Origin: Dictyophora rubrovolvata
Lineage: Eukaryota; Basidiomycota; Agaricomycetes; Phallales; Phallaceae
DNA length: 64,000 nucleotides
Assembly (NCBI GenBank): GCA_029959195.1
Contig: CP114124.1
Location: 2,333,102-2,397,101 of the forward strand
Direction of reading: 5' to 3'
Every line of letters begins with the position of its first letter. Within the stretch, counting starts at the first letter, position 1. This document shows positions 1 through 64,000 of this stretch, one piece after another. Under the pieces are notes generated by a model, which was given only the letters and a program-made list of their open reading frames with translations, was not told the DNA's origin and did not search any database. The translations under genes and the position numbers were made by a program.

Positions 1-495
1 CGGTGTAACGCTTCCTACTTCAACCCACCCGAAACCGAGGCTGAATAGGCCGTCTATGACCTCCCCGTCTTTATCAAATCCAGCGGCCAGCCCAATTGGA
101 TTCGATAGTTGATTCCCCCAAAGCTACAAGAAGAATAAGTAAAAGAGAAAGATAGAGTTTAGCCAGTCACTCACCTCAAGAGCGAGTCGTTCATCGTCCA
201 CACCACGGTCTTGAGGAGCCCAGCCGGAACGTAAAATTTTGATCGCTAGCTTGTGTGAAGTTTCCGCATCGACAACATTTCTCAATATCGGCGTAAAGAA
301 ATAACGATGAATAGCAGAGCGCGAATCGAAGTAGTAAACAAGGAATAATGTGCCCCCAGCTACCAGAGCAGCCGCAGATCCAAACCGCAGAACTGGAGAT
401 GATTTTGAGCTTGAAAAGAATATGGACCGAGTACTAGGAGGAGTAAGATTTGTTCGCGCTTTGACGAATAGTCTGGACGAGAGACGGAAGCTCAT
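1..495 (-). CDS. Dihydroorotate dehydrogenase, class 2, mitochondrial (partial, 5' end only)
   Basis: This is the N-terminal part of a quinone-dependent dihydroorotate dehydrogenase, which makes orotate in pyrimidine synthesis at the mitochondrial inner membrane. Exon 1 runs 495..175 and starts at the first ATG. It encodes an Arg/Ser-rich presequence, a hydrophobic membrane segment (about residues 40-56, ending FLVYYF) and the helical entry region with HKLAIKIL. A 51-nt intron (174..124, GTGAGT..TAG) leads to exon 2 (123 to beyond the left edge), which reads [15 protein letters not shown] and then [11 protein letters not shown]. Those are the family's FMN-barrel entry signatures. The presequence and membrane helix set it apart from the soluble class-1 enzyme found in some fungi. 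The catalytic serine and the C-terminus lie outside the window. Confidence 0.93.
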
Positions 496-831
496 GAAAG
501 CGAGGGTTGCTGAGTCATCAAGTTACTCGGAAGGTTGCTTACTAAGATTTATTGGCCATTTCTAGTATCTACTAATCGAACTATCTACGAGGCCGGGGGC
601 ATCGCGTCTAAGAAATAACATTATGGAATTTGTTTCATCAAGAAGAAACGTGACACCAGTACTAGTAGGACTCATCATTGGAAGGCAGGATGTGTTGATG
701 CTACCCACGGGATGCTATGATTTTTATGTTTGCGTTACCTACCAAGTTTTAACTTGTTAATTGTTTACAGGATGCACATTGTATTCAACACGAGCCAAGT
801 ACATTGAATTCAATTACGTGGACGGAAATAT
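496..831. other. Intergenic: DHODH promoter side and hydrolase A 3' side
   Basis: These 336 bases lie upstream of the DHODH start and downstream of the hydrolase A stop. I see no open frame that continues a neighbour and no repeat. Confidence 0.6.
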
Positions 832-2086
832 TTACAACTTTGCACCAGTACATTCATTCAAAAATGATTCAAGAACACCAATCCAAACTTCCATATCGAA
901 GTACTCAAACCAAAGATGCCCGAAATTATAACTAGGAGCCTGGCCCCGTTTCGACCCTATGGTCACCAGCTGTGCATGGGGACACGCTCGCAAAATCTCT
1001 TCAGCAGAGTTGAATGAAGCAGAGTGGTCGTCCGTGCCATGAATGACCAGAATCTTTATGGATGGGTCTGTATACTTCAGTTCATCCACGAAAGTGAATT
1101 TAGATAGCTGAAAAAGGACCCGGATCTCGTTAGCTGAAAGTGTCGGCGAGTAGTATGGCTTACAGTTCTACGCTGCTCCACTTTGATGATCATTTAATAG
1201 CCGTAACACATCCGAAATGACTAGACCTACAAATAATGTCGAAAGGACTGTAGTTGGTTATTGAATTGTCATAGTAGACTTAACTCGAATGCTTACGGGT
1301 TGATTACAACATTGTCCTTCAATACCTTGAGTCGCACCTTATTTTCAGGCGCGGCGATCCATTTTGGACTGAGGGACAACTCCAACATTTCGCTGAGATA
1401 TGATTTTATCTGATTTTCTGACGAAAATTCGTGTCCATCGTTACCGACGTTCGCTGTTAACAATCGTTTCCTGTAATCTTTCATTGGAACAGAGGATGCA
1501 TACGTTGCAGTGAGTAAGGCATGATGAATACGGAAAGGTAATTCATAGGGATTGGTGGGATGCCTGTGAAAAAGCAAGATCTGTTGCAAAAGTACGCATG
1601 TTCTGGTGTAAACTGGCGTCACTGGGGCTTGCTTCAATTTTCCTACCACCCATAGAATACCCTAGAACATCGATATCCGTCCATCCAAGCCTTTCTATGA
1701 GGGTAACATCTCTCGCTAATAATTCAATGCTGAACCTGTCACGAGCCTTGGGGGTAGAGTGCGTCGATAAGCCCATTCCCCTTAAGAAAACCGATTGGTC
1801 ATAATGGAAAGTATTCTATAAAAAAAAAGAAAGACGGACCTATGGTCAAATGTCAAGACTTGGAAAAAAATTTTGTTTCAGTTCAAAAAATTCAGAGTAA
1901 CAAGGTTTTACCAGTCCGTTTTGTGCTGAAATGAGGCAATAGCCGGGACCAATCGACTTGGGTGCAGGCCGCGCCCACGATGAGAACAAGCGGCAGAGCC
2001 TGTTTCTTGACCAGACGTTCTCTCCCGTGTACAGTGTAAGCGAGTTTGGCACCATCTGCCAAAATCAAATATTCGGGCTTGAACAT
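832..2086 (-). CDS. Alpha/beta-hydrolase paralog A, probably splice-damaged
   Basis: This is an alpha/beta-hydrolase fold protein, the first of three paralogs in the window. Its substrate cannot be inferred. Exons by homology with the other copies are 2086..1912, 1858..1840 (19 nt, giving VLTFDHR), 1780..1647, 1597..1297, 1247..1231 (17 nt), 1180..1164 (17 nt) and 1107..832. The nucleophile elbow reads GYSMGG. The acid turn reads IHGTDDH, and the histidine lies in FGHLWFEYF. If spliced like its sisters it would be 312 aa. However, the acceptor before the fourth exon, which is TAG in copies B and C, reads AT here (1599-1598). The nearest usable AG (TACACCAG, 7 nt further 5') shifts the frame and reaches a stop within about 40 codons. 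The copy is therefore either a young pseudogene, a sequencing error, or spliced in an unusual way. An in-frame ATG upstream at 2170 is an alternative start. Confidence 0.72.
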
Positions 2087-2701
2087 TGAACTATTGTGTG
2101 GCCTGGAGTTACACTTGTGCTTATTTATACCCCCACGCACCACCTGAATGAATGCGACAGCTTGACTCATTCATGCGCTATATGATACATGGTGTAAGGG
2201 TCGGTGCCCGTGTGTAGCGAGACGACGTCACCATTCGTTTGTCGTCCTTGAGGTATTTTTAGCTCCTTTGTGCGCATTCGCGCACTTCCATCTTCCTTTA
2301 TTTATCCCTCCTTTATGTTCCTTCCTTTATGCTCGTTTTCTTTGTCTGTAGTACATTCACTTTTATTCTATAAAAGTCTCATGTACATACAGAGTTTCAT
2401 TGTAGATCTATCTGATATTTATTTTATATCCTCTGCCACTTTCCTCGTGCGACGTTCGCGCAGGTTTACAATGGTGAGTTTGACGTGTCCGACAGATCTT
2501 CTTTGAATTAATCCAATACGAATTTCCAGGCTTTCAGCCTCAGTTTAAATCGATGTCTTCGTTGTATATCATGGTCAACATACTCAATTTATTTGGACAC
2601 GTGCCTGACCGGGATGAAAATTTTTTTAAAAAAAGCTTTTATAACGGCAAACACATTTTATTGTTACAAATTAGATTTCCGAGCGGTCTTTATTCGATTT
2701 G
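2087..2701. other. Intergenic between hydrolase A and GH12
   Basis: This region is upstream of hydrolase A and downstream of the GH12 stop. It is pyrimidine-rich around 2280-2460 with no convincing coding frame or repeat. Confidence 0.55.
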
Positions 2702-3685
2702 TTATTCGATGGAAAGGCTGTAAGAACTTGTTGTCAATGTAGCATTGCCGCTCGTCGCTTCCGTGCCAGCCTGTGCAGTAACGAGATACTGAGAAGACGA
2801 AACGCCCTCATGTTGAACCAAGTACTGTGGGTGTTGTCAGTTGCATAAATCAGGAATATAAGAATTCAAATAAGACATGCCTGGAAGAATGGGAATATAT
2901 CGGCATTAAAGCTTGTTACTGTTCCAGAAGTAGGCAGGAATGAAAACACATTGTTCGCGCCATTGGAACCGCTGTACAAATTCCATGTGTGTCCCCCCAA
3001 GCTGATACTAGATGCAACGGGGACAGGTTGTCCGTTTGAACCGTACTGCGCCGAAATGGGTCCTGCATTGAAGTTCGCAAGCCAAATCATAATTTCGTTG
3101 ACGTTTGAGCCTCCTGGAGAGTTAGACGTGAACATGTCAAACGCTACGTCAGCCACAATTGATGTGGATGAAATGGACCAGTCCCAAACAGCCTTTTTCG
3201 TAGTGAGCCAGATACGCATTAGCAAATGCCAAAAAGAGTGGTTAAACGTACAGGCATCTTCTTGATTGCACTGAGTTGTTTGTTGATGCCTGTGTTGAGT
3301 TGTATGTTAGTGAAGCTCTTCACACCGGTTCCGCCAACCCAGTCAGAAGTAACCTAAAGAAACAATTGTGTAATCCTTAAATAATAATACGAGAGATTGT
3401 GCAGGTTTATCTGACCTTCCAGGATACGGTATTCCCATTAAGACTGACAATTTGGGCACAATCCGTACCAGATGTCGCACCAGAAGCACCCCACTGATCG
3501 AGGAGAAGCGAGTAATTGCCAGTCGTGACGGTATCCCATTGGCCACAGTGCTGGATCGTTTAGTGTGTTGTTATGAGAACAAAAAAAATACTGACCAAGG
3601 AAGTGTCGATATTTTGTTTGATTGGAGATGATCTAACTAGTCTGAGCACGAGGGGGAAAAGGCCAAGAATAGCAAATATCTTCAT
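2702..3685 (-). CDS. Secreted GH12 endoglucanase (cellulase/xyloglucanase family)
   Basis: This is a glycoside hydrolase family 12 enzyme, which cleaves beta-1,4-glucan or xyloglucan outside the cell. The start at 3685 gives a hydrophobic signal peptide (MKIFAILGLFPLVLRL). The mature part contains CGQWDTVTTGNYSLL, TSDWVGG, then DMFTSNSPGGSNVNEIMIWLA with the catalytic nucleophile Glu (E of NEIMIWL). It ends with YLVQHEGVSSSQYLVTAQAGTE, whose final Glu is the acid/base. Family-typical KLTTSSYS-like residues precede the TAA at 2704..2702. There are five exons. The last intron begins GCATGT instead of GT (exon ends FFQ at 2881, next exon starts 2826 with YLVQ), so it is a GC-AG intron. The predicted size is close to the usual 230-250 aa. 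The gene lies between two alpha/beta-hydrolase paralogs with no evident shared promoter. Confidence 0.93.
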
Positions 3686-4456
3686 AGCTGCTGAAGTGTT
3701 GTGATGAAGGGGTCTGAGTTCAGAAATAAAGGTCTTATTTAAACATGAGAGTCATTTCCGAGATTTCAACTGGAATCTGCTAAATTCATCTTGGTATTCG
3801 AATAAAAGCCTCGTGACCTCACTAGCAGTCTGCTCGCGTAACTTCTCGAACATGAAGTCTAACCTATGAAGAGCATTCATGTTGTTTTGTGTGGAGCGAA
3901 GAAATGAAAATAGCATACATCGATTGTGGCGCAGTTATGACAAACATTATAACTGGAACGTCTAGTTTCGGAACCAGTAGTCACGTATAAAGTCAAGATT
4001 AGCCTATTTCGCGGTGAATCATCATACAACGTGGCGCCATGCAATTTGGATGATTTGATGTTGTCGTTTCCGAAATTTTATGTTTGACGTATTTAATATC
4101 GAAAATTGACCGCGATCCACTAAAGTGACGGAACAGTGGCCAAAAGGCTGCCGGCGAACTTGAAGGAGTCAAAGAGAAAGTTGCGATCCATGCTTACGTA
4201 ATGTGGTTACCGTCTTGCTGTCCTCAAGTTGTCTGATATCTCTTCCAAGGTTCAATTTTTTCAATTTTATTTCAGACCCTTACCTTTGGTGGTCTTTGCG
4301 CTAAAAGTGATGGAATCTGCGGTGGCCCCGTACGGCGTAGACTCTAGAGACTGAGAATTGTCATCACGTGGTTACGGATTGTCGTCGCCGAAGGCAGTTC
4401 TAAAGAGACGAGTCCTTATTCGCATCTCTGACAGCTTCCAACAGATCAAACTGATC
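3686..4456. other. Intergenic, divergent promoters of GH12 and hydrolase B
   Basis: This 0.77-kb region serves two divergent genes. A TTTAAATA-like box sits about 50 nt upstream of the GH12 start, read on the minus strand near 3740. Nothing else is recognised. Confidence 0.5.
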
Positions 4457-5728
4457 ATGTCTACGCAGAGGTACTTCGACCTATCAGATGGCGCGAAACT
4501 TGCCTATGATATTTATGAGGAGGAGCATCTAAATAACAAAGAGACCAAAACCCGTCCACTTGTCCTTTTCGGCGGTGTTGCTAGTACCAAAGATGATTGG
4601 GCGCGATTACTACCCCATCTTAGTAAAACACGAACTGGTATATTTGTTTGTTTGGTCTTTGTCACACATTGAATAGCTGACGAATTAATCGTCATTTGTA
4701 TCAGTTTTGACGTTTGATTATAGGTTCTCAATTAATTGTTATTATCCAGTTTCAAGTTATGAGTCTAACACATTTTAGAGGAATCGGGTTATCTACATTT
4801 TCTACTCCTGAGAAAGCTGATAAATTCGATATTGAATCATTAGCCCGGGACGCGGTTGCTCTCATCGAGAGTTTTAAATGGCCAGAAGTCGATATCGTAG
4901 CGCTTTCTATGGGTGGTATGTTTGATCAAAAATAGACTTCAACTTCTCTAAATCCAAAGTAGGCACAGTCCTGCAACAGATGTTACTTTCTCATGTGCAT
5001 CCTACTGCTCCTTCCCAATTGCCTTTTCGCATTCGCCATGCAGTTCTTTCCGCAACCTTTGCATCCCCCATTCCTCCGGAGTATCACCCGAAACCTCTTC
5101 CCAAGGCGACTGGAGTCGGCAATAGCTCAGGCACGGGGCCTGAGGATCCTGTCCGGCCGCTCCTTGAAGCTTCTTTAGGACCTAAATGGATCGCCGCACC
5201 GGAAAATCAGGAAAGGTTCAAGGTGTGGCTAGAGAATTCTCTTAAGAATAGGTATGTTTTAGAAATGCATCCTCATGTTACTTGTGTATAATCAAGAAAC
5301 GAAATATTAGACCCTTCCCGACCGTGAGTGAGTATTCTTTATCTTTATCTTTTCTTGGTTTTAAATGACCCTGGAAATTATTCACCAGTGAGACAGCGCA
5401 AAATGGTAAGTTATCTTCTCGATCACCTAAGAATTATTGTGCACGCACGATCTAACGAATTCTATCCTTTCAGATCGCTAAATTCTCTTTTGTTGACAAC
5501 CTGGCGGCCATTGAGTTAAACACAGAAGTCCTCGTGATTCATGGGGTGGACGATGTTGTTGTTCCGTTTTGTATGGCGGAAGAAATTCTTCGGGCATGCC
5601 CACAGGCGCGACTTGTATCTATAGGCTCCAAGCGAGGTCAGGTTCCTAGTTATTCATTTGGACATCTCTGGTACGAGTACTTTGATGTGGATGTTTGGGT
5701 TGGAGTTCTGGACGTCTTCTGCGGGTGA
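4457..5728 (+). CDS. Alpha/beta-hydrolase paralog B
   Basis: This is an alpha/beta-hydrolase of 304 aa with substrate unknown. Exons are 4457..4637, 4705..4723 (19-nt microexon, VLTFDYR), 4779..4915, 4963..5251, 5311..5327 (17 nt), 5389..5405 (17 nt) and 5474..5728. All phases close and the sum is divisible by three. The oxyanion region is LVLFGGVAST. The nucleophile elbow is ALSMGG, with Ala in place of the usual first Gly. The acid is in IHGVDDVVVPF and the histidine in FGHLWYEYF. An internal block RPFPTVMRQRKM is assembled from the two 17-nt exons. The start at 4457 aligns with the other copies; an upstream in-frame ATG at 4358 is possible. Intron positions and microexon lengths match hydrolases A and C exactly, so the family spread by DNA-level duplication. 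Confidence 0.88.
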
Positions 5729-6013
5729 ATCACAGCTTTTTGTACTTCCGACTAACTTATTTAATGGACTGTAGACTATCAATGCAATTGATTTCTAAAT
5801 TTTGAAACTTTGTGCTCATACAATCCATGAATTGTTTCCTGGTGGTGGCCCAAAGATATTATGCGGTGTACGTACTGAATCAGTCCCGTTAGTTTAAATT
5901 GACAAATACCCAGCCAAAGCTTTCTGAATAATTCGTCAAAAGTTTCATTGATAAAACTACTTCTACAGGCTCCTACGAGTGCATATATTCTCATACATAT
6001 GTATAATTTCATT
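5729..6013. other. Intergenic, convergent 3' ends
   Basis: This is a short AT-rich spacer between the convergent stops of hydrolase B and the next minus-strand gene. No gene is seen. Confidence 0.5.
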
Positions 6014-7132
6014 TCATCCAAAAACCTTCCACCAAGCCTGTTCTTTCTTGCGTTCTATAACAGCAGCCCTGACTGCAGCCGTATAGTGCGGCAGTGTCCT
6101 TTTAGAGTAACCTCTCACAACACCTTGACGACGGAATATCTCGTCGTTATCCTCCGTTTCTGTCATAGAAGGGAGAAATGATACATATTCACCGCTGACT
6201 TCTGGGTCTTGCCATGCGACTTTCTTGGTACCTGTACAAAATTCGATTGCGGAGGCTTTCGTTGTCGTTGCATATACTACGTTGCTTCTGCAGTCCAAAA
6301 AAAAAAAAGATCAGCATTCAGGCAGTGTTTTTGGAATAAAAACAAAAAGCATACGAGTATATCTTTTCCATTTTCCTTGGTCTAGGATTTTTAATATCAA
6401 ATTGCCCCTTTAGTTGAGGTCTTTTCTTCAAAACCCGCGAGCGGCAGGCGAGGTCGCCTTTTTCAGCTTTCTCAAATGGTGGGGTAAAATTGGAAAAATG
6501 AACCCTAATTCAAAGTATGGGTGAATGTAAACTTAAGTAAAATGTGTTCTTAATCTCACTTTTCATCATTAGGTTCCGTGTCGAGCGAAGATCTCGTTGA
6601 TATGGTGGCCGTGTCACTGGGAGTCTTGCACCAAGATGACGTATTAGTAGTCGGAAAAAATACCTCATTCAGCTTTGACGAGCAGGTGTCTGACTTTACG
6701 GGAACTCCCTGGGACACATTGGTGTGATAGGACAGAGGATCGTGTTCATTAATAACGATTTCACTATGCAGCCGCCCACGTTTGATTATTATACCATTGC
6801 AACTGAAATATTTTGCAGACTTACCCCTTTTCCCCAAGTTCTGTGGATGAAAGCAAGAGGTCGCCCGACTTCAAAGTCTTACTCTGATATGGTGGGCAAG
6901 GGGAATTGTAGGTAAGCGAAGGAAGGTTATTCAACCCTGATTCAGAACTTGGCACTGCGTGGGTATTAGCAGAGAGCAGTGTTGTCGCCTTCGCTGATGA
7001 TAGTAATTTTTTCATAAATTCATGATAAGGTTTCGAGGCTTCTTTTTTAGAGAATTCTGTGTATGAATTTTCATCAACTTTGAACCGAAAACGTCCTGGA
7101 ACTTCGACATAGTAAGGAGAGAACGTAGCCAT
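6014..7132 (-). CDS. Uncharacterised protein, 311 aa, four exons
   Basis: I do not recognise this protein. Exons 7132..6825, 6763..6560, 6504..6355 and 6287..6014 join in phase with consensus sites (GTAAGT, GTGAGA and GTATGC donors) to give 311 codons. It starts MATFSPYYVEVPGRFRFKVDE. It has a Ser/Pro/Thr-rich middle, a basic patch around CRSRVLKKRPQLKGQFD, and a C-terminal segment with VAWQDPEVSGEYVSFLPSM and a Lys/Trp-rich end. There is no signal peptide or membrane segment. The C-terminal block looks the most constrained. The alternative is two separate short genes, but the clean phase agreement at three junctions favours one. Confidence 0.62.
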
Positions 7133-7430
7133 TTCAACTTGAGTTTAAGAGAAGGAAGGATAGAGTAAAAGGGGGGCAAAGTGTATAATTAGTGAAGAGA
7201 CAGTCAGGTGAGAATGTTAAGTGTATTGTAGCAGGATGCTTTTTATTCTCTTACGGCACTTCGTCTTGGACCTTTGTTCAACATAGTGGACGAGCATGGG
7301 ACGTGTGATTGAATAATGTCCACAACGCTAACGCAATATTATGGACACTGGACACTGGCACATGGACGAAGTATGGATATACGTTGCAACATGTTCCGTA
7401 ATGGAGTGACCTACACCCATAGGCCTCCTC
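7133..7430. other. Intergenic
   Basis: This holds the promoter of the 311-aa gene and the 3' region of the small basic-protein gene. A TATAATTA-like box lies near 7183-7190 on the minus strand. Confidence 0.4.
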
Positions 7431-7898
7431 CTACGCCTTCCCTTTCCTCGAGCCCTCCTTCCGTCGGCCAATTTGACGGGGAAATGCATGGACGGCCCTT
7501 CTCAGCAGTCTACGTAGCTTCCATTTTCGTCTACTTCGATGCCGAGACGGCGCCGGCCTGAAGAATGTCCTCATGTCCTCTTGTGTGGCCACACTACTGG
7601 GGCGTTCTAGCATACTAAATAAAGGAGATAGTTCAACGTTGTTCATAAAAGCTCTTTGAAAAGACAAAACTCACTCAAGAGGATAAAATTCCCAATCATT
7701 GTCATTCGCATTAGTTGTATCAGCGAGAGATATCTCAATTCTAATACAACGCGGTGGGGCAACGATTTGACCAACCATCTCTAAGAATCGTAAACTTCGT
7801 CTTCGTTTGGACCTATTGTCGACGCCGGTTCTCGCAATTTCGGGTGTATATACATCTTCGTCAATGAATGTGCGGACACTGCGAAGGCTTTGTGGCAT
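7431..7898 (-). CDS. Small Arg-rich protein, uncharacterised
   Basis: Two exons (7898..7675 and 7614..7431) joined by a 60-nt GTGAGT..TAG intron give 135 aa. The N-terminal half is mixed, while the C-terminal half is strongly basic (SRHRSRRKWKLRRLLRRAV and a Lys/Arg tail). There is no membrane segment. I recognise no family. A nuclear or nucleolar protein is possible from composition alone. The model could be incomplete at the 5' end. Confidence 0.45.
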
Positions 7899-8421
7899 TT
7901 AGAGGAGTGAAAAAGCAATCAAAGAGGACTGCTACAAATCGGGGGCGTACAAAGCTAGTTGAGATATTGATATTTTACTCGGATTGCCCTGGCTATATCT
8001 TCTCCGACCTCTTTTGTTTGACCAGCATTACCGATTGCAGAAAAACAACGACCGTCGGGGTTGACCGCTCTTCAGTCTCTTCAGTCGTGCCGGTCAGCCT
8101 GGAGTCATTTCGAATGGCAGCCGAGTTGATAATTGGCTGATAATTGATTCACGTTTATTATGCGGTTGAAAGGAGAACCGAGCGCGTCCTTTTTTTTCCG
8201 TTTGTTTTGCTGAGATTGCAATGGGCGAGAGCACAGCAATTTTATTGTTTACAACTCGGTTCGGAGTTTGAAATAAAAAAACATTTCGCCAGGGCTACAA
8301 TAAAACAAACAGAAAACGCGTACTACTAGCTCAACTTCGCCTGGACAAAAAGAAAATGACGAACAGAATGGTCGATAAACCGATAATCGACGATTCATTA
8401 GAAAGGGGTGTACTTCAAGGC
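7899..8421. other. Intergenic, nothing recognised
   Basis: This 0.5-kb stretch contains only short open frames without codon structure that links to a neighbour. No repeats are seen. Confidence 0.4.
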
Positions 8422-8658
8422 CTATCGCTCAAGTTCGGTATTTATGTACGGTGTCAATTCTCCTCGATAATATTCCATTAGCCACTTCACAGCCCTTGTC
8501 GCTAACGACATTGACCCAGGTAGTGATGAAGCCACTTTCAACTTTTGACCAGATTCTGCGTTCAACATTTGCTGTTTTTCAAGCAGCGTCAAACCGTGAC
8601 CCCAAGATATAGCGCTGCGCGTGAGCAATACGTATACACCGGTATGTGATGTGCCCAT
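8422..8658 (-). CDS. Possible short protein, 78 aa
   Basis: This single open frame begins with ATG and reads MGTSHTGVYVLLTRSAISWG, with an amphipathic helix-rich remainder (RAVKWLMEYYRGELTPY). It lies 90 nt downstream of the NadR-like gene on the same strand. No family is recognised. It could be a real small gene or a chance frame. Confidence 0.3.
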   Translation of the reverse strand: MGTSHTGVYVLLTRSAISWGHGLTLLEKQQMLNAESGQKLKVASSLPGSMSLATRAVKWLMEYYRGELTPYINTELER

Positions 8659-8748
8659 GTTGCTCGTGAAACTTGTAACATTAGATATGTTATGTCATAT
8701 ATACTGAAGTCCACAAGCTAACGTCAGGTATTGCATTCATTTTTGTCG

Positions 8749-9532
8749 TCAAATGTGGGATAAATATTGTGGTTTTGAGTCGTGAACGACTTTCTCACTG
8801 TCTATTTTATTTTCAGCAACAATCTTTCGCAAACTACACCGAAGTTCCTCAGTAGTCCGTAACATATTTTTAGCCACTGATACATACTGGGTATCCACCA
8901 TTGCAAGTCTGATTTGAAGATCCCTGGAAGACTCGGAAATTCTAATGCAAGGAATATTGAAACGTTCAATCATTCGCTGCATTCTATGAGAATATCTTTC
9001 CGGTTCCTCCAAAGATCTCACTCCATCATCATACACCCATTCTTTCACAAAAGGTAGCAGAACTTAGAGTCGTGTAAGTGGCAGAAAACTGGGTAACAAT
9101 AATTTTATCTTTCTCACCAAATAGAGAACTCCTATAGAACTGAATAGCTTGCTGCAATCCTTCGGATAACAATAATCTTCTCTCCATGACTGCAGCAGCC
9201 TCTGTCTCCTCCATTCCCGCGTAAACAATCGGATCCAGCGCCGATCTATCACTCAGAAATAAGATAGGCGACTCTTCTGTCACATCCCTATCCGCATTTT
9301 CTCGTGCCATCCTCTCTGCATTGAGCTGCCCGTCCAAGATCGCTTTCTGCATATCGAACGTCCCAACATCCTTCCTGCTAAATCCTTGTGTTCTCATGAC
9401 CGTACGCGCAACTTCTTTAATGTGACGAGAAGCAGGAATTCTATAATGATGTGCGAGCGCATCGCATGTCGTCGTTTTACCGCTGGACGAAGGCCCAACT
9501 ACAAAGACAGCTCTAGGCCTGTATGTCTTCAT
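8749..9532 (-). CDS. NadR/Ttd14-like P-loop NTPase (AAA_28 type)
   Basis: This is a predicted 242-aa P-loop nucleotide kinase or NTPase. The Walker A motif is GPSSSGKTT near residue 13. FLSDRSALDPIVYAG fits the acidic Walker B-like block of this family, and VKEWVYDDGVRS is the typical C-terminal lid segment. Exons 9532..9118 and 9062..8749 are joined by a 55-nt GTGAGA..AAG intron; without it the frame loses the LLPFVKEW block. The start at 9532 is the first ATG after the gene-proximal end of the promoter shared with the RdRP-helicase. In the 213-nt divergent spacer, no upstream exon closes in phase. The substrate is unknown. Bacterial NadR acts on nicotinamide riboside, but eukaryotic relatives have other or unknown roles. 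Confidence 0.75.
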
Positions 9533-9745
9533 ATCCAATGACGGTGTTGTCTGTCGACGAACCTGAGAGAAAATAAAAACAGGGACTAGTCTATTCTCAG
9601 TTGTTCAAACTCTAAACTTAAATTCGAGTCACACTCAAGCGCTGCGGCACCACGAAGCTTCTGAGCACGAGATGATAAGCCCTTGGTGGTACTATTTATT
9701 TTCCGCGTCTCCATTGTTCCCAGTTCTTCCTCGGCTTTCAACACC
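9533..9745. promoter_or_regulatory. Bidirectional promoter, NadR-like gene and RdRP-helicase
   Basis: The two start codons lie 213 nt apart in divergent orientation, so both genes must share this short region for initiation. No clear TATA box is visible. Confidence 0.5.
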
Positions 9746-12700
9746 ATGACAGTCGTCCTCAGAGAAAACCCGGATCCAAACGATGATGCCTGGAGCTTTA
9801 CAAACGTTGCTATTCCCACCTCTAAGACCACCTCTCAGAATCGTCAAATGGGGAAGATGATCTCATTCAAAAACACCGGAATTACTCTGCAACTCATTGC
9901 GTTTCCCAAGAATCGGATCTTACATGGCGATGATCCATCAAAATTCATCCTAACCACATTTGGTGATTTCAGATTTCCTGACTCCGGACTTTCCGTTACG
10001 AGGGATTATATGATCAACCTATTCAAAGCTGGATTGACTCTCAATGGCAAACAATATCGGTTTTATGGACATAGTAATTCTCAATTGGTGAATATCTGCA
10101 CTTCTCATTGAACGACTGAAGTAACTCTGGAATGCGTTTCCAGAGGGGACGAAGCTGCTTCCTAAGGGAAGCGCAAAACGATCAGGAAATTGATACACGG
10201 ATCTCACGCCTCGGCGATTTTGACAATATTAAGAATGCCGCCAAAAGTAAGTGTCATATCCACTCTACATATATTCACTCTATAATGATGAAGGTGCTCG
10301 ACCATTCTTAATTAATAGAGGCCAAACGCATCGGGTTATTATTTTCAGAAGCTTCCATTGACTGGACTCTTGACCCAAAACATACGAAAGACATTCCGGA
10401 TATCACCATGAACGGGCAGCTCTTTTCGGACGGGTGTGGACTAATTTCGCGAAAACAAGCCATGCTTTTGGCAAAACACAAGCAAATTCGATTTCATGGA
10501 AAGAACTATACACCTACTGTCTATCAGATTCGGTATGAATCTGTTTCGTTCACTGGATCTATCCACTGACATTTTTCGTAGATATAAAGGATATAAGGTG
10601 GAGAATATACGCGGCGTCATTGCTTGCGCTAATATAATTCATCTCAGTTGCGTCCTAATGCTGCATCCAGATCTCGATGCTCGACGCGAGGCACTGGTAG
10701 CCTTTCGTACTAGCCAGAAAAAGTTTACAGCAACGGGTGATAACATCTTCTCCGTCGTCGAATCCTCCGTTCCATATGCCTATGGTCGCCTTAATGACGA
10801 CATCGTGGTTCTTTTAGCAAGCCTGGGCGTCACAACAGAGCAATTTCAACGCAAACAACAGCAATATTTCGACTGGATCGCGAGATCATCTGTGGAGTGG
10901 GAGGTCGCCTTCGATTTTTTATGCAGTCTTCGCAATTTTGATCTGGCGGAACGCGTTTTATTGGACGGTCTGGACAACGACAAAGTCCAGAAGAACATTC
11001 AAGCCCTCCAAAATTCGGAGATCGCATCATTCAAAAAGAAGGATCACTATCGCACGAGGACAATCATTCACAAATCTAGGCTCCTCTTTGGAGTTTGCGA
11101 TCCCTATCAAGTTCTTAAAGAAGGCGAAGTGCACGTGCGGATCATGGAGCCACGGAAAGGAGCCACGACCCTTACGAACATTGACGTTTTAGTCGTCAGA
11201 AATCCTTGTCTTAACCCTGGAGACTGTCTTAAGCTTCGAGCAGTCTCTCATCCAAAATTGGCTCATTTAGTCGATTGCGTTGTCTTTCCAACCGTGGGTC
11301 GACGGGCAGCACCGTCCATGAGTTCTGGTGGCGACCTTGGTATTTCATCCCGTATCTACTATTCAACTTAGTCTCATCAACTGATAGATGGTGACAAATA
11401 CTTTGTCATGTTCGATCCTGATATCATGCCTCCTAAAGTAGCGGAGGTATGATCCTGTCTATTGTTGGCGTCAAGCTGTTCTTTATTGATTATATGCATG
11501 TTCAAAGTCTTATACATACCCCGAAGGTAAACCGCCTCCTCCGAAAAATGTAGCACGAGAAGATCTAGCTCGTCACTTTGCATCATACAATGCGTATGTC
11601 TTGTTCTTCATCAATTAGCTACTATGTCATCATTGAATTTTACTAGGTCTGATCTCGCGAGAGTCTCCGCCTTACACAGAAAATGGGTCATCGCTAGTCC
11701 AGACGGTGCAATGAGTGCTGAATGTCAAGAACTGAACGCACTCCATTCCCTCTCCGTAGATGGCGGACGAATCAACATTCCAGACAGGTTGAAAAACCCT
11801 CCCAAACTCGATGGCAAAGGATACGTTCTTAACGTTCTCGCCGAAGCAGCACAAGAGTTTGCAGAGCGCTTCTTGGAAGTTAGAAAATCCACCATTCGTG
11901 AAATTGCGCAAAAAGATGCCCATAATATCCTATCGCAGTTTCTATCCACTGAAAGGCTTGGGGTGACAGAGTACGAACTCGCCTGCTCAGGCTTTAATTT
12001 GGCACAACGAAACGGCCTTAATCCACGCAATTACCTGTCTCATATCGATCTCGGGGCGTTGTCAATTTCCGAAAAGTATGCTCTTATTGTCCAGCTGGGC
12101 CTTTCTCCGGAGGAACAAGTATTGATTTGGAATAGGTGTATATCATCTCTCCTCTTTTTATGTTCTGGTCTAATTGTCTATGATCCAGCTTAGTCCGTTC
12201 AGATATCATCCAGCCTAGAGAATTGAATGACCGTAACCTAAATCAACCTCTTCGGTTTCAACGTCTTTACACTTCACGTATTCAAGGACGAGCCGCGTTC
12301 TTCGAGTATTTAACACAGGCTATGGAGGATTTCACACGGAAATTAATCATAATGAAGGTAATGCTTCTATACTCATTACAATTTGATCTCAATGTCGAGG
12401 GCCCAATAGACAGATGATCGATTTGCGGCGGGAATATTTGTTAAGGGAAGACTCAACGTGAATGAAGACGTTAGTTAATTCGCAGGGAAAGTTATGCATA
12501 TGCTGACACTTCCCCTTAACCAGGATGACATCGATGAAAACGTTGCCGTCTGTTCTTTTATGGCCAAAGCAGGCGGTGCTCCAACAACATACCGCCGAGG
12601 AACAAAAGGCTATAAAATTCACTTTGGAGAAAATATTTTCGAAGTTTTCAATCGCCAGCGTGCAGATACGTTTGTCTTTGCTACAAGATCTCCTCCAAGG

Positions 12701-15700
12701 ACTGGTGCCGACGTTGTGACTAGTATTGCTTTGCAAAAGATATCTGACAATATACGAAGGGTAGTGTATATTTAAGTTATGTTATCATTAACGTATTCTC
12801 ACCCGGCTCTCTCAAAGCAATTGGGACGACTTAACCGCACACCTGTCGTTGACATGGAAATTCACGTTATCTCCAATCGAGATCGAGTGGCTCACCAAGC
12901 CTTTGATCTACGTTTTGAACAGTGAAGCGACTTTTTTTTCGGTGTCACGGGCGTACTAAGTATTGATGTATTTTCACTCAGTGTTGAAACTACAGAATTC
13001 CTCAGACGGTTCGACCACAAACCCGTTCCATATACTCCAAACACGTTGAATTCGGTGGACTGGTCAAATTACCCTGCAACGCAAAAACAAATCTTCACGA
13101 CACCGAAAGAAATTGCTCAGACGCACATCGAACTGCTGGAGCTGAATGTACTCGAGGAACTTATGAACTTTGCCTATGAACGACGCGCTGAGGAGCAACT
13201 ATTCTGGTTATTCGAAAACCTATTAGAGCGAGATCACTCGAGAATTGCGACACACATTAGTCGGCATCCACCGCTGTCCTATGTGGTCCTGAAACGGCAT
13301 TTAGTGGAAGACAGCACTCTGCCTCCTTCATTAACTGGACTTGCATATATCCTTCTCCGAGGAGTCGTACGGTCCGCAAATGAATTGAAAATGGCGTCGT
13401 TGGTAGCCTTGGAAAAGATGGCTCAACAGATCAGAGATCTCGACTTTAGGCAGTATTCCGAACTACTTTGGTTGGCCTGTCTTTCTGTTCGACCTCGACA
13501 GCTAGTCCAAGAAGTGTTACTTGTATTACATGAATGTCGTCAAAATTCTGGAGAATCGGCTTTGATGAGATATGCTCACAAAGAAGCGTTGGCCATCGTT
13601 TTTGATCACGTCGAGGAAGCTGCAGATGAATGTCCAACGGATGATCAGGGAAGACCGACAAGACAAAAAACGGCCCCTGTGCGAGCGAAGCTTGTTCCAC
13701 CAAAAAAGAAGGACAATGCTGACACAGAAGAACCAAAATCACTTGTCCAGGACGACATTGTTTGTGCTCATATTCGAGTGGATGCACTTTCATCCATTAG
13801 AATACACTCGCACATTCGTCTACAAGTTGCTTCACCTGCAGAACACTCGGTCATACCACGTGCTGTCATCGACGGTATAGTAACGCATGCGGGAAAAGGG
13901 GAAATTATGCTGCAGGTTATGCATCCTCTGCCTCCCGAGTTCATGATTATGGATTGGAATATCTACACAGCCGGGAGTATTGCTACATCTCGAGCTATGC
14001 TGGACGCCGTTTTACGTCTTGTTGAAGAAAGAGGAGAATGCTGCAGTTTTTATAAGGTTATCACTGGTAGCCAAGGATCAGAACCGGCGGAAGAGGACCA
14101 ACCTCCGGAAAGTGTTGACGTTGAATCCCTATCAGCGGAGTACGTAGTAAAAGACACTCTAAACTCAAGTCAACGTCATGCCATCAACGTTGCCCTAGCC
14201 CAAAGGGATGGCATGACTTTGATTTGGGGACCTCCTGGTGAACCTGGAGAACGGAACCTTGTCATTTTTTTTGTCAACTGATTTTTCCTTTTCAGGTACT
14301 GGAAAAACTACGGTGATTGTGCAGATTTTGCAAATTTTCGTTCGTCAAGTACTGGAAGAAAACCACGAAGATAGCCCCCCCCGACGAATCTTGATGACAG
14401 CGTCGACTCATAACGGTATGAAACGAGTAATATTATACATATTATACCCGCTACTCACATTACAATTAAAATAGCCGTAGACAACGTTCTGGAAAGATTT
14501 CTAGCTGAAAATGAAGTGTCGAAGCTACTACGTACTGAACAAATTCTTCGAGTTGCGACTGACATCTCGAGAGTCAGCAAAGCGCACCAGAAGTATACCA
14601 TAGATGCACGAGTAGGAGGGATTGTAAACGAGGATTCACGGTTGCTACGGCAGGCAGAGAAAAGATTGAAAGAAGCCAGGCTCATCTTTACCACTTGTGC
14701 AGGAGCAGGACTCGGAATCATGCGAAAACTTGACTTTCCGATTGTATTGATTGACGAGGCATCGCAGATCACAGAACCTACTGCCCTGATATCTCTGGTC
14801 AAAGGCTGCCAACGAGCAGTACTAGTCGGAGATCAGTAAGTTGATTATTTTCTTCGATTCCAGGGACTGATGTTGATTACGTTTTGTGTTCAGTGTTCAG
14901 CTGCGCCCCACCGTCAAACCTATGGGCGCGATTCTACAATATGATATCTCGCTTTTAGAGAGGTTATACGCGGGGCCTCCGAATTCTAAAATTTCCCGTA
15001 CAATGTTAGAAGTATGTCTTTGCTCTGGCGTTGTTTGTATCATACACCTTCTAACATAGGTCTCGTATTACAGATTCAATATCGCTTTTCTGATGCTATA
15101 GGAAATTTCCCTTCCTCGCAGTTCTACGAAGGTCGCTTACGTTCTGGTCTGGTTGACAGGGGCTCAGATCCACGACTGACGGCATCGGTGTTTCCATGGC
15201 CTATAAACCCTGCGACCGGAAGTATAGTGCCAACAATTTTTGTTTCGTGTGCTGCTGAAGAAGACTATGGGAGATCCTCGAAAAGCAACGGTGGACAGGT
15301 GAAGATGGTGAAGGAGATCGTTTCTGTTCTTAGGACGGAACGCCAAGGATTGCCTGATGCTACTACAGCCACAGAAGTAGGATCAACATCCATTGCCATC
15401 CTTACGCCCTACTCTCGACAGGTAGCTCAGCTAAAGGCGGAAAATATACAAGATGTGATAATAAGCACGATTGATGGGTTTCAAGGGCGAGAGAGCGACA
15501 TTGTCATCTTCTCGACTGTCCGGTGTAACGCAGAAGGTGATATTGGCTTTGTCGAGGACGCGAGGCGACTGAATGTTGCGTGGACAAGGCCAAAGCTTGC
15601 CTTGATCATTGTGGGAGATCGCAGGACGTTGGGAACAAACAGTCCGCTTTGGGCACGAGCTATTCAATCGTGTGCATTGGTAGAAATTTCTTTGCCTCCC

Positions 15701-15715
15701 GAACCTGATAAATGA
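9746..15715 (+). CDS. RNA-dependent RNA polymerase fused to SF1 helicase (RNA silencing)
   Basis: One reading frame of 16 exons encodes 1695 aa. Exons are 9746..10087, 10144..10246, 10319..10532, 10582..11339, 11388..11446, 11508..11593, 11647..12135, 12219..12357, 12410..12469, 12524..12760, 12818..12921, 12982..14237, 14296..14415, 14475..14835, 14894..15011 and 15074..15715; every phase closes. Residues about 35-720 are a cellular RDR-type RdRP: FGDFRFPDSG, NSQLRGRSC, LGDFDNIKNAAK, FSDGCGLIS, YQIRYKGYK, VRNPCLNPGD, LVDCVVFP, and the catalytic GGDLDGDKYFV (Asp471, 473 and 475). Residues about 1250-1690 are an SF1 helicase: GPPGTGKTT (Lys1286), THNAVDNVLERF, LIDEASQ (Asp1416), GDHVQLRPTV, QYRF, QGRESDIVIFS and NVAWTRPK. 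The middle resembles the N-terminal region of SDE3/Hrr1-like helicases. Role by family: synthesis of dsRNA in RNA silencing with unwinding of template or product. An apparent stop at 12476 lies inside a 54-nt intron. Confidence 0.93.
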
Positions 15716-15987
15716 ATTGGACATGGTGTGGTTTCTTGGACTTGGGACTTGTGTCATGAACGAGTATATTATGAAGGGGACACATTGGGACAGTCCTGAT
15801 TATCATGCAATATATATAATGAAGAGTCATAGTGTCTCATCCCCAGTCTCATGTAACCGGACAATACTGCCCTATCTCAAATGATAGTAAGTCACTCACT
15901 AGTCACTGGTTGAAGAGGTCAAAATAATCTCTTGATCATTGACACACGCCGGATGTGTGCAATTTCAAGGTAGTTGACTGCCATCGT
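15716..15987. other. Intergenic, 3' side of RdRP-helicase
   Basis: This spacer between the RdRP-helicase stop and the left arm of the inverted repeat contains no gene. Confidence 0.5.
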
Positions 15988-16265
15988 TACAGCGTGGGCT
16001 TGACACTGAGCCAAAGCTGGTCTTTGATTGTTCTAATTTCCGATTTCGGTTTTATATTTACACTACAACTCCCAATGTCGAGTAATAATAGGGAGAACCA
16101 ATCACCTTCAAATCCTTCCTCTGGATCCAATTCCTCTGGGGTACACACCTATGACACGGTAAGTCTCTCATCATGCATATTAACACAGGGTCATCCAACA
16201 ATGGAACCGCTGCTCGGTCGATTGCATCCTCCTTCGGTGAAGGCTCTTTCGAGAACGTTGAGGAC
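15988..16265 (+). repeat. Left arm of imperfect inverted repeat
   Basis: This arm matches the reverse complement of about 16862-17159 over its length by eye, at roughly 80-85 percent in the best stretches. Shared blocks include ACAGCGTGGGC, AAGCTGGTCTTTGA, AGGGAGAACCAATC, CAATTCCTCTGG and CTCGGTCGATTGCATCCTCC. The arm contains the broken copy of a small Ser-rich gene and its upstream region. The spacer to the right arm is about 0.6 kb. Confidence 0.8.
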
Positions 16266-16313
16266 CACGTCTTGGGGTTGGCTTTACGGGACGCATCGTG
16301 AAACTATCTTTTG
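16075..16313 (+). pseudogene. Broken copy of the small Ser-rich gene
   Basis: The frame opens MSSNNRENQSPSNPSSGSN, clearly the same gene as the facing copy at 17067..16784. Downstream, the homologous second exon (AARSIASSFGEGS) is present but in another phase. Both candidate donors (GTACAC and GTAAGT) leave phase 0, whereas the second exon needs phase 1. No junction I can find restores it, so this copy looks frameshifted. Its C-terminal end also diverges and stops early, near 16313. Confidence 0.5.
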
Positions 16314-16783
16314 GGGTTGCATTCTTTTGTTTCCATGGTTCAGGCGTGTCGATGGCTTTTTGGATGGGTATCCCCTGCAGTTTGGTTTTACTTCCTAATT
16401 CTTTTATGTTACGTCTGTCTTGGCTTGGCTTGATTACGAAAAACTTAACACGCACGGGCTTTCGTACCGTGTGTCGGTTTTTTTCATAATTAGGTTAAAA
16501 TGAACATTCGAAACAATCAAGAGAGTTAGAATTAAATTAGACGCGGTATACATAAAGCAAGCTATCGATACAGTTAAACCATACAAGGAAAAAAGAAAAT
16601 CAACCCAAAACGCGGTAGTACGATCTGCTCATCACTGTGCGAGCTTCCGCCTCAATTTTTTTTTTTTGGTGGTCGGGAGTCATGACCAACGGCCAGGGAA
16701 GTCACGACTTGAAGCGGGAGATAGCACGAGTAACACGCGTTAGTCAAAAGGCAAACAAAAACGCGGCTTTTCTCCTAACCTAA

Positions 16784-17067
16784 TCATCTGTTTTGGGGCA
16801 GTTGTGCCAGCACCTGCCGTGGTGGCGGACGCTGGTTGCTGGAACCAGACCGAGCTCTCGTGGTCCCAACGTTCTCCTGAGAGCTTCCACCGAAGGAGGA
16901 TGCAATCGACCGAGCCGCCGTTCCATTGTTGGTTGAACCTGTGCGTTAGACGGATGAGGAGAGACTTGAAAAAGAACGAAGGTGGTAGGTGTGTATGATC
17001 TACCTTTGCCAGAGGAATTGGAGCCCGAGGAAGTATTTGAAGGCGATTGGTTCTCCCTACTCGACAT
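16784..17067 (-). CDS. Small Ser/Asn-rich protein, 72 aa
   Basis: Exons 17067..17004 and 16938..16784 are joined by a 65-nt GTAGAT..CAG intron and give 72 aa. The sequence opens MSSRENQSPSNTSSGSNSSG and ends in an Arg/Pro/Gln-rich tail (RPPPRQVLAQLPQNR). It is low complexity and intrinsically disordered, with no signal peptide. No family is recognised. Reading straight through the intron gives a 95-aa alternative, but only the spliced form matches the second exon in the facing copy. It occupies the right arm of the inverted repeat. Confidence 0.5.
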
Positions 17068-17159
17068 CGGGCGTAAACTAGTGTTGTAGAGTAAATATGA
17101 AATCGAAATCGAGGATTAAAACAGTCAAAGACCAGCTTTGGTTCAGGCCCACGCTGTAG
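16862..17159 (-). repeat. Right arm of imperfect inverted repeat
   Basis: This is the reverse-complement partner of 15988-16265. Together the arms place two related copies tail-to-tail, so a transcript across both would fold into a long imperfect hairpin. Confidence 0.8.
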
Positions 17160-17770
17160 CAGACTATGAGGGAGGGGGAAAAGGTGTTCGTTTAGATGCA
17201 ACGGTACTTTTTATACTCTCATGACCACAGTTTAGTGTCCTACGAGCTGCAAAACCAATCATTGAAACCCAGCATAAAAGAATGGTCCATTGTGTCCACA
17301 TTATGTCCCAAGAAAAAGTTTTTTTTTTAGAGGGCCCGCAGACCCAAAACGCAGAGACGGAGGATGGGATATCATAAAGGCCAGTCTTCACAATCGTCAA
17401 ATTCGCAAGTACTTGTCTCGTCGTGTAAAAATCCGTGGCACCCCTTGTTATACAGCGCAATAGAATTGAAAGTCATTGTGAACTTTGGTGGGAGAAAGGA
17501 GCGGGAGTACAATGGAAAGAAACGCTGACACCGGAAGCAAAACTGCATATGTCACAGTCACAGTCACGTTCAGTCCCGTCTCAACGTCAAGCAGAAAGTT
17601 ATGGAATGAAAATATGTCCGCGTTGAGAAGCAAAGCTGTATCGAGTATCCTTCGGCCATATTAGCGATATTTTCCTATCTATTCTGCCTCTACTTCATAT
17701 ATCATTACCGCTCTTAATCATTGGACGCCGAGAAAAAGCCCAAAAAATCTTGTCCTCAATTCCTTTGCAA
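17160..17770. other. Intergenic
   Basis: This 0.6-kb stretch lies between the small Ser-rich gene and the 3' end of the alcohol dehydrogenase. Only chance frames are seen. Confidence 0.5.
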
Positions 17771-19093
17771 CTACTGGGAGACGCGAATAACGAGCTTGCC
17801 GGATAAACTGGCAGAGGAATAATCCTCCAATAACTTATCTGACTCGTGTAGACCATATACGTGCGTTTTGATTTCAATATCTGGTAACAAAACACAATTT
17901 TAATAGAATTACATAGTGCCGATGACTAGACGCACCTTTTTCTGCGACAAGATCAACCATTTCTTTTACGCTTGCCGTATCGCTCATGAACGTTCCTTTT
18001 ACGGTGATGTCTCGAAAAATAATGTGATTTGTGTGCACAGGCTGGAAAAAAAAAAAGACAATATGGGCCATTTTATGTTTCACACATCGCAATCTGAAAG
18101 CACAAAAACGCACAATAGGCTCAGCTGGAATCCCGACAGCGACAAATACGCCGTGCCGTCTTGTAATGTCCAACCCATACGTAAACGCCTCGTTGACATG
18201 CGTGGCCACCAAACATACATCTACCCCACCTCCACCAATGGCGTCCAATGCAGCTTTGACACCATGTCTCGAATCCAAAACCACATCCGGCGAATACTTG
18301 AGAGTTTTTATCATCTCCAATGGCGCATCTCTTGCATCGATGGCTACGACGCGCATTCCCATCGCTTTGGCAAATTGAACGCCTAAATGGCCTAATGCGC
18401 CAATCCCGACAAAGGCAACCGTCTGTCCGGGTCGAGCACCAGACACTTTGATGGCGCGATATATTGTCATTCCAGCACACATGAGAGGCGCGGCCGTTTC
18501 GAATGGCAGAGCATCGGGCAAGGGAACGACGAAACGTTCGTCGGCAAGCATGTACTCGGCAGCTGCGCCGTCCGAATAAATACCCATGAACGTCTTCTTA
18601 TCACAGTATACTCTCGCCCCTGGAATAATTCCCTTCTCGCTTAGTTGACAGTCGTAGCATTCGCCACAAGGATCACGAAAAGCAATCACACCAACTCTGT
18701 CTCCCACCTGTATGCATGCATACGGATCGGCTTTCCGAACGAAGAGGGTTCCTAGAAACATACCTTGAAGTCCCGCACCGCGTCGCCAATCTCGCACACG
18801 TACCCCACCCCTTCATGAGAAGCGACGAATGGCATCAAACTAGCTATGTGCATGTTTGACGGGTTCATTTTCGGTGGACAACGTATCATATCGTCGCTGT
18901 GACAGAAAGCTGCCACGGCTACTTTAACAAGAATCTGGTTTGGAGACTGGATACGCGGAGTTGGATGGTCGTGAACCAATTTGTACGGGGCGTAATGGGC
19001 GGTCAACAGAAGGGCAGCCATCGTGGATGGAGTTGTCTCATTCTTCTTCTGGGCCAGTTCACTCGCAGCGCCGACTGGTTGGGTTTCAGACAT
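17771..19093 (-). CDS. Zinc-dependent alcohol dehydrogenase (MDR family)
   Basis: This 379-aa medium-chain alcohol dehydrogenase interconverts alcohols and aldehydes with NAD(P). Exons are 19093..18764, 18707..18114, 18041..17936 and 17880..17771. The catalytic-zinc Cys is in AFCHSDD. The second ligand block reads SHEGVGYVCEIGD, where Ser replaces the usual Gly of GHE. The structural zinc loop has four Cys (CGECYDC then C), but the last Cys comes 14 residues after the third instead of about 7. The Rossmann motif is GIGALGHLGVQFAKAMG. The C-terminus assembles as THVYGLHESDKLLEDY and ends GKLVIRVSQ. The start at 19093 gives the best fit to the family; an upstream ATG at 19147 would add 18 residues. 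Confidence 0.92.
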
Positions 19094-20332
19094 GGTGAAT
19101 GTGGAATCGTACGTGTCAATAGGGAGGAGGTTTTTAAAGCGAACCATTCATGTCTTCCTGCGAACTAGGTTTGTGCTCAGGCGCCCATCTACCGAGGAAA
19201 TCATTTGAAAATCATTAGTGGCCTGCGATTCGGATGCTGTGCCCTGTTAATCGGCAATAGTAACCGGAATGCGTACACTCGTATTTACTTGATACTCATT
19301 GGGGAGACGTTTGGGACGTATATAGATTAGAAGATATCTGCATAGATCGAAGCGTTTTGAGGAATGCGTGTGTCTATGTGCCCCCGAAGCATTTGGGCTG
19401 AAGAGAATGAATTAAGTTCTAATTGATATATCTGTGGGCTACCGTGGCTACATGTGAAATTTCTATCGAATGCACAGTGATATATACATAGTCTAATTTA
19501 TGTCAGCCGCGAATAGTAATACTACTTCTTGAGATCCGCACGATATCGAAACGCAAATCTATTGGTTATTTTAGGCACCCATGTATGCAAAAACATTATT
19601 GAAAGAAATAATTTAAATTTCAAATTATTCAAATTGTAACAAATATTACTCTAATTAACGGTGCATTCCGTTCCATTATAGAACCACTTGTAAAATATGA
19701 TACTTCACTTCAGAATCGTGAAGTGTTCATTTACATACATATTTACTCCGCCGTTGCAGTTACCACAAACAATATGTCTGAGCGTGGACTACAGTATTAA
19801 AACTCTGATAATTCTAACTCGTTCCATGAGCCTATTAATTAGTATACGGGTGAATTGAGAAAGGCGTACCGGTACCTAAAGAATCCGAGCTTCAAGCTTC
19901 AAGGCTTACCTGCACAAATGCTCACACTTGGTGGCGCTGTCTACTGGTTTTGGCACGGAGGTTCGTGTATCGTGGCGGCAATCTCATCTCGACTGTGGAT
20001 CGGTCTCACGATGGAGCGGGTGATATCCGAGTTGTGGCATGTGTAAGCGGAATGTGCTGACTGCAATGGATAGAACATATCGATGTTCGGTCGATGCGTT
20101 GTGTGCGTCCTGCACATCTATCCACGTATGCTGCATGGTAGTAAGTTATAACCTGCGTCATTCTAGTGCGGTGGCGTTCGCCGTTGCACGGCCACGTTTA
20201 CATCATGTGACATGTGACGCGAGGAGTGCTTCGGACATTCCCAATTCGTCCACACTGCACCACATCATCGTCACTGTGATCATCTCCAACATCGCTTTCC
20301 TTTTTGTCTTTCCTTTACTTTCTTCTCGAACC
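19094..20332. other. Intergenic, divergent promoters of ADH and CSC1-like gene
   Basis: This 1.24-kb spacer is AT-rich between 19490 and 19850. No RNA gene or convincing ORF is seen. The frames at 19855-20046 and 20039-20524 are chance frames; the latter only overlaps the true first exon of the next gene. Confidence 0.55.
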
Positions 20333-23300
20333 ATGGCTACAATTCAAGACAGAACATTTAGTCATACTTACTCTGGTTTGAAGAATCAGTTTGCAGTGGC
20401 TGGTGTTTTGGCTGCAGCATGCTTGACAGGCTACGAACTCATGCGAAGACGGCGGAGAGGTCCTGGTCGATCTTCAAAGTATGGGGGAGAGCTGGGGAGT
20501 GTCGAGACCTGGGAATTTGGATAGTATGTTCGCCATCCGTGCTCTGTTTCTGCGTATCCAAGTGAACGATCACCTTCAGTCTATTCCAGGGCCGATGTTG
20601 GGCACAGTAAAAGAAATCTCTCAGCATTTTCTGCCTTAAGCCTGTCTCATTATATCATACAGATTTCCATCACCAGCACTGCCTAAACTTCCTCTACAAT
20701 GGATCACTCAAGCCATATCTTACCCAGAATCCAATTTACCCAACCTTATAGGTGTGGACGCTTCGACCTACATCCGCTTTATACAAGGTTGCAGTAAGTC
20801 ATTTGTACTCTTTTATTTCCCTTCTCTCTCATAAACAATGAACGCATCGTCTACCCAGGGCTTTTTGTATTATTACACACTTTAACCACTTTCCCCATCC
20901 TCTTCACAATTCATCTCGTCTTCTCTCCACCCAACATACCCATAAGCTCCATGGACAAAGCTTCCGTATCCTCATTGGTACCATCAGAACAACATCTGCT
21001 CTACATTCATGTCATTCTAGCTTATTGGATTGCCATAACCTGGCTTCTAAATCTTCTTTGGCTAGCTCGTGACACATTCCGTTTTCGCGCACAAGCCACC
21101 CAGGCCCTACGCGAGAAATACTCCACACATACACAGCTTACAACATCCCCACCACCTCTCAACGACCAAGAAGACGACGAAAAATTATTAGCCAGTCGCG
21201 GAATACGTCTCCGCACAGTAATGGTAACAAACATACCCGTCCCATTACGCAATGAAACGGATCTCAAAGAGTATTTCGAGTACTACCTCTCTCGCCATCT
21301 AGCTAATCCTCCAATCGCTTTCGGATTTTTCGCAAGAGTCGCATCAGTCTTATTCCAGCGCATTACGACTTCCTCTACCATAAAGCGTTTCAGAGCTATC
21401 CCTGATGACGCTGCTCCACTTCAACATGAGCCAAAGGCAGATGACGATCATCAAAACGCCGCATCGCATCACTCTTTTTCTCCACTCGTAGAACGCGTGG
21501 TTATCGCTAGAAAAATGACGGAACTGGCATCGTTACTCGAAAGACACGATACTGTCCTTAAAGAACTCGAGTATGCGCATATACGTCTAGCCCAACACGT
21601 TCTTCAGGCAGTCAGAGACGGTCTGGATACGGACAACCAAGAGCACGAGCCAACCAAAGAAGACAAGGAATTATACTCCAATCTTTCTCCATTCGTAAAG
21701 CAATTTCGTGTCCCGTCGTCATCGCCACAGCCTGTTAATTCCATTCTGACGTACTTTAAGCATGCGAGACAGTTTTTACGCAAACTCAAGCTTCAAAAGC
21801 GCAAAGAGGACGAAGATATCTCAGACGATCTCATGTCCGAAGCACTGGGAAAGACCTCAACAAACCATATCCATGGTACAATATGGGAAGCCCTGCACAG
21901 CCTTCCTCGATCATATTTGGATCCATATCAACCTCTCATCCGTCTCAATAAACTCTTCCTTGGAAAATCCGTCCCAGAGATAGATTATTACAATGGAAGA
22001 CTGACCTATCTCACTTCTCTAATCCACGACGACAAATCCCGCCCAATCGAAGATTACCAGCCTACTTCTACCGCGTTCGTCACGTTCTCTAAAATCGAAG
22101 ACGCAAGACGGGCCACTAAATTCTTGCAAACTCATCCACGTAATCCGTTGGCTTGTTTGGTTGTACCCGCTCCTGATGTGAGAGACCTTGATTGGGCTAG
22201 GATTATGAAGAGCTCGTTCACCGGTGAAGTATGTTCTGCGTCACATTGTTATGTTTCCCCAAAGTAGTAACGTCCGTTATTTTTTTTTCTTTTAGTTTAT
22301 TAAGGATTGGGTTATTGAAGCGGGGGTTTGGTGAGTCTTTGCGTAAAATGTCGCTTTTTCTTATCATTCTGAAAGGACGGTTTCCCAGGGCATTCACGCT
22401 CTCTTGGATAATACCTGTATGTCTCGTTTTTCAGGACTACTCTCCGCTCACGTGTCTCTAGATTTCACTACTCATTGGTCTAGTGAACATCCAAAATTTG
22501 AGCGTAGTCATACCCGGTCTAGTTTGTACCCCAGCTATGTACACTGACATTATAGACTGAACCAACCCCACTAGCAAAACTACTTCAACAAACACCCAAA
22601 CGACAAAGAAGCAATATCCTCTTTACTCCCTACAATAATATTCTCCCTTCTCACCATTCTAATACCTGTTCTGCTCTTCCTGATAGGCAAAAAGGGCCAC
22701 ACGATTGTCACCTCCAGCAAACTTCACGATACTATCATGACTCGATATTGGAAATTTCTCGTCTGCAATTTATTGATATTTTTCTGCGTCGGCGTTGGCG
22801 CTCTTGAATCGTTTTTACAATTTTTCAAGCATACTGTGGATATTATTCCTGTTATTGCCAGTAGTTTTCCCATTGCTGGTCCTTTCTATGTCGGGTAAGT
22901 TGTTTTGAGTCTTTGAAAGAGAGAAGCTTCTTTGTTGATTCAACGTTTCTAGATGGTGTATGTAATGGCTCTGTATTATTCTTCTCGCGCAAAACCTGAT
23001 TTATTTATTTTTTTCAAGTAATCCTTCAAACCGCCATTCACGGATTTCTCGAACTCGGTCTCTGTAAGTCTACAACTTAGCCTTTTATAACGCAAATATA
23101 ATTAACAATCCTCCCTCAGTCGGTGTGCGTACTAGGAAAAGAAAACATTTCATACTGCACTCACCTATAATCACAGCTTCCCCTCATCGTATACCCATCT
23201 ACCAAGGTCTCAAATACGCTTCGAAGAAGAGCCGAAGGCATCCGTCCCCGTACTTTCAATTACTATTGCAAGTCACTCTCATTCTTTGATTTTCGCGGGG

Positions 23301-25313
23301 CTCACTGTTTCTATTTGATAACAGATTGGCTTCCCAATCATTTATTAGTAGCCACCATCGTCCTTCTTTTCTCGTTACTCAATCCACTCGTGATACCCTT
23401 TGCATTAGTGTATTTTTGTGTCGAATCAGGTGTGTGTATATATGCCCTGGTTTCTTTACTTTTGAGACTTACCGAGGTCTTGTCTTGGATTAGTTATTGT
23501 AAAACATCAGGTGTGCACAGCGCGTTCGCCCCACAAAAACAAACACCCGTTTTACCTATTTATCTCTCCAGCTCTTACACGTTTATGCACGATCTTACGA
23601 AAATAATGGTAAAATATTGTTAATCCGTACGATACGATTTTCGCTAGATGGTTTAATCCTTGCGCATGTATGTCAATTTTTACGTTTCTAGTATATATTT
23701 TTGACTGAGCATGCCTAAGGTCGTTTTTCTCGCATTTTTGGTCGTGTTGAAAGAAACTCCCGAAGCAGCCTTTATTGGTATTCTATTGGTGCTCACTGTA
23801 TTTACGAAACTTGGGTACGTACACCGACTACGCGAGTAAATGGTAAGGTTGGCTAATTTTATGCAATCCCAGTGTTACACGAATTTGTCGTGCAAAGTTT
23901 GTTGAAGGAGATAAAGCCGAAGAAGACATTTTCAATGATAACAGCCGTAACGCCAACCTCTCGGAAAATGCCCCACCACAGAATTCTTCCAAAGAGGTAG
24001 AGACATTGTCGTCCATGGGACAACCCGGTGACGAGGCAAATGAACATAAGGCTATTGACCCATCCAATAAAACGAATACACTGGAACTGGGCCAATTCAT
24101 GACATGGAAAGAGCTTCCGAGGGGCGTTCAACTCAATTATGCATCCTACCCTCCCCGTCGGCAGTTCAATATCCACAGGCCTGTTAACCCGTTCCAACCT
24201 CAACGGCAATCTCCTGAGAAGAAAAACGTTTTGTCTGATAACGAGGGTAGTAAGCAACCTCTAACTGCAGAGCCTCAAGCTGATCCAATGTCGACATCAT
24301 CACTATCAGCACCTTTATCCAGCCAGAACGACCGACAACGGTCTACTAGCCATTCTTTAATCGTCACACCCCATCCCTCTTTTCCCCGCTGGGATGATTC
24401 TCCCGACCTGGATCAGCCATATGATAATCCCTTTTATCGTACTCCGGTGGACAACGTTTTATGGCTGCCGTGCAATCCGTTTGGCACCCTAGATCTGGAT
24501 GATACAGTCGATTTACACATCCCGCTTACGAGTTCCGGCAACCCGGACAAATTAAATCGTTGGTTAGAAGAAGTAGAAGAAGAAGAAGAGAAAGGAGAAG
24601 GTGGTAGCAGAGGCCATGGTCGGCTCACGGACTCTCCACGAATGTCACCAAATACACCACTGGGCGGCGGTGACGGCGAAGATGAACTCAAGAGACCTCC
24701 GCTCCGTGCCGGTTCCAGTCGAGCGAGAAGTAGTACTAGCAAATTCAGGCCGCAGCGACAATATACGGGAATGGAGAATATTTCAATGTCCTCAGTCCTA
24801 GTTGCACGTGCTAACGCGCTCAACGAAAAGGAGAATAATAGAGCGTTAGCGGTGGTGAAAGGTAATAATAGCAAACAGAAGTTGATCAACGGCCGGGAAT
24901 TACAGAATATTTTGTCGACGGAAAGTACTATTGCTGCTTCTAGCCGTTCACTGAACCCGAGACTACGTTCTTGGACTCATGATCCTGTACTTGAACCTGA
25001 CTTGCATGCCGAAAATGCTCTGTTGAGGGAATCGTTCCATTTGGTATCGCCGTCATCGACAGCGGGCTTAGCGGATGGAACGAGAGAACACGACCAAAAC
25101 ACAGGGAACTCGATATCGCTCGGTGAGGCTGTGCTAGGCGAGGTTGTGGCAGAAGAGCAGCAGTATGCTGCACAAAGGGTTCAGCGCGAGGTTAATGAGA
25201 AACGGACGTGGGAGAGGCTGTATAAACTACCTTCGTGGTGGAAGTGGTTTTTCTGGCGTAGTGGCGGTGGGTATGATCATGATCTAGGTCGAGAGACGGC
25301 GTCGATGGTTTGA
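20333..25313 (+). CDS. CSC1/OSCA-like mechanosensitive cation channel (TMEM63/RSN1 family)
   Basis: This 1353-aa membrane protein of the CSC1/OSCA (DUF221) family is predicted to be an osmosensitive cation channel. There are 17 exons: 20333..20523, 20580..20606, 20663..20793, 20859..22228, 22296..22330, 22389..22416, 22462..22521, 22575..22894, 22953..22957, 23019..23063, 23120..23124, 23177..23267, 23325..23429, 23494..23510, 23572..23667, 23720..23814 and 23873..25313. Recognisable blocks are WEFGYLFQGRCWA, IGVDASTYIRFIQGC, the cytosolic PHM7-like part with TVMVTNIPVPLR, VWAFTLSWIIP, VIPGLQNYFNKHP, FYVGWLILQTAIHGFLELGL, YYWLPNHLL, LNPLVIPFALVYFCVES and KHQLLHVYARSYE. Two exons are only 5 nt, and the intron at 23268 starts GCAAGT. 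The 480-aa final exon ends in a long hydrophilic, Ser-rich cytosolic tail. All phases close and the length divides by three. Confidence 0.93.
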
Positions 25314-25532
25314 TGGAATGATATACATTACATTATATTCAATGTACATATGTACATGATGTCGTTCGGTGATTGCAATTTATGTGTATCATGTACGAGT
25401 GACCATATCAGACACTCAAATCAAGTTCAAGATTTCGAATTTCCATATTGCGATGGGAATGTAAATACATACAGACGGTTTACAATGAACAGCGGCCGTA
25501 TAATAAAAAGAGTGCAGTTGTGATTCTTCTTT
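25314..25532. terminator. Convergent 3' region, CSC1-like gene and hydrolase C
   Basis: This AT-rich 220-nt spacer separates the convergent stops. It contains imperfect TGTACAT motifs near 25340-25360. Poly(A) sites presumably lie here, but none can be named with confidence. Confidence 0.3.
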
Positions 25533-26807
25533 TCATAGCCGGGCCTCAACGACAATGGATTCGTCGTCCAAAAACGACTCCAGTACTCCAACCCAGACTT
25601 TCACATCAAAGTATTCATACCATAAATGTCCAAAGGCATAACTAGGCACTTGACCTTGTCTGGAACCTATAGATACTAGTCGCGATTGAGGACATACACG
25701 GAGAATCTCTTCTGCCATACAAAACGGAATAACAATGTCGTCTATTCCGTGAATCACTAGAATCCGAGTGCTCGGTTCGATGAACCGCAGATCATCAACG
25801 AAAGAGAACTGAGTGATCTGAAAATGAAGTTCATCAAATCGTCTCCTAGGAGAATATTCCGGCTTTGATTACATACCATTTTGCGCTGTTTGACTGACGA
25901 CAATAGTTCGAAGATTATGTTGAATAAGATGTAGAAGGACTTACTTATAGTCAGGAACGGTCTAGCTTTAGGTTTAATCGTAATTGTAAGGGATGGGGGC
26001 AATTTTAAACAGACCTATTGACGATAGAATTATTCAACCACACGCCAAACCTTTCTTGGTTCTCCGGTAAAGCAACCCATTTAGGTCCTAATGAAGCTTC
26101 AAGAAAGGGACGTACGAGTTCTTTCTTCTGCTCGTCCGTTAGCATTTGACCGACCCTCTTAAGGAGAACGGGGGGTTCTTGGGGTGCCAGGGGAGATGCA
26201 AATGTGGCACTCAGGATGGCTCGACGCACACGGAAAGGTAATTCCCTGGGAGCAGTAGGGTGTCTGTGGAAAAGTAATAGTTGCTGTAAAAGAACGCCTA
26301 GTGTTGGGCAGGTATAGCAATATGTTTTAACGTGATCTCAATCGACCCACCGCCCATAGATATCCCAAGGATATCAACTTGCTGCCACCCAAAGCTTTGA
26401 ATGAGAGCAGCTACATCCCACGCCATTGATTCAACGCTAAGCTCATCATCATTTGCCGGATTAGAATACGTCGATAGCCCAATTCCTCTGGGAAATACAT
26501 TAATTACATTGAGGCTGATAAAAAATGACAAAAATACGAACCTGTGATCAAACGTTAAAACTCATATGGAATTGCAATGTTTGGATGGCATCAAAACAAA
26601 TGAAAGGGGGAAAGTCTTACTAGCTCGCGTTTTGCTGAGATCGGGTAACAATCGTTTCCAATCGACTTTGGTTGTACTGACACCTCCAATTAGAACGAAT
26701 GGTATAGCTCCTTTTTTGTTGAGATGGTTTTCTCCGTGTAGGTCATAAGCGAGCTTCGCTCCATCTGGCAAAGTGAAGTATTTCTGGGCGTCGTTTATTG
26801 GTCCCAT
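25533..26807 (-). CDS. Alpha/beta-hydrolase paralog C
   Basis: This 314-aa alpha/beta-hydrolase is a paralog of the genes at 832..2086 and 4457..5728. Exons are 26807..26621, 26560..26542 (19 nt), 26487..26351, 26297..26015, 25961..25945 (17 nt), 25893..25877 (17 nt) and 25817..25533. The nucleophile elbow is GISMGG, the acid is in IHGIDDIVIPF and the histidine in FGHLWYEYF. Compared with copy B the protein has a longer acidic C-terminal tail (FLDDESIVVEARL). Exon number, phases and microexon lengths are the same as in A and B although it lies about 20 kb away on the opposite strand from B. The function is not known beyond hydrolase fold. Confidence 0.88.
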
Positions 26808-29656
26808 TATCCCTCAGGTAGATGAATTACTTTTGAAGTTCAGCTACCTAGTACTAGAGTGGCGGGAAGTTGCAATCATTCAGCTGATGGAGCAAAAGAC
26901 ATAAAACTTCAAATCGTGCGACAATCTCGGCTGGCCTATTGCCGCCTTGATATGATTGGTTGAGTTGTGGAAGAACGAGCTGCGCTGTCGTGCATGTCAT
27001 GTAACGCAGCCTTCGCAAAAACACTTAAATGTACATGGCATGTACTGACAAGTAGAAAAAGTGACCTGATCGCTCGTGGTATTCTTACTTTAAAAGCATC
27101 TCTGATTACCGCCTCACTCCGACATATTAATCTAGGAACTTATAAGAGCAATGTTCAAAACCAAAGGATGACCAAATACGTAACTGAGTGAGAGTACTTG
27201 ACCTTGTTTAGAATCTATACTCACTGGTTGAGCCGGGGGATACTAGATAGGCTTCCAGAAATTCTTCGAAGAAGCTGAACGGAAAAAATCGACTGTGTGA
27301 TTAACGGGGATCGTGAACAAATTAGGCATCAATATGTTGAAAGTTCACATGAAATACACAGGTAATCTATCATCTACAATCAGACGCTGCTTCACTTTTT
27401 TCGGATCATAGGGGTAAGGTCATCGAACCATTTTTGCTGTGTACGTAGCCTGCAAAATTAACTTTTTCTCATCGGGTTCGATGACTGTGTAGAGTCTCGC
27501 TGGCTGGCAAAACAAAAGTGTATTAATGGTGAACCGGTAGTTCGTTTTAGGGGTATCATGAATCTCATGGAATTGTCGTTCGATCGTCTTCTCGCGCCTC
27601 CCTCTCCGTTTTCCGTGTGATTGAGCTAAGAAGGACGTTCCTATCAGTGAGGCTCATCTTGAATCCAAGCAAACATCGGAGTATTGCGCTCATTTTTCTC
27701 GGGATCTATCGCGGAAGAATTTCCTCTAACGCTGTTCTCAATTAAAGACTCGAGCAATTCGGTAAAGCCGGAAATAAAACACGTACCTTTTTAACTCAGT
27801 TCATGAAAGAACTCGTGACTTTATCCAAATACATAGTATGCTTGGATTGGTTATCGTTAAACCCGCGAATAGAAAATTTAAACAGGTGATTGCGCGCTAT
27901 GAATTAAGCACACATGTGACGCGCCATTCTGAAACTCAAAAAAATCAATCGCAGGGACATTTCCCTTGATCCTGTTCACCACGTGGGATTATCTCCGGAT
28001 ACTCCAATTCACTGGCATAGGTACCACCGTACCAGTCAGCCGTCGCGGGCTCACGGAAATCCTGGCATAAATCTTTTCCCGTCGTCGTGCTAATAGTTGT
28101 GCTTTCCGGAGTCCGGCCGATTTAAATACACTCTTGCATATACGTATTACGAGACGGAGAAGATCACTCTCCTATTTCCTCCGTAATGATTAAGGTTTGA
28201 ATGGCATTGCTAAAGCACACTGAAACTTCATTCACTTCGTTTTCATTGATTTTGAAGCGATTAAACGGTCGGGCTCGTTCGATCATTTCTGCGCATAAAG
28301 ACTAAGGGGTACGGAAAGGTTGTGCCCTTTCGCCACGATTCGAGGTGTGTATGTATTAGTTTTGAATACATCCCAAAATGATCCGATCAGCCTGTTGGAG
28401 CCCTTCGTTTATATTTGCCCCCTCAGGTCTTCCGATTCGGAGACTTGGAACTCCACGCTTAGTTTCCTGTTGGTCTCTTTCTTCCTTCTTGGCACATCTA
28501 ACTGCCTGATAATAGCTGACAATAGCTGACAATTCGGTGTCGATAAAGGCTATCTAGACCCTAATTTATGGTGATCAATTTTCTTCTCGTTTCCGCTCTG
28601 CTTTTCCCTTTTTGACGTATGCGGACCTCGGACACGGGGATAAACGGGGATACGGGAATTCTAAATCCTAATTTGAGTTTCCAGAAGCCGGAAAGTTATT
28701 CAAAAACATTATCACGGCGACTTGCATTATTCCTATTCCTTATATTACCATCGATCTTGGGAGACAGCTGCGTGTAACTTTCGATGTTGATTATTGTCTT
28801 CCCGCATCTGAATGTATGTACTGAGACGTCTCTTCACAATGCCGAGAATGTTCCTTTGAATGGAATACTAAGCGACGTCTAATTGGTGAACAATCTATGT
28901 ACTGCAGAGAAAAATACTTGGGCCCGTGCGAGATAACGACGCCGAAAACAACTTCTGGCCGATGACAGCATGAAATATTTTTTTCCAATTAGCTGTCAGT
29001 ATGTAGTTTGGTTCATCGTTGGGCCTTGCAGTGGGAGAAATCGGAAAACAAAAAACCAAACATTCCTAAACAATAAGGTTTGAGAAGAAACTTTTCGCAG
29101 AAAAACTATATTTTAATAATTAAAGTGCTATATTTGATTATTTCTGGGTAATTATTTAATTCTCGAAAACAGCCAAATTTGGACGTTGTCCCGTTCCGTC
29201 ACCCGTCACTTCAATGCCAATCGTCAGCCACACTCCCACACTTCGCCTTTTTTTCTTTGAGTGAAAAGCCCATTTGCGGATCGTTTTCGTGCCGCCCGTT
29301 CTTTTCATAGAACACTGGCTCTTTTTTGAAGCACTTGTGACTTCTAAGTTGATTCGGATTTACACGATCTGTTGCATAAATAATAATAATTGCTGTTATT
29401 TTTGTCTAGATTTACGCTTTTATGACCCGTTTGCCGTGGTTTTCTCATTCCACTTTCGGTTGAGGGGTTTATTCTTTATGAAGCCGCTCACCGCCGTTTG
29501 TGCTAAGTGTTTTCCAGTCATCGGCAGACGTTCCCCCTTTATTTTGTACTCTCGTCGACTATCCTCTTCGAAGGCCCAGATTATGCACCCTACGATTTAA
29601 CCAAGTCACTACGTTTACTCTTCGATCTTATTTTTGTTGTTTATTAGAATCAATCA
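26808..29656. other. Long intergenic region upstream of the Zn2Cys6 regulator
   Basis: This 2.85-kb region has no multi-exon frame I can support. It probably holds the promoter and long 5' leader of the Zn2Cys6 gene and the promoter of hydrolase C. A pyrimidine-rich part begins about 28420. No tRNA-like B box was found by eye. Confidence 0.5.
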
Positions 29657-32503
29657 ATGTCGGGAACAGAAAAAAAATCACGTGTTCTTGGTTTTGGTTT
29701 ATCAAATCCAGACAAGCAGCGGGAGGGGGGAGGAGGAGGAGGAAGAATGGAAAAAAACAGAGATGATTCGGTGGAAATACAAGACAGATCGTATTCATCG
29801 TCGTACGAAGAAGATTCACAGGCGAATCGACACAACCAATCGAGATGCGAGCCGGAAAATAAGCGACAAAGGAAAAAGGAGTTTGAGGAAGACCATGAGA
29901 ACAGCGCACCAAGTGTGCAGGCAGCAATGTCAGAGGAAAGCAGTAGTAAGTACTAACTATTCAATGGTGTGCGCCCTTATTCACACACACTAGAGTTTTC
30001 CCTTACTTGCGTTCAAACTCTGCTGTAACGTTTTCGCCGACTTTAGAACAAAGTAGTAGTCCGCATCGTACCTATCCTTACCAACAACAGCAACAGCAGC
30101 ACTCTGGCAACTCTGAAGGTACTTGTTTCTGTTACGACTTATGCGACGGGTTCATGAATTAAAGTTATTTTCTTTTCGTCTTTCGAAATTTTTTTCAGGG
30201 GTGGCGCGAACATTCGCCGCCAAGGGTCGCGCTGTGAACGAGGTGGAACTCGGATCTTCGTACTCCCACTATCCTACCTCTGACACGCGAACAGAAGAGG
30301 GCGAAGCCAGTTATGAAACCAATTCACTTACCGGTCCAGGCCTCAGTAATAGGGGGTCTTCAGCTAGAGGACGTATATGGGAAACAGAAACCTACGATGA
30401 TGGCCGGAAAGGTCAAAACCGGGTGGGAGGCAATCTGGACTTCGACTTCATGCATCCATCATCCACACTCGTCTCCACATCTACATCCATATCGCCAGCC
30501 TCGTTCGTGCAAGGAAAAGGGAAAGAACATGTCTATCAGAGTTCATCACCTAAAAGAACGAGTCGCTCGGCTGAGCTATCTGTACCCATTTCCCAAGCCC
30601 GAGAAGGCAAAGAAGACTCTTATTCATCGACGTCCGCTATCGCTACCCTTCATCGCAGTCGAGAAGACGGTTCAATCGCAGGTGCATCGACATCTTCAAA
30701 TCCTTCTAATACCCTTCCTTCTATTTCACGTGTCGAAGGGAATTCTTCCACGCCCTCCGTACCTCGTGCGAGGAACAAATCCGTCTCGGGTTCGTCATCT
30801 GCTTCAGTAGTAACACCTGTTTCTATGTTCGTTGATTCTCTTTCCTTGTTTTTTTTTCTTTTTTCTTTCTGTTTTTTTTTTTCGTCTGCAATCCCGTTAC
30901 TCGGCCAGAGAAAACGTTCATCCTTTCACTCACTTTCTCCCGTAGGTATCGTGTGCCTCAAAATCAGTATTCGTCTGAGCCATTCATGAAAAGATCACCA
31001 AGCCCTTCAAATATTTCAGGCGATTATCGTGAGTCCAGACAAAAGCAGTCTTGGGTCGGAGCTACTGGCTCTACCACTGCCATGTCTTCAAACACCCGCG
31101 ATTCTTATCGACGAGATGAAGCTTCACGAGTGAGAACACCAGATAGAATGGGCCCATCCGGTGCTGACGATTCAATTCAACAAAGCCGCTCTCACGTATC
31201 CCGCTCACCGGACAGATCCTATTTTCAGAACGCTCCAGCGAGATCGGGTAACAGCAGTACCAACGCTACCTTACTAGGCACAGTGGCGTATCAGCGTCAA
31301 CAGGAAGTAGTTAAAGAACCTAGCCACCATTATTCCGAAACACCTTTATATTCATCAGATCATCTCAATTACAGAACTCAATCACCATTGCCACCGACAT
31401 ACGCCCGCCCTCGTTCTAGGGGCGCCGATAGGGTCGGGACATATCCATCACTAACAGGGCTTGCGAATTTTGAAAGGCAACAATTAACGAGAAGCAAGCA
31501 AAATGCTCAAGAAAGTCGTTCACTTGGAAGGTCCACCTCTAGTACGCCCCCAAGTTCCGAGAACAGAGACACACTTAGACAACGGCCATATACCGAATAT
31601 CAAAGACCGGAACCTTCCCGACAAGATGATAGCAGAAGGCTGTCCGTACAGGAGCAAGATAGGCATGAGAATATTATGGTAAACAACCGACTCCCCATCC
31701 GTCACACGTTTTGATTAATCCTAGCAGACAGAATCTACACACAGCTCGTCGGCAGGACGGTTTGGAGTTTTGAAGGGTGCTCATCGGACTTCCCTGGATC
31801 TTAATACAAATCCACCTTCAAAAGCTACATCCTCTTATTCAACGCCATCGACAACGTCTATATCTTTATCACCCGTGCTATCGAAATCACTGCCTTCTTT
31901 ACGGGAGACACTTGCCTCTCCGACAATGACATCTGAGCCTTTGCCTCAATCTCGTGGGACCGGCGCAGGGTCCTCTTCAGTGCGCCCGCCGCGAACAGTG
32001 TCAATTCCACCTGCTCAAACCATGTCGCGATCGGCCCCTGGAGGCCCTTGGCTATATGACGGCGAGGAACCTGATTTGGAAGAAGATGAGGGCTTTGGGG
32101 TAGCAGACGAAGGCGGACGGCCGAAGAAGAGACGACGAACTAGAGTTGCCTTGAGCTGCGCAGGTCAGTGGAATCCATTAAAAAAATTTTTTTTTGGTGG
32201 TCTCAAAAATGTTTTAGAGTGTAAACGGAGAAAGATTAAATGTGATAGGGCTCAACCATGTACGCCTTGTGCTCGCCGTGGGGATCAAAGTAATTGTAAA
32301 TGGGCGGTGATGGAAACAAAGTAAGAATTGTAATTGCTTTTCGGTTCTTATCGATGACCGAGCTTGGTCCGTGACCGTCTTTCTTATCCAGAGACGGCGC
32401 ACCCACAAGAGCTGAATTTGAGGCCTTACAAAGTCGAGTTATACATTTAGAACGGCTTCTTTATTCCGTCGCACCTCAGTTGAAACAAGGCCCTCAAAAC
32501 TAA
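29657..32503 (+). CDS. Zn2Cys6 transcription factor with C-terminal DNA-binding domain
   Basis: This is a fungal binuclear zinc-cluster regulator, predicted nuclear, of about 791 aa. Exons are 29657..29945, 30047..30118, 30199..30826, 30946..31678, 31725 (or 31728)..32163, 32218..32320 and 32392..32503. The first 670 residues are disordered and rich in Ser, Pro and Arg, with a short Gln run. A basic stretch (KKRRRTRVALSC) leads into CAECKRRKIKCDRAQPCTPC..C, giving all six cluster cysteines across the exon 5/6 junction. After the cluster there is a short linker and a coiled coil (EFEALQSRVIHLERLL), and the protein ends soon after. Most Zn2Cys6 proteins carry this domain at the N-terminus and a fungal_trans domain after it; here it is C-terminal and no such domain is visible. 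The exon 5 acceptor is a CAGCAG pair that would vary one Gln. Confidence 0.88.
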
Positions 32504-34905
32504 TCAACAAACTATCTGTTTTATTATACATAGTGGCTTGACCTAGATTTTCTTGACGATGCCAAAGATTATGGTTCGTGACTGTATTATCATCCGCATA
32601 ATAATTCAAGCCTTTGTGCCTATATATACCCTTTTTTTTTCAAAGCTATATACACATGTATGAATATCGAGGTTTAATAAATAGAACTGTAGTCTCTTCT
32701 CAATACATACAATATCCATTGTTTCGAACTCTGTCGCACTGTTCACCAAAGTTCTTTCGGGCCAAATCGTCTCACGCACATACTCAGACTTGGTTCACGG
32801 TCGGAATCATAGCGGAAGAAATCCCCAAAAAGATTCCTGTTGATAACAAAGGGTCTGATTACCTTGTTTAGGGCAGCCATATGCATCCGAATTAAGTGCT
32901 CTTCTCCGAACTACGTGTTTTATTTCTCCCCTAATGATCACATTACACCTAAACTCCGACTAAAGTAACTTTTTTTCGCGAATTCTTCCATATGTAGTTG
33001 GAAGAATCGTATCCTAGGCGCGAGAAAAAAATGGCTGTTTCCCGTGGTACATATATAGCGATGATCGCTGAGCCGCTGATATCAAGGGAAGCTAAATTAG
33101 CGGATTTCCACGCCACAGTGCGCTGCCCACAATCCGGAGGTAGAAGAACGAGATTTGAGCATGCAAAGAATTCTGGTTGATGTAATACATAATCGACATG
33201 ATCTTTTGGATGTTCTGTCATTGCATTTTGTAGATAAAATAGAATTCAATTACCATGATTTTCAAACCGGAACCCATTGTGATAAACTCGGGTTCACTTC
33301 AACTGATATTAATTATATGTCGAGCATGTGTATCATAATTCAAATACCATCAAAGTTATCTTCAAATATTACTAAATCATGGAGTCTTTGTTTGGCTTTT
33401 TTTGAGGAGTTGATAGGGTTATTCAGACATGGTTTTACTTTCAATGACAGCCAAACAAGAACGAAGCTACCTTTTCGTAGTACTACGGGACTCGCCCCCC
33501 TGAAAGAAACACGAAAATCCAATGGGTCCTGGCTGCTTAACAGGCGTCTGACAACTCTGTTATCATTGTCGCACTGTAACGCATATAACTCCCTGTGAGC
33601 GAACAGTGAATTTGGAAGTAATTCACACTCCTTCCGTTCCTTGTGCCTGTGGAGTAACAATGATTATTAATAGTCAGATCCGTCGACTTGGAGCTCGTGA
33701 TTGTTTTTTTTTTATCACGAGAAAGATTCAAATGGTTGCGAGCGCCAGGCTTTGAAACTTGAAGTACACGACGTTTCCCTGCCATTTGCCTATTGACGGG
33801 TTAAAGATATTATGTGGTCTAAGGGATTTCCGTATCAAACATTCCGTTCAATCAGTCAGGTGTCCGGCCTTCAAGGTCCAAGAGTGTGATGAACTGGCAT
33901 TGGACCTACTAGACTGTGATCGTAATGTCAACGATGGCTCGGTGTTGGGGATGTATACTTAATGCACAGTGCGTCGTGAATAACTTGTCAACGGCTCGTC
34001 TTTCGAGGTCGGATCTACATTCTGCATATCTCCGGTATATACATATGTATAATTCGCCGAGCTCGAACACATTTAACACTTGTACTCACCGATCAAGCCC
34101 AGAGGGAGTCGTAATACCGTGCACGTGTGACTCTGGACGCCAATCCTGATGATCCAACTTGGACAGTGTCTAATATCAGTTCGAATATGGAGGCATTCTG
34201 AGAGCATGATCTATCTGATAACAGTGCGCATTGTTATCGATAATATGTAATGAGACTTAAGCGGGTAGATATATAGTTTAGCTTGCACGCTTGAACATGG
34301 TACTGAACACTCGTTACAGTCGTGATTTTGAATTGAAAATGCGTACCGATACACGATGACGCAGAATACATGATGAAGCAAGGAAAAGACATAATATACT
34401 TAATAAAAAAATGATGATCCGCAGTGGGCGGCGAGAATGACCCGTCTTGATGATATCGCTATGCGGTATAAGAGGACCGCCCTTCTGATGTTTGGTCAAA
34501 AGTGACCGCGAAAAGCCCCGCAGCCGTGTTAGTGTCGTTTCAGCTTTTCTCTCGACGTCTTTGACGATGAGGACGGGTCTCAAATCCGTTCAAAAACGAT
34601 ATCATGGGGGTCACCAAGGGAACGGCAACCTGTACGCGCGCTGAACGGGATGGCTCACAAAGCGCGCGGAGTTTGAAGCAATTGGCTTCTAAAGGGCGAA
34701 CCGACTTGTACACGCAGGCTTTTTTTCCCTTTTTCCTTTTCCTCTTCACCAACCCGCCGCCCTCCTTTTTTTTTATTATTTTACCCTTAATCCTATCCTA
34801 GGATCCTCCTTCGCGTTCGTCTCGTTCTTTGCTCTTTTGCATCAAGTCGCACGTACGCCTCGCGGGAACTTCCTTGGCCATCATCTCCCTCTCATCCGAT
34901 CGATC
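32504..34905. other. Intergenic between Zn2Cys6 and GATA genes
   Basis: This 2.4-kb region contains frames of up to about 147 codons on both strands (for example near 33155-33598), but none shows a recognisable domain or connects through splice sites. It is probably the promoter and leader of the GATA factor. Confidence 0.45.
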
Positions 34906-36738
34906 ATGCAGGCTGTAGAGAAAAAACCAGAGTATGTCCTCTTTCATAGAATTTTAATATCTTTTTGGTTTTGTTTTCCTCGAACTCGACCGCTAACCGG
35001 AGGCTATTCCAGTCTACGTGCTTCTCCTTCGGCTCGCAATCTCTCTGGACCTTATGGTGAAAAGGGCAACACCTACTCCCAATGGCCAGACTCTCACCCG
35101 TCCTTCGTGCCTCAATGTGTAAAGCAAGAAAGCCATTCTCTTGACATCAGTTATGATATGAATGTCAAATTAAATGGCCATGAGACGGGAGATTTTCGTC
35201 AGTCGGCCACCCTTTCCGAGGTGAGCAAAAAAGCATAGCTCCTGTATACAAATTTAACAATGGTCATCTCGCTAGAGTTGGAATCGGTTCCCTCCAGAGG
35301 AGTCCTATACCCTCCGACCCCAATTTCCCTCTCACAAGCTCTCTCCTTCGCCGGACTCGAGCGAAACCGCCACCCCACCTTCCGTCTCCGGATCTTTGCA
35401 TACCGCCTTACACGACACCTTGCCTGCCCCTTATGCCATCAATAGCAATAGTCCAGCGATAGATGGTTTTGCTAGTAGTTACGCTCGAGCGGATAATGAC
35501 AATTTTACCCGTCCTCTTGGTCTGATGCGCGAAGAAACGTGGTCCAAAAACTTCGGCGAGTATCGCGTTACCCCATCCTATCCGTCGCTGGGTCTAGGTC
35601 TTAACCCTGTGGCATTACCACCCGTTGGCATGTCATCCTATGAATCGACATATTCCTATCCGTCTCACGCCTCCTCTGACATCAATGGACACCACTACCA
35701 TCACTCCAATCTCTCGGGACACCTATCCCCTCCTCCTACGGCATCGACGTCGACATCTTCCGGTTCATCTTCACCATCTCTACATGGCGAATTCTATGAA
35801 CGTGGAAACAGCAAGTCATCCTCCTATCAATTGGGACCTAATCTTTATAATTCCATGCCGTCATACAATAATAATCCTAAACATTACGCCTGCGGGAATG
35901 ATTGGCAAACATGTGATCCACGCGGTATCGCACCAGCTCATAATAACTTGCTCCCACCACTTGCCAATCACAACCACTCACCCGCCACCTCGGATTCTTC
36001 CTGCTCGGCTGATGGAAAGAAGCCTAAGATTCGTCCAAGGCGGGTAGACTCTAACCACGGCGGTTACGAAATGGGTTTAGCAAAAAGCATGATCATCGGT
36101 CCAACGCCCACTGTTGAGATGATGTATCGTGTTAAGAAGAAAGTTACGTCAACGCCTCCCCAACCCGTACTAGGAATGGGCTTAGAAGACATAGACGAAA
36201 ATGAGGTTTGCATCGATTACTATGATATCAATTACTCATTCGTTCAATTAAAAATTTACAGATCGAGTTTACCAGTCGTCAAGACACGAAACCCACCCGT
36301 CTGTTGCGCAGGCAGTGCTATAATTGTAAGACGTGGCGCGACGTTTCGGCATGGCGTCGTAGTGTAATGGCACCCGGTCACATTGTAAGTCGATTCAATC
36401 TTACACACAAACAAATTCAAACAAAGGATCACTCGATCAATTATTAAATTCTAATAATTTTATTTTTCTTTGGTTCCTAGGTTTGTAATAAATGTGGCCT
36501 ATACGAGAAAGCTCATAAACGCTCACGTCCCCTAAATGATCGCGGTGAATTCGTACGCCCTGGCAAGGACCCCAACCCGAAAGTCCCAGTCCTGATCTCT
36601 CCAGCCGGTTCCAAGCCAGCGACCAAAAGCCGTACACGCTCAGAATCGGACACCGCCGCTGGCGTCTCTCCCATCGATGGCGCCAGCGTAATGCAATTTG
36701 ATCCCAATGAAAAGGACGAAAGTACCAAAGATGAATAG
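34906..36738 (+). CDS. GATA-type zinc-finger transcription factor 1
   Basis: This is a 514-aa nuclear regulator. Exons are 34906..34931, 35013..35220, 35276..36205, 36262..36384 and 36481..36738. Ser/Pro/His/Asn-rich disordered sequence fills residues 1-385. The single GATA finger is split by the last intron: CYNCKTWRDVSAWRRS..PGHI then VCNKCGLYEKAHKRSRP. The loop between the second and third Cys has 20 residues, longer than the 17-18 of classical GATA fingers. The WRR core and the basic tail after the fourth Cys are conserved. The C-terminal 65 residues are again low complexity. The tiny first exon (26 nt) is chosen because its GTATGT donor joins in phase to LRASPSARN. The finger resembles the one at 52.7 kb, so the two factors are paralogous at least in this domain. 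Confidence 0.88.
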
Positions 36739-38965
36739 TGTGAGATAATAAAAGAATTTCTTTCGTCTACTCGTCATATCGTTGTTATATATTGGTTAGT
36801 TCATTTCTGTAACCCCTTTATATTTTCTTTTATCTTACATCATTATATATGAAAAGTATTGTGTTGTGAGTCTACATATTAACCGGTATAATACCCCCTC
36901 TCCCCCCCCCTGAATACCTTTATCATCGGTTTTCACTCCAGGCGGACTCTCATGCTCCTTTGCATACTGGCGCGCGAAACTATGGACAAACATTATTTTT
37001 CGTGTTGGTGGTTGTGGCTGAACTCTTGCTTTTAATCTTATTATTCGTTTCTCTTTTTATCATCCGCTCTTTGTTCTACCAGTCCCTAAACGCCAACTTC
37101 GGCTGTTTTCGAACACCACCCTCCCTTGCCATTTTTCGAGATAGAACTTAAACTCGTCCTCTTTATAAATGGACACAGTTGCCCATACCCCGAACTTTAT
37201 ACCCTTGTCTCTCACCCGCACTAATGTTCTATCCACAGTGTAGGCAATATATTTGCTTTTTTTTCCATTTCCCTTTTCTCTCCTTTTTATTTTCTTTTTT
37301 ATCTATATATTTCTTTGCTCTCTCAACCGTTTTCCAACATGCTCTTACAGCTCTTGCAATCGTTATACAAATCGTCACTCCTTTTTCTTGCTTCTTGTTA
37401 TATATATACCTGTCGTTACCATATTTGTCTATTCGCTCTCCCATTCATTCGCTCCCCTCCGGTGTAGACTTATCTGTGAATAACAAAAAAAAGAGATAGT
37501 GGAGTGCGTTATAATTATATATGTACCGCTCCCTTTGTTTACTTAGCTGCGCGTGATTACCTCAAGTTCCGGCACAAGTTGTCGGTCTAGTTTAGTGTGT
37601 TTGTCCTTTGTTCTGATTAAGGACTACTCTTCTACCATTGAGTACTATCGGAACAACTTACGGAAAAACAAGGCTTTTCTCATGTCAACTATTTATAGTT
37701 TACCGTGTTCCGTCACTGCGGAACATATTCATGTTCACTGAATTCAATCTTTTCTCGCTTGTTTTTCTCTAAAAAGTAATTCTTACAAAAGTTCAGGGTA
37801 AACCCGAATCCAAATATAAGTTCATCACAAATGGAATTGCCAGTGTCCGATCGCGAGGACAGTGTCAAGTGAGCCTCTTACGCAGACATCCATGTGATTT
37901 TCGGGGGAAGGCAACGAACCATACATATGCCCATCAATCAAACAGCACCGCCGGCACAGGAATAACGAACCAACGATCATGATAGACCCGATCGGCTAAT
38001 ATATCAGGCTCCAGGAAAGTTGGTACATGCATGCTAGAAACTTAACCATTATCAATGCCTTGTTCATGCGGCAGGAATTAGTATCAAAAGGGACGAATCG
38101 CTTAGTTTTTGGAAAGTTATGACGCCAATATGCTGCATATCCGAAATTTCTCCTTTCTTCTTGTGTAAGGCGATTGACCTTCCATGTGCAAAAATCTCTG
38201 TCTTTCCTTGTCCAGAATCTTGTTATCCTAGGACAACATGTTTATATGTCGATTGGTGTATATGGTTAATTCTTATTTTGAGATCCGCTAAAGCTCGCTG
38301 GTGCAGCGGTGCTTCCCATGCCAAAGTATACCTCCGGCGATTCAAATGGCCTGGTTATTATCAAACATGGTTCTGGCCTCAATTACTTGCCGCTGGCTCT
38401 TTCATTTGACATAAGTGGCCATGGCGCATATTGCCAGCAATTCAAACACACGACAATTTAGGATAACAGGTGTAAGATCATCTCGTTGACATGCGACATA
38501 TAGACGCTCTGCATTCCCACTAGAAGTCCACTGGTAAAAGAGGTTTAAAAAGCCAGGTTTTCGTACTTAACGAGATTAATTACTGAAAAACAAAGAAGTA
38601 ATATAACCATGTCATGTACCTAGCTCCATACTAAAAGGTCTTAGGGATGTATAAAAACTCTAAGGCGGATGTTGCAGACCCGGGTGCGCACCAATAACAT
38701 GCTTGAAACTATTAGAAACAGAGTATAAATTGGTAAGGCATCTTCTAGATTCTGCATTGATACATGCTCACGACCATTTTATTCAATTCAAAAACTTTAG
38801 TATTAGCCGACTCAGTGTTCCAAATCCTCGTTGAGACCACGGGACCCATTCGTTTTTTGTCATATAAATAACAAGAATGGACGACTACAAATGATCTCAG
38901 TCTCTTTCTTCTCTCTTTTATAGTTTAGGTAAACCTTGGTCACCGCCATTTCAACATTGTCAAAC
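36739..38965. other. Intergenic, nothing coding recognised
   Basis: This 2.2-kb region includes a C-rich run at about 36894-36911 and a T/C-rich tract at 37240-37470 that opens artefactual Phe/Ser-rich frames. No gene or RNA is seen. Confidence 0.5.
38863..38870 (+). promoter_or_regulatory. TATA box of the DPBB gene
   Basis: TATAAATA lies 96 nt upstream of the start codon at 38966, a plausible core promoter position for a secreted-protein gene. Confidence 0.5.
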
Positions 38966-39539
38966 ATGTACACTACTATCCTTTTGAAAGCAATTACTCT
39001 CCTTTCTCTAAGCCTGCCACCAGTGGTAATGTCCATACCTATATCTGGACAGTATTCTGCTGATTCAGGTTTCTACGATGGAATGTAAGTTCAATTTCTG
39101 ATGATGGTACTTTGGAAAGAACCTGAAATCGATCAGCGCAACATTTTATTACCAAAAGGGCAATGCGGGAGCTTGTGGGGCAGTGAACAGCGATTGGGCG
39201 CATATCGTGGCACTGCGTGAGCCGTCGAAACGTAAAGAAAAGTATGATACAAAGAGCTGAGGAATAATTTGTTCAGAAACCGTAAAATATGCTAATGGTA
39301 TCAATTGTGGGAGGACTATCCAACTTACGGATACCAGCACTGGAAAATGGGCTACAGCCGTGGTCGCAGACGAGTGTCCGTCTTGCGAAACTGAAGATAG
39401 TATCGATCTCTCCGAAGGACTGTTTGAAAGGTTTGCAACCCTCAGCGCTGGAGTTTTTAACGGTGAGTAAAATTCCTAAACTGTTCTCCGAATGACTGTT
39501 TGAAAATGCCATCCAGTCCAATGGCAGTTCATAGATTGA
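38966..39539 (+). CDS. Secreted double-psi beta-barrel (RlpA/expansin-like) protein
   Basis: This is a small secreted protein of 135 aa with a DPBB fold as in RlpA-like and barwin-like fungal proteins, which act at or on cell walls without a known catalytic step in most fungal members. Exons are 38966..39084, 39137..39216, 39277..39462 and 39517..39539. A signal peptide (ILLKAITLLSLSLPPVVMS) is followed by ATFYYQKGNAGACGAVNSD, INCGRTIQLTD, VVADECPSCETEDSIDLSEG and the end GVFNVQWQFID. The DEC and IDLSEG residues are the fold's hallmark. The four cysteines fit two disulfides. There is no carbohydrate-binding module, so it is a single-domain protein. Confidence 0.88.
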
Positions 39540-40069
39540 GAGTTCAGAAATCCTCCCCCAGAAGAGAAATACCATTATAGACGTCTAAGATCTACCCTCA
39601 CATGCAATGATGCTGGTTGTCATGTACTCGTGTGTTACGGACATCTTTGAACGGATATATATCAACATCAAAAACTTGATTATAAAGGAAATATGTTTGC
39701 ATTGTGTTCAGATTACGGACCCGAAAGGAGACAAAAAAACCAAAGGAATATTAACTAAATCAACGCATGGTATTCGTGAGCACCGGTAATCAAAGAGAAA
39801 TCGCGTTTATTAATGAAAACGAAATCGATGGTGCATGCAGGCTGCAACCATTATATTCATTGAACGAGATGAATTCGCAGTTCAGAACATGCCCTTCAAT
39901 TTATGTAAATAACACACCCTCAGACGAATTACACACTTTGCAAACACATAGATCTATACGACACGTTCTATCTCGTCCGAATCGTGAAAAAGAAAGAAGT
40001 CTAATTCCGAAAACATCTATTGAGCAAACAACTAAACAACGAAAGCAGACGTGTATCATGAAGGTCGGT
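39540..40069. other. Intergenic, convergent 3' ends
   Basis: This 0.53-kb region lies between the DPBB stop and the MFS stop. An open frame at 39767-40180 overlaps the MFS C-terminus antisense and shows no domain. Confidence 0.5.
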
Positions 40070-42607
40070 TCATATATTCGCAACGTATCTCGAGCGTTTC
40101 CTCAGCGTTTCACCGTACCTGACCCAATTAGGCTCAAAAGAAAGAAAAAAAGTAGACATGACATACTTGTGCAAGACTAGAGGAATTGGTGCCAAAAAAA
40201 GCGCAACGACTCCCAAAACCGTAGACGCCCATCGTGGACCGAGTTTGTCGTACATTGCTCTGGCAAATAATGGGAATCCAGCGCCAGCCGCGGACCGTAC
40301 GACAGTATAAACCGCGAGAGCAGAAGCTGCCACAGAAAGATAAGCATCTAATACAGCCATTATGTTTCAAAAAAAGAGGCAAGGATCTATTGTAAACCTA
40401 CCGACTATGTAATTGGTCAAGGCAACCTAGAAGCGGGCTTTTCATAACTGTCTGTCATAAACCTTCTCTAATATAAACTCACGAAGATGAGACTAATTGA
40501 TACACCCAGAAAGACTCCAGAAGACATCTAACAAATTATAAATCGTCAAAAAAATGAATCGCATAACCCAAAGGAGTGCACTTACGGGTGCCCAATACGA
40601 AATAAATGGGTACGAGGTCCATCTATCAGGATCAAATTAGATTAACGTTCCTGTTGAAAAAAAAAAAAACCAGCCAGACCCAAACCAGAAGAATGAGATT
40701 ACGTAGAAAGGACCGCTGTACATCGCAGATTTGAGTCGTACTTCGGGTGGTGGTTTGTCTGGGCTGTATTTTTGTAGGTCGGATTCGTAAATCGGTTGGA
40801 ATACAGTACGATACTTGATGTCGAGGGAATTAGTTTTTTTCACAATGTCAAAACGAGGAACGCTTGCCAGAATCCCTGCAGTGACACATCCGGTAAGAAT
40901 GGGTAAAAACATGAGACCTTCACAAAGAGACATTTCAACAGAAGCTTAGTTGTAAAGTTTTTCGTCTACGAAATACCTGTACTTCCAGCACTCATATGGT
41001 GCCCTTCCCCAAACACAATAGGATATGCTTCAAATAAAATGTATATGCAACCATAAACGAACTGTTAAAGAATTTGGTCATTGCCTCTGCGAATTGAAGA
41101 GATACGTACAGAAACATAAATGGTCATAGCTACAAGCATTGGCTCGTTTAAAAATAACAGAATCGGCTTGGCGAGGATACGTTTTAACCGCGTTTTGAAA
41201 GGAATACGAAGTGCCTCTAAAGGTGCATAGTATCGTGGATCTCCTGATTCTTTTCTGATTCGACGAGCCTTTTTGACAAGAATGACCGGCGCGTATGTCT
41301 CTGGAATGAAAAATATTATAACAAAAAGACAAGATCCTGCCTTACATTGACTTGTCAAAACTTTCGTCTGTGGTTACCAAACTTAGACCACTCACAAAGC
41401 AAGCTAACACCCAATATAACCACCTAAACGAAACGTTGCTCACTTCTATGAAACCGGCGACGAGAGGACCCTGTGGAGGACTTGGTAAATTAGTTCTTGA
41501 ACACACGTTATACCTACCAGCGTGGGGCCTATGAATGGGGCAACGCAGAACTATATGATATTTAATGAAGATTAGATAAAGTATCCAAAACAGTTACTTA
41601 CTACAGCCATAGCTTTACCTCTCTCCCGTGCATCCCAGCTAATACATGACTACTAATTAGCCAGAGGGATGTTAGTAAGGAATACAAGCATGCCTACATA
41701 TCTGATATAAAGGCCCCAGAATTTGTTATAGGGCTGGAAAGTCAGGTCATGAAGTTAATAGTGTTCCTATTGAAGCGGTTGGTTTCTTACTTCGCAGCAA
41801 AACATCCTCCTAGAAATCGAAAAATTAGAAGCGCAGCTGTGTTTGGAGCAAGTGCGCTTCCGACTTGACACAATGTGTAGACACTAAATGATGCGATAAA
41901 GAAAGGTCTGTCAAACGCAATTAAGTCAATTGAGTACTGGTTTCATAATCACCGCTCCAGTGTTTTTGGCTTACTTTCGACCATACTATAATAGATTATA
42001 AAAATCGTGGATTTCATTCAATAGAAATGTAATATTTAAGAACCTGTTCAGATAACGGTGCCCAAAGTAGTGGACCCAAGACGTAGCCTAACTTCAGATG
42101 TCGGAAAAAGTAATGGGGGGCTTTCATTTACTTACCGCAAACAAATAGCGATATGGTCAAAGTAGCAACAAGATGCGAAAAATGGAATTCGTCAATCATA
42201 TGTTGGACTATGCCCGAAGGTGAGGAGCTTGCGAAAGTCCTATGCGCATATCTTTGTTAATACATATAACTTGAGGCCGGCTTTCCTTGAGCGACTAACG
42301 AGGAAAGTATGAAAGTCCCAGCGACAAAGGTCCTGGCAGAATAATAAGCGTGGTAAGAATAAGATACAGTTTCATGAACCTACAATACCCAACGCTTCGT
42401 AGAGTTCCAATTCTAATGAGCGTCAGCGATATAAATATGCTTATAGGTTAGAAAGTCGATCAGGTAAAGTACTTTAGGGTTCTCTGGGTCATCAATTTCG
42501 AACATTACAAGAAAAGGATCGTCGCCGTTTACAACTTCCTTGCTCTTTCCTTCTCCATTAAGATCGACACTATGGGAGGGGCGCGGGTTAACTAGGTCGT
42601 TTGGCAT
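40070..42607 (-). CDS. MFS transporter, DHA1 (polyamine/drug exporter) type
   Basis: This is a plasma-membrane major facilitator with about 12 membrane segments and roughly 19 short exons. The hydrophilic N-terminus ends DDPENPK then NWNSTKRW, a signature of fungal DHA1 drug and polyamine transporters. Motif A reads GPLLWAPLSEQYGRKP, where YGRK comes from an 11-nt exon (41985..41975). Later blocks are FLGGCFAANPITNSGAFISD, WDARERGKAMAV, FCVAPFIGPTLGPLVAGFIE, FIPETYAPVILVKKARRIR, YAPLEALRIPF, VVRSAAGAGFPLF, and the end YGETLRKRSRYVANI. Not every junction was fixed: the donor near 41410 could be either of two sites. Substrate is inferred only at subfamily level. Start 42607 is the first ATG of the typical N-terminal stretch. 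Confidence 0.85.
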
Positions 42608-43737
42608 TTGAATAGGAACAACGGAGAAAGACGCGGTATGTGGAAACAGCCTTAAATATAGAAAAGGTATCTCGAGCGTAGTTAAGAGCTGCTACATCGT
42701 GTGGATTGATTAGTTTACCTAGTGCCGAAGGCAATGGGGTAAAGAGGACCATAACCACGGATGCCGGCCGAGCTCCCTCGCCTCGTATTTCAAGTGACAA
42801 AGCGTCAATATTCAATATTTTAATATTCAATGGTCACCTGCCGATAGCAACTGAGATCCATCCATCAGGGCTGGCTAACCTCAGATTCCAACAGAGATAT
42901 TCTAGAAGAGGTGCGTTTGTATCCTCCACCGGCATAAAGCCTTTGCCGAGTGAGAATCCCGGCTGCTTGTCCGATGATTCCTAATTGCACAAGGTACACA
43001 TGTTGGTTGGACCTGCAAAGATGTACGTAGTAAAGAATTTGTTTTCCAATGCCGGCTCCTGGCCGGGTTTTATTTTGCATGGGTGCGTAGTTTGTTTATA
43101 CCACATGTACACACGTTGCTAACGTTGCCGTCGGCAAGTTGTGAATTATTTTTTTTCTTAATGAAATTCGAATGAAATCGTCCTTTTTCCCTTCGCTCCT
43201 GATTTAACGTTTGGTCTCATTCTGTTTAAACTTTGTTCCAGCTTATTAACACATGCACTTAACCAGTGGGAGACTCAGAGGTTACCGGTTTAAACATACA
43301 TTTACGGAAATGATCAATTAGAAAAAGGACCGATAGGACCGACAGCAGCGCAATCATAATGATACGAAAACAACAAGCCTGGATAATTTGTGGTTGCTGA
43401 TAGCCTATCAAATACCAGCAAGGAGGCTTCAAAAGCTTTGTTTTGTTTAAAGTCGGTTGATATGAAACTTGAATGACCACCCATTGTGGTTTTTGCATAA
43501 CTTGCAAGCTGCAAGAGGGAGCAAATAGTCTCGAACGAAAGAGAAGGCCTGTAGTGCGGACTAGCGCCGATTGCCCGGAAGCTTCCAGATGCGCGCTTCG
43601 GACTTCAAAAAAGAGCCCAGCACCTTTTTGCTCTTTCAAGCCTCACAAAAAGTACGTGTTTATGTGCTCGAAATCTGAAAGAGATCCCATTGTACTTTTT
43701 TAACATGTGATTAGAAACTCTTGCTCATCCGCATTTC
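42608..43737. other. Intergenic between MFS and dynein light chain genes
   Basis: This 1.1-kb region has open frames up to 126 codons on the minus strand (43639..43259) without domain or splice support. It is likely the divergent promoter of both genes. Confidence 0.5.
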
Positions 43738-44120
43738 ATGGCTGACACGAAAGACGCGCCAATTGGCGAAGGATCGTCATCTCCCTCGCAACCAGCCATA
43801 AAAGCCGTCATAAAAAATGTGGATATGACTGAGGAAATGCAGCAAGAGACCATAGAGATTGCCAATGGTGCCATTGACAAGTTCGCAGTAGAAAAGGATA
43901 TTGCCTCCACTATCAAGAAAGAATTCGATCGAAAGTATGGTCCTACTTGGCACGTTGTGGTCGGGAAGAACTTTGGTAGCTACGTGACGCACGGTAAGGC
44001 TTGCTATCGAGATTTTTGAAGTTCTATACTCAATCATACTTTTCTTTTTACTACGTAGAAACAAAGCATTTCATCTACTTCTATATCGGTAATTTGGCAT
44101 TCCTCATATGGAAGTCATGA
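43738..44120 (+). CDS. Dynein light chain LC8-type
   Basis: This 105-aa LC8 dimer-forming hub protein is part of dynein and of many other complexes. Exons are 43738..43993 and 44059..44120. The core reads [20 protein letters not shown], then [31 protein letters not shown], and after the intron [20 protein letters not shown], which is the edge strand that binds partner peptides. The N-terminus is about 17 residues longer than in animal LC8 (Ser/Pro-rich). The intron falls within the last beta hairpin. Confidence 0.96.
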
Positions 44121-44441
44121 TCGTTCTCTTTTGATTCAACGTGTCGATTTTGTTGGCGATTACGGGCCACCAGTTGCTTTGTATCTTGAACATTCATACA
44201 TCATGTTTTATAGTATTCATAAACCATCTCATTGCACTCCGTTTTTATGCTTAGGCGCGTTGGAATGTATGAGAATTTAATTGGTTGTCTATTAGTACAA
44301 ATGCCAAACATATCGCTACAAATCTATCTAAAAAAGACGAAAAAGGGATTGTGAAGATGCATGTGTTAACAATGTAGATGGTGTGCATTCTTGGATTGAG
44401 TGAAGGACGCAATAGGACGTCAGGTCTCGTCCGCATCGGTA
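44121..44441. other. Intergenic, convergent 3' ends
   Basis: This 0.32-kb AT-rich spacer lies between the dynein light chain and the Axl2-like gene. Nothing else is seen. Confidence 0.5.
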
Positions 44442-47238
44442 TCAGCCCAAAACTTCTACGTCCGTCCCCGCAATGACATTGTTGGTCTTTGGATCCCATA
44501 TATCTATCTCCACGCTGACCGCATTGCCCTTCTTGACATCTGGCGTGACTCCCCAAAACTCATTCGTGACCTTATCAAAGCGTAGCCAAGGTGGTAGGTC
44601 GGCACCATTGTGTTGTTTAGCGACGAAAAAGACTGCTCGACCGGCGTTTGGTTTGAGTATGTTTGGGGTAAATGCGAATGGTTGACGAGCAGCAATGGAA
44701 TACGAAGAAATCGGAAAAGATGTACTGTGTTGATCATCCGAGTAAACAGACGGAACCGTCATTGCCACAGACTGTACGTTCGAGGACTTCTCAGCATGCC
44801 CGGCCATCTTCCGCACTTGACTCACAACGATAACCGATACGTTAGACGCAGAGCCAAAATATTCCTCAGTGGAAGGGTCAGGAGAGTCTGCCTGATCAAC
44901 ACTTCCTTTTCCCTTCGGTGCGGTACTGTGGGCTAACTGGTCGCATGTTACCGAAGCAGGCCGTTCTGGAGGGCGCATCGATACACGTTCACTTGAATTT
45001 AGACCTTTCAATGCATCCTTCGTTTCCGCTTCTTTAATATCTTCCAAGCTGCTGTCTCCAAAATGCGGACGTACAACCCGAGCCGGATTGGTTAAAGCAG
45101 GTCCAGCATTCTCTTCATTCGACGAGGCCTGCTTCGAAGGTCGAGAATGTAGGCCGCTCGGGCGGTTGTAGCCAGCTTTGTTTGAATCGACAGATGGTAT
45201 CTTGACCGTTCCAGTACTAGCGCCATTCCGTAAGGTCGCTTTACGTTTGTTAGCTAAAAATTCGCCAACTTTCATACTCGGAGATCCGCTAGTCTCTTTG
45301 GGAGGTACGGCAGGAATAGCGTCGTTAAAGGACGTATCGGAGCCCGATCTAAGAACTGGATTAGGCGGTCGAGGTAAGTTCTGAGAGTGTCTGTTTGAGG
45401 GGGCAAGCTGTGGATAGGATTTCGAAAAGCGGGATGGAGGCAATGCGACCGGGGTGGGTTTATCATATACTCTGCTTAACGAGTCTTTCTCTGGAAGTTG
45501 ACGGAAACTGACAGTGCGAGGTAGGTTATTGGCAATAAAATCGCTAAAGAGCCCGCTGCTTCCGTTCAGTACCGCTATGGGCCTGCCAATTTTGCTTTTA
45601 CGGGGTCGTTGGGGATGTGCAGTGCGAGCCATGAATTTGTTTTCTTGTTTGAAAAGATTAGGGGACGGTCTTTCTTGACTACGGCCCACTAAACTTGGAT
45701 CCAGAAATCTTTCTCCCCGTAGGCGGTTACGGATAGCATCAAAAACTACTTTTGTTGTTGGGAGCCTGCCTCCCAAACTGGGACTGGAAGAAAGAGAGAA
45801 ATTGTCGAAAACACGTTGGATGGGGTTTCGTGAATGTGTTTTATATATCGCTGGCTCTCGATAGCTGTATGCAACACCGATTGTTTTGAAGGACTCTTTC
45901 TTGGACTTAGCATGTCGTCTATAGACGAACGCAGACACTAATGCCTAAATGATACTTATCAGCCAGATCCCATGCGCGTAGAATAGGCTCTTACTATTAT
46001 GATAATGCAAGTCACAGCAAGACAGGCTCCAAGGACACGCCTAAAAACTTGGTTCGACATGATATGTGCTATCCGCTTCCCCTTGGCTCCGTTGGTTTGG
46101 GCGTTGTTAATGACGAGGTCAAAAGAAATGATATTCGTAACATTATGATCCATATGACGGGCCGTTATTACAATTCGCGTATTGCCGTTAACGTCCCGGG
46201 GGATTGTGCCGTTTAGGAACAGGCGAGTAGGATCAAAGACAACCCATGGCACGGAGGAATTATCATTGAGAGAGAGCATCCACTTTGGATCGTGTCTCGC
46301 TTCGGTTAGAGTGAATGCGTTCAGATCGACACCGAAAGTAGAACCTGGGACAATATGCTGTGGCGGAAGCCAGGAAGTGTTGAAGTATGATGGGAATACG
46401 TTGAGCGTAAAGCTGGTAGCAAGACTAAGATGTTGACTGGGGAAAGGAGCAGAGGCGATAATTGGCAGTGTATAATGACCCGGACTTCGAGGACCGGTCC
46501 CAGAGAGACTCAAAGTGGAGAAATCCCAAGACATCCATGGAAAGGTCGAAGTGTCTAAAAGTAAGCTGAAATTGACACCAGATGTCAGGGTGTTGTGAGG
46601 GAACAAAGACGCATTGACAGGAGAGTCATCGAGAATGATTCTCTCGAAGTCATCAATGACAAGGGAAAAGGGTAAACCGGTAGTGATATTGCGAGCCTTG
46701 AACGAACCATCGATAGCCAAATCGTGGAGTGATGTTATTAAAATGAATGAGTCTGATATTGTGGCATTACTTCAAAGAGGGTGCAGCAAAAAAAATCAAT
46801 AAACAACCGGCCCAGATACAAGGAAGCTCACCTGGCGGAAGCCATCACCCTTATGGTATTGGAGTGCATCTCAATTGGAGTCCCCCCATTCAAAGTCATC
46901 AGGCCTGGATCAAACCGAAGCCAGTTTGGAACGGGATTACCATCTTCCAGTTGAACAGAGATGTTTAGATCGCTGGAGGAATCTCCTCCTTCCGGAAGAA
47001 AAGTATCCCCACTGAGGCCAATTGAGAACGACCAACTCGGTGGAACGCGTAGACAAGGAAGAGCACCTAAGTTTGACATATTCTTCAGAAGTACCGAGGA
47101 TGGCAATGGAAAATAAACGGATGATAATGCTGGATTAGAAGGGACCAATTGCGACTTGAGAGGATTGTGCAGGACGGGAATGGCCAAGACGAATGGCCAT
47201 AGTGTTGAAAAAAAGGATAAAATGAAGGTCGATATCAT
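44442..47238 (-). CDS. Axl2-like membrane protein with dystroglycan-type cadherin domains
   Basis: This is a type I membrane protein of 894 aa resembling Axl2/Bud10, which marks cell-polarity sites in yeast. Exons are 47238..46832, 46769..45995 and 45944..44442. A signal peptide (FFSTLWPFVLAIP) is followed by cadherin-like (CADG) repeats with the typical VPNWLRFD and FPWMSWDFSTLSLSG turns and many N-glycosylation sequons. One membrane helix follows (VLGACLAVTCIIIALVSAFVY) and then RRHAKSKK. About 400 cytosolic, Ser/Pro-rich residues follow. The last 80 residues form another CADG-like unit (LPPWLRFDKVTNEFWGVTP), which would lie in the cytosol by this topology. The second intron is placed at GTAAGA, which restores the membrane helix. 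Confidence 0.85.
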
Positions 47239-47584
47239 ATTGTCTGAAGTTCGTTATTATAATCATAAGAATAATAAAAGTGAATTAGGATAAAAATCAT
47301 CAATGTGGTGAAGTTTGAAAGACCAATATGTCTTAAGCGCCAGTGATAACGTCACGTTGTAACGAGTATCACCTTGTCTTCCAATGGATAAAGTATAGTA
47401 GTCCATCGCCGACGTGGACATCGTTTCACAAAACCTGTCGTCGAATTCATTCTGCTGACTACACGACTCGAAACCATTCAATTACCACGAAGAAGTCCTT
47501 CTTGTCCCGAGTATATATATATACACATCTTTCCAAGCGATCACCTCGTGAACACCTCAAGGCAGCCCTTTCTCTTGTACTATC
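47239..47584. promoter_or_regulatory. Divergent promoter, Axl2-like and aminotransferase genes
   Basis: The start codons lie 346 nt apart in divergent orientation. A TATATATATA run at about 47512-47523 sits about 65 nt upstream of the aminotransferase ATG and is a good TATA candidate for that side. Confidence 0.5.
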
Positions 47585-49535
47585 ATGTCCGAACAAGTCG
47601 AGGATAAACCGAATGGGCATGCCATTCCACGCCAGACCTCCATTTTACACCGCACACCATGGACACCCCCTGTTGCTGTCTCTGGGAAAGGCTAGTCCAC
47701 TGACTGCTGGCTGATTGGCGATAATCATGATTAAGCTACTCTCTAGGATTATACGTTACATTGGAAGACGGAAGAGTTCTCATGGATGCTGTTGGCGGTG
47801 CTGCTGTATCCTGTATTGGCAATGGTCATCCCGAAGTCATCACGGCGCTCCAGGCTCAAGTCGAGAAACTTGCTTGTACGCTTAATACATCCCCGAAACT
47901 TTTCTTCCTTTCGAAACCCCAACCTGAAATATTCATAAAGATGTGTATAACATGCAGTTATCAAATGATATTGCGGAACGTTTGGCTGCGGAGCTCGTTG
48001 CCTCGGGAAAGGGTGCTTTTGAGCTTTGTGGCTTTGTAGCTGGAGGTAAGGAGCATGAGTTTTACCTGGCTTTTGAAGCAGTTTCATCAGAATGGTTGCA
48101 TATATAGGCTCAGAAGCTATGGAAGGCGTGTTAAAACTTGCTCGTCAGGTATAACAAGTGATCATCGCTATGAGCCTGATGTATACATTCTCATCTGCTG
48201 TTCCAGTATTACTATGAAACAGGACAGCGCCAGCGAAAGTATTACATCGCTCGCCGCTTATCATTCCATGGGAACACACTCGCAACACTTTCCGTTGCCT
48301 TCCACACTGCTCGTCGTGCTCCGTACGAAGATATACTGAATCATGAGAATTTTCATCATGTATCACCAGCTTATTATAAACGGTTCAAACTAGAAGATGA
48401 AAGCGAAGATGCTTATATTTCACGATTAGCCGATGAGCTAGAGGCCAAATTTCAAGAACTCGGTCCTGAAAATGTCATTGGGTGTACGTCGAGTCGTTTC
48501 ATTATCGGATTGTGCAATACAAATGTCTTTTTACTAACTGTAGCTATGCATTCATTCAGTTGTAGCAGAAACGGTGGTGGGTGCAACAACAGGTGTCTTG
48601 CCTGCTCCGAAGGGATATTTTAAGGCCATGAAAGAAATTGCCCATAAACATGGTGCTCTTTTTATACTTGACGAAGTGATGTGTGGCATGGGTCGTATGT
48701 TCTTCACTGAATTCTTGTTTATTGTCAGAAAGTGCAATAATTGACTTTCAGGAATGGGTACTTTACATGCCTGGGAAAGCTTTGGTGACGGCGAAGCCCC
48801 GGATATACAAGCGGTTGCTAAGGGTCTTGGCGGAGGGCAAGTCAATGATAGTTTATCGTCTATGCATCACGTTGAACGGAGTTTGGTTGGAACTTTAGAT
48901 ATGCCCCCATCGGTGCAGTTTTAATGAATAAACGTGTGGCAGATGGTATTAAAGATAATAATGGTTATTGGCAACATGGCCATACATACCAGGTTAGTTC
49001 ATTTGTAGGTAAAACTCTAGGTTATCAGTATATTGAAATTTGAAATGCTCTTAGGCTCATCCGCTCTCCTGTGCCGCCTCGTTAGCTGTTCAAACAGTTA
49101 TCAAGAAAGAAAAGCTTTTACAAAATAATCTCAAACAAGGAGCATATTTGCTCTCCCTTCTCCAGCAAAGACTAGAATCTCCTAACGCCTTAGCAAGACC
49201 GTATATATTTGATATCCGCGGCGGAGGACTATGGTATGCAGTTGAGTTTGAAATCCCCCAAAGCAAAATGGGAAACCATAAATTTGCCATGGTCGTTCAA
49301 GCTAGATGTCTTGAGAAAGGATTGATCATAATGGGCTTTCATGGTGGTGCGAGTTTGGAAGGCACGAAAGGTGATCATTGCATGCTTTCACCCGCTTATA
49401 ATGTCGCAAAAGAAGAAGTATGTGTTCGCATCATCGTGCGCCATAACTACTGACAGAAGCTAGGTCGATTCTATTGTAGATATTTTCATAGAAAGTATCG
49501 AAGAAACCATCATAAAGTTCAATCTTAACGATTAG
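47585..49535 (+). CDS. Class III (omega) aminotransferase, PLP-dependent
   Basis: This 468-aa fold-type I, class III aminotransferase belongs to a fungal branch of unknown substrate; the family includes 4-aminobutyrate and ornithine transaminases. Exons are 47585..47690, 47747..47875, 47941..48045, 48108..48148, 48207..48483, 48560..48694, 48752..48836, 48899..48992, 49055..49417 and 49464..49535. Key blocks are DAVGGAAVSCIGNGHPEV, GAFELCGFVAGGSEAMEGV, RRLSFHGNTLA, FVAETVVGATTG, LFILDEVMCGMGR and the PLP lysine in AVAKGLGGGYAPIGAV. The C-terminal small domain is present (GGGLWYAVEFE). Two introns have GC donors: GCTAGT at 47691 and GCAAGT at 48837; GT alternatives introduce stops or break the GGGYAP motif. 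Confidence 0.9.
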
Positions 49536-49839
49536 GAGGGCCGGTTTTATAACCTCACGTATAATTCCGATCTCGGACACAATACGCGGTGATCGGTTTT
49601 TTTTTATAAACTGATCTTTGCTTTTACTACATAGTGGCATGAATAATTGTATTAAATAACTTGCATACCATGACCGATCATGCATCTTGCACCGCCGCTT
49701 GCTTATTTGAGACTGAATTAAAAAACTGAGCCGCCTTACGCAAAGCAAAAAAAGACTAAATACATAGTACAACAAGGAACAAGAGCTGCAGCCGGTCACG
49801 ACGTATATAGACACATGTATATATTGTATATTTATATAT
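49536..49839. other. Intergenic, convergent 3' ends
   Basis: This 0.3-kb spacer between aminotransferase and thiolase stops is AT-rich, with TATATA runs near 49815-49840. No gene is seen. Confidence 0.5.
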
Positions 49840-51388
<1,549 letters not shown>

Positions 51389-51905
51389 ATTTTAGGAAAG
51401 GAAAGAGGCTGATAGAATGGGGTTGGAAGAAAAGCGCGAACGAGCCAAAACGACCGGGTGGTTGTTGTTACCGCAATGGATTTCATGTGATTTATTACGT
51501 AATCCAACCCTGTAATTGGGCCACGTCCCGGTGTCTCTCAACCCCGACCGTTTCAAGCACCTGCACTCCAGGGATGATTGTGCGGTCAACGCGAAAATTA
51601 ATGTTTATTATTCAAACAAGGCATCTTTTTGATAGAAATTACAAACCAAAACAGACAAAAAAAAAAACACAATCGAGAAGGTATTTTAGGATAGTTAAAG
51701 TGCATGGAAATGAGGTAGGTGACATGTATGAGAGAGAAGTCGAAAGAAAGCAAAACAAGAAAACACAGCAAGTAGCACGAATAGGTATATATATGTAGCA
51801 GCTACAAGATTAATGATAAGAAAGATAAAAGAACAGGAAACTTAATTTTTTTTATCGACTTCCAAAGGATGTTTGTTTCTCCGCGACGGGCGACAAAGTG
51901 TCCGA
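51389..51905. other. Intergenic
   Basis: This 0.5-kb region holds the thiolase promoter and the 3' region of the second GATA gene. It is A-rich near 51650-51680. No coding gene is recognised. Confidence 0.5.
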
Positions 51906-53717
51906 CTACCTTGAGCTTTCCCTGACGTCCTCGTTTTCTCTTCGCTCCCTATCTTCTCTTCTCTCCCTTTCGCGCTCACGTTCACGTTCTACCCGTTCCC
52001 GCTCATCAGCCGGGCTTCTTCTTATGTCACCGTGATAGGGTTCTCGGGGAGAGTAGGGATGGATGCTGTTGTAATTACTCCGAGGAGAAGGGTATGACGA
52101 ATCATGTTCGCGATCACGTTGACCATTGTCTCGAGTTGTAGGAGAGAGGTGCGGTGAATTGGGAAGCTGCGCTGGTGATGGGTAACCAGATGGACTGAGA
52201 TGAGCAGATTTAGATGCAGGCGATGCCGAAGGTAATCGCATTGAGGTGTTGCTGTTGTGGCCGGGGGAATGAGAACCAGGATTGTTGCTGTTGTGATTCA
52301 AAAGGGCACCTAAAGAATGAGCACTAGGGGCGTTACGATCGGCAGGCGAATTGGTGATAATTGGTGATGCGGCAGAGGACGAGGATGCAGAGCCGCCGCC
52401 ATGTATATTCAACAAGGGACCATGATTCAAGGGACGGGATGATGCAGCGACAGGGTCTACCGCTATGCCCACAACACCCGGACCAGATAGCTTTTGTTGT
52501 TGATGATGTACGGGATTAAGACTGAGATTGAGACTAGGGTTTGGGTTAGTCGCCAGCAGGCTGTTTCCAAGAGCGGAAGCGGGTGCAGTATTAGGGCTGG
52601 CACCGGCGTTGGTTTTACGTGGCTTGCTCCTCAACTCAGCGGGATCATGAGGACGATCTTTTTGATGTGTCCGCTCGTATAGCCCGCACTTGTTGCACAG
52701 AACTTTTCCGGGATGCATTGAGCTGCGACGCCAGGCTGCGCTGTCGGGTGTGTGGCAGTTGAAGCATCTTCTACGGATATAGGATGATAGTTTTGTTGTT
52801 GCATCGGATGTATAATAGGTCTGCTTAGGAGTTGGAGGTGGGTGCGCTGACGAGTTTGTGAGAGGGTAGTGGGAATGGGAACTTGGATGGTGAGGCAGTG
52901 TATGATGGTGTGGGTGATGAGACTGTGGTGGAGGAGGCAATCCGTGCGGGTGTTGCATATGGGAAGGCGGTGGCGATGGTCTGGCTGAGAGAAGGGAGTT
53001 AACAGTCAATTTAGAAGTAGAAGACGCGAGGGCTGAGGTAGGGCTGTGCGGGCTGTGAGGATGTGCTGGTACTTCGAGGGGTGGCAATTTGGAATGATGA
53101 GCATGATGAAGATGATGAAGAGGAATCGACGCCGCCGACTGGTGGTGAGTGGCATATCTCTCGAACTCGCGTTCCCGATCCCGCTCTCGTTCCATGAGTT
53201 CTCTCTCGCGGCTGTAGGCTGAAGAGGGATGGGCTGAGGCTGGATGATAGGGATGCAAGATGTCGTGCGGAAGCGCATGGGGATGTGGGGGTGCTGATAC
53301 CGGTGACTTGGATGATGGAAAGGGCAGACTTGGTGGAATGGGAAGGGAGAGATGGACGGGCGATCCTCGGGTTGAAGAGGTTGTCATTGTCGTCGTCGTC
53401 GTCGTCGTCAGGGGCGGTAATGTATATGGCCTTTCATTATGACAAGTCAACTTTGGGAATGTTTTCTTTTTTCATTAAATTTTGACTACTCACGAATGAT
53501 GCTCGCGATAAGACTACGTATGATTAATGAGCTGTCGGTCCAAAGGAAGAAGACACGTAAGACGAACCTGTTGTCTGTACGATGACTGCCTCTCAATCTC
53601 GTCCGAATCGACGCTGGATGGTCTGTCGCGCATGACTGTCCAACCGTTGACGCTATGTTCGTTGTTATACATGATATTGCGAGCAACGGCGTGCATGTGG
53701 AGAACAACTGCGGTCAA
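51906..53717 (-). CDS. GATA-type zinc-finger transcription factor 2
   Basis: This is a 564-aa nuclear regulator. Exons are 53717..53568, 53513..53494 (20 nt) and 53430..51906. The acceptor at 53431 (GAAAG) is used because it joins SYREHHS to PYTLPPL in phase; an earlier acceptor gives a stop. The protein is dominated by low complexity: a Thr run coded by (CGT)n, Pro/Ser/His-rich blocks, and a charged Arg/Glu repeat near the C-terminus (RERERERER). The single finger reads CFNCHTPDSAAWRRSS..PGKVLCNKCGLYERTHQKDRP, with a 19-residue loop. The basic tail is PRKTN. Similarity to the finger at 36.3 kb is clear. Targets are unknown. Confidence 0.88.
53390..53409. repeat. (GTC)n microsatellite in GATA factor 2
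   Basis: A trinucleotide run encodes consecutive threonines near the N-terminus of the second GATA factor; length variation would change the Thr run without shifting frame. Confidence 0.85.
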
Positions 53718-53720
53718 ATA

Positions 53721-53752
53721 AGAAAAGAGAAAGAGAAAGAGAAAGAGAAGAA
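53721..53752. repeat. (AAAGAG)n hexanucleotide repeat
   Basis: About four to five imperfect AAAGAG units lie directly upstream of GATA factor 2, within its promoter or leader. Confidence 0.85.
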
Positions 53753-54179
53753 AATGGCTGAGGGTGCCGTTGAATATTTATTTTATCTATGGCGCGGCCC
53801 AAAAACGACGATTTTTTTGCACTCTTTTTGACGGTACCTGTGCCAAAAAGGCATCATGATCCCATCAAATTTATTTTGTGATATTTTTTTAAAAAATAAA
53901 AAGGTTAAATATTTTAGTTTCTATAATCCATTATGGCATAGTTTTCTCGATATTGGAATTTCGCCCCTGATGTCGCGTTTTTTATGATAGCCGTAGGCCC
54001 TCTGCCATGCCGAGCATTGATTAGACGCTGTTAGGCGCCCGTAGACGCCCGCCGCTAAGTCACCACCGGATCCTCCTCCCATCATATGCATCAGAAATCG
54101 ACATTGCATTGGTGAACCTTATTTCTCTGAACCGATCACATTTTATATTCCGTCAAATCTGTCACCCGGTCACGTATTC

Positions 54180-54213
<34 letters not shown>
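54180..54213. repeat. (ACA)n microsatellite
   Basis: This is a run of about eleven ACA/CAA units with no flanking open frame that would use it. Confidence 0.9.
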
Positions 54214-54637
54214 CACCCTTCCTTTCGTCAGTTGATGGGCCTGGCTGTCTGATCTCGACTCAGCTGGAAGCATAGATAGCTAGCTAGCGGTGCCCTCGAA
54301 GCCACTTCTGACTCAATTCTCCAATTTTTTAGGCCTCATCGGACTCATTTTCCCCCGGATCCTCCCTCTCATATGTGTCTCTGCTTCTGCCGTTCTGCTC
54401 GGCTTCACACCCACAGCTAAACGGGAAACAGGGATCGTCATGGCTATATCCCTATTTGAGAGATCTAGCCTCACACCATCACCACCACGAGTCCCTATAC
54501 TTTCATTTTGCCATCAGACATATATGCATGTATATATATATAAATTTACAATAATGACACCCGTACTTTCCGGAACTATTCCCCCGTCTTACCTCGCACA
54601 AAAAAGAACAGCGCTAGCGTAAAAGGCACCTTTCCCC

Positions 54638-54677
54638 ATTCCATTACATACCATACTATTCCATACCATACCTTACA
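54638..54677. repeat. Degenerate CATAC/CCATT tandem tract
   Basis: Repeated CATAC and ATTCCAT words are interleaved over about 40 nt; it is a simple-sequence tract. Confidence 0.6.
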
Positions 54678-55727
54678 GTATGTCTTGTTATCCCTATCCG
54701 TCGTTTCCATAGTTTACAAGGCAAGCTCTCGTAAGGCCAGTCAAATCTATCACCGTGATAAAGCCGTGATTTTATAGATCATAATTGCCTCCACTGTCTT
54801 GTGATCATGATCATCTGATCATCCTAGCCTAACAAACAAAATGCTAGAACGTGCCAGTAATCTGATGGATCATGGAACTACGTATGGATCATAAAATATG
54901 ATCCCATCCAATAACGTACTCTGAAATCAGATACGTAGGACCGATCTCGTCGCTCAAGTGAGCGCGTCTCGGGCTTCTAGCTCCCCTTTCTTCAAAGTCC
55001 AAAGTCCAAAATCCAGATCCAATGAATCAAGTATTGCGCCTGCGTTCTCCTTTCCACCGCCTGAAATAGTCGGTAAGTAAATAAAATTATGTTCCCATCA
55101 CACTCCCCCTAATTGACTCAGCAAAGCAACCCATCGCCATTTCAAGGCGTTGATCTCTTTTTCCTTTCGGAGCCAAGTCATCTTCGCCTGAGAAATTACC
55201 TTGATTGCGCATCCCGACACGTTCGGACCAATTATGTATTATTATTTAATCTCATTATTTATACATAATATGTAATTGTCATACACACTGCATATCCCGG
55301 TCACTACCCAGCCTTACCATATCTACCTCTCCGCTATCCTCTCCCCTGGCTGATTCGCTCATCTCCTTTGGTCAAGAATAACAATCAAACCTGCGTTTTG
55401 AAATGTCATTGCTTGGATTAGTTCGGCTCTTGTCGCAGTGATTACCACCCGTTATCAGCGTTTGATATTATGCACACCAATTTTTATACCCACACACCTA
55501 GCTGCCTTCTTGCGAACTCAATCCGCCACCTATCCATCATCATCCTCGTGCATCCTCCTTTGCCAGAAGAAGTAATAAAGTACGGTTTTGTACATGGCGT
55601 CACTTTTTTTTATAACTTCCGATCCGGTGCTTGTCTTATTTAAAATCTGGCTAACGTCTTCCGATTGATGGCCATCACCCGCAATTTAACAAAAGAAAAA
55701 AGACTGTGGTTTATTTGTTTAAGCGAG

Positions 55728-56430
55728 TTAGCTGAGGTTCTTCGACAAGCCCATTGATTGAGAAAGTGTCTCGTCTCTCTCTTCCTCCGACAAGTGCCAG
55801 TTGGGGTCTATTTTCGAACTAATGTCACTTTTACGTCCATGTGTATCAGCTTGTTCTATCCGGAGCCATTGGCCATTCACAATAGATTCCGGAGTATCTC
55901 TGGTTGAAATTGTAAACGCCAAATTGTCCGGAGATAAGGCTGGCATGTACACACACGTATGGAAAAATCTGAGATGTTATCAGCTAACCGTCAAACTGTT
56001 TTTCCGCTTAGACCACGGCATCGCTTCTAAGCCTCTATGCTGTAGTATGTCAACATAGTAAAAGCCAAGTGCTGAAAAGCTGTGTGCACATACTAGTTAG
56101 GCGATCAAAATCCAAGAAAATTAATTTGATACGGCTGATTACAACTCCCTCCGGCAATGACAATCGTATTTATAGAACCACTTTACCGCCCGGGCTTATT
56201 AATTGTCTTCGAACCCATTTGGGAGAAATGAAACCGACTCGTCGGGGCATCCGAGTCGTGGGAACCACTTGATTTCGATTCGTACCTATTCCTCGTCCTT
56301 CTCTTATCAAACCACTACTGAATTTCGAATATTCAGATCGATGCTTCTCGGATCCGTCTCTGATGAAACCAATGGCGTTCGATCTTCGACGTCGGCTGAA
56401 GGGTTTAGGAGCTTTCCGATGTGAAAACCC
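55728..56430 (-). CDS. Possible gene fragment, uncharacterised
   Basis: Two minus-strand stretches look protein-like but could not be joined with certainty. One (about 56430..56307) reads GKLLNPSADVEDRTPLVSSE, then a short run to a stop. The other (55952..55728) reads NLAFTISTRDTPESIVNGQW and ends in an acidic, Ser-rich tail with EEERDETLSQSMGL. The DRTPLV-type motif recalls small vacuole-associated adaptor proteins, but this is a weak resemblance and I assign no function. The start was not found. Confidence 0.25.
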
Positions 56431-58358
56431 AAGTATGTATATCCAATAGGATAGATAGACGTACACGTTACAAGACAAACTTTTATGGTGATTACGGTAG
56501 ATTCTAAGGTATCAGCTTCCTTAGTCTGATTGCTAATAGGCATCAAGTACATATATGACTGCGCTCATATCCGTTGGAAACGAAATCCGAAAATCTCTCT
56601 TTGCGGCAAATTCTCGCGAAGTCTATCAAGGCGCATAGTACATACATATGTCATTCTTGTCTTGTGTTTTTTGACGTCGTTTTGCAAAAGCACCATCAAT
56701 CAATGAACTATCAATCAAATAAATGTCGAACGCTAAATTAAGTAAGGTTGCTGCGCTTGTGTTGTTAGAGTAACGAATCGAAAGTGAAGCGGGATTACGC
56801 GTTGTAGATGCCGTTGATGATCGGTGATCGGACGAGTAACATCGAGCAATTTAGCGAAGGCTCAGGACTGCACTTGTTGTACTCCCGATAGTCGAGTGGA
56901 CCGTCGTGGAATTGGTCGGGGTGGAGTCTGCAGACGGCGTGGTCGTGCTCTTTGTTGCCCCGAGGGGTCAAGCGCTCAGGACGCTCTTTGGATCCTCTTT
57001 ACTAACAATTTATGAAAGGTAGGATCCGTTTGCCAAGAGACCTTTTATGCGTAATAGATAATGTCACTGTCAAGACTCAACGACGATTAGTCCAGTTAAA
57101 ATCGAGTCATTGGTACTGTTGATTCAGCTTCTGTTTCTAGCGTTCTACATCTCGAATAAAACAATTCTGTGCATCCTTTCTCAGTTCATTGTTTATAGTC
57201 ATTTCACCAAAAACGAAGTATATTACTAATACTGGGACGAAAACAAAGCTCCTTTACGTTTTTCCATTTGTGGCGGGCCTTGGTTATTACCTTCCGTTTC
57301 TAACAAACCGGCCTTCTTTCTGACGTGGGTCAATGACGCCGTAATTATCACACAGACAATAAGTCGCATCGTACATCGTAGTACCCTTTGAATGGTGAAA
57401 CATAATCTTTTCGGCACGTAGTTGCGTAATCCCTGTACAAAGCAAGATACCTACTTGGCTCGGGTTATTTCTGTGTCGGCTTGTCCGGGTCAAACACTGA
57501 GAGACACGAAGGTCCCGGTTGCTACTCTTCCTAACTTCCTCAGTCAACCGATCGGCACCAATGGTCAAATTTAATTAGAAGTCCCCGCAGCAACAATTCA
57601 GCCGCGAACCTTTTTCAAGTTCTTTTCTCTTCATCATGTTGCGCCTAAACGACGAAGAGAACACGTTGATGCGATTTCTCCGTGTTCGGGTGCGTAACAA
57701 GGTGGAGCATCTTTTTGAAATTCTCCTCATTTGAATCTGTCTGAAGCAACTTTCCGGGCTGGAAAACATTCCTTGACTACTTATATAGGTTTGAAATCCA
57801 CTCAAACTTCTGAAGTACATCGGATTCAGCCGGAACAAAACCAAGACGGGAATATCTCTACGGTGTGGTTTATTTGTGCACCCGCTATCTTACCCTGGTC
57901 GCCTTTTCATCCTAGTTGCTTCCTTTTCTAGACCCTTTTGATCCGACAACACTACCAGACCCTAAAGAAGTTAATTCTCCATTGGAGCTGGTGTAGACGA
58001 TATCAACCAACTTGATAAAGCTTTTCGACAGTGCCGTAATCCAATCCCTTCCCTATTATTTCACTGTCGGCACTGTCGGGCCACCCGGCCCCTACATGCG
58101 TTCATGCGTCTCGATGTGTCCTCGGTAAGCACATGCTTAGTCTGGTGATGGTTTCAAATAAAGGCGGTATCTAGGGTATTGCTAATATGTATGCACGTGC
58201 GTCGCCGCCAAAGAAAATTAACTTCGATATCGCAGCACCATTTCGTTATGTGTCACCCGTATTAGCAATATTATATATAATTTTGAACATTGCTGCGCAT
58301 TCGATCCAATGTTTCACTCTCTGGGTCCTGGATGTCATCACTCGCCTTTCGGGAAGGG

Positions 58359-58366
58359 TATATAAG
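58359..58366 (+). promoter_or_regulatory. TATA box of the cupredoxin gene
   Basis: TATATAAG lies 51 nt upstream of the ATG at 58417, a strong core promoter match. Confidence 0.65.
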
Positions 58367-58416
58367 ACATTAAAAACCTTGTCTCAAAGAACAGCCACAT
58401 TCTTTTCGCCCACATC

Positions 58417-59308
58417 ATGTTCTCTAAGCTTGTTTCCGCGCTTGCCTTGATCTCCACTACAGTCTCCGCTGCTACCTTCACTATCCAGGTCGGGAATGGT
58501 GGTTTCGTATATACCCCTAACAGCGTGAATGCTAGTAAGGGAGATGTTGTTAGCTTCCAGTTCACAGGCTCGTACGTGAATTTTCTTCGATCCCCAGAAG
58601 CCACTTACGGACTTTGCAAATTTTAGCCCAGGAAATCATTCTATCTCCCAAGCGGCGTTTGATGCGCCGTGTGCTCAGTTACAAGGCGGTTTTGACTCTG
58701 ACTTCGTCTTCATACCTAGTGGATTCAAAGGCCCGACACCGACTTTCAACTTGACCATTGAGGATGACACAAAACGTAAGACAAAGACAAATCACTAACT
58801 CAAAATGGGATTTGGTTGAGCGTTATTATAGCAATTTGGTTCTATTGCAAACAGACAAACCCAGCCCCCCATTGTATAAGTGGAATGGTTGGGTAAGCGG
58901 TTCATTCGTCTCATTTCTTTCTACTGGTAAACTGATGCTTTGAAACACAGTGCTATAAATCCACCCTCTACGGGAAACACCATTCAGTCATTCCAGCAAA
59001 AAGCTATGGCATTGAGTAGTCTCCCTTCTCAAACGCCTGGTGGCCTGCAAGGAGTCGGAGCTTCGGCGACTTCACCTCCTTCACCTTTGCAAAACGGCGC
59101 AAGCCTTCCTTCAGGTGCTAGTACCAGTGCCCCCTCCTCAACCTCTTCTGGTAATTCGGGCTCGGGATCATCGTCCACCCCCACGTCCTCGAGCACCGCC
59201 CCTGCTAGTTCGAACACCACCCCGAAAACCAGTGATGCGCGTGCTGTTTTGGCTAGTTCCAAGCTTGTTTCTGCAATTTTACTATTCACTACCCTTTTTA
59301 TTCTGTGA
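58417..59308 (+). CDS. Secreted cupredoxin-domain protein, Ser-rich, probably GPI-anchored
   Basis: This 240-aa extracellular protein has one plastocyanin-like domain. Exons are 58417..58571, 58627..58775, 58832..58892 and 58951..59308. The signal peptide MFSKLVSALALISTTVSA is followed by ATFTIQVGNGGFVYTPNSV and GDVVSFQFTG. The copper ligands appear as His in SPGNHSIS, then Cys, His and Met in WFYCKQTN..PHCISGM. A Ser/Thr/Pro-rich, Gly-rich linker of about 80 residues follows, then a hydrophobic C-terminus (LVSAILLFTTLFIL) typical of a GPI-anchor signal. Type-1 copper binding is inferred from the full ligand set. The role may be redox or wall-related; fungal members are poorly characterised. 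Confidence 0.88.
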
Positions 59309-60594
59309 AAACTTTCTTATGCGATAGATTCTTAGAACAAGATTGACTTTTACTAATAAAAATTACTCTTATGACGGTGTTTTGTCTCGTTAGCTTTACC
59401 TGGTCTGATTCATCACAACTGGAACTGGTCCGTGCACGATACATCAGACATCATAGACGCCCCATGACCGACATTATAAATTTTTACCCCAATGGCGCCA
59501 GTTATCTTCTCGAAAGCAAAACTCACCTCGCAGGTTGATATTTGGGATTCCAGTCAACTTTTGAATTCTTTCACGACGGGGATCTTGAACCTTTTACTGC
59601 AGGGAGAGAAATACTCCTTATTTCCAAGATCTCGCCGACTCTGCTTTCGAGCTTCAAGTCGGGGTGACCCGTAGAGGAGGTAAATATTTCCGAGGTTGCT
59701 GTTTTTTCTCTATTTAAATTACATGTGATGTTTATTATCTATGACATGTTTATCGAATTGGTTTCCTAAAAACATCTGTAACCGCAAACCAATAGACACC
59801 ACATGAGGCGGAATAAGAACATTCCCGTGTATTGCTTCGGAAAAATACTGCTCGCCAAGTTCTCACCGGCAGCTTGATTCCTCGCGGACAAGTTGACACT
59901 GACTGATACGTGAAATATATTAGCTTATGTAGAATGAAAGGATTCACCTGAAACAATGCATATTCAGATTACTTCCATTCCGTATAGCAAGTCTCAAGAC
60001 TATCGTACGAATCCGCCACAAACAAACCCCTCCCAATTTCACCTCAAACCTCAGGACCAAGGACCGTGAAATCCGACTTTGAACAATTGGTTCTACCGAG
60101 TAAAGGAAGCTCGCCTACAAAAGTCAGATCAATGCGGGTTGTTGGCCATTAATGGCGGTAGGGATGGCGGTAGGGATGGTGGTGGTTAAGAGGGGAATAG
60201 CACGCCATTCCGTTACATGGTAAGGATCGAGTAATCATGAAAACCTGAATAAAGAGTTATTAAAAGCGGCGAAAATAAAACTGACAATAACGCATGGTTG
60301 TACCAAACATTAACATCGCAGCCCGTACTGTCAGCCTCGCACTCTTCCTCAACAGCAAAATAATCATAACCAGACTATGTTAAGATAATAAGAAGAGTGT
60401 TAGTTAGTGCAATGATAAGATGCGAGAGTAATGAATAACTTACATAGGTGGCCAAGAAGGGGACACTACAATCAAGAGTCGCTGCAAACCGCCAAAAAAA
60501 ATCACGAAGGGATGACGCGGTGGATTATTCGCATGCCGTGACGCGTCACGCAGTGCGTCAGTAACTAAACGCTAATTGGCGATTCACCGTCTCA
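59309..60594. other. Intergenic
   Basis: This 1.3-kb region holds the cupredoxin 3' side and the coatomer promoter. A 60-codon frame near 59492-59674 and a repeated GGCGGTAGGGAT word near 60155-60180 are the only notable items. Confidence 0.5.
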
Positions 60595-61687
60595 ATGGAT
60601 TCCTCAAATTCGTACTATGTGAAACAACAATTTACGTTAGGTAGGTTATCCCTCGATCTTGCAGTTGTCTCATTTCACTGTTTGTTAGGTGCATGGAAAT
60701 CCATAGTGGATGTTACGCCAGACGAATCCTCGCCGGATTACCACCTGATAAAACTCTACCAAGCTCGCGCTCTTGTTGCACTGAATCGACCGACAGAAGC
60801 CCTTAAAATACTGCCCTCAAATAGCACATTACTTTCAGTTCGCGCTGTCTCGGCTCTGGCTAAATACGTAGGGAAGCAAGATGGAGATAAGCCCCTTGAA
60901 GAAATACGAGATCTTTGCGTCGAAATCGAAGAAGAAGGTGTCGATGATAAGGAGAAAAGTTTGGTCAAAGTCATTGCCGGTACCGCTTTTGCAAGAGAAG
61001 GAGAAATCGAAGAGGCATTGGAGGTTTTAGGTGCCGGTACTGCAGTTGAGAACCTTGATGCGTGCATTTTTTGTTCTCACTCTCGTGCTTTCCTTTCCCT
61101 TCCTCATTCTCAATCTCAACCATAACAGTTTAGCGTTGGTGGTACAGATTTATCTCTCAATAAATCGCGTAGATCTAGCGAAGAAGGAATGTGATCGTGC
61201 TAGAAAATGGGCGGAAGATGACCTATTACTACAGCATACCGAAGCATCGATTGGCCTATTAACAGGCAAAGATTCATACGCAAACCCTCATTCCTTTTAT
61301 ATCGAGCAATTACACACCCCCTCCGTGTCTTCTGGTCATCTTCTCGTTTCATGCGGTGTAACGCACCTTCTACGAGGCGAATTACCCGAAGCACAATCTG
61401 ACTTTTCAGAAGCTCAAAAACTCCAGTATGGTAAGGTTGATGATGCACTAGCCGGTGCTATTGTGGCTGCAGAACTGGCAGGTCGAAAGATGGATATTGG
61501 ACCCTTGTGGAGGTATGGATTTTCTCGCGTGACTATCATGTTGTTATCCACGGTTCCTGATTATGAGCGTAGTCAACTATCAGAAACATATCCAGAACAC
61601 CCCCTGGTGAAGTCTTTGTTGGAAAAAGACACTGAATTTGACGCCTTTGCTAGCCAGTATAATGTACCTGCCTCAGCGGTGGCTTAA
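60595..61687 (+). CDS. Coatomer subunit epsilon (COPI)
   Basis: This 305-aa TPR-like subunit of the COPI vesicle coat acts in Golgi-to-ER transport together with alpha-COP. Exons are 60595..60640, 60689..61061, 61129..61512 and 61573..61687. Blocks include YYVKQQFTLGAW, IKLYQARALVALNRP, VIAGTAFAREGEIEEALEVL, VVQIYLSINRVDLAKKECDRA, GKDSYANPHSFYIEQL and the end PEHPLVKSLLEKDTEFD. The third intron (61513..61572) is exactly 60 nt and free of stops, so its retention adds 20 residues without a frameshift; splicing gives the expected LWSQLSETYPEHP junction. Confidence 0.9.
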
Positions 61688-64000
61688 CATGCTGTAGAGG
61701 ACTTATTTATATTAAATCCTTAGTCTACCTGTTGAATCTGTGTGAACTGGGTAATTGATTTCTTTGGAGCCTACCTCAATGGTCATAGCAATCTGCCTTC
61801 CCCACATTGAACCACATAAATCTTTACTCAGTGATACATGAGTAATGCTTACTCCAGTAGAGCTTATATTTTCAAACTCCCAAATTTCAGCATTGTCTTC
61901 TTTTCTAGTTCTTTAACCCCCCCTTCTAAACTCTGTACTAAACTCTGTAGTATTAACTCTGTAGTATTATTTATACTATATACTAGTATCTTCTCAGATT
62001 TTCTTAAAATAAAAGTCTTAATTTACTTTTTTCAAATAGAAACCTGTCAAGTTGATTAGTATCAATTGATTATATAGTATAAGTATTCAAAGACAAAGCA
62101 TCTCTGATATGCCTAGGAATCAATAGCCAATAGTGCTTGTTAACAAAGACAGTTGAATTTTCACTATACATGTTAGTTCCAGCATAGGAGATAATATATA
62201 GTAGCATTATTAAAGCTATTTGTCAGTTAGAAAGAAAATATAAATATAAATATACCATTCCATTACAACTTCCTGAGGGACATAGTCAGTATATATTATT
62301 TCATGTTTTGTTAAATCATGTGGCTATGAGTGTCTGGACCTCTTTTAGTATGTTTTCCCAAGAGTTCTCATAAAATCCCTTCCTGATATACAGGAATAAC
62401 TTTTGCTGTTACTTGTTACCCCCCACTATACATAAGATGTAAGAAGATAGTTGCTACATAGTTACTGGCTCTTTGTCACTGCCATACTTATAGTCATCTT
62501 TCCTAGATTGGGATTGTTCAATGCATGTTTGGTTAAATTTGATTGCATATTGGACAACTATGCATATGGCATTACAAAACTAGCCACAAAGTGGTTTGAC
62601 ATGGATTCCCAATCACTGTCAAAGCAATGTTAATTATTTAATTGGAGCTCTCAAACTCTTTCTCACCAATTATCAATATACTATCTTTTATTGGAGAGTG
62701 CATGATAGAACATTTGATACAGAAAAGCGGCCTTCATAACATGCTTAAGGGTGGTGTTTGGCAGTATTTGCTTTTTACACAGTTTCACCTTCTCATCAGC
62801 TTGTACAGAGGTGAATATGACATAGGATGGTATGAAGTGAACAAGTGACATGTCTTTGAAATTATTTTGAGTGTGGGTACAGATAGCGTATATGGTGTGA
62901 TGAAACATTTGGAGGGAAGGAACAGACCCCTTTACTGGTTCGTGAGTGTATGTAATTTCATGTTCACTATGCACCTCTGTATACGCAGAATCATCATTCA
63001 TATCGGATTCTGAATCTGAGAGATCACCCTCTTCCTCAAAAACTGCAAACAGATTGTCATTTTTCTAGGTCTCTTTCTCCCATTCTGTGACTTCTCCAGA
63101 ACCTATTTGAGAGTCCAGTTCTACTAATAGATCTTCAAGCCGCTATTTCTGATTGAGTGTTAATATGACTTTAAGATTAGCTGCCAACTAATTATTACTC
63201 GAGAGAAGCAGAGAAAAAGAAACGAGTCTTGTCAGGGAGAGTGCATACATGTGAAGTGTAGGTTCTTTCAGCAACCTAAGTCTGTCAGAGATGAGCTTGC
63301 CAGCACTACACATAATCAGTCAAAGCACCAAGATTTTGACAAATGATGCTTACCTACACCTTTCAAGATTGCTTAGTATGGAGGGCAAATTGAGGGAAGC
63401 TGATTGTAGCTGACATTGAGATGACCCCAGATAGGTTAGCGCAAGTTGTCTTAGAGCATTGAAGAATGGTAGAGGGGGATTGAGAGACATTGTTTCAATG
63501 ATTTTCTGCACAGATATACCTGAGATTCTCTGTGTAAATTCTAAATTTTTGAGGAAGGCAGCAATCTCTCTCTGGTGCAGACTCATTCTGTTAGGAGGTT
63601 GGAATGGTGGGGAGAATCAAGGTGTGTCAGAGAAATGCTGTAGTGTTTCCAATCGAGCATCCACCTCATGATCTACATTATATGGAGTCATGGATCTGAT
63701 AGAAATATAATTTCCCAATCCTGCTATATTTGTATTCCAAATTTCCTGGCAGTGAACCTTCTTGAATTCTTGTCATGATCAGATTCATGACATCACTAGC
63801 GATACAGGTTCTTTATTATATTCCCTTATCTTTTCGTACTTAAACGTTATCTTATCACAATCGCTTCGCAGACGCTACGACCGGAAGTCTTATCAGACTT
63901 CATCGCCGTTTTCATGAAGTCCTAGATGCCGTTGTCCTCCTGGGACTTACAGTAAGCCGCGGATAGACCTTTGGTATATTCTAGTTCCAAACCACACATA
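61688..64000. other. AT-rich tract at the right end, no intact gene
   Basis: From about 61.84 to 63.8 kb the base composition turns clearly more AT-rich than the neighbouring genes, with long T/A runs and duplicated words (for example CTCTGTA..TATTAACTCTGTAGTATT near 61930-61970). The last 180 nt return to normal composition. No terminal repeats of a transposon could be paired inside the window. Confidence 0.5.
62681..63690 (-). pseudogene. Decayed coding remnant, possibly from a mobile element
   Basis: Minus-strand frames read like protein but are interrupted. One block (about 63690..63350) starts TPYNVDHEVDARLETLQHFS, hits one in-frame stop, then continues MSLHQREIAAFLKNLEF to a stop. Another (about 63150..62681) is acidic, with NLFAVFEEEGDLSDSESD, and is preceded by two in-frame stops. 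No transposase or reverse transcriptase motif is visible. Repeat origin is an inference from composition and decay only. Confidence 0.3.

Follow-up and report, generated by a model that had tools for sequence, protein, structure and literature searches.

At one locus of the basidiomycete Dictyophora rubrovolvata, motifs of an RNA-dependent RNA polymerase (RdRP) of the RNA interference (RNAi) type and of a superfamily 1 (SF1) helicase follow one another on the same strand, raising the question of whether a single protein carries both enzymes and, if so, what such a tether might do. The window analysed, to which all positions refer, is a stretch of 64,000 nucleotides (contig CP114124.1 of assembly GCA_029959195.1, forward-strand positions 2,333,102 to 2,397,101). 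The polymerases and helicases of RNA silencing have mostly been studied as separate subunits, and their coupling is unclear. In fission yeast the RDRC consists of Rdp1, Hrr1 and Cid12, and the corresponding pair in Neurospora is SAD-1 and SAD-3. A natural one-to-one tether with intact motif sets would make it possible to test, in one purified protein, in what order the helicase and the polymerase act.

The manually built model of the predicted gene occupies 9746-15715 on the forward strand, from an ATG at 9746 to a stop codon at 15713-15715, and comprises 16 exons and 15 GT-AG introns of 48-72 bp without internal stops. A preliminary description of this DNA had proposed 16 exons forming one frame, with an RDR-type polymerase followed by an SF1 helicase; the rebuilt model, Pfam matches and coding scores bear this out, the protein being 1705 aa long in place of the 1695 given previously. 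With a codon model trained on 27 long ORFs, the fused gene having been left out, each of the 16 exons scored higher in the model frame than in either remaining forward frame or in the best reverse frame; stops are penalised heavily in this score, and the sole stop in the model frame is the terminator in exon 16. A simple gene finder, to whose weights this gene and its introns had contributed, recovered the start and stop of the manual model and departed from it at two internal points. In the predicted translation both catalytic motif sets lie in one frame, and every motif named in the preliminary description (DLDGD, GPPGTGKTT, DEAS, QGRESD and WTRPK) was found in the manual model. It is very probable that the RdRP and the helicase are encoded as one protein.

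Exons 1-6 with introns 1-6 (9746-11646, forward strand) encode the beginning of the RdRP core together with its catalytic part, as placed by PF05183 and phmmer. The PF05183 match covers aa 84-566 and profile positions 53-536 of 582 (E 7e-96; 322.6 bits against a cut-off of 23.8). DLDGD, the DbDGD metal-binding motif, is at aa 471, its codons starting at 11333 and being split by intron 4 (11340-11387); the RNPCLNPGD, DCVVFP and SGG stretches are present near it in the manual model, and we take all four to be important to an RdRP. The nearest solved cores are those of plant RDR1 and RDR2 (E 2e-44 to 5e-40), residues 89-567 aligning by phmmer with 451-926 of the RDR1 chain 7w84 at E 2e-44. Unlike the plant enzymes, the fused protein lacks the N-terminal region and runs on into orphan sequence and a helicase. 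Its residue 56 aligns with position 422 in the stand-alone paralogue C1b, about 365 N-terminal residues being missing, and a divergent neighbouring gene for an AAA_28-type P-loop protein (9032-9604, reverse strand; PF13521, E 7e-14) lies where any longer N-terminus of the RdRP would have to be encoded. The C-terminal RDR part was not detected in the fused protein. Identity of the core to three RDR-type paralogues is 22-24%, compared over domain regions of gene models from a simple finder that over-extends ends and merges neighbours. To call the polymerase entire, as had been done, was therefore too strong, since the part equivalent to some 365 aa of the stand-alone paralogue is missing; because of this, and because the C-terminal RDR part went undetected, polymerase activity is not assured. 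That the fused RdRP is an RNAi-type polymerase is likely. A scan of genome contigs with the RdRP core gave 26 pattern matches, none of them a relative.

The detectable core ends at about aa 566-580 within exon 7 (11647-12135, forward strand), where a region devoid of detectable relatives begins and continues through exons 8-11 with introns 8-10 (12189-12921, forward strand). Residues 568-1238 gave no PDB match at E<=10, no NCBIfam match and no second copy in the genome of the fungus itself. This orphan region is possibly a diverged C-terminal part of the RdRP.

The SF1 helicase core, from motif I to motif VI, starts in the last part of exon 12 and runs through exon 16 (14228-15715, forward strand). 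GPPGTGKTT is at aa 1290, with intron 12 inside it, DEAS at 1426, QGRESD at 1629 and WTRPK at 1662. Both AAA_11 (E 1e-44) and AAA_12 (aa 1469-1675, E 2e-42) exceeded the Pfam cut-off, and with these domains and motifs the complete SF1 helicase described previously is upheld. The nearest solved relatives by score are UPF1/NAM7, a '5'-3' RNA helicase-like protein', SEN1 and SMUBP-2. UPF1/NAM7 matched by phmmer at E 2e-43 to 5e-43, and bit scores were approximately 150 for UPF1, 130 for SEN1, 127 for SMUBP-2, 100 for DNA2, 87 for ZNFX1 and 47 for Aquarius. The NCBIfam IGHMBP2-family model reached 254.6 bits, below its cut-off of 348.9. In Pfam no match was found in the fused protein to the UPF1 CH domain, to the NFX1 zinc finger, or to N-terminal DEAD-box and helicase-C domains; its helicase is SF1 and C-terminal. 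UPF1 proper was rejected as its identity, given about 150 bits to solved UPF1 against 708 for the UPF1 encoded elsewhere in the genome, and no CH-domain match. The core motifs are shared with UPF1, IGHMBP2 and SEN1, but the fused helicase does not group with these in trees. A viral-contig scan with the fused helicase gave three pattern matches and no relatives.

The preliminary description had read the fusion as the partnership of Rdp1 with Hrr1, or of SAD-1 with SAD-3, fixed as one protein. Those systems likewise pair an RNAi RdRP with an SF1 helicase, whereas their members are separate subunits and Hrr1 is a ZNFX-1 orthologue, ZNFX1-types being encoded elsewhere in this genome. The term ZNFX-1 orthologue is applied to S. 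pombe Hrr1 in the available part of PMC9276528. Two separate ZNFX1-type genes (C6:561k and C3:627k) score highest against ZNFX1 among solved relatives (221 and 199 bits) and carry EEAG as motif II with 366 and 267 aa between motifs I and II, against DEAS and 136 aa in the fused helicase. For the latter, ZNFX1 is not the best solved relative, scoring below UPF1, SEN1, SMUBP-2 and DNA2. It is not a typical Hrr1-type helicase, the scores, motif II and the separate ZNFX1-type genes all speaking against that identity; what stands of the earlier reading is the single frame with both enzymes.

By scores and motif II the predicted helicase is nearer to UPF1; trees lean towards the ZNFX1 side. In unrooted, long-branched trees of helicases from this one genome, with rows that include no fungal Hrr1 or SAD-3, the fused helicase fell on the ZNFX1 side of a branch of about 0.5-0.7, outside the UPF1, SEN1, IGHMBP2 and MOV10-like rows. 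The split uniting it with the ZNFX1-types received 76/81 with 11 rows, 84/89 with nine, and 91/91, 92/91 and 88/90 with eight under three column sets, and C6:561k and C3:627k grouped without it at 100/99 to 100/100. Holding it with the fungus's own UPF1 gave p 0.028, 0.049, 0.12 and 0.086 in four settings, the last three with rows C3b, C4 and C9a dropped and a different alignment. Holding it with the MOV10-like set gave p 0.12, with SEN1-like 0.173 and with IGHMBP2-like 0.118, where the MOV10-, SEN1-, IGHMBP2- and DNA2-like labels are our own reading and the rows checked against PDB are UPF1 and the two ZNFX1-types. The fused helicase may have split off early as a sister of the ZNFX1-types, or may represent a lineage lying between these and the remaining helicases. 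The split, at 76/81 to 92/91, would suit an RDRC-like pair that became fused, a view closer to that of the preliminary description. Its helicase would then belong to the Hrr1/SAD-3/ZNFX1 line as a diverged member, or stand next to that line as an early sister, and would have been kept in addition to two ordinary ZNFX1-types. The nature of the trees, the separate existence of ZNFX1-type genes, the differing motif II and motif spacing, the lower score for ZNFX1 than for UPF1 and the want of an NFX1 zinc-finger match in Pfam all count against such an origin, which we consider unlikely.

Joins of helicase and polymerase are already known in a few other lineages, of which this C-terminal SF1 fungal one is a variant. 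According to the available text of PMC4791657, an SF2 DEAD-box helicase lies N-terminal on RDRs of Dictyostelium, peronosporomycete oomycetes, Hydra and Nematostella; these too place a helicase and an RNAi RdRP on one polypeptide, but the helicase belongs to another superfamily and sits at the other end. Since both superfamily and end differ, helicase-RdRP joins probably arose more than once. Another precedent is the amphioxus (Branchiostoma lanceolatum) RdRP BL02069, in which an intact active site and AAA_12 occur in one predicted protein (PMC6396948, available part). As here, a cell-type RdRP is joined to the C-terminal domain of an SF1 helicase, whereas the amphioxus protein is from an animal and AAA_12 alone is mentioned for it in that text, against AAA_11 and AAA_12 in the fungus. 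A literature search, with subscription journals mostly outside its coverage, gave no fungal report of an RdRP-SF1 helicase fusion among the matches listed. One further paper, PMC12768352, was set aside as irrelevant, the portion available concerning a viral RdRp fused to eGFP.

Elsewhere in the genome are further parts of an RNAi machinery. RdRP gave 19 matches at five loci, four besides the fused gene; Argonaute (Piwi) gave 11 matches at four places, and RNase III five at three places, including two in a Dicer-like pairing. SEN1-like and IGHMBP2-like genes are also present by our reading. Alongside the fused gene the fungus keeps these four RdRPs, as well as separately encoded helicases of the ZNFX1 and UPF1 types.

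UPF1 translocates 5'->3', and RDRs can initiate at the 3' ends of RNA. We tentatively favour a single-chain enzyme composed of an N-terminally shortened RDR core, the orphan middle and an SF1 helicase or translocase, working by 3'-end delivery. The helicase would bind single-stranded transcripts and move 5'->3' with ATP, removing proteins and structure and delivering its tethered polymerase to the 3' end of the RNA, a site from which copying by an RDR can begin; the resulting dsRNA would pass to the fungus's Dicer and Argonaute proteins. Taken by itself, the delivery mechanism is possible rather than probable. The template unwinding suggested in the preliminary description is awkward, because 5'->3' motion, if the helicase is UPF1-like, opposes the direction of the RdRP on its template. 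The polarity assumed here depends on the subfamily of the helicase, on which scores and trees differ.

Such a motor might instead act on the product, peeling the growing strand off the template to give single-stranded antisense RNA and leave the template for re-use. During synthesis, a translocase of 5'->3' polarity attached to the polymerase could follow the product strand and not the template. QDE-1 makes short products. The products of fungal RdRPs are treated as unsettled in the available part of PMC6396948. Action on the product nevertheless depends on a helicase polarity that is itself inferred, and appears improbable. An evolutionary version, in which an RDR lost its N-terminal part and gained a 5'->3' SF1 translocase behind the core, thereby releasing single-stranded antisense RNA and recycling its template, is highly improbable.

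The missing N-terminal part and the low identity to the paralogues could point to a non-RNAi protein or inactive relic, in which a shortened RdRP serves as an RNA-binding platform for the helicase; for the amphioxus protein, a function outside RNAi is raised as speculation by the authors (PMC6396948, available part). The retention of DLDGD, RNPCLNPGD, DCVVFP and SGG, in a frame open across 1705 codons, argues against a relic, and we consider this explanation improbable.

The single-chain enzyme requires that intron 11 (12922-12981, forward strand; 60 bp, GTGAAG...CACTCAG) joins the RdRP side to exon 12, a single open exon leading from the middle region to the helicase P-loop (12982-14237, forward strand). 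If intron 11 were retained, a TGA at 12923-12925 would end the RdRP, and a neighbouring gene could encode a helicase of about 770 aa from Met 935 or a position further along exon 12. Met codons occur there at aa 935, 1011 and 1020, among others, the helicase core is complete by itself, and the available part of PMC9769868 describes basidiomycete RdRPs of 807-1198 aa, mentioning no domain for them other than that of the RdRP. Intron 11 is, however, normal in length, donor and acceptor, has branch-like motifs at distances of 15 and 22 nt upstream of its acceptor, and keeps the frame. Exon 12 contains no stop in frame, while its other two forward frames contain 21 and 17. Modelled alone and without an alignment, its 418 aa gave an AlphaFold pLDDT of 35 and a pTM of 0.23, and the model was not used. 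Its first 61 codons, up to the first Met (aa 875-935), are open and score as coding-like: 243 of 471 true-frame stretches, drawn from the training ORFs, score no higher, and five of 177 open wrong-frame stretches, taken from the same long ORFs and not from intergenic DNA, reach the score. An internal promoter and poly(A) site had been raised previously as a source of two proteins, and 12801-13300 contains no copy of the six hexamers sought as poly(A)-like or TATA-like (AATAAA, ATTAAA, TTGTAA, TATGTA, TATAAA and TATATA). Two separate genes, whose terminator, promoter and both UTRs would have only some 240 bp, are decidedly improbable because those 61 codons score like coding sequence. When the gene finder was trained instead on other loci, which had initially been predicted using weights derived from the fused gene, its model ran too far at either end (26 exons, 1977 aa) and some of its splice sites differed, but the join between exons 11 and 12 was kept.

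The fused gene occupies positions 9746-15715 of the forward strand. Rebuilt from the raw sequence, it comprises 16 exons separated by 15 introns of 48-72 bp, all GT-AG, which close into one frame of 1705 codons without an internal stop (16 exons and 1695 codons in the preliminary description); every motif named there (DLDGD, GPPGTGKTT, DEAS, QGRESD and WTRPK) was present. A codon model trained on genes other than the fused one ranked the model frame first in each of the 16 exons, ahead of both alternative forward frames and the best reverse one. Exon 12 (12982-14237, forward strand) is a single open exon that starts after the RdRP core and ends within the helicase P-loop, and its two other forward frames contain 21 and 17 stops. 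The weak point of the one-gene model is intron 11 (12922-12981, forward strand), at the junction between the RdRP side and exon 12. If it were retained, a stop at 12923-12925 would end the RdRP and two genes could result, the helicase starting at Met 935. Against this, the signals of intron 11 are normal and residues 875-935 (61 codons) score like average coding sequence under the codon model: in a set of 471 true-frame stretches, 243 lie at or below their score, which among 177 open wrong-frame stretches is attained by 5. An internal promoter and poly(A) site, raised earlier as a sign of two proteins, were sought as six poly(A)- or TATA-like hexamers, none of which occurs in 12801-13300. Both runs of our own simple gene finder retained the exon 11-12 join; other splice sites differed from the model and, after training on other loci, the prediction overshot the fused gene at both ends. 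The gene very probably encodes one predicted protein.

The Pfam RdRP match covers residues 84-566 (E 7e-96), with DLDGD at residue 471. The nearest solved relative in the PDB is plant RDR1 (7w84; E 2e-44, residues 89-567 against chain residues 451-926), followed by RDR2, QDE-1 being far weaker (best E 1e-14). Five RdRP loci (19 matches) were found in the fungus's own genome (28.2 Mb, 11 contigs). Three of the others are RDR-type, with a mutual identity of 24-34% over more than 1000 positions and no AAA_12 found beside them; distinct from these is a QDE-1-like RdRP with a DYDGD motif on contig C5 (1,393.7-1,395.7 kb). The fused RdRP aligns with the RDR-type paralogues only over approximately residues 45-580, at 22-24% identity. 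Its residue 56 aligns with residue 422 of the stand-alone paralogue C1b, so that some 365 N-terminal residues are missing, and the DNA upstream contains a divergent AAA_28 gene. Given both features, the predicted polymerase half is an RdRP core rather than the entire RDR-type polymerase first described. Residues 568-1238 gave no PDB match at E ≤ 10, no match in NCBIfam and no second copy in the same genome (5 of 5 matches were the fused gene itself); part of this region could represent a diverged C-terminal portion of the RdRP.

The helicase half carries GPPGTGKTT at residue 1290, DEAS at 1426, QGRESD at 1629 and WTRPK at 1662, and matches Pfam AAA_11 (E 1e-44) and AAA_12 (residues 1469-1675, E 2e-42). 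Against solved structures it scored 150-151 bits with UPF1/NAM7, 143-147 with a '5'-3' RNA helicase-like protein', 124-130 with SEN1, 127 with SMUBP-2, 100 with DNA2, 87 with ZNFX1 and at most 47 with Aquarius. AAA_12 was found at ten other loci of the genome (11 loci and 17 matches in all), the nearest by BLAST being UPF1 (33% over 445 residues), a true UPF1 at 708 bits against the solved protein. Two ZNFX1-type genes score 221 and 199 bits against solved ZNFX1; their motif II is EEAG, 366 or 267 residues from motif I, whereas that of the fused helicase is DEAS at a distance of 136 residues. Since Hrr1 of S. pombe is given as the orthologue of ZNFX-1 in the available text of PMC9276528, the fused helicase does not appear to be of the typical Hrr1 type, and the predicted genes of that type are kept apart from the fusion. 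The likeness drawn earlier to an RDRC pair in one protein is supported as to both enzymes sharing a frame and weakened as to the kind of helicase.

Among unrooted trees of own-genome helicases, every one placed the fused helicase together with the two ZNFX1-types on one side of a split. Support for this split was 76/81 with 11 rows, 84/89 with 9 rows and, from a different alignment of 8 rows, 91/91, 92/91 and 88/90, on a branch of approximately 0.5-0.7; the starred level was reached in no tree. The two ZNFX1-types pair without it at 100/99 to 100/100 (branch at least 2), and holding it with UPF1 gave p values of 0.028, 0.049, 0.12 and 0.086. The trees leave the class unsettled and argue against a simple UPF1 label. 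Without a root, they are compatible with two positions for the fused helicase: early sister to the ZNFX1 line, or a lineage of its own lying between that line and the rest.

RdRP and AAA_12 also occur in one predicted protein in amphioxus, where BL02069 is described, in the portion of PMC6396948 available, as an animal RdRP with a full-length domain and preserved site. RDRs with N-terminal SF2 helicases are noted in the accessible text of PMC4791657 for Dictyostelium, oomycetes, Hydra and Nematostella. Excerpts of surveys in Sanghuangporus vaninii, with four RdRPs of 807-1198 residues, and in Pleurotus cornucopiae, with three, mention the RdRP domain alone. The funRNA excerpt (PMC4290597) gives 0-14 RdRP genes across Agaricomycotina, a range that makes unreported architectures likely. 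No fungal report of an RdRP-SF1 fusion was found among the matches listed in literature searches; the fusion may be common among fungal annotations, or special to the lineage of this fungus.

UPF1-type helicases move 5' to 3' on single-stranded RNA, and an RdRP reads its template 3' to 5'. A tethered motor of this type, a polarity that presupposes the UPF1-type class left open by the trees, would oppose the polymerase if both were on the template during synthesis. We tentatively prefer a model, still rather less than an even prospect, in which the motor would clear the transcript and carry the tethered polymerase to the RNA 3' end before synthesis. A second model that fits the polarities, though an improbable one, would have the motor draw the product strand off during synthesis. 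Unwinding ahead of the polymerase would, by the opposed polarities, be the least fitting of the models considered.

Other RNAi components are present in the same genome: 11 matches to Argonaute (Piwi) fall at four places, and 5 to RNase III at three, two of them paired. Contig C11 carries about five STE3-type pheromone receptor genes (17 matches), four of them within 10 kb at 864-874 kb, with a further site at 1012-1013 kb; the cluster is probably a mating-type locus, and we take the receptor set to be consistent with a mushroom-type basidiomycete. Three similar MOV10/SDE3-like helicase genes, two in tandem, lie on C9 (1,348.7-1,355.7 kb) and C5 (1,188.5-1,195.6 kb) and are an expansion of another helicase type, the class being our own reading. 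On C1, another RdRP gene (C1a) and the canonical UPF1 gene share a strand and are separated by approximately 10 kb (~2,312-2,319 kb and 2,328.5-2,332.4 kb), a proximity that is curious given an RdRP-SF1 fusion on another contig and that may be due to chance. The predicted ZNFX1-type protein on C3 (626-631.4 kb) has a second, C-terminal P-loop (GNPGTGKT).
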